Source of the DNA: Mycobacterium sp.
Lineage (GTDB): Bacteria > Actinomycetota > Actinomycetes > Mycobacteriales > Mycobacteriaceae
Direction: 5' to 3'
DNA length: 55,916 bases
Assembly (NCBI RefSeq): GCF_025933915.1
Contig: NZ_JAICZA010000011.1
Coordinates: 1-55,916, forward strand
Shown here: one piece after another, positions 1-55,916 of the stretch
Numbering within the stretch: the stretch's first letter is position 1
Layout: the number at the start of each line of letters is the position of its first letter
Made by a program: the position numbers and the translations under genes
The notes under the pieces: model-generated
The model's input: the letters and a program-made list of their open reading frames with translations, nothing else
Told to the model about the DNA's origin: nothing
Database searches by the model: none

Positions 1-808
1 CGTCCGAGGACGCGATGTGGTCCTTGTCGAGGGTGGAGATGATCGTCTCGGACCACGCGAAGTGCTCGCGGATGCGGTCCTCGGACCAGCCGAGCGCCTT
101 CAGCAGCACCGTGATGGGCTGGCGGCGCTTGCGGTCGATGCGCACGCCGACGGTGTCGCGCTTGTCGACGTCGAACTCCAGCCACGCGCCGCGGCTCGGA
201 ATCACCTTGACGCTGTGCAGCAGCTTCTCGGTCGACTTGTCGATGGTCTCGTCGAAGTACACACCGGGCGAGCGGACCAGCTGGCTGACCACCACGCGCT
301 CGGTGCCGTTGATGATGAAGGTGCCCTTCTCGGTCATCATCGGGAAGTCACCCATGAACACCGTCTGGCTCTTGATCTCACCGGTGTTGTTGTTGATGAA
401 CTCGGCCGTGACGAACAGCGGGGCCGCGTACGTCATGTCCTTGTCTTTGCACTCGTCGACCGGCGCCTTGACCTCGTCGAAACGGGGGTCGGAGAACGAC
501 AGCGACATCGAGCCGGAGAAGTCCTCGATCGGCGAAAGCTCTAAGAGCACCTCTTCCAGGCCGCCCACCGGGGTGACCCCCACGGCCTTGCCCTCGCCGC
601 GTGCGGCGGCCGCCGCACGCCACCGCGGCGCGCCGATCAACCACTCGAAGGCGTCGATCTGCACGTCAAGCAGACCCGGAACCTCGAGCGGTTCGCGGAG
701 CTTGGCGAAGGAAACTCGGTTGGGCGCTCCGGGCACGGAGCCGTTTGACGAACTTCCGTTAGAGGAATTTTGTGGGCGATCCGTCTTGCTCTGGCGGAAA
801 TCAGCCAA
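1..808 (-). CDS. rpoB: DNA-directed RNA polymerase subunit beta, N-terminal part (runs off the left edge)
   Basis: This is the 5' end of the gene for the catalytic beta subunit of RNA polymerase; about 269 codons are inside the window. Reading leftward, the protein opens with [10 protein letters not shown], a short Ser/Asn-rich stretch, then [20 protein letters not shown], which I recognise as the mycobacterial RpoB N-terminus. Further in come the betaI (protrusion) segments around the [11 protein letters not shown] and [17 protein letters not shown] motifs. The start is TTG, as in M. tuberculosis; a GGAAGGA ribosome site lies just upstream and the nearby out-of-frame ATG runs into a stop after four codons. 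The rifampicin-resistance region is beyond the window. The Ser/Asn-rich stretch after residue 10 is the variable part of the mycobacterial N-terminus. Confidence 0.97.
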
Positions 809-1143
809 GATGCATCCTTCCAGCACCTCGTGCGACTCACGAAGGCCGGGAATACCGGCCAGCTCGCCGCGAATTGTGTCGGTTCGGCCGGCGAACGATC
901 TGTCCGGATCTCACGCGCGCAACTAAAGAACTAAGCCACGTAGGGGGCTCAGGCTTAGACCACGGTGTCAAGTGGCGGGTGAGGTGGGCAGGAGGTAGCC
1001 AGCGCAACGTCCAACAATAGCGCAGGACTGCGCATTCCTCAACTTCCCAGTACTGGCGGTCCAGGGACATCGACGCTGGCTGGCGATCTCGACTTCCCTT
1101 GAACAGTTCAGGTACATGCTGCCCAACAGACTGGCTCGTTTAG
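809..1143 (-). promoter_or_regulatory. rpoB leader and promoter region, no gene
   Basis: This stretch has no convincing coding sequence on either strand and should hold the rpoB promoter(s) and 5' leader. A TTGACA hexamer on the minus strand lies at 966-971, but no well-spaced -10 element accompanies it, so no promoter is assigned. A compact hairpin (GGCCGG stem, 5-nt loop) sits at 844-860, in the leader 36 nt before the TTG start. In M. tuberculosis several toxin-antitoxin genes separate mkl from rpoB; here only this region and a terminator do. Confidence 0.5.
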
Positions 1144-1167
1144 GGCCCGTCGTCAAGAGGGCGGGCC
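1144..1167 (-). terminator. Probable terminator after mkl
   Basis: GGCCCG at 1144-1149 pairs with CGGGCC at 1162-1167 around a 12-nt loop, 45 nt past the mkl stop codon. On the minus strand the hairpin is followed by CTAAAC rather than a U-tract, as is common in mycobacteria. Confidence 0.4.
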
Positions 1168-1212
1168 GCCGTGTTACGCGGAGTTCTCGCGCAACCCGCC
1201 GGGGCGGGCGCC

Positions 1213-2223
1213 CTAACCGCCGAACTCGTTCGCCCGGTACCGGTGGGTGCCCTCGAGGTCGTCGAGGATGGCGGCTTGGGCGCTCTTGGGCAGGGTGTGC
1301 AGAATCTCGCGCACCCGGGCCTGGCGGCGGGCGACGGCCTTGCGCTCGGGCATCCCCGGCGTCGCGACGATCTGCGGCGGCACACCCTCGATCTCCTCGA
1401 CACCGCCGTCGCGGTGACCGGCATCGACCATGGCCTGCTCTTCGGCCATGGTCGCCTCGTCCTTTTCCTCCGACATGCCGATCGGCCCGATGCGGCGGCC
1501 GTTGAGGAACTGCCGCACCACCGGCTCGTCGCTGGTCAGCAGCACCTCACGCGGGCCGAACATGACCAACTTGCGGCGGAACAACATGCCCATGTTGTCC
1601 GGCACGGTGCGGGCGATGTTGATGTTGTGCGTCACGATCAGGACGGTGGCGTCGATCTGGGCGTTGATGTCCAGGATCAGCTGGCTCAGGTACGCGGTAC
1701 GAACCGGGTCCAGACCCGAGTCCGGCTCGTCGCACAGGATGATCTGCGGGTCCATCACCAGGGCCCGGGCCAGGCTGGCGCGCTTGCGCATACCGCCGGA
1801 GATCTCGCCGGGGAACTTCTTCTCGTCGCCGCCCAGGCCGACCAGGGTCAGCTTCTCCATGACGATGTCACGGATCTCGCCTTCCTTCTTCTTGGTGTGC
1901 TCGCGCAGCGGGAACGCCGCGTTGTCGAACAGGTTCATCGAGCCGAACAGAGCGCCATCCTGGAACATCACGCCGAACAGCGTGCGGATCTCGTAGAGCT
2001 CCTTGGCCGAACACTGCAGGATGTCGGTGCCGTCGATGACGACCGAGCCGCGCTCGGGGCGCAACAACCCGATCAGTGACTTCAGGAACACCGATTTGCC
2101 GGTACCCGACGGCCCCAGCAGAACGCTGACCTCCCCGGAGGGGATTTCCAACGTCACGTCTTCCCAGATTCTCGAGGAGCCGAAGGACTTCGTCAGTCCA
2201 TTCACCTCGATAGCGACGCCCAT
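1213..2223 (-). CDS. mkl: Mce-transporter ATPase MceG/Mkl
   Basis: ABC-transporter ATPase thought to energise all Mce lipid importers of mycobacteria together with YrbE permeases; cytoplasmic face of the membrane. The protein begins MGVAIEVNGLTKSFG and has Walker A GPSGTGKS, a Q-loop in MFQDGALFGS, the signature ISGGMRKR, Walker B IILCDEP and the switch His in VTHNIN. A C-terminal extension of about 90 residues follows (FLNGRRIGPIGMSEEKDEAT and on), typical of MceG. I start at ATG 2223 (336 aa), preceded by GAAGGA at good distance. The frame is open back to 2325, but the extra 34 residues look non-conserved and a neighbouring frame carries what resembles the annotated M. tuberculosis N-terminus. 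Its partners yrbE2A/B and mce2A-F lie at 43-53 kb. Confidence 0.93.
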   Translation of the reverse strand: MGVAIEVNGLTKSFGSSRIWEDVTLEIPSGEVSVLLGPSGTGKSVFLKSLIGLLRPERGSVVIDGTDILQCSAKELYEIRTLFGVMFQDGALFGSMNLFDNAAFPLREHTKKKEGEIRDIVMEKLTLVGLGGDEKKFPGEISGGMRKRASLARALVMDPQIILCDEPDSGLDPVRTAYLSQLILDINAQIDATVLIVTHNINIARTVPDNMGMLFRRKLVMFGPREVLLTSDEPVVRQFLNGRRIGPIGMSEEKDEATMAEEQAMVDAGHRDGGVEEIEGVPPQIVATPGMPERKAVARRQARVREILHTLPKSAQAAILDDLEGTHRYRANEFGG

Positions 2224-2395
2224 GGGAAATCCTTCCGTCGACACTCGTGCCCGCCACCTGCCCTTTTGTGTGGCATGAGTCACTGTAGCGCACGCCTGCC
2301 ACACGGCATCAGGGTTGCTGAACACCGCCGGAAAAAATTAGCCGCCCGCAGACTCGGCCGGAAGCCCCGACGGCGCAAGTTATTTGACGCACGTG

Positions 2396-3898
2396 TTAGC
2401 CGGCTGGCGCCCAGTTCCCGTGGAAGCCCATCGGCACCCGCTGCGGCAGGTGGACGGTGGCGACGTGCTCGAGTGTCTGTGCGTCCAGCAACAGCAATTG
2501 GCCTTCGTCGCGGCCGCGGTGATAGCCGAAGCCCATCAGGATGCCGTCGTCCTCGGCGCGTGCCGCCGGGTCGGGCACGAACGACATCTCCCCGAGTAAA
2601 AGGCCGGGATCGAGTTCGGCGGCGGTGCTGGAATCGGTGGCGTAGTCGTGCTTGTACAGGGCGCTGGACATCTCGGATGCGCCGTTCGACAGGTAACCGC
2701 CTTCGGTACCGATGGTGTAGCCGAACCGGTGCCGCCCACCCAGCAGGGTCTCGTTGATACGCGGGAATTCCTGGGGGCGATCGTCGCGGCGTTCGCTGGT
2801 CAACGCCCCCGTCGCCAGGTTGAGCGTCCAGCGGTCCAGCGTCGGCCGGCTGTCGCCGGGACCGCGTAGGTCACGGTCGAACATCCGCGAGTAGCGCACC
2901 ACATCGAGCACCAAAACCTCTGCCCCGTCCCGCATTTCGGAGTAGGCGTTGAGCGGGTGGTAGACGTAGCAGGGCTCGATGTCGAACCAGCGCATGTCTC
3001 GACTGCCGCCGTCCCGTGGCATGACCCCGATGCGCGGCGGGTAGTCGTCATCCCACGTGTAGGGCATCCGATCGATCGGCCGCCGATTGCGATTGAGCAT
3101 CGTCGCCATCGGGCTGGGCAACCGCACGCGCCCGATGAGCGACTGCATGACCAGCCGGGCCGGCAGGCTCAACCAGCGGGGCACGTTCACCGGCATTACC
3201 TGGACGGGGTCGAACGTGACCGGCAGGTCGTAGATCACCACGTATTTGTCAGTCAGCGAGAAGTCGTGCATCATCGGCGACCCGCCCACCTCGATGTCGA
3301 CGGTGCGCCGGGCTCGGCCGCGGGTGTCGATCACCGAGTACTGCACGGTGCGCCCGCGGGTGAACGAGTAGGAGACCGCGTGCAATTCGCCGGTCCGCGG
3401 ATCGGCGTGCGGATGGGCGGTGTATCCGCCGAACAGGGTCCCGTCGAAATCGCAGGGCCCTTCGGTGTCCAGCTCGTCGGTCAGCCGGTAATTGGCCCCG
3501 CCGCCCTCCACGAGCGCCAGCGTGTGTCCGGCGTGGCTCAGCACGTTGGTGTTGGGACCGACGGAGAGCATGCCGGCGCGCGGGTTCAGCCCGCTGGGTG
3601 CCGGCTCGCCGAGTTCGGCGCAGACGTGGGCGGTGCGCACCCACCGGTTGCGATACCAGCACGCCTGGCCATCGCGCAGCGCAACCCCGTGCACCATGCC
3701 GTCGCCGCTGAACCAGTGGTAGGTCGCGGGGTCGACCTCGGCAACCGGGTTCGGCCCGTTGCGCAGGTAGCGCCCGTCGAGGTGTTCGGGGATGCGCCCG
3801 GTGACCTCGAGGTCGGTGGCGGTGACCTCCGCGTTCACCGGGGCCAGGAAGCCTTCGAGGTAGGGGTTCGACGACTTGACGGTTTCTCTGGTCGTCAT
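2396..3898 (-). CDS. Carotenoid cleavage oxygenase family protein
   Basis: 500 aa, full length for the RPE65/carotenoid oxygenase family, non-haem Fe(II) enzymes that split polyene double bonds with O2. The four expected iron-binding histidines are visible: His162 (TAHPHADP), His211 (MMHDFS), His314 (YVYHPLNAY) and His493 (GFHGNW). The N-terminal LRNGPNP and the HWFSGDGMVHG motif are also typical. The order relative to mkl matches Rv0654 of M. tuberculosis. It is divergent from a TetR gene, with a strong inverted repeat in between, so repression by that regulator is likely. Substrate cannot be read from sequence; apocarotenoid or stilbene-like compounds are possible. Confidence 0.9.
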   Translation of the reverse strand: MTTRETVKSSNPYLEGFLAPVNAEVTATDLEVTGRIPEHLDGRYLRNGPNPVAEVDPATYHWFSGDGMVHGVALRDGQACWYRNRWVRTAHVCAELGEPAPSGLNPRAGMLSVGPNTNVLSHAGHTLALVEGGGANYRLTDELDTEGPCDFDGTLFGGYTAHPHADPRTGELHAVSYSFTRGRTVQYSVIDTRGRARRTVDIEVGGSPMMHDFSLTDKYVVIYDLPVTFDPVQVMPVNVPRWLSLPARLVMQSLIGRVRLPSPMATMLNRNRRPIDRMPYTWDDDYPPRIGVMPRDGGSRDMRWFDIEPCYVYHPLNAYSEMRDGAEVLVLDVVRYSRMFDRDLRGPGDSRPTLDRWTLNLATGALTSERRDDRPQEFPRINETLLGGRHRFGYTIGTEGGYLSNGASEMSSALYKHDYATDSSTAAELDPGLLLGEMSFVPDPAARAEDDGILMGFGYHRGRDEGQLLLLDAQTLEHVATVHLPQRVPMGFHGNWAPAG

Positions 3899-3910
3899 GG
3901 CTGAGCTCCT

Positions 3911-3923
3911 ATAACATTGTTAT
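3911..3923. promoter_or_regulatory. Probable TetR operator between the oxygenase and its regulator
   Basis: ATAACA-T-TGTTAT is a perfect 6-bp inverted repeat with a single central base in the short divergent intergenic region. The hexamer GTTATT recurs at 3919-3924 and 3930-3935, so a second half-site may exist. Placement fits autoregulation plus control of the oxygenase gene; assignment is inference. Confidence 0.6.
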
Positions 3924-3960
3924 TTCAGCGTTATTGGCACGCTACGCCCCGGGTGAGAAG

Positions 3961-4653
3961 ATGGCAAGGATGACTTCGGAGGTACGGGGCGGCGTCCGCA
4001 ACGTCCGGGACGACATGCTGTCCGCGGCGGTCGACCTGCTGCACGAGCACGGCCCCGACGCACTGCAAACCCGCAAGGTGGCCGGCGCGGCGGGCACCTC
4101 GACGATGGCCCTGTACACCCATTTCGGCGGGATGGGCGGGCTGATCGCGGAGGTGGCCGAGGCGGGACTGCGGCAGTTCGACGCCGCGCTGGCCGTGGCC
4201 GAAAGCGACGATCCGGTCGCCGACCTGTTCGTGATCGGTGCGGCCTACCGGCGCTACGCGATCAAGCGCCCGCACATGTATCGGCTGATGTTCGGCAGCA
4301 CCAGCGCACACGGCATCAACGCGCCCGCCCACAACGTCCTGACGCTGACGGTCGCCGAGATCGAGCGGGGCTACCCCAGCTTTGCGCACGTCGTGCGCGC
4401 GGTGCACCGGTGCGTGCTGTCGGGGCGGATCGGCGCCGGTGCGGCCGACGACGACGCGGCGGTGGTGGCGATAGCGGCCCAGTTCTGGGCGTCGATCCAC
4501 GGATTCGTCATGCTGGAGCTGGCCGGCTATTACGGCGATGACAACTCGGCCGTCGTCCCGGTGCTGGGTTCGATGACGTCGAACCTGCTTGTGGCGCTTG
4601 GGGATTCACCGGAGAAGGTGAACCGGTCGCTGCGGTCGGCGGCGTCGCGCTGA
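3961..4653 (+). CDS. TetR-family transcriptional regulator
   Basis: About 230 aa. The N-terminal helix-turn-helix covers about residues 9-55 (AAVDLLHEHG...ALQTRKVAGAAGTSTMALYTHF), with the TetR pattern ending in a YxHFGG motif. The rest is a helical ligand-binding domain ending FVMLELAGYYG, resembling the TetR_C_33 (WHG-type) group. It is divergent from the carotenoid oxygenase and corresponds in position to Rv0653c. The frame is open to a TTG at 3934; ATGs at 3961 and 3970 give the better-looking N-terminus, and 3961 is chosen without a decisive ribosome site. Probable role: local repressor of the oxygenase, responding to an unknown lipophilic molecule. Confidence 0.85.
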   Translation: MARMTSEVRGGVRNVRDDMLSAAVDLLHEHGPDALQTRKVAGAAGTSTMALYTHFGGMGGLIAEVAEAGLRQFDAALAVAESDDPVADLFVIGAAYRRYAIKRPHMYRLMFGSTSAHGINAPAHNVLTLTVAEIERGYPSFAHVVRAVHRCVLSGRIGAGAADDDAAVVAIAAQFWASIHGFVMLELAGYYGDDNSAVVPVLGSMTSNLLVALGDSPEKVNRSLRSAASR

Positions 4654-4706
4654 GCAGACACAAAGCCCCCGACACGCCGGGCGTGTGGGGGCTTGTGTGT
4701 CTGCTC
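4652..4706. terminator. Large bidirectional terminator between tetR and rplL
   Basis: Near-perfect inverted repeat with arms of about 26 nt (4652-4678 and 4681-4706; core CAAAGCCCCC...GGGGGCTTGTG) and a minimal loop. It lies between two convergent genes and overlaps the TetR stop codon, so it should stop transcription from both sides. Confidence 0.85.
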
Positions 4707-4713
4707 GGCAGAA

Positions 4714-5106
4714 CTACTTGACGGTGACGGTGGCGCCGGCGGCCTCGAGCTTGGTCTTGGCCTCGTCGGCGGCCTCCTTGGCGACCTTCTCCAGCAGCGG
4801 CTTGGGTGCGCCGTCGACCAGGTCCTTGGCCTCCTTGAGGCCCAGGCCGGAGACGATCTCGCGGACTACCTTGATGACGCCGATCTTCTTGTCACCGGCG
4901 GACTCGAGGATCACGTCGAATTCCGACTGCTCCTCGGCGGCCTCGGCGGGCGCGCCACCGGCGGCCGGGCCGGCCGCGGCGACAGCGACCGGGGCGGCCG
5001 CGGTGACCTCGAAGGTCTCCTCGAACTTCTTGACGAAGTCGGAGAGCTCCAGCAGGGTCATTTCCTTGAAAGCGTCGAGCAGGTCGTCAGTAGACATCTT
5101 TGCCAT
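4714..5106 (-). CDS. rplL: 50S ribosomal protein L7/L12
   Basis: 130 aa, normal length. The N-terminal dimerisation domain ([20 protein letters not shown]) is followed by an Ala/Gly/Pro hinge (about residues 38-56). The C-terminal factor-binding domain contains [22 protein letters not shown] and [15 protein letters not shown]. It forms the ribosomal stalk with L10 and recruits elongation-factor GTPases. It lies 33 nt downstream of rplJ in the same direction; a strong convergent terminator follows its stop. Confidence 0.98.
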
Positions 5107-5139
5107 GGGTGTGGGTCCTTCCTGATTTCGGGTTGGGGT

Positions 5140-5772
5140 TTATTCGGCTTCGGCCGGGGTTTCCGGAGCCTCAGTGGGTGGTTCCGAAGCTGCTTCTGCG
5201 GCGGGTTCCGCGGCGGCGGCGGGTTCTGCGGCGGGAACTGCCGGCCCCGCTGGTCCCTCTGCGGCCTTCTTCTCTTGCAGCGCGGCCGCGAGCCGAGCGA
5301 CCTGCGAAGCCGGGGCGTTGAACAACCCGGCCGCCTTGGCGAGGTTGCCCTTCATCGCGCCGGCCAGCTTGGCCAGCAATACCTCGCGCGACTCGAGGTC
5401 GGCGATGCGCTCGACTTCGGCGACCGTCAGCGCGCGGCCGTCCATGTAGCCGCCCTTGATGACCAGCGCGTTGTGTTCCTTGGCGAAGGTCTTGATGGCC
5501 TTGGCGGCGTCGACCGGTTCCCCGGTGACGAACGCGATGGCCGTCGGACCGGCGAAGAGTTCGTCGAGGCCCTCGACCCCGGCTTCCGAAGCCGCGCGCT
5601 TGACCAGCGTGTTCTTGGCCACCGAGTAGGTGGCCGCCCCGCCGAGCGAGCGCCGCAGCGCGGCCAGGTTGGCGACCGTCAGACCGCGGTACTCGGTGAC
5701 CAGGGCCGCGGTCGATTCCTTGAACTGCTCGGCGATGTCTGCAACGGCGGTGGCCTTGTCAGCCCTGGCCAT
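5140..5772 (-). CDS. rplJ: 50S ribosomal protein L10 with an Ala/Glu-rich C-terminal extension
   Basis: 210 aa. The body ([20 protein letters not shown] to about residue 175, ending [16 protein letters not shown]) is standard mycobacterial L10, the base of the L12 stalk. The last roughly 35 residues are low complexity, Ala/Glu/Pro only. As I recall, M. tuberculosis L10 is about 178 aa and lacks most of this tail. A strong AGGAGG ribosome site precedes the ATG. The gene is transcribed with rplL from a promoter and structured leader immediately upstream. Confidence 0.97.
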
Positions 5773-5975
5773 GCCTACCTCCTGAAGTGAGAGTCATGCG
5801 ACGTGTCGTCTCGATTCCCCCGAAAATCGACGAACGCCCCGGCGCAGGAAGCGGCCGGGGCGTAAAAACACGCCGGCGCGAGCCGGCGCTGGTGCCTCGT
5901 CCTCCTGCGTGGGCCGCCGGGATGCTCCCGGACCTTCAACCGATTGCTCGGTGACCGACGGTCTTCGGTGGATCG
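5773..5975 (-). ncRNA. Ribosomal-protein L10 leader (rplJ 5' UTR)
   Basis: The 200-nt rplJ leader is rich in structure. Reading leftward it contains paired CCGAAGACCGTCGGTCACC elements, a CCGGGAGCATCCCGG hairpin, GCAGGAGGACGAGG, then CGCCGGCTCGCGCCGGCG. Last is a strong GCCCCGGCCGC...GCGCCGGGGC hairpin (about 5836-5862). This resembles the actinobacterial L10 leader, in which the L10-L12 complex binds its own mRNA and represses rplJL. The family assignment is from pattern memory; the hairpins are seen directly. Confidence 0.65.
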
Positions 5976-5981
5976 GCTAAC

Positions 5982-6010
5982 AGAATAGCTTGGCCCGCGC
6001 GGTCAGCCAA
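5982..6010 (-). promoter_or_regulatory. rplJ-rplL promoter
   Basis: On the minus strand TTGGCT (6005-6010) and TATTCT (5982-5987) are separated by exactly 17 nt, a good SigA-type arrangement. It is placed to start the L10 leader RNA near 5975. Confidence 0.7.
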
Positions 6011-6032
6011 AACGGCGTCCTCAGGTGACGGC

Positions 6033-6473
6033 TCAGGTGACAGCGAGGGTCAGCAGGACGAACGCCGCCAGCAGCAGGATCACTCGTAGTCGATGCCGTC
6101 GATCCCACCGGGCCGCGAGCTCGCGGGAGAGCTCACCTGTGGCCGGCCATTTCGCGATGCGGTTGTTGATCGGCACCAGCATGGTGACCGTCAGCAACAC
6201 GGCCGCGCCCATCAGGCCCCCGGCGACGCCGCAGAGCCAGTCGCGCGGCGCTCCCCGCTCCTGGACGGCGAGCGCCACCACCAGCAGCAGGGTGACGGCG
6301 TACCAGAACGGCATCGTCGTGCCCAGCGCTCGGGCGGCACCGCCGCGGGCCGCACGGAAGGCGTCATCGGGCAGCCGGGCGATGACCGGGTTGAAGAAAA
6401 CCGCGACCGCCAGCTCCACGCCGACCATCAAACCCGTGATCACAATCGCGAGCGCGTCGATGCCGTGGTTCAT
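6033..6473 (-). CDS. DUF1772 (anthrone oxygenase-like) membrane protein
   Basis: 146 aa with four predicted membrane helices, at about residues 5-27, 54-72, 80-100 and 128-146. The motifs FFNPVIARLPDDAF and MLVPINNRIAKW are typical of DUF1772 family proteins. Catalytic function is not established for most bacterial members. It lies 41 nt downstream of the ROK kinase on the same strand, so it may be the last gene of the mannosidase cluster. Confidence 0.75.
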   Translation of the reverse strand: MNHGIDALAIVITGLMVGVELAVAVFFNPVIARLPDDAFRAARGGAARALGTTMPFWYAVTLLLVVALAVQERGAPRDWLCGVAGGLMGAAVLLTVTMLVPINNRIAKWPATGELSRELAARWDRRHRLRVILLLAAFVLLTLAVT

Positions 6474-6514
6474 GCAGCCAGCGTAGGGAGCCGTCCGGGG
6501 CCGTCTGCCGCGCG

Positions 6515-7435
6515 TCAGCCGAGGGCCGCGAGCCGGGCGGCGCCGATCAGACCGGCTTCACCGCCGAGCTCGCCCGGCACCACGCGCAGGCCGGACAAGA
6601 AGTCCAGTCCCGCGTAGTCGCCGAGCTTGGCCCGCAGCGGGTCGAAGAGCAGCGGCCCGGACTTGGCCACCCCTCCCCCGATCACGACGAGGTCCAGATC
6701 GCAGACCGCGCCGACCGAGGCGATCATCGCGGCGAGAGCGTTGGCCGACCGATGGAACGCCCGCTGGGCCAACGGGTCTCCGGCCGCCGCCGCAACGGCC
6801 AGGTCGCTGGCGCCCGCGCCGGGCGGTGCGGCCCATCCGTTTTGCCGCGCCCAGCGCACCATCCACGGCCCGGACGCCACCGTCTCCACGCAGCCGCGGC
6901 CACCGCAGGTGCAGGGCGAACCGTCCAGGTCGACCACGACGTGCCCGACGTGACCGGCGTTGCCGGTGCGTCCGGTGTAGGGGACGCCGTCGAGCACCAA
7001 CCCGCCGCCCACCCCGGTCGAGACCACCATGCCCAGCAGGAACCGGGCGTCCGGCCCCGCGCTACGGCCCGCACCAATCCAGTGCTCCCCCAACGCCATA
7101 CACAGGCCGTCGCCGCCCAGTATCACCGGCAGCCCCGGCACCGTCGCGGCGACCCGGTCGCGCAGCGGGAAGCGGTCCCAGTTCGCGATGTTGATCGGGC
7201 TGACCGATCCGGTGCGCCCATCGATCGGCCCGGCCGAGGCGATGCCGACGGCGGTGATCGGGGCGTCGGCCGCCCGCAACGCGTCGGTGATCATGGCTTC
7301 GACGACGGCCCACACGTCGTCGGAGGCGGCCGTGGCCGGGGTGGGGCGGATCGCGGTGTACGCGAGCGCGCCAACCGAATCGACCAGTGCGGCAGCGATT
7401 TTGGTGCCGCCGATGTCCAAACAGAGGGTAAGCAT
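6515..7435 (-). CDS. ROK-family sugar kinase
   Basis: 306 aa from ATG 7435. The N-terminal phosphate-binding motif is LCLDIGGTKIAAALVD. The ROK zinc-binding motif appears as GHVVVDLDGSPCTCGGRGCVE, with the metal ligands His plus three Cys, and the second ATP-binding region as VVSTGVGGGLVLDG. The position matches Rv0650. ROK kinases phosphorylate glucose, mannose or N-acetylated sugars. The longer open frame back to 7846 overlaps the upstream gene in another frame and is not used. It is 5 nt downstream of the SurA-like gene and shares an operon with the alpha-mannosidase, so mannose is a reasonable substrate guess. Confidence 0.88.
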   Translation of the reverse strand: MLTLCLDIGGTKIAAALVDSVGALAYTAIRPTPATAASDDVWAVVEAMITDALRAADAPITAVGIASAGPIDGRTGSVSPINIANWDRFPLRDRVAATVPGLPVILGGDGLCMALGEHWIGAGRSAGPDARFLLGMVVSTGVGGGLVLDGVPYTGRTGNAGHVGHVVVDLDGSPCTCGGRGCVETVASGPWMVRWARQNGWAAPPGAGASDLAVAAAAGDPLAQRAFHRSANALAAMIASVGAVCDLDLVVIGGGVAKSGPLLFDPLRAKLGDYAGLDFLSGLRVVPGELGGEAGLIGAARLAALG

Positions 7436-7440
7436 GGCGT

Positions 7441-8058
7441 TCAGTGCCGGTGGGTGTTGTCGGGTTGGCGGGGGTCGCCGGGATGCTCGTACCCGGGTGC
7501 GAGCCGCACCAGCTCGGCGCGGCGGGCATCCAGCCACAGCCGGAAGGCGCGCCGGCGCGCGGCGCCGCGCAGATGTTCGGCGATCACCGATCGCACCTCG
7601 CTCAGCGGTGGTGCAACCAATGCTGTTGTGCGCCAGCCATTTTGACCCCGTCGGGTTGCGGCGAATCGCAGCGGGTTGCGGGCGTGATAGGCGGCCACCT
7701 CGCCATCGGTGACGTGCACCGCGGCGGTGACATCGGCGAACAGCGCCCGGGCGCGCGGATCGGCCAGCACGGCCGCGGCGACGCTGCCGATCTCCAGCCG
7801 CGCGGTCGCGTCGGGCAGCAACTCGGTCTCGGGCGGGGCCCCGCACGCGGTCAGCCCGCGCGCGCCCGCCTCCGTGGCGATCAGGCGTTGGGTCACGATC
7901 AGTTGGGTCAGCCAGCGCCGCAGTTGACGGCCCTCGCCGGTGCCGCCGGCCGGCAGCGCGCCCGCTGCCCGCGCGGCGCGCAGCCGCGCTTCGGCCGCGT
8001 CGATTTCGGCGGACGACACGGGGACGCCGGCGACGGTGGCGATCGGGTGGTTGTTCAT
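7441..8058 (-). CDS. SurA/PrsA N-terminal-like protein without a rotamase domain (hypothetical)
   Basis: 205 aa. It starts MNNHPIATVAGVPVSSAEID, then a helix-rich region (LRRWLTQLIVTQRLIATEAGARG), then HVTDGEVAAYHARNPLRF. This pattern is reminiscent of the chaperone-like N-domain of SurA/PrsA foldases; no parvulin domain and no signal peptide are seen. The ATG overlaps the mannosidase stop (ATGA), so the two are translationally coupled. It may assist folding or regulation of the very large mannosidase, but that is inference. Confidence 0.7.
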   Translation of the reverse strand: MNNHPIATVAGVPVSSAEIDAAEARLRAARAAGALPAGGTGEGRQLRRWLTQLIVTQRLIATEAGARGLTACGAPPETELLPDATARLEIGSVAAAVLADPRARALFADVTAAVHVTDGEVAAYHARNPLRFAATRRGQNGWRTTALVAPPLSEVRSVIAEHLRGAARRRAFRLWLDARRAELVRLAPGYEHPGDPRQPDNTHRH

Positions 8059-11000
8059 GTCACCGTCACCTGCACGGCGGGCGAGTAGATCAGCCGGCCG
8101 GCGCAGCCGATGCGCACCAGCGCCCACCACCGGCCGGGTTCCAGCCACGCCGGCGGGGTCAACCGGAAGCCGAGGTCGACGGTGCCGCGGGCGGGCAGGA
8201 CCGCGCCGAGCGCGGCGGGGCCCATCCATTCCCACGTCCCCCACGGGCTGATCAGATGCGCCTCCAGCCCCAGGTCGGCCCGGGCGCGGGTGCCGACCGT
8301 GACGGTCAGGTCGCCCGCTTGCCCGGGTCGCAGCGTGACCTCGCTGGGCCCGCCGGCGAGGTAGATCAGCTCGCCGGGGTCGGCCGGCCCGCTCCCCACC
8401 GCCACCACGCACACGTCCTCCACCCCTTGCCGCCACGAAGTCGGGATCCCGTCCCCGGTGAGGCGCAGCTCGGCCCGGACCGGGTAGAGCCCGGGTTCGG
8501 CGCCGAGCGGGATCGACATCACCACGTCGGCCTCCAGGTGGCCACCGCTGCACAGGGCGAAGGGCAGCTTCGCCGGTGCGGCAGACCAGCCGTCCGGACA
8601 CGCCAGGACGACCGCGCCGCGCAGCGGGGCGTCGCTGCAGTCGCTGGCCGCCGTGAGGCGCACGGTCACCTCGCCGCCGGGCCGCGCGCTGATCAGTGTC
8701 GGGTGCAGGTGGGCGACCGCCGGCAGCCCACCGAGCGGCGCGGGGCCCCGGTTGTGCAGCCAGTAGCGGGCGTACAGGGGTTGGGCGACCTCGGCCTGCG
8801 GCGCCAGCCCGGCGGCGGGCGATACCGCCGCGGGCGTGTCGAGGCGGGCGAGCACGGTTGCCACCTGGTAGCCGTGCAGGTCGACCGAATCCAGGCACTC
8901 GGCTGGGTGTTCCAGGAGATCGGCGCGCCGCAGGTCGCTGATCGCCGCGAAGTCCGAGCCGAGGACGACGCGGGTGCGGGCACCGGTCGTTTCCACCAAC
9001 CGCAGCGCGACCGCGTTGGGGTCGAGCTGCGCCGCGCTGCCCGCGGTCAGTGGATTGCCGGCCGCCTTGAGCGCCGCCAGGTGCACCGATTCGGCGGGCT
9101 CGACGCGCAACAGCGACCCGGCCGGCGACGGCGCGCCGTCGCCTCGGCCCCCGGCCACGGCCAGGAGCGGCTGGGAGAACTGTGCGCTGCGGGCGGGGAT
9201 TTCGGCGCGCCGCCAGTCGCCCTCGCCGCTGACCACTGCGTAGTCGAAATCATGGGTCCAGTGCTGAAGCTGGAAGTTGGAACCGTCCGGCGCGGTGCGG
9301 CGGGGGTCGTCGATCCAGATGCCCGACGGCCAGCCGGTGCAGGAGCGCATCAGCGCCGTGTGCAGGGTGCCCTCGGTGTCGGCGGCGAAGCTGGGCACCC
9401 CCCGGTTGAGCAGGGCGACGGTGCGGTCCTCGAATGCATCGGTTCCCGGCGGGGGTTGTTGCGTGACGACGATCTCGGCGTCGCCGAGCTCGTCGGCCAC
9501 CGAGGCGATCGCCGCCCGCAGTTCGTTTTCGTCGCGGCCGTCGATCACCAGCACGGGCAGCGCCCGCAGCGGGCGCAGGTCGGCGCCGGGCACCCACACC
9601 GCGGCCAGCGGCGTCGCGGCCGGCACCCACACCCTGGCCCGGCCGGCCGCCGCCAGCTGACGGTCCAGTTCTTCGGCGTAGACCGGATCGGCGTGGGCCA
9701 GCAAGGCCCCGGTGAAGGCGTTGCGGTCCGGCCCGCCCAGCGCGATGCGCACGTCGGGCAGGTTGGAATCCACCTCGAGGTAGCCGTAGCGCGGTTTGTC
9801 CGCGGCGCTGCAGGTGGCCGTGACTCCGGCGCGGACCAGCGCCACCATCAGCTCACGCGCCAGCGGTCCGGACAGCGTCTCCGCCGGCGACACCACCTCG
9901 GCGACCGATATCGCCCGCACGCCGGCCCCCGAAACCCGCACCCGGGCCGCCGACGACAGGCCGAACCAGCCGTACGCCGGGTTGTCCAAGGTCCACAGGT
10001 GTCGTGCGGTATCCACCGAGCGGGAGCCGCTGGGAGTGGGGTGCAGCAGCGCGAAACCCCGACCGACGACGGCGTCGCCGACTTCGCTGACCGGCATGGC
10101 GCCCGGCACCGGGCACGGCCAGCGCAGCCGCACCAGCTGATCGGCGCCGGTGAACTCGCCGATCGTGGTGCGGCAGTCCACCCGGGCGACGCCTCGCCAC
10201 AGCGTCAGGGTTTGGGTGTAGCGCAGCAGCGTGCCGATCCGGCCACGCACCACCACCCGCTGACCGAGGGGACCGTGGTAGGCCCGCACCCGCGCCCGCG
10301 CTTCCGACGAGCACACCACCGGTCCCTTGGGCAGCAGATGCCACGGGCCCTCGCCCTGCGTCGGGTGCGAGGGATATTCCTCGTAGACGGCGAGCTCGTT
10401 GCCCACCCGGCCGTCGGCGATCAGCTCGCGGCCCCCCTGGCCAGACAAGTCGATCAGCGAGGCGACCGCCCCGCCGCGGGCGGCGTCGACCTCGATCCGG
10501 TAGTGCTCGTTGGCGATCAGTGATCCCGGCGCCGGTTCCCAGCCGGTCGCGCGGTCGGCTTTATCGGCGGGAGCCAGCCGGTAGGCCCGCCAGCCCAGCG
10601 ACGGGACGTCGCGGGCCAGCCAGGTGACCGAGCTCCCGTCGTGCTCGACAAGCGCGGGCAGCTCGGCGCCGTCGGCGTCCAGCACCCGCGCGCCCGCGCG
10701 CAGCGGCGGATCGACCCGGGCGGTGACGATGTCGGTGCGCTCCTGCGTCAGCGAGTTCCACACGATGACGTCCCCATCGATCGCACCCGACAGCAGCGCC
10801 AGTGAGTTGTCCCGGGCCTCGCGACCCAACTCCCACGCGTCGCGCCAACCGGTCAACAGGTCGAGGTAGACCTGGTCGGACTCCGAGCCGGTGATTGCGT
10901 CGTGGTGCGCGCCGTAGGCCAGCTGCACCCACGCCTTGGCCAAGGCGGCATGTGGGTAGTCGACGCCGGCCGTCAGCGCCGCGAACACCGCGAAGCGCTC

Positions 11001-12254
11001 GGCCGCCAGCACGGTGTTCTCCGCGGCCCGGTTGGCTTGCTTGGTGTCGATGTACGACACGTCCTTGCCGGTGTAGATCGGATTCATGTCGCGGGTCTGC
11101 GGCGACGGCGCACACTCCCGCTGCGCCAGTTCGGCGCGCACCGCCGCAAAGAATTCGCGCGGCAGCGCGCACACGAATCGCGGCCAGGTGTAGCGGGCGG
11201 CCCAGTCGCGATGGATGGCGGTGACCCACGTGTTGGGCGGGGTGTAGTCGGTGCCGACGGGCAGCAGCACGTTGCGGGTCAGCGCGACCTTTTTGAGCTG
11301 GTCGAACAGCTCGTACGTGGCGTCCTCGGCCTCGCCCAGCGACGTCGCGGAATCCATCCACCAGCCCGCCGAGTAGTGCGCGGGCATGTAGTGGGTGAGC
11401 AGGCCGCGGCCCGACGGCGAGATCCACTCGAACTCGCTGCAGAACTGCATGCCGCCCAGGCCGCCGTCGCTGTGCATCGGGCCCCACTGGTGGTGCGGTC
11501 CCCGGGCCCACGAACTCGACGTCAGGCCGGCGTCGGCGGCCAGCCCGGGGAACTGCGGGTCGTGGCCGAACACGTCCAGCTGCCACGCGGTCGCCGGGTC
11601 GGCACCCAGGATGTGACGCTGAAAACCCATGCCGTGCACCAGGTTTCGAATGGTCGTTTCCGGGCTGGTCAGATTGGTGTTGGGTTCGTTGTAGGTGCCG
11701 CCCATCACCTCGACGCGGCCCTGCGCGATGAACCGCCGCAGGTCGGCGCGGTCCTCGGGCCGGGTGTCCCAGTACGGCTTGAGGTAGTCCACCTCGGCGA
11801 GCACGAACTTGTACTCGGGCTCGCGGCGCGCCATCTCCAGGTGTGCGTGCACGAGTTCGAAGCCGTTGGTCTGCCGGGCCCGCCCCGGCGGATCCTCGGT
11901 CCATTCGCTGGTATAGGCGCCCTGCGTGTTCCACCACACCGGGTCGTAGTGGAAATGACTGACCATGAACATGGTCCAGCCGGGCTCGGCGACGGTGAAG
12001 TCAAATGGCAGTCGCGCGCGGCCGGCGTGCACCCGCGCGGGCCGGCGCTCACCGACGACCGGACCCTCCACGGCGACCGGGACCTCGATCACTTCCCGGC
12101 CGGCCTCGGCGAGGATCTGCCCGCCCAGTCCGTCGCCGTCGATGCGGATCGGCGTCGGCTCGGCGCACCCCGAGACGGTGAGCCGGACCAGCTGCAGCGG
12201 CGCGTCCGGCGGCCCGACGAATAGCTCGGTCGAGCGCGCCGAAACCAGCTGCAT
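8055..12254 (-). CDS. Glycoside hydrolase family 38 alpha-mannosidase
   Basis: 1,399 aa, long for the family (I recall about 1,200 aa for Rv0648). The GH38 zinc/catalytic motif is HFHYDPVWW (residues 100-108; His102 and Asp104 as zinc ligands). The nucleophile Asp227 lies in WQLDVFGHDPQ, and the AHHDAITGSESDQ segment supplies the later zinc His. Middle and C-terminal beta-sandwich domains follow. No signal peptide is evident, so it is probably cytoplasmic, acting on mannose-containing glycans during turnover. It heads a leftward cluster with the SurA-like gene, ROK kinase and DUF1772 protein. Divergent from the DinB gene, with only 40 nt between the starts. Confidence 0.92.
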   Translation of the reverse strand: MQLVSARSTELFVGPPDAPLQLVRLTVSGCAEPTPIRIDGDGLGGQILAEAGREVIEVPVAVEGPVVGERRPARVHAGRARLPFDFTVAEPGWTMFMVSHFHYDPVWWNTQGAYTSEWTEDPPGRARQTNGFELVHAHLEMARREPEYKFVLAEVDYLKPYWDTRPEDRADLRRFIAQGRVEVMGGTYNEPNTNLTSPETTIRNLVHGMGFQRHILGADPATAWQLDVFGHDPQFPGLAADAGLTSSSWARGPHHQWGPMHSDGGLGGMQFCSEFEWISPSGRGLLTHYMPAHYSAGWWMDSATSLGEAEDATYELFDQLKKVALTRNVLLPVGTDYTPPNTWVTAIHRDWAARYTWPRFVCALPREFFAAVRAELAQRECAPSPQTRDMNPIYTGKDVSYIDTKQANRAAENTVLAAERFAVFAALTAGVDYPHAALAKAWVQLAYGAHHDAITGSESDQVYLDLLTGWRDAWELGREARDNSLALLSGAIDGDVIVWNSLTQERTDIVTARVDPPLRAGARVLDADGAELPALVEHDGSSVTWLARDVPSLGWRAYRLAPADKADRATGWEPAPGSLIANEHYRIEVDAARGGAVASLIDLSGQGGRELIADGRVGNELAVYEEYPSHPTQGEGPWHLLPKGPVVCSSEARARVRAYHGPLGQRVVVRGRIGTLLRYTQTLTLWRGVARVDCRTTIGEFTGADQLVRLRWPCPVPGAMPVSEVGDAVVGRGFALLHPTPSGSRSVDTARHLWTLDNPAYGWFGLSSAARVRVSGAGVRAISVAEVVSPAETLSGPLARELMVALVRAGVTATCSAADKPRYGYLEVDSNLPDVRIALGGPDRNAFTGALLAHADPVYAEELDRQLAAAGRARVWVPAATPLAAVWVPGADLRPLRALPVLVIDGRDENELRAAIASVADELGDAEIVVTQQPPPGTDAFEDRTVALLNRGVPSFAADTEGTLHTALMRSCTGWPSGIWIDDPRRTAPDGSNFQLQHWTHDFDYAVVSGEGDWRRAEIPARSAQFSQPLLAVAGGRGDGAPSPAGSLLRVEPAESVHLAALKAAGNPLTAGSAAQLDPNAVALRLVETTGARTRVVLGSDFAAISDLRRADLLEHPAECLDSVDLHGYQVATVLARLDTPAAVSPAAGLAPQAEVAQPLYARYWLHNRGPAPLGGLPAVAHLHPTLISARPGGEVTVRLTAASDCSDAPLRGAVVLACPDGWSAAPAKLPFALCSGGHLEADVVMSIPLGAEPGLYPVRAELRLTGDGIPTSWRQGVEDVCVVAVGSGPADPGELIYLAGGPSEVTLRPGQAGDLTVTVGTRARADLGLEAHLISPWGTWEWMGPAALGAVLPARGTVDLGFRLTPPAWLEPGRWWALVRIGCAGRLIYSPAVQVTVT

Positions 12255-12282
12255 CCCCGCACTTTACGGCGTGCGGACGAAC

Positions 12283-12288
12283 TACGAT
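12283..12288 (+). promoter_or_regulatory. -10 element for a leaderless transcript
   Basis: TACGAT lies exactly 6 nt before the ATG at 12295, so transcription would begin at or next to the start codon. No ribosome site is present. Leaderless mRNAs are common in mycobacteria. Confidence 0.5.
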
Positions 12289-12294
12289 CGGACA

Positions 12295-12900
12295 ATGCCC
12301 GCCCTCGCCCGACCGGTGGCCGACGAACGCAGCGCCCTGCGCGAATTCCTCGCGTTCCACCAAAGCGCGTATTTCGCCGTCTCGCACGGCCTCACCGACG
12401 AACAGGCCCGGTCCGCGCCGTCGGTCAGCGCGCTGTCGATCGGCGGACTGGTCAAGCACGCGACCGGGATGCAGCGCAGCTGGATGGCCCGCGTCGCCGC
12501 CGCTCCGGACGCGCCGCCGAAAGACACCCGCCCGTTCGAGCAGATCAGTAAGGAGTTCGCGGATCAGCATGTGATGCGGCCCGACGAGACGCTGGACGGG
12601 CTGCTGCGGGCGTTCGAGGCGCAGAACGCGAAATCGCTTCGGCTGGTCGAGACCGCGGCCCTCGACGCCGCGGTGCCCGTGCCGCGGGACATCCCGTGGT
12701 TCCCGAAGGACCAGGAGGCCTGGTCGGTGCGCTGGGTGATCCTGCACGTGATCAACGAGCTGGCGCGGCACGCCGGGCACGCCGACATCATCCGGGAGAC
12801 CATCGACGGCGCCACCATGTATGAGCTGATCGCCGGGCTCGAGGGCTGGGCGATCCAGGGGTGGGTGCAACCGTGGCGAAGCGGGGATCGGCCCCGGTAG
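12295..12900 (+). CDS. DinB-family (DUF664) protein
   Basis: 201 aa helical-bundle protein. Metal-binding-type histidines of the DinB/DUF664 fold are visible in IGGLVKHATGMQRSW (about residue 59), and in VILHVINELARHAGHADIIRE, which carries the HxGHAD motif. The family includes mycothiol-dependent S-transferases; the substrate here is unknown. The ATG at 12295 follows a -10 element and no ribosome site, suggesting a leaderless transcript. An upstream in-frame extension to 11965 overlaps the mannosidase coding sequence and is not used. Confidence 0.82.
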   Translation: MPALARPVADERSALREFLAFHQSAYFAVSHGLTDEQARSAPSVSALSIGGLVKHATGMQRSWMARVAAAPDAPPKDTRPFEQISKEFADQHVMRPDETLDGLLRAFEAQNAKSLRLVETAALDAAVPVPRDIPWFPKDQEAWSVRWVILHVINELARHAGHADIIRETIDGATMYELIAGLEGWAIQGWVQPWRSGDRPR

Positions 12901-12910
12901 AGATTGGGAC

Positions 12911-14302
12911 TTGGCAGAGCCGATTTGGCAGACTGCTGGGATGGGTTCTACCAAACATCGCGAGGTGGCCAAGCTCGACCGGGTGCCGTTGCCGGTCGAA
13001 GCGGCCCGGGTAGCGGTGACAGGCTGGCAGGTCACCCGCTCCGCCGCTCGCATCGTCACCACGCTGCCGGGCCGCGGGCCGTGGCAGCAGAAGGTGATCA
13101 GACAGCTCCCCCAGACCTTCGCCGACCTGGGGCCGACGTACGTCAAGTTCGGGCAGATCATCGCGTCCAGTCCGGGGGCGTTCGGCGAATCGCTGTCCCG
13201 GGAGTTTCGTGGCCTGCTGGACCGGGTGCCACCCGCGGACCCCGGCGAGGTGCACAAGCTGGTCATCGACGAGCTCGGGGCCGACCCGTCCGAGCTGTTC
13301 GCCACCTGGGACGAAGAACCGTTCGCCTCGGCCTCCATCGCCCAGGTGCACTACGCGACCCTGCACAGCGGTGAGGAGGTCGTCGTCAAGATCCAGCGGC
13401 CGGGCATTCGCCGCCGGGTCGCCGCCGACCTGCAGATCCTCAAGCGCTTCGCCCAGGCCGTCGAGGTGGCCAAGCTGGGCCGCCGGCTTTCCGCGCAAGA
13501 CGTCGTCGCCGACTTCTCCGGCAACCTGGCCGAGGAGCTGAATTTCCGGCTGGAGGCGCAGTCGATGGAGGCGTGGGTGTCGCACCTACACGCCTCCCCG
13601 CTGGGCCGCAACATCCGGGTGCCGCAAGTGTATTGGGACTTCACCAGCGACCGGGTGCTGACGATGGAGCGGGTCTCGGGCATCCGCATCGACGACGTCG
13701 CCGCCATCCGCAAGGCCGGGTTCGACGGCGTTGAACTGGTGAAGGCGCTGCTGTTCTCGCTCTTCGAAGGTGGGCTGCGGCATGGGCTGTTCCACGGCGA
13801 CCTGCACGCGGGCAACCTCTACGTCGACGATCAGGGCCGCATCGTGTTCTTCGATTTCGGCATCATGGGCCGCATCGACCCGCGCACCCGCTGGTTGCTG
13901 CGCGAATTGGTGTACGCGCTGCTGGTCAAGAAAGACCATGCCGCGGCGGGCAAGATCGTGGTGCTGATGGGCGCCGTCGGCACCATGAAGCCCGAAGCCG
14001 AGGCCGCCAAGGACCTGGAGCGCTTCGCCACCCCGCTGACCATGCAGACGTTGGGCGACATGTCCTACGCCGACATCGGCCGGCAGTTGTCGACACTGGC
14101 CGACGCCTACGACGTCAAGCTGCCCCGCGAGCTGGTGCTGATCGGCAAACAGTTCCTCTACGTCGAGCGCTACATGAAGCTGCTGGCGCCCAAGTGGCAG
14201 ATGATGTCGGATCCGCATTTGACGGGGTATTTCGCGAACTTCATGGTCGAAGTCAGCCGCGAACACTCCTCCGACGTGGACCAGTCCGACGTCGAGGTAT
14301 AG
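12911..14302 (+). CDS. ABC1/UbiB (ADCK) family atypical kinase
   Basis: 463 aa from TTG 12911, or 453 from ATG 12941. It shows the UbiB hallmarks: the KxGQ motif (YVKFGQIIAS), an Ala-rich loop before AQVH (ASASIAQVHYA), VVKIQRPGI, the catalytic HGDLHAGNLYVDD, and FFDFGIMGRID. UbiB proteins are ATPases needed for quinone or other isoprenoid-lipid metabolism at the membrane. The position corresponds to Rv0647c, upstream of lipG, and the two may be co-transcribed with a 10-nt gap. Start choice is uncertain. Confidence 0.88.
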   Translation: MAEPIWQTAGMGSTKHREVAKLDRVPLPVEAARVAVTGWQVTRSAARIVTTLPGRGPWQQKVIRQLPQTFADLGPTYVKFGQIIASSPGAFGESLSREFRGLLDRVPPADPGEVHKLVIDELGADPSELFATWDEEPFASASIAQVHYATLHSGEEVVVKIQRPGIRRRVAADLQILKRFAQAVEVAKLGRRLSAQDVVADFSGNLAEELNFRLEAQSMEAWVSHLHASPLGRNIRVPQVYWDFTSDRVLTMERVSGIRIDDVAAIRKAGFDGVELVKALLFSLFEGGLRHGLFHGDLHAGNLYVDDQGRIVFFDFGIMGRIDPRTRWLLRELVYALLVKKDHAAAGKIVVLMGAVGTMKPEAEAAKDLERFATPLTMQTLGDMSYADIGRQLSTLADAYDVKLPRELVLIGKQFLYVERYMKLLAPKWQMMSDPHLTGYFANFMVEVSREHSSDVDQSDVEV

Positions 14303-14312
14303 GAGCCCTTCG

Positions 14313-15218
14313 GTGCAGGTCCGCGCGGGGCATGCCATATCAGGCGGCCTGAAGCTGTACTACGAGGACATGGGCGACATCGACGACCCGCCCGTCCTGC
14401 TGATCATGGGGCTAGGGGCCCAGCTGCTGCTGTGGCGGATCGCCTTCTGCGAGAAGCTGGTCAGTCGGGGCCTGCGTGTCATCCGGTACGACAACCGCGA
14501 CGTCGGCCTGTCCAGCAAGACCCGCTACGGCAGCTCGGGGCAGCCGCTGGCGGCGCGGTTGGTCCGGTCCTGGCTGGGTCTGCCCAGCCGGGCGGTGTAC
14601 AAGCTCGAGGACATGGCCGACGACGCCGCGGCCGTGCTGGATCATCTGGGCATCGACCGCGCCCATGTCGTCGGCGCGTCGATGGGCGGCATGATCGCCC
14701 AGATCTTCGCCGCGCGATTCCGCGAGCGCACCCAGACCCTGGCGATCATCTTCTCGAGCAACAATGCGGCCCTGCTGCCGCCGCCGGCACCGCGCGCGTT
14801 GCTGGCGCTGCTGAAGGGGCCGCCGCCGAACTCGCCGCGCGAGGTGATCATCGACAATGCGGTGCGCGTCGGCAAGATCATCGGTAGCCCGCGCTACCGC
14901 GTCCCCGACGAGCGGGCCCGCGCCGAGGCCGCCGAGGGGTATGACCGCAACTACTACCCGCAGGGCGTGGCGCGGCATTTCGCCGCGGTACTCGGCAGCG
15001 GCAGCCTGCGGCGCTACAACCGCGAGACCGTCGCCCCCACCGTGGTAATCCACGGCCGGGCGGACAAGCTGATGCGGCCCTTCGGAGGCCGCGCGGTGGC
15101 CCGCGCCCTCGATGGCGCCCGATTGGTGTTATTCGATGGGATGGGTCATGATCTGCCACAGCAGTTGTGGGATCAGGTGGTTGGCGTGCTGACAAACAAC
15201 TTCGGCAAGGCGTGCTGA
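14313..15218 (+). CDS. lipG: Alpha/beta-hydrolase LipG
   Basis: 301 aa from a GTG with AGGAG 8 nt upstream. Nucleophile elbow GASMGG (Ser about 127), HGRADKL with the acid Asp, and GMGHDLP with the catalytic His give a complete triad. The family contains esterases and lipases. The location between the UbiB gene and mmaA1 matches lipG (Rv0646c). Clustering with mycolate methyltransferases suggests a role in cell-envelope lipid metabolism, but the substrate is not evident. Confidence 0.88.
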   Translation: MQVRAGHAISGGLKLYYEDMGDIDDPPVLLIMGLGAQLLLWRIAFCEKLVSRGLRVIRYDNRDVGLSSKTRYGSSGQPLAARLVRSWLGLPSRAVYKLEDMADDAAAVLDHLGIDRAHVVGASMGGMIAQIFAARFRERTQTLAIIFSSNNAALLPPPAPRALLALLKGPPPNSPREVIIDNAVRVGKIIGSPRYRVPDERARAEAAEGYDRNYYPQGVARHFAAVLGSGSLRRYNRETVAPTVVIHGRADKLMRPFGGRAVARALDGARLVLFDGMGHDLPQQLWDQVVGVLTNNFGKAC

Positions 15219-16166
<948 letters not shown>

Positions 16167-16293
16167 CGCCTGACGTCGTTCGCTCGGGGTTTGCGCTGAA
16201 CCGAACGGTTAGGCGCCTCGTCCTTCGGGGTATACGTGCTTGCGATCCTGACTGTCGAGGGGGCCGGCGAGGTCCGGGAAGGCGTTTCGCCTG

Positions 16294-17160
16294 ATGGCCG
16301 CCAAAGACTTGACGCCGCATTTCGGAGATGTGCAGGCGCATTATGACCTGTCCGACGACTTCTTCCGCCTGTTTCTCGACCCGACCCAGACCTATAGTTG
16401 CGCGTACTTCGAGCGCGACGACATGACGCTGGAAGAGGCGCAGATCGCGAAAATCGATCTGTCGCTCGGCAAATTGGGGTTACAACCCGGTATGACGCTG
16501 CTCGACGTGGGCTGCGGGTGGGGCGCCACTCTGCGCCGGGCGATTGAGCGGTATGACGTCAACGTGATCGGCCTGACGCTGTCGAAGAACCAGGCCGCGC
16601 ATGTACAGCAGTCGTTCGACGAGATGGACAGTCCGCGTGGTAAGCGGGTACTTCTCGAGGGTTGGGAACAATTCAACGAGCCCGTCGACCGCATCGTGTC
16701 GATCGGCGCGTTCGAGCACTTCGGCCCCGACCGCTACGACGGATTCTTCACAATGGCCCACAACGTGCTGCCCACCGATGGCGCGATGCTGCTGCACTCG
16801 ATCACCGGCTTGTCGCAACAGGTAGCCATCGACCGGGGCTTGCCGATATCCATCGAGCTGCTTCGCTTCCTCAAGTTCCTCCAGACCGAGATCTTCCCCG
16901 GTGGCCGGTTGCCGACGATCGAAATCGTGGAGGAGCACTCGTCGAGGGCGGGCTTCACACTGACCCGCCGCCAATCGCTACAGCAGCACTACGCCCGAAC
17001 CCTCGACCTATGGGCCGACGCCCTGCAGGCACACAAGGACGAGGCCATCGAGCTACAGTCCCAGGAAATCTATGAGCGCTACATCAAGTACCTGACCGGC
17101 TGCGCCAAGCTGTTCTGGGACGGCTATGCCGACGTCAACCAGTTCACGCTGGAAAAGTAG
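16294..17160 (+). CDS. mmaA2: Mycolic acid methyltransferase, MmaA2-like
   Basis: 288 aa. It begins [20 protein letters not shown], has [10 protein letters not shown] for SAM binding, and keeps the bicarbonate/active-site residues in [26 protein letters not shown] and QQHYARTLD. The pattern is nearest to MmaA2/CmaA1, which cyclopropanate meromycolates at the distal position. It sits between mmaA1 and mmaA4, where M. tuberculosis also has mmaA3. Distinguishing MmaA2 from CmaA1 by eye is not fully secure, so the name rests partly on position. Confidence 0.85.
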
Positions 17161-17323
17161 GCTATGTCTCCACGGTTGGGGTATCCACGGTCGGGCTGGC
17201 GACGCGCACCCCATCCTCGTGAGATGATGCCTCGACGTTGGGTATCGTTGCCGGTCACACCGGGCCCCTCGATGCGTACGTGGGTTATAGGAAGTGAACC
17301 TCATCCAGGAGAACAGGACGAAA

Positions 17324-18220
17324 ATGGCTGAGCAACCGACTGCCCCGACGAAGACGCGGACGCGTTCGGAGGACATCCAGGCGCACTACGACGTCTCGGA
17401 CGATTTCTTCGGCCTGTTCCAGGACCCATCGCGGATCTACAGCTGCGCCTTCTTCGAGCGCGACGACATGACCCTGGAAGAGGCCCAGTACGCCAAGATC
17501 GACCTCAATCTCGACAAGCTGGATCTGAAGCCGGGCATGACCCTGCTGGACATCGGCTGCGGCTGGGGCACCACCATGAAACGCGCCGTCGAGCGGTTCG
17601 ACGTCAACGTCATCGGCCTGACGCTGTCCAAGAACCAGCACGCCCGCGCCGAGGCCTTGCTCGGTTCCATCGACAGCAACCGCTCGCGCCAGGTGCGCCT
17701 GCAGAACTGGGAGGACTTCACCGAGCCGGTCGACCGCATCGTGTCGATCGAGGCCTTCGAGCACTTCGGCCACGAGAACTACGACGACTTCTTCAAGCGG
17801 ACCTACGGCATCATGCCCGACGACGGCCGGATGACGGTCCAGAGCAGTGTCAGCTACCACCCGTACGACCTGGCCGCGCGCGGCAAGAAGCTCAGCTTCG
17901 AGACGGCGCGCTTCATCAAGTTCATCGTCACCGAGATCTTCCCCGGCGGCCGGCTGCCCACCACCCAGATGATGGTCGACCACGGTGAGAAAGCCGGTTT
18001 TGTTGTGCCCGAGCCGCTTTCGCTGCGGCCGCATTACATCAAGACCCTGCGCATCTGGGGCGACACGCTCGAGTCGAACCGGGACAAGGCCATCGAGGCC
18101 ACTTCCGAAGAGGTCTACAACCGCTATATCAAGTACCTGCGCGGCTGCGAGCGTTACTTCACCGAGGAGATGCTCGACGTCAGCCTGGTGACCTACCTCA
18201 AGCCTGGTGCGGCCGCCTGA
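17324..18220 (+). CDS. mmaA4: Hydroxymycolate synthase MmaA4 (Hma)
   Basis: 298 aa from ATG 17324 ([19 protein letters not shown]); a GTG 30 nt upstream is an alternative start. The SAM motif is [10 protein letters not shown]. The MmaA4-specific segment is [20 protein letters not shown], with the C-terminus [12 protein letters not shown]. The enzyme converts a meromycolate double bond to the hydroxylated, methyl-branched precursor of oxygenated mycolates. With no mmaA3 present, the product would be expected to lead to keto- but not methoxy-mycolates. Confidence 0.93.
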
Positions 18221-18312
18221 TTCCCCGGCACCTGTCGGATTAGCGCTGCGCGGTTCGTCGAGTAGGTAGAGAGTGGAGCAGACGGCTTCGCTCACTATCG
18301 GAGGTGACGACC

Positions 18313-19011
18313 ATGCAGTACTTCGCCTTGTTGATCAGCAAGGAACAGGACCGTACGCCCGACGATGCCGCCGCCGCGATGGCAGCATTCGAGAGCTTCC
18401 ACGCCACAGCCGGGCCGGCGATCAAAGCCGGTGACGCGCTGGCGCCCGCCGCGGCCGCCGTGGCCATCACGGGCGGCCCGGATGCGCCGACCGTCACCGA
18501 CGGGCCCTTCGCGGAAGCGGCCGAGGTGGCGTGCGGCTATTACGTCTTCGAGGCCGAAAACCTCGATGAGGCACTGGCATTGGCACGCGACGTCCCGGTG
18601 GCCGCGTTCGGGGCGGTGGAGCTGTGGCCGGTGGTCCACGCCGTCGAGCCGTCCCGCGCGCTCACCGGCGACGACTGGCTCGCGCTGCTGCTGGAACCCC
18701 CCGAATCCGCGCACACACCGGGCACGCCGGAGTGGGATGCCGTGGCGGCCAAGCATGTGGATCTGCACGCCGCCGCCGGCGATCATGTGATCGGCGGCGC
18801 CGCGCTGCACGACCGATCCACGGCCACGACCGTGCGGGTGCGCGGCGGCGAGGTCCTCATCACCGACGGGCCGTATGTGGAGGGCGCCGAAATCGCCACC
18901 GGGATCTACCTCCTGAGCGCCGCGGATCGTGACGAGGCGGTCAAGATCGCTTCGATGATCCCCGCCTCGGCGGTGCACCTGCGCCAGCTGGCGGGAGTCT
19001 CCGGCCTGTAA
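18313..19011 (+). CDS. DGPF/YCII-domain protein, two tandem domains
   Basis: 232 aa from ATG 18313, with GGAGGTG 6 nt upstream. It contains two YCII-like ferredoxin-fold repeats. The first carries VTDGPFAEAAE (about residues 61-71), the second ITDGPYVEGAE (about 181-191), each followed by a GYYVFEAENLDEAL-type segment. DGPF proteins are the standard partner of ECF42 sigma factors, and the sigma gene starts 4 nt downstream. The biochemical role of DGPF proteins is not established. The pair is inserted between mmaA4 and rplA, which are neighbours in M. tuberculosis as I recall. Confidence 0.85.
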   Translation: MQYFALLISKEQDRTPDDAAAAMAAFESFHATAGPAIKAGDALAPAAAAVAITGGPDAPTVTDGPFAEAAEVACGYYVFEAENLDEALALARDVPVAAFGAVELWPVVHAVEPSRALTGDDWLALLLEPPESAHTPGTPEWDAVAAKHVDLHAAAGDHVIGGAALHDRSTATTVRVRGGEVLITDGPYVEGAEIATGIYLLSAADRDEAVKIASMIPASAVHLRQLAGVSGL

Positions 19012-19015
19012 GCAG

Positions 19016-20242
19016 ATGGCCGACCTGGACGGCGTCTTCCGCCGGGAGTGGGGCCCGGCCGTGGCCGCGCTCGCGCGGTGGTCGGGTGACCTCACCGTCG
19101 CCGAGGACGCCGTCCAGGAGGCCTGCGCCGAGGCGCTGCGGACCTGGCCGCGCGACGGGGTGCCCGTCAACCCGGGCGGATGGCTGGTAACCGTCGGCCG
19201 CAACCGCGCCCGGGATCGCCTGCGGCGCGAATCACTGCGCCCCGGAAAGGAATTGAAAGCGATGCTCGGCGATATGGAGGCCATCAGGGCACGCACCGAG
19301 CACACCGACCCGCATCCGGTTCGCGATGACGAGTTGCGGATGATGTTCACCTGCGCGCACCCGGCGCTGGATCGGCAATCACAGCTGGCGTTGACGCTGC
19401 GGTTGGTGTCCGGTCTGACCGTCGGTGAAATCGCCCGCGCGCTCCTGCAGACCGAAACGGCAATCGGCCAGCGAATCACGCGCGCCAAGAACAAGGTTCG
19501 GCACGCCAACATCCCGCTGCGGGTCCCGCCCGCTGAGCTGCTGCCCGAGCGCACACACCATGTGCTGGGCTGCGTCTATTCGGTGTTCACCGAGGGCTAC
19601 TGGTCGACCGCCGGGCCTTCGGCCATCCGTGACGACCTCTGTGACGAAGGGATCCGGCTGGGCGGCGAGCTGTGTGCGCTGCTGCCCGATGAGCCGGAGG
19701 CGCACGCATTGTCCGCCCTTATGCTGCTGCATGATTCGCGACGCGCGACCCGGGTGGACGAGTCCGGGATGCTGGTGCCGCTCGAAGATCAGGACCGCCG
19801 CCGGTGGGACCGCGCACGCATCGCCCGCGGGCTGCAGCGGTTGCGGCGGGCCCAGGGTTCGACGGGCGCTTATCTGCCTCAGGCGGTGATCGCCGCGCTG
19901 CACGCGACGGCGCCGTCGTGGGAACATACCGATTGGGTCGCCATCTGCACCGCCTATGACCGGCTATTGGGGATCACCGACTCCCCGGTGGTGGCCGCCA
20001 ACCGTGCGCTGGCGATTGGGTTTCGCGACGGTCCCGATGCCGGCCTCGCCGCCTTGGACAAGGTGGCGGCCGATCCGCGGCTCGGCCGGTCCAATCTCGT
20101 CGTGACGGTGCGCGCCGACCTGCTCCGGCGCGCGGGCAGACCGGCCGAAGCGCTCACCTGGTACCGAACGGCATTGGAGTCCCACGGATCTGAGCCGGGT
20201 CGCGAGTTTCTGCGGCGGCGCATCGCCGAGTGCTCAATGTGA
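19016..20242 (+). CDS. ECF42-type RNA polymerase sigma factor with C-terminal TPR-like extension
   Basis: 408 aa, about twice a normal ECF sigma. Region sigma2 is about residues 5-70 (AEDAVQEACAEALRTW...GWLVTVGRNRARDRLRR); sigma4 is about 110-165 (LALTLRLVSGLTVGEIARAL...QRITRAKNKV). The remainder (CVYSVFTEGYW, DEGIRLGGELCALLPDEPEAHAL, LGITDSPVVAANRALAIG) is the helical-repeat extension of the ECF42 group. No anti-sigma gene is present, so activity is probably set by the C-terminal domain and/or the adjacent DGPF protein. The tight 4-nt spacing implies one operon. Confidence 0.88.
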   Translation: MADLDGVFRREWGPAVAALARWSGDLTVAEDAVQEACAEALRTWPRDGVPVNPGGWLVTVGRNRARDRLRRESLRPGKELKAMLGDMEAIRARTEHTDPHPVRDDELRMMFTCAHPALDRQSQLALTLRLVSGLTVGEIARALLQTETAIGQRITRAKNKVRHANIPLRVPPAELLPERTHHVLGCVYSVFTEGYWSTAGPSAIRDDLCDEGIRLGGELCALLPDEPEAHALSALMLLHDSRRATRVDESGMLVPLEDQDRRRWDRARIARGLQRLRRAQGSTGAYLPQAVIAALHATAPSWEHTDWVAICTAYDRLLGITDSPVVAANRALAIGFRDGPDAGLAALDKVAADPRLGRSNLVVTVRADLLRRAGRPAEALTWYRTALESHGSEPGREFLRRRIAECSM

Positions 20243-20253
20243 AGTCGCCGAAC

Positions 20254-20299
20254 GTCGACTCGTTGCGCCCGTCGGGTCCGAATCGCCCAACAAGTCGAC
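20254..20299. terminator. Hairpin between the sigma factor and rplA
   Basis: GTCGACTCGTTG (20254-20265) pairs with CAACAAGTCGAC (20288-20299) with one mismatch and a 22-nt loop, between two convergent genes. It probably acts as a terminator; no U-tract is present. Confidence 0.45.
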
Positions 20300-20313
20300 G
20301 CTCGCGAGAGAAC

Positions 20314-21021
20314 TCAGTCCTCGGAGAAGTTGCGGGTGACGGACGGGTCGACCGGAATGCCCGGGCCCGTCGTCGTCGAGACGGTGATCTTCTTCAGGTA
20401 GCGGCCCTTCGACGCGGACGGCTTGTGCCGCAGCACTTCGTCAAGCGCGGCGCCGTAGTTCTCGACCAGGGCCTTTTCGTCGAAGGAGGCCTTGCCGATG
20501 ACGAAGTGCAGGTTCGCCTGCTTGTCGATGCGGAAGTTGATCTTGCCGCCCTTGATGTCGGCCACGGCCTTGGCGACGTCGGGGGTGACGGTGCCGGTCT
20601 TGGGGTTCGGCATCAGGCCGCGCGGACCGAGCACCCGCGCGATGCGACCGACCTTGGCCATCTGGTCCGGGGTCGCGATCGCGGCGTCGAATTCCAACCA
20701 GCCGCCCTGAATCTTCTCGATCAGGTCGTCGCTGCCGACGATGTCAGCGCCGGCGGCCTGCGCCTGCTCGGCCTTGTCGCCGACGGCGAACACCGCGACG
20801 CGGGCGGTCTTACCGGTGCCGTGCGGCAGGTTGACCGTGCCGCGGACCATCTGATCGGCCTTGCGCGGGTCGACGCCGAGCCGGATCGCCACCTCGACGG
20901 TCGCGTCCTGCTTGCTCGACGACGTTTCCTTGGCGAGCTTGGCCGCCTCCAGCGGGGAGTAGAGGTTGTTGCGGTCCACCTTCTCGGCGGCGGCGCGGTA
21001 TGCCTTGCTGTTCTTGCTCAT
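20314..21021 (-). CDS. rplA: 50S ribosomal protein L1
   Basis: 235 aa, start [20 protein letters not shown] at ATG 21021. L1 hallmarks include [36 protein letters not shown] and TTGPGIPVD. It binds 23S rRNA at the mobile L1 stalk. It is downstream of rplK with a 76-nt gap, in the usual secE-nusG-rplK-rplA order. Confidence 0.98.
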
Positions 21022-21097
21022 TGATTCGTCCAATCTGGTGTTGGGTCGTGGTTAGCGCGGACCGAAGCTGGCCCTCCCACGGTGGTGGTGCGGGGTA

Positions 21098-21526
21098 TTA
21101 CTCGACGGTGATGCCCATCGACCGGGCGGTGCCGGCGATGATCTTGGCGGCCGCGTCGATGTCGTTGGCGTTCAGATCGGCCTTCTTTGTCTCAGCGATC
21201 TCTTTGACCTGATCCCAGCTGACCTTGGCGACCTTGGTCTTGTGCGGCTCGGCCGAGCCCTTGCCGACGCCGGCGGCCTTGAGCAGAAGCTTGGCGGCGG
21301 GCGGGGTCTTGAGTGCGAACGTGAAGCTACGGTCCTCGTAGACCGTGATCTCGACCGGGATGACCTGGCCGCGCTGGTTTTCCGTGGCGGCGTTGTACGC
21401 CTTGCAGAACTCCATGATGTTCACGCCGTGCTGACCGAGCGCGGGCCCGACCGGCGGCGCCGGGTTGGCCTGCCCCGCCTGGATCTGAAGCTTGATCAGC
21501 CCGACGACTTTCTTCTTCGGGGCCAT
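21098..21526 (-). CDS. rplK: 50S ribosomal protein L11
   Basis: 142 aa, normal length. It starts [20 protein letters not shown] and includes [22 protein letters not shown], the rRNA/thiopeptide-binding N-domain. It forms the GTPase-associated centre with L10-L12. It follows nusG by 48 nt. Confidence 0.98.
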
Positions 21527-21574
21527 GAGATGTTGTTCGTTCCTTCCTGGTTTATGCCCGGCGTACGCGCCGGT

Positions 21575-22408
<834 letters not shown>

Positions 22409-22416
22409 TCACTTGC

Positions 22417-22872
22417 TCAGCCGAACACCAACAGCACCAGCTTGGTCAGGCCGAAATCCGCCAGGCCGACCAGCGCCACCATGAAGGCCAGGAAGGCCAG
22501 CACAACTGAGGTGTAAGTGATCATCTGCTTGCGGTTGGGCCAAATGACCTTCCGCATCTCCGCAACGACCTGCTTGAGGTAGTTGTAGACGAACACGAAC
22601 GGATTGGCGCGATGATCCCCGGATCTCTTGGGCTTGGCGGCCTTCTTGGCTTTGGCGGCCTTCTTGGTCTTGTCCTTGCCGAGGACCTCGATCTCGCCCG
22701 ACGACCCGGCGTCGGCGTCCTCGCCGGCGTCGACTGCTTTCTGCCGGGACCGCTTACCGCTGGGGCGTTGGGGCCGCGTCACCACCGCTGTCCGACCGCC
22801 ACTCGCGCGACCGTCCTCTTTGTCAGTGCCGTCGCTTGCGGCGTCGTTGGCAACATCGCCTTCGTCGCTCAC
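22417..22872 (-). CDS. secE: Preprotein translocase subunit SecE
   Basis: 151 aa from GTG ([15 protein letters not shown]). A long charged, Lys/Ala-rich cytoplasmic N-region is followed by the SecE core [24 protein letters not shown] and a single membrane helix (about residues 120-145) ending [10 protein letters not shown]. It is part of the SecYEG channel. It precedes nusG, with tRNA-Trp upstream. Confidence 0.97.
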
Positions 22873-23018
22873 CGCACGCTCCTTTGTTTGCTAGTACCCC
22901 GAGAGCCGTCCCATGTGTGGCGGCACATACTTCCAGTGTCCACCATGGCACATCCCTCATTGTCCGCTTCCTCCTCAGGCCGTCCCGGCCTGCATCGTCA
23001 GCGGACGTTCGTCTTCAG

Positions 23019-23091
<73 letters not shown>

Positions 23092-23230
23092 TCGCGGTTG
23101 GCAGGCCAACCTGCGCTTACCTACGGGGCTTACATGACACGCGCGCCTTCCGATTGCTCGACTCACGGAAAGCGCGCTGATGCTGGGAAAACCCCGAGGA
23201 CCGAGTGTACATCGGCGCGGGAGTCAGATA

Positions 23231-23737
23231 CTAATTACGCGCTCTCCTGACGACCTGGCCGGATTCTGCGTCCCAGCGCAGGTTCGCGGACTCGTCGCCG
23301 TGCTGACCCATCAACGTGGTATAGGCCTCAAGGACAAGCTCACCCTGATCGTTGGTGCAGGTGTTCTTGGTGACGACGATGTCGGCGCCGAAACGCTCAT
23401 CCACCGATTGGACCTCCATCCGGGCCCACAGCTTGTCGCCCGCCTTGATCGGCTTGGCGAACACGAACCGCTGGTCGACCTGGACGATCACTAAGGTCTC
23501 CATGCCGATGTCGACATGCCGGAAGAAATCCAGCTGAACCAACTTGGCCAAGATCGACCCGAATGTCAGCGGCGCCAGGACCGCGGAGTGGCCCAGCTCG
23601 GCGGCCGCGTCTTCCCCAAAATACGCAGGGTGGTCGTTCTTGACCGCTTGCGCGAACTGGCGCAACTGCTCCCGCCCCACGACGAAGCAGTCCGGGTAGC
23701 GCCAGATCATTCCCCTGATGTCTGTTTTGAGCGCCAT
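23231..23737 (-). CDS. hadC: (3R)-hydroxyacyl-ACP dehydratase subunit HadC
   Basis: 168 aa hotdog-fold protein (MALKTDIRGMIWRYPDCFVV...APLTFGSILAKLVQLDFF). With HadB it forms the HadBC dehydratase of FAS-II, acting late in meromycolate elongation. HadC lacks the catalytic Asp/His, which HadB supplies. Its start is 3 nt after the hadB stop, so hadA-hadB-hadC is one operon. Confidence 0.94.
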   Translation of the reverse strand: MALKTDIRGMIWRYPDCFVVGREQLRQFAQAVKNDHPAYFGEDAAAELGHSAVLAPLTFGSILAKLVQLDFFRHVDIGMETLVIVQVDQRFVFAKPIKAGDKLWARMEVQSVDERFGADIVVTKNTCTNDQGELVLEAYTTLMGQHGDESANLRWDAESGQVVRRARN

Positions 23738-23740
23738 CGG

Positions 23741-24169
23741 CTATGCGAGAGTTGCCGACGCGATGGCCCTGCCGAAGATCTTCTTGCCGCCGGTGGTGGC
23801 CGTGAGCGCGATGGTCACGGACTTGGTCTCGGGATCGGCGGACTTCACCCGGCCGCTGAAGATCAACTCGGCGCCCTTGCCGTCGTTGGGCACCGGCACC
23901 ACCGCGGTGAACCGCACGTTGTACTCGGTGACGGCCCCGGGGTCACCGATCCAGGCGGTGACGTAACCGCCGCCGATGCCCATGGTCAGCATGCCGTGCG
24001 CGATGGCGGTGTCCAGGCCGACGACCTTGGCGATCTCGTCGTCCCAGTGGATCGGGTTCAAGTCGCCGGAAACCCCCGCGTAATTCACCAGATCCTGTCG
24101 GGTCAACGGGTAGGTCTTCTCCGGAAGCTGGTCGCCCACCTTCACGGAGCTGAACTCACGCAGTGGCAT
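23741..24169 (-). CDS. hadB: (3R)-hydroxyacyl-ACP dehydratase catalytic subunit HadB
   Basis: 142 aa from ATG 24169 (MPLREFSSVKVGDQLPEKTY). The hydratase-2 motif is SGDLNPIHWDDEIAKVVGLDTAIAHGMLTMG, supplying the catalytic Asp and His. It is shared by the HadAB and HadBC heterodimers of mycolate FAS-II. The start lies inside the last codons of hadA (14-nt overlap), suggesting translational coupling. Confidence 0.95.
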   Translation of the reverse strand: MPLREFSSVKVGDQLPEKTYPLTRQDLVNYAGVSGDLNPIHWDDEIAKVVGLDTAIAHGMLTMGIGGGYVTAWIGDPGAVTEYNVRFTAVVPVPNDGKGAELIFSGRVKSADPETKSVTIALTATTGGKKIFGRAIASATLA

Positions 24170-24635
24170 CGGTAAACCCCTCTTCTCCCTCTTCGCCGGC
24201 GCGGCCCGCCAGGGTCGTGTAGGTCTCTTGCACGACGTCACCGGCCGCGTTGGTGATGACATTCTTCGTGACGATGATCTGGGTGCCGTGCGACACGCGC
24301 ACCGAGTCCACATAGACGTCGCAGTAGAGCTTGTCACCGGCCACCAGCGGCGCGAAGTACTTCAGCACCTGGTCGACCTGAACGACCTGCGCGTCTTGGA
24401 CGGCGACGTTGGCGTACTTGAAGAACGCCGTCTGCGCCGTGTAGCCGAACACGCAGACAAATGTCAGCGGGGCCGGCAACCCCTGGTAGCCGAGATCGGC
24501 GGCCGCCTTCTCCTCGAAAAACTCCGGTGCGTCGTTTTGCACGGCGACCGCGTACTCGCGGATCTTCTCCCGCTCCACCTCGTAATGATCGGGATAGCGG
24601 TAGTGCATCCCGACGATGCTTTCGCTTAACGGCAC
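24156..24635 (-). CDS. hadA: (3R)-hydroxyacyl-ACP dehydratase subunit HadA
   Basis: 159 aa from GTG. MPLSESIVGMHYRYPDHYEVE and APLTFVCVFGYTAQTAFF match HadA. It is the non-catalytic, substrate-channel partner of HadB in early meromycolate elongation, and the target of thiacetazone-type drugs in M. tuberculosis. It begins about 50 nt downstream of rpmG. Confidence 0.95.
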   Translation of the reverse strand: MPLSESIVGMHYRYPDHYEVEREKIREYAVAVQNDAPEFFEEKAAADLGYQGLPAPLTFVCVFGYTAQTAFFKYANVAVQDAQVVQVDQVLKYFAPLVAGDKLYCDVYVDSVRVSHGTQIIVTKNVITNAAGDVVQETYTTLAGRAGEEGEEGFTDATA

Positions 24636-24683
24636 GGTTCTTAAGCTACCTAATCAATCGGAATAAACGCTGGCGGGTCGCCG

Positions 24684-24851
24684 CTAGCGCGTCTCCCGAT
24701 GCGCCTGGTGCTTACCGCAGTTGGGGCAGAACTTCTTCAGCTCCAGTCGGTCCGGGTCGTTCCGGCGGTTTTTCTTGGTGATGTAGTTGCGGTGCTTGCA
24801 CACATCGCATGCCAAGGTGATCTTCGGCCGTACGTCGGTACTGGACGCCAT
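24684..24851 (-). CDS. rpmG: 50S ribosomal protein L33
   Basis: 55 aa, start [20 protein letters not shown], with two CxxC zinc knuckles (CDVC and CPNC) and the L33 core [20 protein letters not shown]. The zinc-binding (C+) form is paired in mycobacteria with a cysteine-free paralogue induced by zinc starvation. It sits between tRNA-Met and hadA. Confidence 0.96.
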
Positions 24852-24896
24852 GACGGTTCTCTCTCGATTCGTGAAAAGTTCGGTGCTGTTCTGTTG

Positions 24897-24970
<74 letters not shown>

Positions 24971-25021
24971 TCTGGCCACCCCTTTGGGGCCGGGGCCGCC
25001 GCGCCTGCTCGGGGGCCGCCG

Positions 25022-25094
25022 AGCCCCCTAACGGAATCGAACCGTTGACCTTTTCCTTACCATGGAAACGCTCTACCGACTGAGCTAAGGGGGC
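25022..25094 (-). tRNA. tRNA-Thr (anticodon GGT)
   Basis: 73 nt. The acceptor GCCCCCT pairs with AGGGGGC, D-arm AGCTCAGTCGGTAGAGC, anticodon stem TTTCC/GGAAA with loop ATGGTAA, and TpsiC arm GGTTCGATTCC. It is upstream of tRNA-Met, probably in one transcript. Confidence 0.95.
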
Positions 25095-25131
25095 CGTTCA
25101 CCCGAAGCGATCAGTCGCGCGGGCCTAAAAG

Positions 25132-25161
25132 AGGGTACAACCTGGCTCGCAGCGTCACCAA
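25132..25161 (-). promoter_or_regulatory. Candidate promoter for tRNA-Thr/tRNA-Met/rpmG
   Basis: On the minus strand TTGGTG (25156-25161) and TACCCT (25132-25137) are 18 nt apart. This would give a start about 30 nt before the tRNA-Thr 5' end. The -35 match is modest. Confidence 0.4.
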
Positions 25162-25214
25162 ACCACGAGTACCGATCGACGGTGGCCCGCCGCGACCCGC
25201 CTGGATCCGGGTCC

Positions 25215-25220
25215 TAATCT
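25215..25220 (+). promoter_or_regulatory. -10 element for a leaderless glyoxalase transcript
   Basis: TAATCT ends 6 nt before the GTG start at 25227, placing transcription initiation on the start codon; no ribosome site is present. Confidence 0.5.
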
Positions 25221-25226
25221 GGTCAC

Positions 25227-25940
25227 GTGTCAGAAGACCGGCTGTACTTTCGTCAACTGCTCTCCGGCCGCGACTTCGCCGCCGACGACATGATCGCGAC
25301 GCAGATGCGCAACTTCGCCTACCTGATCGGCGACCGGCAAACCGGCGACTGCGTGGTCGTCGACCCGGCATATGCCGCCGGTGATCTCCTCGACATTCTC
25401 GAGGCCGACGGCATGCGGCTGTCCGGGGTGCTGGTGACCCACCACCACCCCGACCACGTGGGCGGATCGATGATGGGCTTCTCGCTGCGGGGCCTGGCGG
25501 AACTGCTGGAACGGGCGTCGGTGCCGGTGCACGTCAATACCCATGAGGCGCTGTGGGTTTCGCGAGTCACCGGGATCGGCCTGGGCGACCTGACCGCACA
25601 CGAGAACCATGACAAGGTCAGCATCGGCGATATCGAGATCGAGTTGCTGCATACCCCCGGTCACACCCCGGGCAGCCAGTGTTTTCTGCTCGACGGCCGC
25701 CTGGTCGCCGGTGACACGTTGTTCTTGGAGGGCTGCGGGCGCACGGACTTCCCCGGTGGCGACTCCGACGAGATGTACCGCAGCCTGCAGCGGCTCGCGA
25801 CCCTTCCCGGTGACCCGACGGTGTTTCCGGGGCATTGGTATTCGGCTGAGTCGAGCGCCTCGCTGTCGGACGTCAAGCGTTCCAACTATGTGTATCGGGC
25901 CGCGGACCTTGACCAATGGCGAATGCTGATGGGCGGCTGA
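25227..25940 (+). CDS. Metallo-beta-lactamase-fold hydrolase (glyoxalase II-like)
   Basis: 237 aa from GTG. Metal motif HHHPDH (His72, His74, Asp76, His77), then HTPGHTPGS, AGDTLF and FPGHWY provide the remaining metal ligands of the binuclear site. The position equals Rv0634c. Likely hydrolyses a thioester of a low-molecular-weight thiol; mycobacteria use mycothiol, so S-acyl-mycothiol is plausible. Apparently leaderless. Confidence 0.88.
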   Translation: MSEDRLYFRQLLSGRDFAADDMIATQMRNFAYLIGDRQTGDCVVVDPAYAAGDLLDILEADGMRLSGVLVTHHHPDHVGGSMMGFSLRGLAELLERASVPVHVNTHEALWVSRVTGIGLGDLTAHENHDKVSIGDIEIELLHTPGHTPGSQCFLLDGRLVAGDTLFLEGCGRTDFPGGDSDEMYRSLQRLATLPGDPTVFPGHWYSAESSASLSDVKRSNYVYRAADLDQWRMLMGG

Positions 25941-26010
25941 GCGTCGCGGTGATCGCTCGATGGTGACCATTCGGCGCGCGGCGCTGTGATATAAGCGGAG
26001 GGTGGATTCC

Positions 26011-26838
26011 ATGGGTTGGATCCAGGACAGCTGGCATGGGGTCACGAACGTCGGGTCCAGCACCTGGATTGCGTGGGCGGCGTGGGCGGCGATCGCCCTC
26101 GCCGTCGTCACCCTCGTCTTCACCAACAGCCAGATCACCCGCAATCGCCGCGCGGCGGCGGACCAGACCCGGCCGCACATCGGGGTGTTCATGGAGCCGC
26201 ATTCCGCCGACTGGCACGTGATCGAACTGGTGGTCCGCAACTTCGGTCAGACCGCGGCCTACGACATCGAATTCTCGTTCGTCAATCCGCCCACGGTGGC
26301 CGAATACGAAAGCGCCACCGACGGCTACGCCGACGTCGTCGAATTGCGACTGCCCCGCGAGCTGCCGGTGCTCGCACCCGGTCAGGAATGGCGCATGGTG
26401 TGGGATTCCGCGCTCGACCGCGCCGAAATCGGCAGTGGCATCGAATCGCGCTTCACCGGGACCGTCAGCTACTACGACCGGCCCGATCGGCCGCGGCGGT
26501 TCTGGCAGCGCGAGCGCTCTCCGCTTCGCACCGAGGTGGTGCTGGACTGGGACGCGCTGCCTCCCGTCCAGCGCATCGAGTTGATGACCACCCATGACCT
26601 GGCGAAGCGGGAAAAGGAGAAGCTGGAGCTGCTGCGCGGCCTGCTGACCTATTTCCACTACGCGAGCAAGGAGACCCGGCCCGAGGTCTTCCGCAGCGAG
26701 ATCGAGCGGATCAACGCCGCGGTTCGGGAAACCCAAGACCGATGGCGCACCCGCCAACTCGACGAACCCACCGACGTCAGCCTGCGCTGGAGTAACGCCG
26801 AAGACGATTTGGGCAAACACCACGGCCAGCCCGCGTGA
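26011..26838 (+). CDS. Conserved single-pass membrane protein (Rv0633c-like)
   Basis: 275 aa from ATG 26011, with GGAGGG upstream; a GTG 9 nt earlier overlaps that site. One membrane helix is predicted at about residues 15-37 (TWIAWAAWAAIALAVVTLVF). A soluble domain of beta-rich appearance follows (IELVVRNFGQTAAYDIEFSF), ending in a charged C-terminal helix. No catalytic motif is recognised. The position between the glyoxalase and echA3 matches Rv0633c. Function unknown. Confidence 0.82.
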   Translation: MGWIQDSWHGVTNVGSSTWIAWAAWAAIALAVVTLVFTNSQITRNRRAAADQTRPHIGVFMEPHSADWHVIELVVRNFGQTAAYDIEFSFVNPPTVAEYESATDGYADVVELRLPRELPVLAPGQEWRMVWDSALDRAEIGSGIESRFTGTVSYYDRPDRPRRFWQRERSPLRTEVVLDWDALPPVQRIELMTTHDLAKREKEKLELLRGLLTYFHYASKETRPEVFRSEIERINAAVRETQDRWRTRQLDEPTDVSLRWSNAEDDLGKHHGQPA

Positions 26839-26854
26839 CGGCAAGGAGCAAGCC

Positions 26855-27550
26855 ATGACCGCCCCGGTCCACTACAGCACCAAGGACTCCGTCGCCGTCA
26901 TCAGGATGGACGACGGCAAGGTCAACGCGCTGGGTCCGACCATGCAGCAGGCCCTGGGCGACGCGATCGACCGGGCCGAGCAGGACAACGCCGGGGCGCT
27001 GGTGATCACCGGCAACGAGCGGGTATTCAGCGGCGGGTTCGACCTGAAGATCCTCACCTCCGGCGAGGTGCGGCCCGCGATCGACATGCTGCGAGGCGGG
27101 TTCGAGCTGGCGTACCGCCTGCTGTCTTATCCGAAGCCCGTGGTGATGGCGTGCACCGGCCACGCGATCGCGATGGGGGCGTTCCTGTTGTCGTCGGGCG
27201 ATCACCGGGTGGCCGCTCACGCCTACAACATCCAGGCCAACGAGGTCGCGATCGGCATGGTCATCCCGTATGCCGCCCTGGAGATCATGAAGCTGCGGCT
27301 GACACCATCGGGTTACCAGCAGGCCGTCGGTCTGGCCAGAACGTTCTTCGGTGAAACCGCCCTTGCCGCGGGCTTTATCGATGAGATCGTGCTGCCCGAG
27401 ATGGTGGTCGACCGCGCCGAGGAAGCCGCCACCGAATTCGCCGGCCTGAATCGGGGCGCCCACGCCGCCACCAAGCTGCGCGCCCGAGCCGACGCCCTGG
27501 CGGCCATCCGCGCCGGCATCGACGGGATCGAAGCCGAATTCGGGATGTAA
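26855..27550 (+). CDS. echA3: Enoyl-CoA hydratase/isomerase family protein EchA3
   Basis: 231 aa crotonase with AAGGAG upstream. Oxyanion-hole segments NERVFSGGFDLKIL and AMGAFLLSSGDHRVAA are present. The usual hydratase glutamates are not clearly placed, so the reaction could be hydration or isomerisation of acyl-CoA. It matches Rv0632c in length and position. In M. tuberculosis recC follows directly; here a 6.5-kb accessory block intervenes. Confidence 0.88.
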   Translation: MTAPVHYSTKDSVAVIRMDDGKVNALGPTMQQALGDAIDRAEQDNAGALVITGNERVFSGGFDLKILTSGEVRPAIDMLRGGFELAYRLLSYPKPVVMACTGHAIAMGAFLLSSGDHRVAAHAYNIQANEVAIGMVIPYAALEIMKLRLTPSGYQQAVGLARTFFGETALAAGFIDEIVLPEMVVDRAEEAATEFAGLNRGAHAATKLRARADALAAIRAGIDGIEAEFGM

Positions 27551-27610
27551 GCCGCGCGGCGGCCCCGCCCGAGGGGGTTTCGCCGGCCGCTGCCGGGGAA
27601 GTCCTCGCCT

Positions 27611-30031
27611 GTGGCCATCGATCGCATCGCGGACCCCTGGGGGACGCGCACCCCATACGAACCCGGCACCCGATGGCCGGACCGGGTCGACACCTACCTG
27701 GCTGACGGGATCACCGCAGAGTCGGTGGATCGCTGGGTGCAATCGGCGGCGGTGCTGCACTCCAACGGTGACGGTCTGGACATCGCCGTCAAGGACGGGC
27801 GGATCGTGGGCGTGCGCGGGCGCGCCGTCGACCGGGTCAACCACGGGCGGCTCGACCCCAAGGATCTGTTCGGCTGGCAGGCCAACGCCTCGGCCGACCG
27901 GCTCACCACACCGATGGTCAGGAGCGGCGGCGAGCTGAAGCCGTGCGACTGGGACACCGCCATGCAGCGGATCGTGGACCGCACCGCGGACTTGCTCGAC
28001 AGCTACGGCCCCAGCTCGATCGGCTTCTACACGTCCGGACAGCTGTTCCTCGAGGAGTACTACACCCAGGGCGCCATCGCGCACGGGGCGATCGGCACCA
28101 ACCACGTCGACGGCAACACCCGGCTGTGCACCGCGACGGCGGCCGAGGCGCTGAAGGAATCGTTCGGCTGCGACGGACAGCCGGGGTCCTACACCGACGT
28201 CGACCATGCCGACGTCATCGCGTTGTTCGGGCACAACGTCGCCGAGACGCAGACGGTGCTGTGGGCGCGGATGCTGGACCGGCTGGCCGGCGACTCGCCG
28301 CCGGCGATCGTCTGCGTCGACCCCCGGCTGACGCCGGTCGCCCGGCGCGCCACCGTCCACCTGGCGCCGGTACCCGGCACCAACGTCGCGTTGATAAACG
28401 GCCTGTTGCACGAGATCATCGGCAGCGGCTGGATCGACCAGGACTACATCGACTCGCACACAGTCGGTTTCGACGAACTGCGCGGGCGGGTCGACGAGTT
28501 CCCGCCCGAGCGGGTCGCCGAGATCTGCGGCGTGCCGGCCGAGGACATCCGGCGCGCGGCGCGGCTGCTCGGCACGGCGGAGCGGCTGCTGTCCACCGTG
28601 CTGCAGGGCTTCTACCAGTCGCACCAGGCCACCGCGGCGGCCGTGCAGGTCAACAACATTCACCTGGTGCGCGGCATGCTGGGCAGGCCCGGCTGCGGCG
28701 TGTTGCAGATGAACGGTCAGCCGACGGCGGAGAACACCCGCGAATGCGGTGCCGACGGGGACCTGGCCGGTTTCCGCAACTGGTCCAACGACTCCCACGT
28801 CGCCGAGTTGGCGAAATTGTGGAACCTCGAGCCCCTGCAGATTCCGCACTACGGTCCGCCCACGCACGCCATGCAGATGTTTCGTTACGCCGAGGAGGGC
28901 ACGCTGCGGATGTTGTGGGTCACCGCCACCAATCCCGCGGTGTCGCTGCCGGAGCTGGCCCGAATCCGCGACATTTTCTCCCAGGAACGGCTGTTCCTGG
29001 TCGTCCAGGACATCTTCCTGACCGAAACCGCCGCGCTGGCCGACGTGGTGTTACCCGCCGCCGCGTGGGCGGAGAAGACCGGCACCTTCACCAACGCCGA
29101 CCGCACCGTGCATCTGTCCGAAAAGGCAGTCCAGGCACCGGGTTCCGCGCGCTCGGACCTCGACATCTTCTTGGACTACGCGCGCCGGATGGACTTCCGC
29201 GACAAAGACGGCCAACCATTTCCGCCCTGGACCGATGCCGAGTCGGCGTTCGAGGCGTGGAAGAAATGCAGCGCGGGCCGGCCGTGCGACTACACGGGTT
29301 TGAGCTACGAGAAGCTGCGCGGCGGCAGCGGCATCCAATGGCCCTGTAACACAGAATATCCCGACGGCACCGAACGGCTCTATGCCGACGCGCAGTTCTG
29401 GGCGAAGCCCGACTACTGCGAGGCATACGGCAAAGACCTGATCACGGGCGCCCCGCTGCAGCCCGACGAATACCGTTCGATGAACCCCCACGGCAAGGCG
29501 ATCATCAAGGCGGCCGAATACGTTCCGCCCCATGAGCGCACCAGTCCTGAGTTCCCATTCGCGCTGATCACCGGCCGCACCGTCTACCACTTTCACACCC
29601 GCACGAAAACCGCGCGGGCACAGCAACTTCAGCAGGCCGCACCCGAGGTATGGGTCGAGGTCTCGGCGGCCGACGCGCGACGCCTGGGCATCGAATCCGG
29701 CGAGCTCGTCGAAGTGAGCACACCGCGCGGCCGCGTCAACTGCGCGGCGCGCATCTGCGGCATCCGCGACGGTGTCCTGTTCGTACCCTTCCATTACGGC
29801 TACTGGGACACCGACGGGGGCGGGACCGGCACGGCCCATCAGCGGGCCGCCAACGAACTCACGCTGACCGATTGGGACCCGGTGTCCAAGCAGCCGATCT
29901 ACAAGACGGCCGCCGCCCGGTTGCACAAAGCCCCCGCGCGGCACGCGCAGAGAAACGGGTCGGTGCCCGCGGGCGCGGCGCCCCTGACCGCGGCTGTGAC
30001 CGAAGTCGTGCCGGCGGGGAGCCGACCATGA
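27611..30031 (+). CDS. Molybdopterin oxidoreductase lacking its [4Fe-4S] cluster cysteines
   Basis: 806 aa from GTG 27611; DMSO-reductase superfamily, NarB/FdhF-like. The N-terminal region where relatives have CxxCxxxC reads AAVLHSNGDG, so the three Cys are Ala47, His50 and Asp54. The fourth position, GRLCPK in relatives, is GRLDPK (Asp82). The conserved Lys after it (Lys84) and the presumed Mo-ligand Cys173 (NTRLCTATAAEA) are retained. So are the cofactor-binding segments (FGHNVAETQ, TNPAVSLPEL, FTNADRTVHLSEKAV) and the C-terminal molydop-binding domain (LITGRTVYHFHTRTKTAR...GVLFVPFHYGYWD). No Tat signal is seen, so it is probably cytoplasmic. The stop overlaps the next start (ATGA). Substrate is unknown. 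Confidence 0.87.
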   Translation: MAIDRIADPWGTRTPYEPGTRWPDRVDTYLADGITAESVDRWVQSAAVLHSNGDGLDIAVKDGRIVGVRGRAVDRVNHGRLDPKDLFGWQANASADRLTTPMVRSGGELKPCDWDTAMQRIVDRTADLLDSYGPSSIGFYTSGQLFLEEYYTQGAIAHGAIGTNHVDGNTRLCTATAAEALKESFGCDGQPGSYTDVDHADVIALFGHNVAETQTVLWARMLDRLAGDSPPAIVCVDPRLTPVARRATVHLAPVPGTNVALINGLLHEIIGSGWIDQDYIDSHTVGFDELRGRVDEFPPERVAEICGVPAEDIRRAARLLGTAERLLSTVLQGFYQSHQATAAAVQVNNIHLVRGMLGRPGCGVLQMNGQPTAENTRECGADGDLAGFRNWSNDSHVAELAKLWNLEPLQIPHYGPPTHAMQMFRYAEEGTLRMLWVTATNPAVSLPELARIRDIFSQERLFLVVQDIFLTETAALADVVLPAAAWAEKTGTFTNADRTVHLSEKAVQAPGSARSDLDIFLDYARRMDFRDKDGQPFPPWTDAESAFEAWKKCSAGRPCDYTGLSYEKLRGGSGIQWPCNTEYPDGTERLYADAQFWAKPDYCEAYGKDLITGAPLQPDEYRSMNPHGKAIIKAAEYVPPHERTSPEFPFALITGRTVYHFHTRTKTARAQQLQQAAPEVWVEVSAADARRLGIESGELVEVSTPRGRVNCAARICGIRDGVLFVPFHYGYWDTDGGGTGTAHQRAANELTLTDWDPVSKQPIYKTAAARLHKAPARHAQRNGSVPAGAAPLTAAVTEVVPAGSRP

Positions 30032-30507
30032 AGCTCAAACCGGCGATCCGCGAACTGCACCGCTCCGAACGCAAGCTGGCCCATGAACTCAACGTGGTGG
30101 CGGCGCGGCACCACAGCGACCAGGACATCAGCCACCTCGCGCGCGACCTGGCCGGCTGGTCACGCGGTCACCTCGCCGAGCTGGCGCGGCACGGCCGCCA
30201 CTACGGCCTGCGCCTGTCCGCCGATCCGCGCACCGGGACGATCACCGGTTTTCTGCAATCGCGGATCAGCGGCCTGCTGCGCCACCGGCCGGAACCCGGC
30301 GTGATGCTGCTCGCCGATCTGCGCCGGATTCACCGGCTGTCGGCGGGGGTGTCGCTGGATTGGGAGCTACTGGCGCAGGGCGCACAGGCGGCCAAGGATT
30401 CCGAACTGCTGAGCCTGGCCTCGCGCTGTCACCCCGAGACGTTGCGGCAAATGCGCTGGGCCAACGCGATGCTGAAAGAGCTTTCACCGCAAGTGCTGAT
30501 GAACTGA
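30028..30507 (+). CDS. Small His/Glu-rich helical protein, possibly ferritin-like
   Basis: 159 aa, all-helical by eye, overlapping the molybdo-enzyme stop by 4 nt (ATGA) and so co-translated. His and Glu/Asp recur at helix spacing: LHRSERKLAHELN (residues 10-22), ARHHSDQDISHLARDL, LAELARHGRHYG, DLRRIHRLSAGVSLDWELLAQG and CHPETLRQMRW. This resembles ferritin-like or DUF892-type bundles that hold a di-metal site, but I recognise no exact family. Context suggests it is a partner, possibly an electron-transfer or maturation factor, of the upstream enzyme. Confidence 0.72.
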   Translation: MKLKPAIRELHRSERKLAHELNVVAARHHSDQDISHLARDLAGWSRGHLAELARHGRHYGLRLSADPRTGTITGFLQSRISGLLRHRPEPGVMLLADLRRIHRLSAGVSLDWELLAQGAQAAKDSELLSLASRCHPETLRQMRWANAMLKELSPQVLMN

Positions 30508-30512
30508 ACGGC

Positions 30513-30547
30513 GAACGCGGTGGCCGCTGCTAGCCGCCACCGCGTTC
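30513..30547. terminator. Bidirectional terminator
   Basis: GAACGCGGTGGC (30513-30524) and GCCACCGCGTTC (30536-30547) form a perfect 12-bp stem with an 11-nt loop, between two convergent genes. Confidence 0.8.
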
Positions 30548-30616
30548 CCTTCGCCTCCTCGCGGCCAGTCTGACACGTACGGGACGAGTCGTCACTTCAC
30601 CCAGCGGGGCGACGGC

Positions 30617-31621
30617 TTACCGGAATCGGTCCAGATAAGCCGGCCAATCCCACGTCGACAGGAAGGTCTGCGCCGCCGCATAGCCGCTCTCGTAGAGCTC
30701 TTCGAGACGGCCCCTGGAGATGTCGAAGTCGAGCACGCCGACATCGGTCGATTCGACCGCGATGGCGCGCGCCGCGACCCACGGCTGGCTGAGATGGGTC
30801 TGGTCATGGCCGGCCAGCACGGTGGTGAGCAGGCTTTCCAGCAATGCGGTCTGTTCGAAGAGGCGCAACGGTTTCAGGGCCGGCATCACCGCACCGAGGC
30901 CCTCGGTGAGCCTCGGCAGGACGGTGATCCCGAACGTGGGCCAGCGCGGCGCCCCTCCGTCGGGCCGATCGAAGGTGTCGATGGGGAAATTCGAGAGCAC
31001 CCCGCCGTCGACGAGGGTGGACCTCTTGCCATCGGCGCCGGTCAGCTTGACCGGACGATAGAAGAACGGAATCGCCATCGAGGCGCGCACCGCGTGGGCC
31101 ACCGGCTGCTCATCGGGGTCCAGACCGTAGAGCCGCCGATAGTCCCACGGGAACCGCACCAGCTGGGCCGCGGTCAGGTCCGCGACGGTGACCACCAGCT
31201 TGTTGCGCCGCCCTTCGAGCAGGCCGTCCTCGTCGAGATGCAGATCGCCGAAGAAGGTGACGCCGAAGTTCTTCAACTCGCTGCGAATCCAGTCGTGGGC
31301 GACGTCGCCGCGGTACATGCTCGTTTCGGTCGCCAGCCCCCAGGCCGCACCGAGATAGGGGACGGGCCCGGCGTCGCGCCACTTGCGGAGCGGGACCGAG
31401 AAGGCGAGCTCCTTGACCTGCGCGCCGGTCAGCTGACCGCCGCTGGATCCGGCCGCCAGGATCGCCGCGACCACCGAACCGGCCGAGACCCCGGACACCC
31501 TCTTGATCGAATACCCGGCGTCCATCAGGGCGACGATGGCGCCCACCAGACCGATGAACTTGACGCCTCCGCCGGACAGCACGAGGTCAATGGGTTTCGA
31601 CTGGTTCGCCTCGGATGTCAT
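30617..31621 (-). CDS. Patatin-like phospholipase
   Basis: 334 aa. Oxyanion loop LSGGGVKFIG (residues 15-24), nucleophile elbow GVSAG (Ser46) and the dyad Asp in VDGGVLSNFP are all intact, so it should be an active lipid acyl hydrolase. No signal peptide. The ATG directly follows the cyanase stop codon with no spacer, implying a cynS-patatin operon. Lipid target unknown; the adjacent mycolate-type methyltransferase suggests envelope lipids. Confidence 0.87.
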   Translation of the reverse strand: MTSEANQSKPIDLVLSGGGVKFIGLVGAIVALMDAGYSIKRVSGVSAGSVVAAILAAGSSGGQLTGAQVKELAFSVPLRKWRDAGPVPYLGAAWGLATETSMYRGDVAHDWIRSELKNFGVTFFGDLHLDEDGLLEGRRNKLVVTVADLTAAQLVRFPWDYRRLYGLDPDEQPVAHAVRASMAIPFFYRPVKLTGADGKRSTLVDGGVLSNFPIDTFDRPDGGAPRWPTFGITVLPRLTEGLGAVMPALKPLRLFEQTALLESLLTTVLAGHDQTHLSQPWVAARAIAVESTDVGVLDFDISRGRLEELYESGYAAAQTFLSTWDWPAYLDRFR

Positions 31622-32077
31622 CTACTGCTCCGACGAATCCCATTGATAGGGAAGGAATTTCCCGTCGAAGGTGACCACGACGCGATCGCCGGACGGGTGC
31701 GGTTTCTTCTGTAGGTCGACGCTGAAGTTGATCGCGCTCATGATTCCATCGCCGAACTGTTCGGCGATCAGCTCCTTGAGGGCGCCGCCGTACACCTGCA
31801 GGGCCTCGTAGAAGCGGTAGACGGTCGGGTCGGTCGGCACCGCGCTGGGCAGGCCGCCCCGCATGGGGGCGGCGGCGAGCACGGGCACCGTCGACTGGTC
31901 GAGGCCGAGCATCTCCGCCAGAACCTTGGCCTGATCAACCGGAATGGGATGCTGTCCGAGCAACGCGGCCGTGGTCCACACCACCGGCCTGCCGATGGCG
32001 TCGGCCAGCTGCTGCCACGTCAGCCCCTTGGCCAGGCGCGCGACGACGATCTGTTCGGTGAGTTCGTTTCTCGTCAT
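31622..32077 (-). CDS. cynS: Cyanate hydratase (cyanase)
   Basis: 151 aa from ATG 32077, close to the roughly 156 aa of the family. An N-terminal helical DNA-binding-like domain (residues 1-70) precedes the catalytic domain. The active-site triad Arg88, Glu91 and Ser114 (YRFYEAL, IMSAINF) aligns with Arg96, Glu99 and Ser122 of the E. coli enzyme. Cyanase converts cyanate and bicarbonate to ammonia and CO2. No carbonic anhydrase or cyanate transporter gene is adjacent. The longer open frame to 32854 is an artefact over the upstream gene. Confidence 0.92.
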   Translation of the reverse strand: MTRNELTEQIVVARLAKGLTWQQLADAIGRPVVWTTAALLGQHPIPVDQAKVLAEMLGLDQSTVPVLAAAPMRGGLPSAVPTDPTVYRFYEALQVYGGALKELIAEQFGDGIMSAINFSVDLQKKPHPSGDRVVVTFDGKFLPYQWDSSEQ

Positions 32078-32208
32078 GCGTATCAGCATTGCACCGCGAT
32101 CCGGCCGACCGCGCTCGGTGGACCTTGAGGCGCATTCCGAACCCGATAGCGCCTGCGCTATCAAATCTGGGCGGGACCTCCAAGGCCTCCACCACCGGCG
32201 CCCACGCG

Positions 32209-32988
32209 TCAGCCCGGCTTGGTCGCGGTGACCAACCGGGTGGAGAACCAGGGGCCGCCGTACCACATGCGCCAGCCGAGGTTGCGGCGCCGCACGCTGC
32301 GCCAGCCCAGTTCGCGCAGCCGCGCGGCGTGCTGACGCGTCTCCCAGAGGTCCGCGATCGCGAGCCGGCCACCCGGTCGCAGCACGCGCGCGGCCTCGTC
32401 GAGCGCCTGCCGCCGGCCGGCGTGGCCGCCGATGTTGTGGATGGCCAGGTTGCTCACGATCACGTCGACGCTGTCGTCGGCCAGCGGCAGCGCGGTCATG
32501 TCGGCGGTGTACACCTCGATGCGGTCGGCGACGCCCTCGGCCACCGCGTTGGCCAGCGTGGCCTGCCGCGAGTTGTCCGTCTGGTCGGCCTGCCACAGAT
32601 CGACACCGATCGCGCGGCCCCGCGGCAACCGCTTGGCCGCGGCCAGCAGCACCGCACCACGCCCACACCCGAGGTCGAGCACCGTCTCGTCGCCGGCGAG
32701 CGGCAGGTCGCGCAGGACCCGGTCCCACACGACGAATTTCCCGGACCGCGTCGCATACATGTACAGCAGCGTGTTTCCCGCGATCCCGGCGCTGGACACC
32801 GCGGCCAGTGCCGCCCTGAGCCGCCTGCCGCGCGCCCAGCTGATCCCCGCCCACACCACCAGGGCGGCGACCTGAGCGCCGACGCCTATCGCCTGGGTTC
32901 GCGCCGAGACTTTGTGAAAGGACCCGTCGACTCCGTAATCGCCCCGATGGCCATGCACACCGCGGTCGAGGTCCTCGTCGGCGCCCAT
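32209..32988 (-). CDS. Membrane-anchored class I SAM-dependent methyltransferase
   Basis: 259 aa with GGGAGG ahead of the ATG. Two hydrophobic segments (about residues 33-50 and 56-78: AIGVGAQVAALVVWAGISWA and the stretch after it) precede a Rossmann methyltransferase domain. That domain has VLDLGCGRGAVLLAAAKRL (motif I), EVYTADMTALPLADDSVDVIVSNLAIHNIG and ARVLRPGGRLAIADLWET. It resembles UbiE-type methyltransferases; the acceptor is probably a lipid or quinone, by inference from membrane anchoring. Divergent from the cyclopropane-synthase-like gene. Confidence 0.82.
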   Translation of the reverse strand: MGADEDLDRGVHGHRGDYGVDGSFHKVSARTQAIGVGAQVAALVVWAGISWARGRRLRAALAAVSSAGIAGNTLLYMYATRSGKFVVWDRVLRDLPLAGDETVLDLGCGRGAVLLAAAKRLPRGRAIGVDLWQADQTDNSRQATLANAVAEGVADRIEVYTADMTALPLADDSVDVIVSNLAIHNIGGHAGRRQALDEAARVLRPGGRLAIADLWETRQHAARLRELGWRSVRRRNLGWRMWYGGPWFSTRLVTATKPG

Positions 32989-33151
32989 CTGGTTACCTCC
33001 CGGCAGCTGTTTTTCCCCAGTATTGACCGGGCCCGCCCGGCCGGCCCGTCCGCGTTTGCTTTTTGCGATATCGGGAAGCCGTGGTGAACCAACCGTGCGA
33101 CCCGCTCGTGAACAGCTGAATGGCCCCGAGTCTGAAAGGCGGGTAGCCGCC

Positions 33152-34018
33152 GTGGCAGAGAAGCTGACGCCGCACTTCGAGGAGGTGCAGGCCCACTACG
33201 ACCTGTCGGACGACTTCTTCCGGCTGTTCCTCGACCCCACCATGACCTATAGCTGCGCGTATTGGGACCGCAACCGGGACATACCGCTGGAAGAGGCGCA
33301 GCTACGCAAGATGGACCTCTCGCTGGGCAAGCTGGGTCTGCGGCCCGGGATGACGTTGCTGGACGTCGGCTGCGGCTGGGGCGGCACCATGCGCCGCGCG
33401 ATCGAAAACTACGACGTCAACGTCATCGGGTTGACCCTGTCCAGACACCAGGCCGAACACGTCCAGAAGCTCCTCGACTCGCTGGACACCGAACGCAGCA
33501 GGCGGGTACTGCTGCACGGCTGGGAAGAGTTCGACGGAACCGCGGACCGGATCGTCTCCATCGGCGCGTTCGAGCATTTCGGGTATGACCGCTACGACGA
33601 CTTCTTCGCGATGGCCTATCGCACCCTGCCCGATGACGGGGTGATGCTGCTGCACACCATCACCATGCTGACCCCGCAGCAGATCGTCGAACATGGCCTG
33701 GACCTGTCCGACGAGCAGACGAGCTTCAACGAATTCATCGCCACCGAGATCTTCCCGGGCGGCCAGTTGCCGGCGATCGAGATGGTGGAGTTCCACGCCT
33801 CCAAGATGGGTTTCAACCTGAAACGCAGGCAGTCGCTGCAGCTGCACTATGCCCGCACGCTCGACTGTTGGGCCGAGGCATTGCGCGCGCACCACGAGGA
33901 GGCCGTCGCGATTCAGTCCGAGGTGGTCTACCAGCGCTACATGCGATATCTGACCGGCTGCGCCAACGCATTCCGCGCCGGATACATCGACGTCAACCAG
34001 TTCACCTTGACGAAGTAG
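33152..34018 (+). CDS. Cyclopropane mycolic acid synthase-like methyltransferase (fourth copy)
   Basis: 288 aa from GTG 33152 ([20 protein letters not shown]), with GAAAGGCGG upstream; the frame is open to 33023. The SAM motif is [10 protein letters not shown], and active-site residues are kept in [20 protein letters not shown] and QLHYARTLD. It is closest by eye to MmaA2/CmaA1. The usual [12 protein letters not shown] is replaced by WDRNRDIPLEEAQ, one residue longer. It lies alone, 37 nt before recC, away from the mmaA cluster. Which paralogue name applies is unclear. Confidence 0.87.
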   Translation: MAEKLTPHFEEVQAHYDLSDDFFRLFLDPTMTYSCAYWDRNRDIPLEEAQLRKMDLSLGKLGLRPGMTLLDVGCGWGGTMRRAIENYDVNVIGLTLSRHQAEHVQKLLDSLDTERSRRVLLHGWEEFDGTADRIVSIGAFEHFGYDRYDDFFAMAYRTLPDDGVMLLHTITMLTPQQIVEHGLDLSDEQTSFNEFIATEIFPGGQLPAIEMVEFHASKMGFNLKRRQSLQLHYARTLDCWAEALRAHHEEAVAIQSEVVYQRYMRYLTGCANAFRAGYIDVNQFTLTK

Positions 34019-34055
34019 GCCCCGCCGGGCGCTGGGGGTTTATCGTGACAGCGCA

Positions 34056-37000
34056 ATGCCGCTTCATCTGCACCGCGCCGAGCGCACCGATCTGTTGGCC
34101 GACGGTCTCGGCGCTCTGCTGGCCGACCAGCCGGCCGACCCGTTCGCCCCCGAGCTCGTCGTGGTCCCCGCGCGCGGCGTGGAGCGCTGGCTGAGCCAGC
34201 GGCTGTCGCATGTGCTCGGTCGCGACCGCGGCGGCGACGGGGTGTGCGCCGGGGTTTCATTCCGCAGTCCCGGCTCGCTGATCGCCGAAATCACCGGCAC
34301 CGCCGACGAGGATCCGTGGTCGCCGGACGCCATGGCCTGGCCACTGCTGGAGGCGATCGACTGCTCGCTGGACGAGCCGTGGTGCCGCACGCTGGCCATG
34401 CATGTCGGTCATTTCCACACCGGCGCGGAAGCCGAGCTGCGCAGGGGCCGGCGGTACGAGGTGGCGCACCGGCTGGCCGGGCTGTTCGCCTCCTACGCGC
34501 GGCAGCGCCCCCAGCTGCTGATCGACTGGGGCAACGGCGACCCGGGCGATCTCGACGGGGACCTGGACTGGCAGCCCCAGCTGTGGCGGGCGCTGGTTTC
34601 GCGAGTGGCGGCCGACCCGCCGCACGTTCGCCACGGCAAGACCCTCGCGCGGCTGGCCGAAGCGCCCAGCGACCTGCCCGCTCGGCTGTCGCTGTTCGGG
34701 CACACCCGGTTGGCCCGTACCGATTCCGAGCTGCTGGCCGCCGTGGCCCTCCACCATGAGCTGCATGTGTGGCTGCCGCACCCCAGCGACCCACTGTGGC
34801 GGGCGCTGGCCGATATGCACGGGGCGATTCCTCGCCGGGAGGACACCAGCCATCGGGCCGTGGGCCATCCCCTGCTCGCCACCCTGGGACGGGATCTGCG
34901 CGAACTGCAGCGCAGCCTGCCGGCGGACCCACAGACCGACGAGTACCTGGCCGGCGACGCGCGCCCGGACACGCTGCTCGGCTGGGTGCAGTCCGATATC
35001 GCCGACAACGCCGTTCGGCCGCGGGGGCGCTCGCTGGCCGCCGAGGACCGATCGGTGCAGATCCACAACTGCCACGGCGCGGCCCGCCAGGTCGATGTGC
35101 TGCGCGAGGTGCTGCTCGGCCTGTTGACCGACGACCCGACGCTCGAGCCGCGCGACATCCTGGTGATGTGTCCGGACATCGAAACCTACGCGCCGCTGAT
35201 CGTGGCGGACTTCGGCCTCGGCGACGTGGTGCACGGTGCGCATCCGGCCCACCAGCTTCGGGTGCGGCTGGCGGATCGATCGCTGATTCAGACCAACCCG
35301 CTCCTGCAGGTGGCCTCCCAACTGCTGGCGCTGGCCGGCGGCAGGGTGACGGCCAGTGAGGTGCTCAACCTGGCCCAGGCCGCTCCGGTGCGCGCCCGGT
35401 TCGGCTTCACGGATGACGATCTGGAGGCCATCACCCGCTGGGTGCGGCAGGCGAACATCCGGTGGGGATTGGACCAGGAGCATCGGCGGCCCTACCACGT
35501 CGACTTCGTGCACAACACATGGCGTTTCGGCATCGACCGGATATTGGCCGGCGTCGCGATGTCCGACGACTCGAACGCGTGGATCGACGCGACGCTGCCG
35601 CTCGACGACGTCAGCAGCAACCGCGTCCAATTGGCCGGTCAGTTGGCCGAATTCGTCGCCCGGCTGCAGCACGTGGTCGACTCGCTCACCGGCACCAGGA
35701 CGTTGACCGAGTGGCTGGCCACCCTCGACGACGGCATCACGCTGTTGACGCGCGTGCACGATTCCGACGGATGGCAGACCGGTCAGGTGCGACGCGAGTT
35801 CGCCACGGTCCTGGGGCACGCCGGGTCGCGGGGCGACACCGTGCTGCGGCTGCCCGACATCCGCGCGCTGCTGACCCGGCACCTCGCCGGGCGACCGACG
35901 CGGGCCAACTTCCGCACCGGCACCCTGACGGTGTGCACCATGGTGCCGATGCGCTCGGTCCCCCACCGGGTGGTGTGCCTGGTCGGCCTGGACGACGGGC
36001 TGTTCCCGCGTCTCGGCGCCGTCGACGGTGACGACGTGCTGGCCCGGCGCCCGATGACCGGGGAACGCGACATCCGTTCCGAAGACCGGCAATTGCTGCT
36101 CGACGCGATCTGCGCCGCCACCGAGAAGCTGGTGATCACCTACACCGGCGCCAACGAATACTCGGGGCAGCCACGCCCGCCCGCGGTGCCGCTGGCCGAA
36201 TTGCTCGACACCCTCGACATGACCACGACGACGAAGGTTCGCCACCGCATCGTCGTCGAGCATCCGTTGCAGCCGTTCGACATTCGCAACGTCATCCCGG
36301 GTGAACTGGTGCCGGAGGTGCCGTTCAGTTTCGACCCCACGGTACTGCGCGCGGCGCGCGCGGCCACCGGCGAGCACACCGAACAGCCGAGGTTCATCGC
36401 CGCGCCGCTGCCGCCACCGCCGGCCGGCGACGTCAGCCTGGCCGACCTCGTCGGCTTCTTCAAAGACCCGGTGAAGGGCTTCTTCCGTGCCCTGGAATTC
36501 ACGCTGCCGTACGACGTCGACGGCGTCCAAGATGCCATGCCGGTCGACATCAACGGCCTCGAGGAGTGGACGGTCGGCGACCGGATGCTGGGCGACATCC
36601 TGCGCGGGATGAGCCCCGAGGACGCGCGGCAAGCCGAGTGGCGCCGCGGCACGCTGCCTCCGGGCCAGCTGGGATGGCGCAAGGTCACCGAGATTCGGGA
36701 CCAGGCGGCGACGTTGGCGCTCGAGGCGCTTCGCCATCGGCAAACCCATCGACTCGCCGGCGGCGCCGCCTATGACGTCGACATCGATCTGGGCGTCGGG
36801 CGGCGACTCACCGGCACGGTGTCCCCGGTCTACGGCGATGCCCTGGTATCGGTGACCTATTCCAGGCTGGACGGCAAGCACCTGCTCGAGTCGTGGATTC
36901 CGTTGCTGGCGTTGGCCGCTCACGACCCTGGCCGTGACTGGTCGGCGGCGTGTATCGGCCGCATGCGCAGGGGCACCAGCATCCGGGTGGAGGGCCTGGG

Positions 37001-37355
37001 GCCGCCGGGCGGCGATCCCGTCGAGGTGCTGCGTGAGCTGGTGACGATTTACGATGCGGGACGGCGGGAGCCAATTCCGTTGCCCATCAAGGCATCCTAT
37101 GCCTGGGCGGCCGCGCGGTACGGCGGCGACGATCCGGTGGCCGAGGCGCGGCGCCGATGGAAATCCAGCGATCGGTACCCCGGTGAGGACCAGGCGCCCG
37201 CGCACGTGCGGGCGTGGGGACGCGGCGCACCGCTGGAAGACCTGATGCAGCCGGTGCGGCCGGGCGAGGACTGCGACGGCGAAGACAACCGGCTCGGTGC
37301 CTATGCGGCGCGGCTCTGGCTGCCGATGCTGCGCGCCGAGCGGAAGCCGGCCTGA
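34056..37355 (+). CDS. recC: Exodeoxyribonuclease V subunit gamma (RecC)
   Basis: 1,099 aa, standard length. The inactive-helicase core begins MPLHLHRAERTDLLADGL with LVVVPARGVERWLSQRLS. Later motifs are HNCHGAARQVDVLREVLL, MVPMRSVPHRVVCLVGLDDGLFPR and a RecC C-terminal domain (LADLVGFFKDPVKGFFRALEF). Part of RecBCD, which in mycobacteria acts in single-strand annealing rather than homologous recombination, as established for M. smegmatis. The stop shares a base with the recB start (TGATG). Confidence 0.96.
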   Translation: MPLHLHRAERTDLLADGLGALLADQPADPFAPELVVVPARGVERWLSQRLSHVLGRDRGGDGVCAGVSFRSPGSLIAEITGTADEDPWSPDAMAWPLLEAIDCSLDEPWCRTLAMHVGHFHTGAEAELRRGRRYEVAHRLAGLFASYARQRPQLLIDWGNGDPGDLDGDLDWQPQLWRALVSRVAADPPHVRHGKTLARLAEAPSDLPARLSLFGHTRLARTDSELLAAVALHHELHVWLPHPSDPLWRALADMHGAIPRREDTSHRAVGHPLLATLGRDLRELQRSLPADPQTDEYLAGDARPDTLLGWVQSDIADNAVRPRGRSLAAEDRSVQIHNCHGAARQVDVLREVLLGLLTDDPTLEPRDILVMCPDIETYAPLIVADFGLGDVVHGAHPAHQLRVRLADRSLIQTNPLLQVASQLLALAGGRVTASEVLNLAQAAPVRARFGFTDDDLEAITRWVRQANIRWGLDQEHRRPYHVDFVHNTWRFGIDRILAGVAMSDDSNAWIDATLPLDDVSSNRVQLAGQLAEFVARLQHVVDSLTGTRTLTEWLATLDDGITLLTRVHDSDGWQTGQVRREFATVLGHAGSRGDTVLRLPDIRALLTRHLAGRPTRANFRTGTLTVCTMVPMRSVPHRVVCLVGLDDGLFPRLGAVDGDDVLARRPMTGERDIRSEDRQLLLDAICAATEKLVITYTGANEYSGQPRPPAVPLAELLDTLDMTTTTKVRHRIVVEHPLQPFDIRNVIPGELVPEVPFSFDPTVLRAARAATGEHTEQPRFIAAPLPPPPAGDVSLADLVGFFKDPVKGFFRALEFTLPYDVDGVQDAMPVDINGLEEWTVGDRMLGDILRGMSPEDARQAEWRRGTLPPGQLGWRKVTEIRDQAATLALEALRHRQTHRLAGGAAYDVDIDLGVGRRLTGTVSPVYGDALVSVTYSRLDGKHLLESWIPLLALAAHDPGRDWSAACIGRMRRGTSIRVEGLGPPGGDPVEVLRELVTIYDAGRREPIPLPIKASYAWAAARYGGDDPVAEARRRWKSSDRYPGEDQAPAHVRAWGRGAPLEDLMQPVRPGEDCDGEDNRLGAYAARLWLPMLRAERKPA

Positions 37356-40300
37356 TGGAGCGTTTCGATCTTTTGGGCGCGCTGCCGGCCGAGCGCTCCA
37401 CCACCGTGCTGGAGGCCAGCGCGGGAACCGGCAAGACGTTCGCGCTGGCCGGCCTGGTGACCCGGTATCTCGCCGACGGTGCCGCGAGCCTGGATCAGAT
37501 GCTGCTCATCACGTTCGGCCGCGCCGCCAGCCAGGAGTTACGGGAGCGTGTCCGCTGCCAAATCGTCGATGCCGTAGGCGCTTTCGCCGATCCGTCGACG
37601 GTCGGCGACAACCAGTTGGTGGAGTACCTGCTGGACGGCACCGCCGATCAGCGCGCGGCGCGTTGCCAGCGTCTTCGCGACGCGCTGGCCGGCTTCGACG
37701 CGGCGACGATCGCCACCACCCACCAGTTCTGCCAGCTGGTGCTGCGCTCGCTCGGCGTGGCCGGCGACACCGCGGCCGGCGTGACCCTGCTGGAGAGCCT
37801 CGACGACCTGGTCACCGAGATCGTCGACGATTTGTACCTGGCCCACTTCGGGCAGGAACGCGACGATCCGGCGCTGCACTATCGCGAAGCGCTCCGGCTG
37901 GCACGCGAGGTGGTCAACAACCCGTCGACTCAGCTGCGGCCGCGCGATCCCGATCCCGATTCGAGGGCCGCCGTCAATCTCAGGTTCGCCAACGATGTTC
38001 TGGCCGAACTCGATACGCGCAAGCGCCGACTCGGCGTCCTCGGCTACGACGATCTGCTGATCCGACTGGCCGACGCGCTGGCCACCGACGACTCCCCCGC
38101 CCGGCTGCGCATGCATCGACGCTGGCCGATCGTCATGGTCGACGAGTTCCAGGACACCGACCCGGTGCAATGGCAGGTGATCGACCGCGCGTTCAGCGGG
38201 CGCTCCACCGTGATTCTCATCGGCGACCCTAAGCAGGCGATCTATGCGTTTCGCGGCGGTGACATCGTGACCTACCTGCGGGCGGCGGAGACGGCGGGCC
38301 AGCGCAAGACCCTGGACACCAACTGGCGCAGCGACTCCGCGCTGCTGCAGCGGCTGCAGGTGGTGCTGCGCGGTGCCCAGCTCGGTGACCCCGCCATCGT
38401 GGTGAACGACGTCGGCGCACATCACCGGGGTCATCGGCTCGCCGGCGCGCCGCGCAATGACCCGTTCCGGCTGCGCGTCGTGTCGCGAGAGACGCTGGGG
38501 CGCCGTGGTATTCAAAACCTACCCATCGACGAGCTGCGGGAACACATCGGCGCCGATCTCGCCGCCGACATCCGCGCCCTGCTGGCCGGCGACGCCACGT
38601 TCGACGGCGACCCGCTGCAGGCCCGCGATATCGCCGTCATCGTGGAAAGGCACCGCGACGCGCAGGCGTGCTTCACGGCGCTCTGCGACGCGGGCGTCCC
38701 CGCGGTCTACACCGGAAACACCGATGTCTTCGCCTCCGAGGCCGCCGGGGACTGGTTGTGCCTGCTGGAGGCCTTCGACCAGCCGCACCGGCCCGGCATG
38801 GTGCGTGCGGCCGCGGCGACCATGTTTTTCGGCGAGACCGCCCAAACGCTGGCGGCCGGTGGCGACGCGCTCACGGATCGGATCGCGAAGACCCTGCGGG
38901 AGTGGGCCGGTCATGCGCGCGAGCGCGGTGTCGCGGCCATTTTCGAAGCCGCCCAACTGCTGGGGATGCGGGATCGCGTGCTCGGCTGGCAGGGCGGCGA
39001 GCGACACATGACCGACCTGGCGCATGTCACCCAGCTGCTGCAGGAGGTGGCACACCGCGAGCATTACACCCTGCCGGCGCTGCGCGACTGGCTGCGCCGG
39101 CAACGCGACGAGCGCGCCGGCGCGCCCGAACGCAACCGCCGGCTCGACAGCGACGCCGCCGCCGTCCAGATCATGACCGTCTTCGTCAGCAAGGGCCTGC
39201 AATACCCGATCGTGTATCTGCCGTTCGCGTTCAACCGCAACACCCAGGACAGCGACGTGGTGCTGTTCCACGACGAGGACGGCGCGCGTTGCCTGCACGT
39301 CGGCGGCAAGGACAGCCCCGACTTCAAAGCCGTTGAGCGGCTGGGCCGTAAAGAGGACGCCAGCGACGACAGCCGGCTGACCTATGTCGCGTTGACCAGG
39401 GCGCAGGCCCAGGTGGTGGCCTGGTGGTCACCGGCGTACTACGAACCCAACGGCGGCCTGTCGCGCCTGCTGCGCGGCCGCCGGCCCGGCGATCCGGTCG
39501 TTCCGGACCGGTGTGAACCCGCGAAGATCTCCGACGGAGACGCCCTCGCCCGGTTGCGCGAGTGGGAGGCCGCCGGCGGTCCGGTCATCGAGGACTCGGT
39601 GGTGGCGCCGGCCCCCGCGCTGTCACCCGCCCCGACGCCCGCCAACCTGGGGAGCCGCCACTTCCACCGCGGCATCGACACCGCGTGGCGGCGCACCTCC
39701 TACTCCGGCCTGATCCGTGGCGCCCAAACCAGCGGGGTGAGCAGCGAACCCGACGTCGCCGAACTCGACGACGAGGTCGGCGATATCCCGTTGGCTTTCC
39801 CGGTGACCGGCCCGGACGTGCCCTCGCCGATGGCGGACCTTCCGGCGGGCGCCACCTTTGGCACCCTGGTGCACGCCGTGCTGGAGACGGCCGACCCGTT
39901 CGCCGCGGATCTGGCCGCCGAGCTAGCGGCGCAGATCCGGGAGCACTCGGCGTGGTGGCCGGTCGCCGCTGCCCCCGAGGAACTGGCCGCGGCGATGGTG
40001 CCGATGCATGACACACCGCTCGGCCCGTTGGCGGGCGGAATGACGCTGCGCCACATCGGGCTGTCGGATCGATTGCGCGAACTCGATTTTGAGCTGCCGC
40101 TGGCCGGCGGTGATCGACGTTCGGCGGCGCCCGAGGTGCGCTTGGCGGATCTGGCGCCGCTGCTGCGCGAGCACCTCCCGGCCGACGATCCGCTGGCATC
40201 GTATGCCGACCGGTTGATGGACCCGGGTCTCGGTGCGCAGTCGTTACGCGGATACCTCACCGGCTCGATCGACGCCGTGCTGCGCATTCCCGACGGCTCG

Positions 40301-40657
40301 GGGCACCGCTTCGTGGTGGTGGATTACAAGACCAACCGGCTCGGGGATCCGGAGCGGCCGCTGACGGCCGCCGACTACGACCGGCCGCGGATGGCGGAGG
40401 CGATGTTGCACTCGGACTATCCGCTGCAGGCGCTGCTGTATAGCGCGGTATTGCATCGGTTCTTGCGTTGGCGACTACCGGATTACGACCCGTGCCGGCA
40501 TCTCGGTGGCGTGCTTTACCTGTTCGTGCGAGGCATGTGCGGCGCCGCTACCCCGGTGCTCGACGGGCATCCGTCGGGCGTCTTCAGCTGGCAGCCGCCG
40601 CCGTCGTTGATCGCGGCTCTGTCGGATCTGCTCGATGCCCAGGGGGTGCCCGCGTGA
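37355..40657 (+). CDS. recB: Exodeoxyribonuclease V subunit beta (RecB)
   Basis: 1,100 aa from ATG 37355. It has an N-terminal UvrD-type helicase: Walker A ASAGTGKTF (residues 21-29), LITFGRAASQELRERVR, Walker B VDEFQDTDPVQWQ (about 263-275) and GDPKQAIYAFRGGD. The C-terminal nuclease has the Asp...DYK active site (SIDAVLRI ... VVVDYKTNRLG, about 970-993) and the following PLQALLYSAVLHRFL helix. It overlaps recC by 1 nt and recD by 4 nt (GTGA). Confidence 0.96.
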   Translation: MERFDLLGALPAERSTTVLEASAGTGKTFALAGLVTRYLADGAASLDQMLLITFGRAASQELRERVRCQIVDAVGAFADPSTVGDNQLVEYLLDGTADQRAARCQRLRDALAGFDAATIATTHQFCQLVLRSLGVAGDTAAGVTLLESLDDLVTEIVDDLYLAHFGQERDDPALHYREALRLAREVVNNPSTQLRPRDPDPDSRAAVNLRFANDVLAELDTRKRRLGVLGYDDLLIRLADALATDDSPARLRMHRRWPIVMVDEFQDTDPVQWQVIDRAFSGRSTVILIGDPKQAIYAFRGGDIVTYLRAAETAGQRKTLDTNWRSDSALLQRLQVVLRGAQLGDPAIVVNDVGAHHRGHRLAGAPRNDPFRLRVVSRETLGRRGIQNLPIDELREHIGADLAADIRALLAGDATFDGDPLQARDIAVIVERHRDAQACFTALCDAGVPAVYTGNTDVFASEAAGDWLCLLEAFDQPHRPGMVRAAAATMFFGETAQTLAAGGDALTDRIAKTLREWAGHARERGVAAIFEAAQLLGMRDRVLGWQGGERHMTDLAHVTQLLQEVAHREHYTLPALRDWLRRQRDERAGAPERNRRLDSDAAAVQIMTVFVSKGLQYPIVYLPFAFNRNTQDSDVVLFHDEDGARCLHVGGKDSPDFKAVERLGRKEDASDDSRLTYVALTRAQAQVVAWWSPAYYEPNGGLSRLLRGRRPGDPVVPDRCEPAKISDGDALARLREWEAAGGPVIEDSVVAPAPALSPAPTPANLGSRHFHRGIDTAWRRTSYSGLIRGAQTSGVSSEPDVAELDDEVGDIPLAFPVTGPDVPSPMADLPAGATFGTLVHAVLETADPFAADLAAELAAQIREHSAWWPVAAAPEELAAAMVPMHDTPLGPLAGGMTLRHIGLSDRLRELDFELPLAGGDRRSAAPEVRLADLAPLLREHLPADDPLASYADRLMDPGLGAQSLRGYLTGSIDAVLRIPDGSGHRFVVVDYKTNRLGDPERPLTAADYDRPRMAEAMLHSDYPLQALLYSAVLHRFLRWRLPDYDPCRHLGGVLYLFVRGMCGAATPVLDGHPSGVFSWQPPPSLIAALSDLLDAQGVPA

Positions 40658-42387
40658 CGGTGGAGGTGGTGTCCGGGACTCCGTTCAAAGCGGGATTGCT
40701 GCGCACGTTCAGCGATGCCGGCATCTTTGAGCCCGCGGATATTCATGTGGCGCAACGCCTTACCGTGCTCACAGGTGAATCCGACGACCGGGTGGCGCTG
40801 GCGGTCGCCCTCGTGGTGCGTGCGCTGCGGGGCGGTTCGGTCTGCGTCGATCTCCGCGCGGCGCCCGCACAGATCGGCGACCCCGACCTGCCCTGGCCCG
40901 GCGCCGACGACTGGATGGCGGCGGTGCGGGCCAGTCCCTTGCTCGGACCGCCACCCGTGCTGCGGATATTCGGCGAGCTGCTGTACTTCGACCGCTACTG
41001 GCTCGAGGAAGAGCAGGTCTGCACCGACCTGCTGGCGCTGTCAGCGGCCCCGGTCACCGTCGAACCAGCCAGCTATGAAAGGCTTTTCGAGCCCGGTTAC
41101 GAAGAACAGCGGGCGGCCGCCGAAATCGCGGTCTCGCAGCCGGTGACGGTGCTGACCGGCGGGCCCGGCACCGGCAAGACCACCACGATCGCGCGGCTGC
41201 TCGCGCTGCTGGTCGAGCAGGCGCAGCGGGCCGGCCTGCCGCGACCCCGGATTGCGCTGGCCGCACCGACGGGTAAGGCGGCGGCGCGGCTGGCCGAGGC
41301 GGTGGCCGCGGGAGCAGACGAGCTCGGCGCGGCCGACAGGGCGCGGCTGACCGGCCTGCCGGGGACCACGCTGCACCGGCTGCTGGGGCCCCGGCCGGAT
41401 ACGTCGGTGCGGTTCAAGCACAATCGCGCCAATCGGCTGCCGCACGACATCATCGTGGTCGACGAGACGTCGATGGTGTCGTTGACGATGATGGCTCGCC
41501 TGGTCGAAGCGGTCCGGCCGGACTCGCGGCTGATCCTGGTCGGCGATCCGGACCAGTTGGCCTCGGTGGAAGCGGGGGCCGTGCTGGCCGATCTGGTGGA
41601 TGGGCTGGCCGCCCGGGACGACGTGCGGGTCGCCGCCCTGCGCACGCCGCACCGATTCGGCGCGTCGATCGGCGCGCTGGCCGAAGCCATCCGGGTCGGC
41701 GACGCGGACCGGGTGGTCGGGTTGCTGGCGGCGGGCGGTGAGCATGTCGAGTGGGTGGATTCCGGGCGCCCGGCCGACCGGCTGCGCGAGGTGCTGGTTT
41801 CGCACGCGCTGCGGCTGCGCTCGGCGGCGCTGCTGGGCGCGGCGGACGAGGCGTTGTCCACGCTGGACGAGCACCGGCTGTTGTGCGCGCACCGCGAGGG
41901 GCCGTATGGGGCGACGCATTGGAACACGCTGGTGCAGAAGTGGCTTGCCGAAGCGACCGGCCAGCCGGCCTGGTCGCAGTGGTACGCCGGGCGTCCACTG
42001 CTGGTGACGGCGAACGACTACGGGCTGCGGCTCTACAACGGCGACACCGGAGTGACGGTGGCCGGCGCGGAGGGCCTGCGGGCCCTCATCGCCGGCGCCT
42101 CCGGGCCGCTGGACTTCGCGACCAGCCGCCTCGGCGAGGTGGAGACGATGCATGCCATGACCATCCACAAGAGTCAGGGCAGCCAGGCCGACGAGGTGAC
42201 CGTGTTGATACCGCCGGAGGATTCGCGGCTGCTGACGCGGGAACTGTTCTACACGGCCGTGACCCGGGCGAAGGCCAGGGTGCGGGTGGTGGGGCCCGAG
42301 GCGTCGGTGCGCGCGGCGATCGAGCGCAGGGCGATGCGGGCCACCGGACTGCGGCAGCGGTTGCGCGCCGACGACGCGACGACGTGA
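40654..42387 (+). CDS. recD: Exodeoxyribonuclease V subunit alpha (RecD)
   Basis: 577 aa from GTG 40654, which overlaps the recB stop. Superfamily 1B 5'-3' helicase: Walker A TGGPGTGKTTT (about residues 168-178), VVDETSMVS (about 268), LVGDPDQLASVEAGAVLADL and the C-terminal MHAMTIHKSQGSQADEVTV with ELFYTAVTRAK. With RecB and RecC it unwinds DNA ends. The open frame upstream of 40654 belongs to another frame of recB. Confidence 0.96.
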   Translation: MTVEVVSGTPFKAGLLRTFSDAGIFEPADIHVAQRLTVLTGESDDRVALAVALVVRALRGGSVCVDLRAAPAQIGDPDLPWPGADDWMAAVRASPLLGPPPVLRIFGELLYFDRYWLEEEQVCTDLLALSAAPVTVEPASYERLFEPGYEEQRAAAEIAVSQPVTVLTGGPGTGKTTTIARLLALLVEQAQRAGLPRPRIALAAPTGKAAARLAEAVAAGADELGAADRARLTGLPGTTLHRLLGPRPDTSVRFKHNRANRLPHDIIVVDETSMVSLTMMARLVEAVRPDSRLILVGDPDQLASVEAGAVLADLVDGLAARDDVRVAALRTPHRFGASIGALAEAIRVGDADRVVGLLAAGGEHVEWVDSGRPADRLREVLVSHALRLRSAALLGAADEALSTLDEHRLLCAHREGPYGATHWNTLVQKWLAEATGQPAWSQWYAGRPLLVTANDYGLRLYNGDTGVTVAGAEGLRALIAGASGPLDFATSRLGEVETMHAMTIHKSQGSQADEVTVLIPPEDSRLLTRELFYTAVTRAKARVRVVGPEASVRAAIERRAMRATGLRQRLRADDATT

Positions 42388-43136
42388 CGGCCGGCATGGA
42401 CGACGACGGTCCCGCCCCGACATCGCAGCCCGTATCGCGGCGGGGCCCCCTCGTGCGGCTCGCGGTGTTCACTGTCTTTCTGGGGGTGGTCTTCTACCTG
42501 GTGGCCGTCGCGCAGGTCATCGACATCGAGGAGGTCCGGCGGGTGGTCTCGGCCACCGGTCCGGCGGCACCGCTGACCTATGTCGTGGTCTCGGCGGTGG
42601 CCGGCGCGCTGTTCGTCCCGGGCTCGATCCTGGCCGCGGGCAGCGGGTTGTTGTTCGGTCCGTTACTCGGCGTGTTCGTCACACTGGGCGCGACGGTGGG
42701 CACCGCGATCGTCGCGAGTTCCGTCGGCCGCCGCGCCGGCCGCGACAGCGCCCGGGCGCTGCTGGGGGCGGCCCGGGCCGACCGCATCGACGCCCTGATC
42801 GGGCGCCGGGGGCTGTGGGCGGTCGTCGGGCAGCGCTTCGTGCCCGGAATCTCGGATGCGCTGGCCTCGTACGCGTTCGGGGCCTTCGGGGTTCCGTTGT
42901 GGCAGATGGCCGTTGGCGCGTTCATCGGCTCGGTTCCGCGGGCTTTCGTCTACACCGCGCTGGGCGCCTCGATCGGCAACCGGTCATCGCCGTTGGCCTA
43001 CGCGGCGATAGCGGTGTGGTGCGTGAGCGCCATCGTCGGCGCGTTTGCCGCGCATCGTGGATACCGAAAATGGCGTGTGCACAGCCGCGAGGGTGACGAC
43101 ACCTCCGACGAGGATTCGCACACCGGGAAGCGCTGA
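42384..43136 (+). CDS. VTT/DedA (TVP38-like) family membrane protein
   Basis: 250 aa from GTG 42384 (GTGA overlap with recD) or 246 from ATG 42396. It has four to six membrane helices and the VTT motifs FVPGSILAAGSGLLFGPLLG and GQRFVPGISDALASYAFGAF. The family includes lipid scramblases and DedA-type transporters such as undecaprenyl-phosphate flippases. The position after recD matches Rv0625c by my recollection, although three intervening M. tuberculosis genes are missing. Start choice between GTG and ATG is open. Confidence 0.82.
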   Translation: MTAGMDDDGPAPTSQPVSRRGPLVRLAVFTVFLGVVFYLVAVAQVIDIEEVRRVVSATGPAAPLTYVVVSAVAGALFVPGSILAAGSGLLFGPLLGVFVTLGATVGTAIVASSVGRRAGRDSARALLGAARADRIDALIGRRGLWAVVGQRFVPGISDALASYAFGAFGVPLWQMAVGAFIGSVPRAFVYTALGASIGNRSSPLAYAAIAVWCVSAIVGAFAAHRGYRKWRVHSREGDDTSDEDSHTGKR

Positions 43137-43160
43137 CGAAACACCCGCGTGTTTCAGCGC
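43130..43160. terminator. Bidirectional terminator between the VTT gene and mce2F
   Basis: GCGCTGA(cg)AAACAC pairs with GTGTTTCAGCGC around a CCGC loop. It spans the end of both convergent genes, including both stop codons. Confidence 0.75.
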
Positions 43161-44704
43161 GCCGACCCCAGCATCTCCTTCCATCCCTCGTCTCCGATGT
43201 TGGCCGAATTCGCAACCGAATAGACCACACCGTCGGGGCCCACGACCTTGCCGCTGCGCACGTCGTAAAGCGCCGTGGGAAGTGCGCTCGGGGTGTAAAC
43301 GCACGGGTTCGGCTGCTGCCCATTGCATTCGACACCGCCCGATCCCGGCCGCTGCAACGGATCGCTTTTCGGCGGCGGTGTGCCCGGCAGCTGATCGGCG
43401 GGCAGCGGGTTGAGGCCGTTGTCGACCGACGGCGCCGGGATCACCTGACCGGGTTTCACGGGTTGGTCACAACGCGCGCCCGGCGCGGGGCAGGTAAGTA
43501 TCTGATTGGGGTCGCCGTACCAGGGGTTGGTTCCCAGCGGCACATAGGGTTCGGGGCTGCGGCACTCGCGCGGGGTCGCCGCCCGCTTCCCGGGCACGTC
43601 CACACACGGGTAATTACGCGCTCCTCGAACCACATTCGTGGCGTCCATGGGGATCTTGCAATAGGTACCGGCCGGGAGCGGCGCGGTGGTGGTATCGGCC
43701 GGAGCCCGCCACTGCGAGGCCGGCAGGAAGCCGGTCAGGCACGGCGGTGGTTGGTTGAGCGATATGGCGCCGACGCCGAGGGCGGCCTGGCCGGGAGATT
43801 GTGCGGTCACCGACTGAGCGATCGCCCCCGACTGCGGCAAGAACACCAGTGCCTGCTCGACGCCGTTGTGGTAGCGCTTGAGCATGTCGATGACGACCTC
43901 GAGATTGGCCAGCGTCTGCGGCAGCGACTCCCGCACGTCGCCGAACGTGCTATTGACCTGTGCGGCCGTCGGCGGCGCGTTGGCCAGAATGCTTCGCACC
44001 GCCTGATCGTTCCGCGCGCTCTGCGCGGTCACCGTGTTCAGGTTGGCGGCCCAGCGCCTGATCGTGTCGGCGGAATCGGCCTGGCTGTCGATGATCGGCG
44101 CCGAGCGCCCGATGATGTCGTCGACGTCATCGATGCTGCCCCGCACGTCGTGGGCGATCGCCTGGGTGGCATCCACCAGACGCCGCAGCGACGGCCCCAG
44201 CCCGCCCAGCGCCTGCGACGACTCGTACAGCAGTGACGCCACCTTGTCCTTGGGTAGCACCGCCAATCCACGGTTGGCCGCGTCGAGGGCGGGGCCGATC
44301 TGGCTGGGAACCGTGCTTTTGCTGATCGTCTGTCCGTCTCGCAGGTACGGGCCCCGTTTGGCGGTCGATACCAGGTCGATGTATTGCTCACCGACCGCCG
44401 AGACCGAGTGCACGTTGGCCGACGCGTCGGCCGGTATCTGGTAGCCGTTCTCGATGCTCATCGTTGCGCGCGCGCCGCGCTCGGTCGGTTCGACGCCGGT
44501 GACCTTGCCGATCGTGATGCCGCGATAGGCGACGTTGGCCGTGCGATACAGGCCCCCGGACTGCGGCAACTCGGCATACAGGGTGTAGCGGCCGACGCCG
44601 ACCAGGCTCGGTATCCGCAGGTAGTACCAGCCCAGGACCACCACCGCGGCCACCGCCACGCCCGTCAACAGTACCAACTGGGTTTTGATCATGCGGGGCA
44701 GCAT
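43154..44704 (-). CDS. mce2F: Mce-family protein Mce2F
   Basis: 516 aa. An N-terminal membrane helix (about residues 8-27, LVLLTGVAVAAVVVLGWYYL) precedes the MlaD/Mce domain (LYAELPQSGGLYRTANVAYRGITIGKVTGVE). A helical shaft and a Pro-rich Cys-containing C-terminal tail (CLTGFLPASQW, CKIPMDATNVVRGARNYPC) follow. It is the last subunit of the Mce2 periplasmic lipid-import tunnel and starts 3 nt after the mce2E stop; a convergent terminator follows. Confidence 0.93.
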   Translation of the reverse strand: MLPRMIKTQLVLLTGVAVAAVVVLGWYYLRIPSLVGVGRYTLYAELPQSGGLYRTANVAYRGITIGKVTGVEPTERGARATMSIENGYQIPADASANVHSVSAVGEQYIDLVSTAKRGPYLRDGQTISKSTVPSQIGPALDAANRGLAVLPKDKVASLLYESSQALGGLGPSLRRLVDATQAIAHDVRGSIDDVDDIIGRSAPIIDSQADSADTIRRWAANLNTVTAQSARNDQAVRSILANAPPTAAQVNSTFGDVRESLPQTLANLEVVIDMLKRYHNGVEQALVFLPQSGAIAQSVTAQSPGQAALGVGAISLNQPPPCLTGFLPASQWRAPADTTTAPLPAGTYCKIPMDATNVVRGARNYPCVDVPGKRAATPRECRSPEPYVPLGTNPWYGDPNQILTCPAPGARCDQPVKPGQVIPAPSVDNGLNPLPADQLPGTPPPKSDPLQRPGSGGVECNGQQPNPCVYTPSALPTALYDVRSGKVVGPDGVVYSVANSANIGDEGWKEMLGSAR

Positions 44705-44707
44705 CTT

Positions 44708-45862
44708 TCATTCACCCCTCTCCACCAGCGGCCCTCCCGGGGCGTCGTTGGGGTTCGGCGTGTAGCGCACGTCCGGGATCATGGTGTCCGGATCCCGTCC
44801 CCACGACTGCTCGAGCGCCCGCAGCGCCCCGGACAATCCGGTTCCGGTCAGCATCGTGTTATCGATGGTCGACAGTGTCAGGTCGAGCGCGGCGGACACG
44901 TTGACGTAGTCACCGCGGATCACCTGCGTAACGTCGTCGATGTTGAACGGCGCCGTGAGACCCAACTTCAGCGCACCGGCCACGAACGGAGAGGCCAGGA
45001 CGAGTTGGCGCAGCGGTCGCTGTAGCGACCGCAGGTTCCGGTAGAGGTCGGGCCGGGCCCCGGCCAGCACCCGGTTGGCGGCGCTGCTGAATCGACCCAG
45101 GGATTCGGTGGCGTCCGCGAACAGATCGCGGGTGTCGGCGAAATGCTGGATCAGCGGCGGGATGTCGGTCAGTACCCGGTCCAGCGTGTCTTTGCGGTCG
45201 GCGAAGATGGCCAGGAGTTCGTTGGTCGAATCAATTGCGCGGGTGAGGTCGTCGCGTTGGCGGTTCAGCTCGGTGACGAAAGTGTCCAGCCGGCCCAGGA
45301 ATTCGCGAATCTGCCCGGCGTGGCCATCGAGGATGTTGACGACCTCGGTCTGGATCGCGTCGAGATTCGCGATGCCGCCGCCATTGAGGATCACCGCGAC
45401 GCTGGCCAACGTCCGTTCGACGGTGGGGTACGCCGAGGAATTCTTCACGGGGATCGTGTCGCCGCTCTTCAATTGCCGCACGGACGGGCTTTTCGGTGCG
45501 GCCAGCTCGATATGCTGGGTGCCCAGCAGGCTGGTCTGACCGATCTTGGCGGTCGCGTTCGCCGGAAGTTTCACGCCCGGATCGAGATCCAGCCTCAGCG
45601 TGGCGACCCAGTTCTTCAGGGTGATGGCGCGCACCGTGCCGACCCATACGTCGGCGACCCTCACCCGGCTATTGGTGTTCAGCGCCAAGGTATCCGGCAC
45701 CTGCACGTAAATCGTCATGTGGTCGGCGCCCGTGCCGTGGCCGATCGGTAGCGGCATGTCGGCGATGCCCCGCCAATGGCAGGACGTCAGCGTCGCCACG
45801 GCCAGGAGGAACGCCAGTCCCCGGTGTGCCGCGCTCACACCGCGCCTCACGCCGCGCCTCAC
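44708..45862 (-). CDS. mce2E: Mce-family lipoprotein Mce2E (LprL-type)
   Basis: 384 aa from GTG 45862, which overlaps the mce2D stop (GTGA). A lipoprotein signal with lipobox LTSC places the modified Cys at residue 28 (LAFLLAVATLTSC). The Mce domain follows (TIYVQVPDTLALNTNSRVRVADVWVGTVRAI). In each mce operon the E subunit is the lipoprotein. Upstream in-frame starts to 45898 would extend into mce2D; three in-phase GTG codons in the first nine make the exact start ambiguous. Confidence 0.92.
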   Translation of the reverse strand: MRRGVRRGVSAAHRGLAFLLAVATLTSCHWRGIADMPLPIGHGTGADHMTIYVQVPDTLALNTNSRVRVADVWVGTVRAITLKNWVATLRLDLDPGVKLPANATAKIGQTSLLGTQHIELAAPKSPSVRQLKSGDTIPVKNSSAYPTVERTLASVAVILNGGGIANLDAIQTEVVNILDGHAGQIREFLGRLDTFVTELNRQRDDLTRAIDSTNELLAIFADRKDTLDRVLTDIPPLIQHFADTRDLFADATESLGRFSSAANRVLAGARPDLYRNLRSLQRPLRQLVLASPFVAGALKLGLTAPFNIDDVTQVIRGDYVNVSAALDLTLSTIDNTMLTGTGLSGALRALEQSWGRDPDTMIPDVRYTPNPNDAPGGPLVERGE

Positions 45863-47358
45863 TGGCCCGGCCCCGGCTGTGCGGGTCGCGGAAACCACGG
45901 TGGGGGCGCCGGATTCGACTCGTCATAGGCATTCGGCGGTCCGGGCGAACTGACCCCCGGCGGCGGGGAAGCGATGTCCTGACCACCCATGAGCTCGGTC
46001 AGCGATTCGGGGGTGAGCATCTCGGCGGTAGCCGGCTGAACCGGCGTGCCCTGCATCCCGGGCGCGACCACCCAGCCCGGCTCGTGATTGCCATGCGAGA
46101 GTGGGGTGTCGCGCGCAAAGATTCCCGGGACGGTGGTGTCCTTGTATCCCGGCGGAGGCCGCAGTCGCTCTTCGGAGTACGCGACTTCCTTGGGCAGAGT
46201 GGCCGCGGAGTTGAACAAGTTCAGGCTGCCCGGCGGGTAATTGAATTTGATGGCGTCCAGCACCGGCGACAGATACTGTGCGCACAACTCGGCCGAGTCC
46301 TGATAGCCCAGCCGGCTGCCGGCCTGAATGGCGCTGCAGATGAAATGAAGGGGGTTGGCGAAGTTGGGGAATGCGAACAGGCCCACCAGCGAGCTGTGTG
46401 CGGGCTGGTAGAGGTTGTTGAAGTTGCCCGCAAAGGTGGGCAGCACATGTAACGCGGTTTCCAGGCCGTTCCGCGGCTCGGGTTGCAGGATCGTGGTGGT
46501 CACGTCGCCGAGGTTGTCGACATCGTGCGTCAGCGTGGATCCGTTGTCGTTCAGGAATTTTCGAGCTACACCTAGTACATCATCGATGTGGGTGATGGTG
46601 TCGCTCACGTCGTGGTCGGATCTGGTGAACCAGTCGGTGAATTGGGCCAGGTTGTCGTTGAGTGCGACGAACTGTTGGCTGTTCTGGTACAGCGCGGTGA
46701 CGAACTGGGCCAGGCTTCGGGTGATGGCGACGAAGTCCCCTCGGCCCTCGTTGAGCGCGGTCAACGCTTGCGACAAGCTGTTCAGGGTTTCGTTGACCTG
46801 TGCACCCTTGCCGGCCAGATTGTCCGCAGCCGATTCGATGACGTCGCCGAACGGGCCCGCCGGCTGCTGGGGTGTCGGGCCGAGCTGGCGCAGGATACCG
46901 TTGATGGAGTCCCGCAACTGATCCCACTCCACGGGCACCTGAGTGCGCTCGATCGGGATGATTTCGCCGTCGCTGAGCACCGGGCCTCCGGTGTAGGGCG
47001 GTGACAGCTGAATGGTGCGCGAGGCCACCAGGCTCGGGTTGAGAATCGATGCGGTGGCGTTGGCGGGCACCTTGTACTTGTTGTTGTAGTGCAACGTGAC
47101 TCGCATCTTGTCGCCGGCCGGCTCGATCTTGTCGATCGAACCGACCCGCACACCCATGATCTGAACACGGTCGCCGGGGTACAGCGCAAGGGTCTCAGAA
47201 AAATATGCGACGACGGTGGTAATGGTCAGCCTCCGGTAGAGCTGCACTCCCGCGGCCGCGGCGATGCAGACGAGGACCGCCACCAACGCGGCGACGACCA
47301 CCGCTCTGGCCGACACTTTGGGCAATCTGAGGCTGCGGATATCGAAGATGGTGCTCAT
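45859..47358 (-). CDS. mce2D: Mce-family protein Mce2D
   Basis: 499 aa. A membrane helix (about residues 18-40, VVVAALVAVLVCIAAAAGVQL), then the Mce domain (VVAYFSETLALYPGDRVQIMGVRVGSID), a long helical region and a Pro-rich C-terminus (PPPGVSSPGPP). The start overlaps the mce2C stop (ATGA) and the stop overlaps mce2E. Confidence 0.93.
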   Translation of the reverse strand: MSTIFDIRSLRLPKVSARAVVVAALVAVLVCIAAAAGVQLYRRLTITTVVAYFSETLALYPGDRVQIMGVRVGSIDKIEPAGDKMRVTLHYNNKYKVPANATASILNPSLVASRTIQLSPPYTGGPVLSDGEIIPIERTQVPVEWDQLRDSINGILRQLGPTPQQPAGPFGDVIESAADNLAGKGAQVNETLNSLSQALTALNEGRGDFVAITRSLAQFVTALYQNSQQFVALNDNLAQFTDWFTRSDHDVSDTITHIDDVLGVARKFLNDNGSTLTHDVDNLGDVTTTILQPEPRNGLETALHVLPTFAGNFNNLYQPAHSSLVGLFAFPNFANPLHFICSAIQAGSRLGYQDSAELCAQYLSPVLDAIKFNYPPGSLNLFNSAATLPKEVAYSEERLRPPPGYKDTTVPGIFARDTPLSHGNHEPGWVVAPGMQGTPVQPATAEMLTPESLTELMGGQDIASPPPGVSSPGPPNAYDESNPAPPPWFPRPAQPGPGQ

Positions 47359-48836
47359 CGGTCGCTACCGCCCGTTCCCAGCTGTTGGCCCGGCCCCGGC
47401 CGCGCCGGTTGCCCTGTGGGGCCGAGGTTCTCGGTACGGGCCCCCGGTGGGGCGTGCACCGGGAGCGGCACCGGAGTGCCGGGAACGCCCGGCGGCGCCT
47501 CACCCGGTCGGCCCGCGCTCGGGATACCCGATGCGGGCGGCGGCCCGTCCGGATTTGGCTGCGACGCCTCGACATCCAGCGGAGCCGGAAAACCGCCGGG
47601 GACCGAGCCAAACGGGCCTTGGCCGGAAAGGGCACAGGGCAACGGGTTTTCGGGTCGCGGCGGGCTATCGCCCGCCGGTGTGTACGAACACGGTGATCCC
47701 GGCGGTACGGCCGGTCGCGGGTGATCCGGAGTGCCCTCGGCCACCGGGGGCGCCGGGGGCGGGGCACCGTTGGGGAACCGGGTGCCGTTGGGGTCGGGCC
47801 AGCGAAACGCCGGCAGCCCGGCGCTGCGCCAGAAGTTCTCCGGGTCGATTCCCCGCTTCTTGAACGCCGCGTCGACCCACGGCTGAAGGACTTGGTAGGG
47901 AAGCAGATTCGCCACGATCGCCTTGAAAAACGGTCCGGAAGCCACGGCCTCGGTCAGGGACGCGGTATACCTGCTGACCAGTACGAGCACATCGGACAGT
48001 TCCTTCTTGCGCTTGACCAGCTCGTCGCTGACCGTGCCCAGCTGTCGCAGCACGTGGTGGGCGTTGGGGTTTTCCCTGATGAAGCCGGACACCTGCGTCG
48101 ACACCGCCGACACGTTGCTCAGCAGTATGCTCAGCGCCTGGCTGCGGTGCCGGAACGCGGCCAGCAGAGTGTTGGCGTTGACCAGCAACCCGTCGACCTG
48201 CTGGCCGCGATCGCCGAGCACGCGAGTGATCTTGTCGGCGTTGGCCAGCAGCTGTTTGATCTGATCGTCGCGATTACCAATGGTGCCGGAGAATTTGGCC
48301 ACACCGTCCAGGGCGGCCTTCAGATGCGGCGCGGTCTGATCGAACGTCTCCGACAAAACGTTCAGCGACCGTTTGACGACGTCGATGTTCCAGTCCGTCG
48401 CCGCCTTGGTGACATCGACGAACGCGTCGTAGATCTGGTACGGCGTGGTGGTCTGACCCGATGGGATAATTCCATTGGGCCGCAGCGGATCCGAACCCCG
48501 GGGTTGGATCGCCATGTTCTTGCGTCCAAGGAAGGTGTCGGTGCGGATCGCGGCACGGCTTTGCGTCCCGATCGTCTTTCCAGGCATCGAAAAGCCAACC
48601 AGGACGCGGTCGCCGCGAATTACCAGTGAGCGCACCAAACCGACGTTCACACCGGCGATTTCCACCTTGTCGCCGGCGCTGATGCCGCCGGTGTCGGCGA
48701 ATTGCGCGTAGTAGGTCGGTGTGGCGAACAGCATCGGAACGCTGGTGAAACTCTGCCCCACCCCGACGGCGAGCAGCGTGACCAGCGTGCCCATCAGACC
48801 GACGCGGGTGCGGTTGAACTCCGTCAGCGTTCTCAT
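47355..48836 (-). CDS. mce2C: Mce-family protein Mce2C
   Basis: 493 aa from ATG 48836 (MRTLTEFNRTRVGLMGTLV), overlapping the mce2B stop. A membrane helix at about residues 12-30, Mce domain (TYYAQFADTGGISAGDKVEIAGVNVGLVRSL), a helical shaft, then a Pro/Gly-rich tail of about 130 residues. Part of the Mce2A-F hexamer that shuttles lipids between the outer envelope and YrbE2AB. Confidence 0.93.
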   Translation of the reverse strand: MRTLTEFNRTRVGLMGTLVTLLAVGVGQSFTSVPMLFATPTYYAQFADTGGISAGDKVEIAGVNVGLVRSLVIRGDRVLVGFSMPGKTIGTQSRAAIRTDTFLGRKNMAIQPRGSDPLRPNGIIPSGQTTTPYQIYDAFVDVTKAATDWNIDVVKRSLNVLSETFDQTAPHLKAALDGVAKFSGTIGNRDDQIKQLLANADKITRVLGDRGQQVDGLLVNANTLLAAFRHRSQALSILLSNVSAVSTQVSGFIRENPNAHHVLRQLGTVSDELVKRKKELSDVLVLVSRYTASLTEAVASGPFFKAIVANLLPYQVLQPWVDAAFKKRGIDPENFWRSAGLPAFRWPDPNGTRFPNGAPPPAPPVAEGTPDHPRPAVPPGSPCSYTPAGDSPPRPENPLPCALSGQGPFGSVPGGFPAPLDVEASQPNPDGPPPASGIPSAGRPGEAPPGVPGTPVPLPVHAPPGARTENLGPTGQPARPGPGQQLGTGGSDR

Positions 48837-49864
48837 TGCGGCGTGCACCTCCCGGTCGGCTGCCCGAAAAGTTTGACCGTGCGTACCGGACCGCCAGGCT
48901 GCAATCCGTTGACTTTGATCGAGATGTCACACAGGTAGAAGTTGTAGAAGTCGCCGTAGATGCCGCCGGCGCGGCCGATGACGCGGAACGCGTCCGGCAG
49001 TTTGGCCAGCACGTCGTCAAGCGTCGGCAGGTCGTTGATGAGCGACTCCTGGATGCCCTCGAGATGTCCGAGGGTGCCGTGGAGCAAGGGCCGGTCGTCG
49101 CTCAGCAGACCGGCCAGGGTGCCCGCCGCGTCGCTGATGTGTGCGGTGGCCGCGGCCAGCGGGTCGGCCCTGTTCTTCAATCCGGTGATCAGCAGTTCCA
49201 ACTTGTCGACCGTTCGGTCGAACTCCCTCTCATGCTTGACGGTCGTGGCCAGCACGGTATTCAGGTTGTTGATCACCTCGCCGATCGCCTTGTCGCGATC
49301 GGCGAGCGCCCCGGTCAGCGCCGCGGTCTGGTCGAGGATGTCGTTGATGGTGGCGCCCTGTCCCTGGAACACCGTGATGATCGACTGCGCGATGCCGTTG
49401 ACCTTGCCGGGGTCCAATGCCTTGAAAAGCGGCCGGAACCCGCCGATCAGCGCATCGAGATCCAACGCCGGCTGCGTGTGCTCGAGCGGGATGCGGCCAC
49501 CGGAGGCGAGCCGCCGGCCGCTCTCTCCGCGTTTGAGTTCCAGGTAGCGGTCGCCGATCAGGTTGAGGTAGCGGATCGACGCCGTCGTCGCCTCATCCAG
49601 TGGCAGTGACCGATCGACGTTGAACTCCACCAACACTCGCGTGTCCCCGTCGGTCAAGGTCACCTTGGAGACCTTGCCGACCTCCACACCCGACGCGCGC
49701 ACGAATTGCCCCGCCCGTAGCCCACTCGCGTCGGTGAATACCGCGGCGTACCCGGTGGTTCGGTCGAATCGCACCTGGCCGAACACGATGATGATCATCA
49801 CGGTGAACATCGCCAGCACAGACCAGAAGATGCCGAGTTTTACCGCTGTGCCCGTGACTTTCAT
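48833..49864 (-). CDS. mce2B: Mce-family protein Mce2B
   Basis: 343 aa from ATG 49864 (MKVTGTAVKLGIFWSVLAMF), overlapping the mce2A stop (ATGA). A membrane helix (about residues 10-28), Mce domain (GYAAVFTDASGLRAGQFVRASGVEVGKVSKV) and a helical shaft; it lacks the long Pro-rich tail of C, D and F. The C-terminus has a Cys pair (YLCDISIKVNG, GRCTPQ). Confidence 0.93.
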   Translation of the reverse strand: MKVTGTAVKLGIFWSVLAMFTVMIIIVFGQVRFDRTTGYAAVFTDASGLRAGQFVRASGVEVGKVSKVTLTDGDTRVLVEFNVDRSLPLDEATTASIRYLNLIGDRYLELKRGESGRRLASGGRIPLEHTQPALDLDALIGGFRPLFKALDPGKVNGIAQSIITVFQGQGATINDILDQTAALTGALADRDKAIGEVINNLNTVLATTVKHEREFDRTVDKLELLITGLKNRADPLAAATAHISDAAGTLAGLLSDDRPLLHGTLGHLEGIQESLINDLPTLDDVLAKLPDAFRVIGRAGGIYGDFYNFYLCDISIKVNGLQPGGPVRTVKLFGQPTGRCTPQ

Positions 49865-51084
49865 GGGTTGATCGTGTTCTCCCCGTATTGGCGTCCCCAG
49901 ACGTATTCGGTGGCCAGCGGCTGGCCGACCTCGAGGTGGTTGTAGGGCGCAAGGCTGGCGCCGGTGTCCATCACCAGATAGGGGGCGGGCCACAGCTCCC
50001 GAGTGATCTTCTGCCAGCAGCCCGGCCGCCCACCGGGGCCGCCGTGAGCATTCACCCGTGGCAAATTGTCCGGATAGACATACGGGTTGGGCGCACCGAT
50101 GATCGACCCGGCGGCAGCCAGCGAATAGCCGTTGCCGCCGGCGGCTTTCGCGACTTCCGGTGCGGCATCGTGGAAGTTACGGATCATGCAGAACAGTTCG
50201 GGGCTGTAGGTGTCGAGCAGATCGGCGGTGGGGACCAGATCGGCGGCCCCGCGCACCAGATACGGCCCACCCCGGACGAGAATGTCTTCGCCGGTGTGAC
50301 CCACGCCCACCGCCGCCAACAGCGCGGCGTCCAGGTCGCCCTGTTGGCGGGTCAGTGTGCGCGCGGTGGTCACCGCGTTGCGCAGGAAGTCCCACAGGTC
50401 GGGCGCGGCCTTGACGTATACATCGGCCAAATCCGCCAACCGCCGCACGTCATACCGGATCTGCGGCATCCGTGGATTCACGTGCGCCAGAATCTCGTTC
50501 CCGTTGACGATGGACGCGCCGAATTTGCCTCCCAGCCCGTCCAACGCCTGCGCGAGCGCGGACAACGTGGCGTTCAGCTCGATCGGATCCACTTTCTCGG
50601 CTATCGAGTTGACCGTCTCGAACAACGTGTTGAATTCGGTGGTCACCGACCGTGCATCGATCACGTCATGGGGCGAAATACGCTGTCGTGAAGGTCTTTC
50701 CGGTGCCGACGGTGATGTTAGCGACACGTACTTGTTGCCGAACAGGGTGGCCGCCTCGATATTGGCCACCACATTGGCCGGAATCAGCCTGATGTAGCGC
50801 GGGTCTACATCCAACATCAGCTTGGCCGCGGGCGCTCCGTCACGCTCGATCTCCGAGATGCCGCCCACCCGGCCGATCTCCACCCCGTTGTAGGTGACTT
50901 TGGATCCCGGCTCCATCACCAGGCCCGCCCGCGTGGCGACCATCGTGAGCTCGGTCTTGGGTGTGAAATCCCCCCGAAACTGCAGATACACCAGCATCAA
51001 AACCAGCCCGCAGACCAACAGCAGCAACACACCCTCGACGTACACCCACGCGCGTCGGGTCTTCCGTGTCACCGGCGTCGTCAT
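49861..51084 (-). CDS. mce2A: Mce-family protein Mce2A
   Basis: 407 aa from ATG 51084 (MTTPVTRKTRRAWVYVEGVL); 5 nt separate it from the yrbE2B stop. A membrane helix (about residues 15-35), Mce domain (LTMVATRAGLVMEPGSKVTYNGVEIGRVGGI), shaft, and a C-terminal globular end (CWQKITRELWPAPYLVMDTG). The open frame to 51873 is an artefact in the yrbE2B coding region. Confidence 0.93.
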   Translation of the reverse strand: MTTPVTRKTRRAWVYVEGVLLLLVCGLVLMLVYLQFRGDFTPKTELTMVATRAGLVMEPGSKVTYNGVEIGRVGGISEIERDGAPAAKLMLDVDPRYIRLIPANVVANIEAATLFGNKYVSLTSPSAPERPSRQRISPHDVIDARSVTTEFNTLFETVNSIAEKVDPIELNATLSALAQALDGLGGKFGASIVNGNEILAHVNPRMPQIRYDVRRLADLADVYVKAAPDLWDFLRNAVTTARTLTRQQGDLDAALLAAVGVGHTGEDILVRGGPYLVRGAADLVPTADLLDTYSPELFCMIRNFHDAAPEVAKAAGGNGYSLAAAGSIIGAPNPYVYPDNLPRVNAHGGPGGRPGCWQKITRELWPAPYLVMDTGASLAPYNHLEVGQPLATEYVWGRQYGENTINP

Positions 51085-51089
51085 GTCGG

Positions 51090-51968
51090 CTACACCGTGA
51101 GATTGAAATTCGGGTCGACGCCGTAGAGCGCCAACTGGGCCAGCAGGACCACGACCACCACCGAGACCAGTGAGAACCGCATCGATCGACCGACGGCCTG
51201 GCCGACGCCGACCGGACCGCCGCTGGCGGTGTAGCCGTAGTAGCAATGGGTGATCATCACCACCACCGCGATGATGACGACCTCCACCACCGACCAGCCC
51301 ACGTCCTCGGGTCGCAGAAAGGTGCGGAAGTAGTGCTCGTAGGTGCCATTTGACTGCCCGTAGAACACCGTCGTCACGACCTGACCCGAGGTGAACGCCA
51401 TGTCGAGGGCGAGGGCGTACAGCGGCATGATCACCGCCAGCCCCCCGAGGATCCGGGTGGAGACCAGAAACGAAATCGATTTGATGCCCATGACTTCCAG
51501 GGCGTCGATCTCCTCGCTGATCCGCATGGCACCCAACTGGGCGGTGGCCCCGGCTCCGACGGTGGCGGCCAGCGTGACGCCGGCGACGATGGGCGCGGCG
51601 ATACGCGTGTTGGCCAGCGCGGCAAAGAATCCGGTGAAGGCCTCGACGCCGATGTTGCCCAGCGACGCGAAGCCCTGGATCGCGATCAACGATCCTCCGG
51701 ACAGTGTCACAAATCCGATGATCGCGACCGTGCCGCCGACGACGGCCATCGCGCCGGTGCCCATGCCGATCTCGGCGACCAGGCGCAACGTCTCGCGCCG
51801 GTAGCGGCGTAACGCCCATCCGATCTGCCCAACAGCGATCCGCGCGAACCTCGCGAAAATGCCGATCCGCCACAGCCTTCGGACCGTGCCGCCGCCATAG
51901 CGGTTGAGGTTGGCGGCTGTGCGCGGGTAGCGGGCGCGCAGCGCGCCGGGCGCTGATATCGCCGTCAT
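51090..51968 (-). CDS. yrbE2B: Mce2 ABC-transporter permease YrbE2B
   Basis: 292 aa with about five membrane helices. The MlaE/YrbE signature EEIDALEVMGIKSISFLV, the coupling region that contacts the ATPase, is at about residues 149-166. It pairs with YrbE2A as the membrane core of the Mce2 importer, powered by Mkl/MceG. It starts 1 nt after the yrbE2A stop. Confidence 0.95.
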   Translation of the reverse strand: MTAISAPGALRARYPRTAANLNRYGGGTVRRLWRIGIFARFARIAVGQIGWALRRYRRETLRLVAEIGMGTGAMAVVGGTVAIIGFVTLSGGSLIAIQGFASLGNIGVEAFTGFFAALANTRIAAPIVAGVTLAATVGAGATAQLGAMRISEEIDALEVMGIKSISFLVSTRILGGLAVIMPLYALALDMAFTSGQVVTTVFYGQSNGTYEHYFRTFLRPEDVGWSVVEVVIIAVVVMITHCYYGYTASGGPVGVGQAVGRSMRFSLVSVVVVVLLAQLALYGVDPNFNLTV

Positions 51969-51969
51969 G

Positions 51970-52767
51970 TCAGCGTCCCGTCCCGAACCGCACGCCGATC
52001 GTCGTTAGCACCACGTTGACCGCGAACAGCGCGATCACGCACAACACCAATGTCTCGTTGACGGCGGTGCCGACGCCCTTGGGGCCGCCCTTCGTGGTCA
52101 GCCCGCGATAGCAGCCGACCAGGCCGGCGATCGTTCCGAATGTGGCCGACTTGACCACCGAAATGATCACCTCGGGCAAACCGGTGATCAAGGTGAGGGT
52201 GCTGACGTAGGCGCCGGCCGAGATGTGTTGGATGAAAACACCGAACACGAATCCGCCGACCAGGCCTATGGTGATCACCGCGCCGTTGAGCAGGGTGGCG
52301 ACGATGGTCGCGGCGACGACGCGGGGTACCACCAGGCGGTGGATCGGGTCGATGCCGAGCACCTCCATCGCGTCGATCTCCTCGCGGATGGTGCGCGCGC
52401 CCAGGTCGGCGCAGATCGCCGTGGATCCGGCGCCGGCGATCACCAGCACGGTGGTCAGCGGGCCCAGTTGCGTGACCGCACCCAATGCCGCTCCGGCGCC
52501 CGAGATGTCGGCGGCGCCGAATTCCGCCAGCAGGATGTTGAGCGTGAAGATGATCAGCACGGTCAGCGGAATCGCGACCGCGAGGGTGGGCAGCAACGAG
52601 ACGCTGGTGATGAACCAGCCCTGCTCGATCGTCTCCCGCCATTGGAAGGGCCGCCGAAACAGCGCTTTACCGGTCAGCACGCAGGTCCGGAAAAAGCCAC
52701 CGATCGCGTCGACCCCTGGCTGGATCTGGCCACGAAGATAGGTGGTGATCACTGTGTGGGTGCTCAC
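51970..52767 (-). CDS. yrbE2A: Mce2 ABC-transporter permease YrbE2A
   Basis: 265 aa from GTG 52767, whose GTGA overlaps the mce2R stop. MlaE/YrbE family with five or more membrane helices and the signature [21 protein letters not shown]. First structural gene of the operon; translational coupling to mce2R means the repressor and permease are made from one message. An in-frame upstream extension to 52782 is not needed. Confidence 0.95.
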
Positions 52768-53486
52768 CGGCGTTCCGCCCAACGGTCGAGTGCGGCCAGC
52801 ATCGTCGAGTTCGCGAGTTCGAGTACGTCCTGGGCGGCTTTCCTCGCGTTGGCCGCATCGCCGGCGCAGATGGCCTCGGCCAGTTCCCGGTACGTGTCCG
52901 TTCGGTTGACCTCGGCGTTCATCGCGGCGGCCAGGACAGCCAGAGCCCGCTCATACGCGGCACGAAAAGGGTTGTACATCAACCGGAATACGATCGATCC
53001 GGAGCTGTCGACCATATGATCCCAGAAGCCGAGGGTGACGCGCTGCCATTCGACCGGATCTTCTGAGTCCTCGAGGCCGCGCAGCGAATCTTCAAGCAAT
53101 GCAGCCAGCTCGGGGCCGTGTTGTTCGGCTGCGAGTTCTGCGACCTTCGGACCGATGCGCAGACGGGCCTCGAGGATGCTGCGGAAAACGCTCGCATCGA
53201 ATTCGCCATTGCGAAACAACAACTGGGGCAGCAGATCAAGGCCGGCGTGCCGCCGAAAATCGCGCACGGTGGTGACGCCGCCCTGGCGGACCTCGACCAG
53301 GCTGGCCGCCGAGAGCCGCTTGAGCGCCTCGCGGACAGCGGGCCGGGATACCCCGAAAACCGCTGCCAGCCGGCGCTCGCTGGGTAACGCCGTGCCTGGC
53401 CTCATCTCGCCGCTGAGTACATCGGTGGCGATTTGGTCGAAGACCGCTTCAGGCACCGATCGGCGAATTACCGGCTGCAGCGCCAT
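52764..53486 (-). CDS. mce2R: GntR/FadR-family repressor Mce2R
   Basis: 240 aa. Winged helix-turn-helix at about residues 8-75 ([44 protein letters not shown]), then an all-helical FCD effector domain with the usual Asp/His metal-site spacing (about 95-225). In M. tuberculosis Mce2R (Rv0586) represses its own mce2 operon; the gene order here is the same. Two strong inverted repeats lie directly upstream. Confidence 0.93.
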
Positions 53487-53499
53487 GCGGCCAGTGTGG

Positions 53500-53514
53500 C
53501 TGGCCGACGGCCAG
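53500..53514. promoter_or_regulatory. Inverted repeat upstream of mce2R (possible operator)
   Basis: CTGGCCG-A-CGGCCAG, a perfect 7-bp palindrome with one central base, 14 nt before the mce2R start codon. It could block transcription or translation initiation. Confidence 0.5.
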
Positions 53515-53517
53515 TCA

Positions 53518-53532
53518 GGTGGTCAGACCACC
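53518..53532. promoter_or_regulatory. FadR-type operator upstream of mce2R
   Basis: GGTGGTC-A-GACCACC, a perfect 7-bp palindrome. Its core TGGTCAGACCA fits the TNGTNNNACNA consensus of FadR-subfamily GntR regulators, the subfamily of Mce2R. A strong candidate for the autoregulatory site. Confidence 0.65.
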
Positions 53533-53559
53533 GGCGTGTCGCAGATCTTTCCGGAGCGG

Positions 53560-54507
53560 CTAATGTCCCGTGCGCTGCGCTGCCACAAATAAATTCCCCG
53601 GCACGTAGTCGCGAACTTCGATCGGCGCCGCGCGGCCATAACCGGCCATCAATTCGCCGGACGGCGTTACCGTCACGTCCCAGCCGTGCCGGCCGAACCA
53701 CTCGCCGACGTCCTCGCGCTCCTCGAAATACCAGAGCTCGTCGGTCCGCGGAACCTCGCGATCCGGATCCGTGTCGGCCATCAGCCCGCGGATCCGGTCC
53801 ATCCGCTCCCGGCGCTTGGCGCGAAACTCGGGATCGAGGAACGTGGGGCCCAGCGCCTCCACGGCGACCCGACTGCCGGCGGCGGTGAGCTCCTGCATGC
53901 GGTCGAACAGCAACTCCTGAGCCGCGGCCGGCAGATAGGGCATCAACCCCTCGGCCGACCACACGCTCGGCGCGGAGGCGTCAAAACCCGCCTGCCGCAA
54001 CGCTTCCAGCCAATCCTGGCGCAGGTCCACCGCAACGGGGACGCGGTGACAGGTGGGCTGTGCCCCGTGCTCGGCCAGCGTCGACGCCTTGAAGTCCAGC
54101 ACCCGGGGCTGGTCGAGCTCGTAGAGCGTCGTCCCCGCCGGCCAGGGCAGCCGCCACGACCGCGCGTCCAAGCCCGCCGCCAGGATCACCGCCTGGCGAA
54201 TGCCCGCGCCCGTGGCTTCGAGGAAGAACGTGTCGAAAAACGCCGTGCGCGAGGCCATGTAGCCGACCATCGCCTGCATCTGCAGCGGCAAGGTCGGTTC
54301 GGCTTCGACGACCTCGTCGGGTAGCCGGTCGGCGGCGTGCCAGTTCCACACGCCGTCGCCGGCCGCATCGAGGAAGACCTGGGCGAACGGATCGCTGATC
54401 AACGGGGTTTCGCTGCGGGTCTCGGCGGCGCGCGCCGAGGCCACACCCAGCGCGGTCGCACCCACACTTTCGGTGATCTCCCAGCTGTCGTTCTCGGTCC
54501 TGGCCAC
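53560..54507 (-). CDS. TIGR00027-family SAM-dependent methyltransferase
   Basis: 315 aa from GTG 54507, with AAGGACG upstream; the open frame extends 9 codons further. The start [20 protein letters not shown] is the standard opening of this large mycobacterial paralogue family. SAM-binding motif [16 protein letters not shown] and acidic [11 protein letters not shown] follow; later EGLMPYLP is conserved. Substrates of these proteins are mostly unknown; the Leptospira/mycobacterial family is often linked to polyketide or lipid O-methylation. Convergent with nothing; it ends 27 nt short of the mce2R operator. Confidence 0.88.
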
Positions 54508-54678
54508 GCGCACGTCCTTCCACTTCGCTAGCACGGCTACCTACCCGACCCTACGCGGGGCCGGATGAGTCGGAGCTGTCAACGAGCCGGGTATTTGAGT
54601 TAACTTGTCGGCGAGCCCATCGGCGGGACGAGAGCGCGGTGTCAGCGATGCCGGGCGGATCCGAAGGATCGTTGATAC

Positions 54679-55916
54679 ATGCGAGTTGACGGGCGCGACA
54701 TCACCGTTTCCGGCAGCCTGCTGCAACCACTGACCCGGCGGACCAATGACATCCTGCGGCTGGTCCTGGCCGCACTCTTCTTGGCGCTGGTGATCACGGG
54801 TTCGGTGATCACCCGCCCGCAGTGGATAGCGCTGGAGAAGTCCATCTCGCAGATCGTCGGCGTCTTGTCACCCACCCAGTCCGACGTGGTGTACCTGGTG
54901 TACGGGTTGGCGATCGTGGCTCTGCCATTCATGATCCTCATCGGTTTGATCGTCGCCGGGCAGTGGAAACTGCTGGGCGCGTACGCGGCCGCGGGGTTGG
55001 GCGCGATCGTTCTGTTGTCGATCAGCGGCACCGGCCTGGCGGCGCCTCGCTGGCATTTCGACGTCCTCGACCGGCTGAGCACGCTGCCGGCGCAGTTACT
55101 CGACGACCCGCGGTGGATCGGGATGCTGGCGGCGGTGCTGACGGTGTCGGGGCCCTGGCTGCCGGCGCGCTGGCGGCACTGGTGGTGGGCGCTGCTGCTG
55201 GCCTTCGTGCCCATTCACCTCGTGATCAGTGCGGTCGTTCCGGCGCGATCGCTGGTGGGTTTGGCCGTCGGCTGGCTGGTCGGGGCGTTGGTGGTGCTGG
55301 TCGTCGGCACTCCCGCGCTCGAGGTGCCGCTGGACGCCGCGGTGCGCGCCATGGCCAAAGCCGGCTTTGCGGTGTCGCGGCTCACCGTGGTTCGGCCGGC
55401 CGGGCGCGGCCCGCTCATCCTTTCGGCCGACGCCGACGATTCCGGCCGGACAGCGCTGGTCGAGTTGTACGGACCGCATCAACGCAGCGGCGGCGCGCTG
55501 CGCCAGCTCTGGGGGAAGCTGAAGCTGCGCGGCGCCGAGACCGCTCCCCTGGTGACGTCCATGCGCCGCGCGGTGGAGCATCGCGCGTTGATGGCGATCG
55601 CCATCGGTGACGCCGGCCTGGCCAACACCGCGACGGTCGCTCTCGCCCCCCTGGATCGGGGATGGATGCTGCACTCGCACAAGCCTCCTCGCGGCACTCC
55701 CATCGACCGCTGTGCGGCGACGACGCCCGTCCACCGACCGTGGGAATCGCTGCGAATCCTCAACGACCGTCAGATCGCCCACGGTGACCTACGCAGTCAG
55801 CACCTCACGGTCGACGACGGGGCGGTGTTGTTCGGCAGCTTCGGCAGCGCGGAATACGGCGCGACCGATGCGCAGCTTCAGTCGGATATCGCGCAGCTGC
55901 TCGTGACCACCACGGC
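54679..55916 (+). CDS. Rv0585c-like membrane protein with degenerate kinase domain (5' part)
   Basis: Open from ATG 54679 through the window edge, at least 412 codons, without a stop. The N-terminal half has about six membrane helices in the first 215 residues (ILRLVLAALFLALVITGSVI, VVYLVYGLAIVALPFMILIG, SLVGLAVGWLVGALVVLVVG). From about residue 225 it resembles a kinase: IAHGDLRSQHLTVDDGAVLFGSFGSAEYG, where HGDL is the catalytic loop. The DFG Asp is replaced by Ser (GSFG), suggesting reduced or no kinase activity. By position it corresponds to Rv0585c, which continues into an LPG-synthase-like membrane domain. Divergent from the methyltransferase. Confidence 0.85.
   Translation, partial: MRVDGRDITVSGSLLQPLTRRTNDILRLVLAALFLALVITGSVITRPQWIALEKSISQIVGVLSPTQSDVVYLVYGLAIVALPFMILIGLIVAGQWKLLGAYAAAGLGAIVLLSISGTGLAAPRWHFDVLDRLSTLPAQLLDDPRWIGMLAAVLTVSGPWLPARWRHWWWALLLAFVPIHLVISAVVPARSLVGLAVGWLVGALVVLVVGTPALEVPLDAAVRAMAKAGFAVSRLTVVRPAGRGPLILSADADDSGRTALVELYGPHQRSGGALRQLWGKLKLRGAETAPLVTSMRRAVEHRALMAIAIGDAGLANTATVALAPLDRGWMLHSHKPPRGTPIDRCAATTPVHRPWESLRILNDRQIAHGDLRSQHLTVDDGAVLFGSFGSAEYGATDAQLQSDIAQLLVTTT

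Follow-up and report, generated by a model that had tools for sequence, protein, structure and literature searches.

A predicted cluster-free, Cys-ligated molybdopterin oxidoreductase clade with a ferritin-fold partner in Actinomycetota

The type I nitrate reductases NapA, NarB and NasN carry molybdopterin and dinucleotide-binding domains, cluster cysteines and a cysteine at molybdenum (Mo-Cys). A Met beside the Mo-Cys and another at the NapA 308 column are part of the definition of the NapA/NarB type. The type III DMSO, TMAO and biotin sulfoxide reductases (DorA, TorA and BisC) have cluster-free catalytic subunits, and in BisC and DorA electrons reach a Ser-ligated Mo at its open face, through the substrate funnel. 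NuoG and QrcB have lost the Mo function. The Bacillus ForCE formate dehydrogenases keep their clusters in ForC. The Ser at Mo of the type III enzymes is given in part of PMC7759655, and an excerpt of PMC9370002 describes the Rhodobacter DMSO reductases as having no further redox chromophores. An excerpt of PMC8808070 describes ForCE as a Mo-bisPGD enzyme of type I whose operon also encodes a single small partner subunit, unprecedented and predicted to carry no cofactor, a layout that resembles the one reported here.

The window, the whole 55,916 nucleotide stretch of Mycobacterium sp. DNA that was analysed, encodes a predicted cluster-free molybdopterin oxidoreductase, NarB/NapA-like, at 27611 to 30031 on the plus strand (806 amino acids, GTG start). 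It shares the molybdopterin and dinucleotide-binding domains and the Mo-Cys with NapA, NarB and NasN but lacks their cluster cysteines, has Thr and Gln for the two Met near Mo, and comes with a ferritin-fold partner and a SigF-type promoter box. Pfam matched PF00384 (1e-55) and PF01568, the dinucleotide-binding domain (2.7e-29), while no Pfam match to PF04879 (Fe4S4 domain) was found in the enzyme at E 0.001. The former CxxCxxxC stretch now reads Ala47-x2-His50-x3-Asp54 (27749 to 27772, plus strand), encoded by GCG at 27749-27751, CAC at 27758-27760 and GAC at 27770-27772. Around the former fourth ligand the loop reads Asp82-Pro-Lys84-Asp85 (27854 to 27865, plus strand), with Asp82 as GAC at 27854-27856 and Lys84 as AAG at 27860-27862. 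Cys173, the predicted Mo ligand by HMMER alignment, is encoded by TGC at 28127-28129 (plus strand) and is followed by Thr174, where ten four-Cys rows have Met. In a HMMER comparison with solved structures Ala47, His50, Asp54, Asp82 and Cys173 aligned with the cluster cysteines and the Mo-Cys of Desulfovibrio NapA. An earlier note on this DNA had read the four cluster-Cys columns and the retained Lys84 and Cys173 in the same way; codons and alignment agree with it on the former, and codons and relatives on the latter.

The cluster ligands are missing from the sequence of the enzyme, and it has Cys173 where the type III catalytic subunits have Ser. The NCBIfam model TIGR00509 (bisC_fam) scored 108.2 bits, far below its cut-off of 1017.55. 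The enzyme may work like a cluster-free reductase, yet it lies outside type III (Cys, not Ser) and lacks the cluster cysteines of NapA/NarB. The literature searched, which was available in part, yielded no account of a cluster-free clade with Cys-ligated Mo.

CxxCxxxC is intact in three further superfamily proteins of this assembly, as CAYCGVGC, CILCECNC and CRICTTVC, so motifs of this kind do not go missing in it. One of the three is NasN-like with a flavodoxin-type tail, its architecture having been assigned by eye. The earlier note had named Cys at these columns in close homologues from the same species as evidence against it; none was found in the same genome. A sequencing error or a lone pseudogene was ruled out by the intact motifs elsewhere in the assembly and by residues fixed in the relatives.

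A database search scored 7999 candidates, 7954 of them at E 0.001, and the best 120 (77-94% identity) were used. His50, Asp54, Lys84 and Cys173 were present in 120/120 of these, and position 47 was Ala in 96 and Ser in 24. A genome scan with the M. smegmatis relative P0116 as query returned at least 575 loci, of which the best 80 were used; the same four residues were found in 80/80. Position 47 in these loci was Ala in 34, Ser in 35 and Thr in 11, and position 82 was Asp in 43 and Gly in 37. The genera represented include Mycobacterium, Nocardia, Rhodococcus, Streptomyces, Arthrobacter, Nocardiopsis, Modestobacter and Glycomyces. The alignment of close homologues that the earlier note had proposed thus has His50 and Asp54 fixed in all 200 relatives, which were taken as best hits and not selected by motif. 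With 14 rows placed by motif and the window itself the group comprises 215 His/Asp rows, all with both residues.

Both 120-protein sets used here are best hits to one query each, one His/Asp and one three-Cys, and the 80 loci are likewise the best of a longer list, so intermediates could be under-sampled in all of these. A less biased, evenly drawn phylum sample contained a family member at ≥50% identity in 19/296 genomes, with at most three candidates scored in nearly every listed genome. Among these 19 family genomes the best copy belonged to the His/Asp type 17 times and to the three-Cys type twice, with no intermediates; this counts one copy per genome, and a second copy in G173 stands outside it. 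The family is common to many actinobacteria and the His/Asp substitution is fixed in a large clade. Four plasmid relatives at about 60% identity from outside Actinomycetota (Deinococcus, Gloeothece, Hymenobacter and Halomonas) are of the three-Cys type.

The nearest Cys-bearing relatives keep Cys47, Cys50 and Cys54 and have Gly at the fourth position in all 121 rows with a letter there. This sister group (for example Arthrobacter, Curtobacterium, Deinococcus, Gloeothece, Hymenobacter and Halomonas) is annotated as nitrate reductase or molybdopterin oxidoreductase. It shares the core Mo-pocket residues and mostly the ferritin-fold partner with the His/Asp clade, and differs from it in Cys47/50/54, Gly82 and Gly85. 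Identity to the window protein was 57-62% in seven loci checked and 53% in the short L119 piece. PF04879 was still recognised by Pfam in one sister sequence (L102) and was precomputed for most listed relatives. Ten more distant aligned members (≤40% identity) carry all four cysteines.

A quick tree with long outgroup branches was built from 82 of the 347 aligned rows, hand-picked for spread, with L110 and L115-L117 left out (the large alignment leaves out L105, L106 and L112). The His/Asp rows fell on one side of a branch with SH-aLRT 98, the three-Cys rows lay in between and the four-Cys rows outside. The three-Cys group was paraphyletic only through L104 (support 89). A stepwise loss from four Cys to three to none is likely, within the limits set by the long outgroup branches. 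The fourth cysteine was probably lost before the other three, because the sister group already has Gly there. The statement in the earlier note that all four cysteines had been replaced therefore stands in that none is left, but the tree suggests more than a single event. That note does not mention the three-Cys sister group, the ferritin-fold partner gene or the SigF-type box.

Some single loci are recorded here. Streptomyces sp. DH24 has a three-Cys copy (L046 139-1428) about 5 kb upstream of its own His/Asp gene, with family similarity stopping part-way. A Staphylococcus saprophyticus plasmid enzyme (L124 3950-6376, 42% identity) likewise carries three Cys, with Gly in the fourth place, and no ferritin-fold partner was matched in its locus. 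The deep-branching three-Cys member L104 (1477-3837, minus strand) is likewise without a detected partner, and the ORF upstream of it resembles, by eye, a GltD-type NADPH oxidoreductase.

In a column-by-column comparison of the 215 His/Asp rows and 122 three-Cys rows, just three columns were invariant within each group but differed between them: 50 (H/C), 54 (D/C) and 85 (D/G). Column 47 was Ala, Ser or Thr in the His/Asp rows and Cys in the three-Cys rows, and residue sets were also disjoint at 9, 204, 738 and 739. Within the predicted Mo pocket, Cys173, Thr174, Asn375 and Arg377 were identical in all rows of both groups (215/215 and 122/122). Gln332 was found in 214/215 His/Asp and 121/122 three-Cys rows, Glu378 in 214/215 and 122/122, and Lys84 in 215/215 His/Asp rows. 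The pocket-adjacent columns 164, 374, 376 and 414 differ between the groups in most rows, and the His413 column is Asp or Ser in 17/122 three-Cys rows. Met occupies 174 and 332 in 10/10 four-Cys rows, which sets these rows apart from the other two groups. The pocket core was thus conserved as the cluster site was refilled, since Cys173, Thr174, Asn375 and Arg377 are identical and 50, 54 and 85 have switched. A side-chain group of His50, Asp54 and Asp85, the last following Lys84 on the former fourth-ligand loop, is plausible from these columns.

It is a tentative possibility that His50, Asp54 and Asp85, with Ser, Ala or Thr47 nearby, bind a single Fe, Zn or Mn as a new redox or structural centre adjoining Mo. 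The earlier note had raised an unusual metal site for His and Asp, to which the comparison adds Asp85 as a third residue fixed together with them. His and Asp are metal ligands, the three residues occupy the second and third cluster-ligand positions and the one next to the fourth, all are invariant in 215 rows, and theirs are the only columns to have switched from one fixed residue to another. However, they offer only three candidate ligands with one His, and a salt-bridge network explains the same conservation. Confidence at the site is also low in the predicted structure: pLDDT was below 50 at residues 48-53 and 169-172 (models were built on 73 and 58 of 81 sequences), so the geometry of His50, Asp54, Asp85 and the Mo-Cys loop cannot be read from it. 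The fuller proposal is unlikely: a [4Fe-4S] cluster swapped for a mononuclear His-Asp-Asp site beside a Cys-ligated Mo, in nearly the same pocket, with a ferritin-fold subunit and in general-stress use across Actinomycetota.

We consider it rather unlikely that the gene encodes a variant of ordinary nitrate reductase, still active on nitrate in assimilation. In favour of this reading, Arg377-Glu378 occurs as in 9/10 four-Cys rows and the best structural match is NapA. TM_HPP-like membrane proteins follow the enzyme in five His/Asp loci, all early-branching, and in four three-Cys loci (Pfam was run on two); a member of the HPP family is a candidate nitrite transporter according to an excerpt of PMC4137279, and these neighbours hint at nitrogen-oxide chemistry. 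Against this reading, Thr174 and Gln332 stand where all ten four-Cys rows have Met, and the window genome also has the NasN-like CxxCxxxC protein. The M. smegmatis 'nitrate reductase' P0116 (795 amino acids) falls in the His/Asp clade. We infer that it is MSMEG_2837 because the operon layout agrees and the only non-NarB entry of fitting length in a table of PMC7816997, seen in part, is NuoG (794 amino acids). Deletion of narB in M. smegmatis left nitrate assimilation and nitrate reductase activity intact according to the same excerpt, which speaks against a role in nitrate assimilation if narB is the orthologue. No narB transcript was found there in the media used, although RNA-seq in another study (PMC4881515, in part) did detect it.

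The same deletion result, with no nitrate phenotype in the part of PMC7816997 available, would also suit a degenerate, Moco-free scaffold or regulatory protein. Changed FS0 cysteines in NarG block Moco insertion according to an excerpt of PMC10609526, and the title of a reference cited there gives the same effect for DmsA, so a member that has lost its cluster ligands could be Moco-free. This reading is nevertheless very doubtful. Mo-Cys173, Lys84 and Arg377 are kept in 215/215 rows and Glu378 in 214/215, and the dinucleotide-binding domain is strong (2.7e-29). A moaA match was present in 19/19 family genomes but also in 254/296 overall, and this co-occurrence gives weak support for Moco.

The partner gene lies at 30028 to 30507 on the plus strand and encodes a protein of 159 amino acids predicted to be a four-helix ferritin-fold protein. 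Its start overlaps the enzyme stop as ATGA. The partner was directly downstream of the enzyme in 80/80 best loci, with the 4-base overlap in 73/80. In the phylum sample of 296 genomes the enzyme was found in 19, a partner match in 19 and both in 17. A ferritin-fold partner was also present in six of seven three-Cys loci checked, L104 being the one without it. On a Halomonas sp. KO116 plasmid (L121 3983-6811) a 942 amino acid ORF fuses a three-Cys enzyme to a ferritin-fold domain. HPP and fdhD genes come after this fused ORF.

The partner fits the four-helix ferritin fold. The di-iron ligand set of the ferritin-like superfamily includes ExxH on helix B, and this motif was found in 0/31 aligned partners; the position three before His48 was Ser or Cys in 31/31, never Glu. 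Glu14 and His28 were present in 30/31 and His48 and Asp97 in 31/31. These 31 sequences comprise 10 of the 81 locus partners and 21 others, with L119 left out as its frame is broken. The partner as query gave no useful match against Pfam and PDB sequences, and Foldseek gave only weak ferritin matches, none at E <0.001. Sequence identity to the YciE/bacterioferritin superfamily was 5-14% in the listed rows, and the partner differs from it in lacking ExxH. It also differs from Bacillus ForE, which is DUF1641 and not known as ferritin-fold. The partner was disfavoured as a replacement electron carrier, because it lacks the ferritin ExxH ligands and also accompanies enzymes of the three-Cys sister group.

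A same-genus genome in which no family enzyme was found has only a 30-residue partner match (G038:C1:4167114-4167203), flanked by stops, and this may be the remnant of a lost enzyme/partner pair. In the window the pair adjoins a patatin-like phospholipase gene (30617-31621, minus strand). Past this is a cyanate hydratase gene, CynS (31625-32077, minus strand; PF02560, 8.7e-34). RecC-, RecB- and RecD-like genes follow in tandem as overlapping ORFs (34056-42387, plus strand).

A putative SigF-type promoter box, GTTT-N15-GGGAA, was found by pattern match at 27577 to 27600 on the plus strand. GTTT-N14-17-GGG[TA]A occurred at most 150 bases upstream in 50/80 best loci against 4/1904 random pieces of the loci, which are therefore mostly coding. 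The pattern had been widened to GGG[TA]A after a first count of 49/80 against 10/1600. Many of the 30/80 loci without the box belong to Streptomyces, Micrococcales or Geodermatophilaceae. The box was found in 0/6 three-Cys loci, in 4/7 early-branching His/Asp loci (as the GGGAA form) and not in L123. SigF boxes of the GTTT/GGG kind are tabulated in PMC4694148, in the part available. It also gives reduced levels in a sigF mutant for MSMEG_2837 ('Nitrate reductase NarB') and its neighbour MSMEG_2838 ('conserved hypothetical'), together with the box GTTT-N16-GGGTA. The window gene is putatively under SigF-type control, though the box alone is no proof of this in the host species, and a role in stationary-phase or oxidative stress is likely.

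The leading reading, to which we give an even chance, is a stress-induced, cluster-free, Cys-ligated Mo-bisMGD reductase that receives electrons directly at the Mo face and not via a cluster. As judged from its residues, it would bind Mo-bisMGD and no cluster, and electrons would likely reach it by a route different from that of its relatives, as the earlier note had also reasoned. With the cluster gone they would have to enter at the open Mo face. Mo would be reduced through the substrate funnel by a soluble donor of small size, for example NAD(P)H or a reduced flavin, and an oxidised substrate would then be reduced at the same Mo site. The best guess for this substrate is an N- or S-oxide or an oxyanion. 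As the cluster ligands of NarG are needed for Moco insertion, a substitute for them would be needed here; His50, Asp54 and Asp85 may take up the space left by the cluster and form a polar network that holds the loop and keeps the fold ready for cofactor insertion. The partner would be a permanent subunit rather than a new electron wire, because enzymes of the three-Cys sister group are already accompanied by it. No recurrent electron-donor gene was found beside the pair among the 62/80 loci clustered. The largest neighbour cluster comprised eight loci and did not appear to be one gene, and most others occurred only in related mycobacteria.

Many database entries name members of this clade 'nitrate reductase', a label that may misdirect the annotation of nitrate metabolism in mycobacteria. 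The clade would be useful as a test series because the cluster ligands are absent, the Mo-Cys is kept and the core pocket is common to the three-Cys sister group. The series of four, three and no Cys offers a comparison in which the purpose of the cluster, and cluster-free electron entry to Mo, could be tested.
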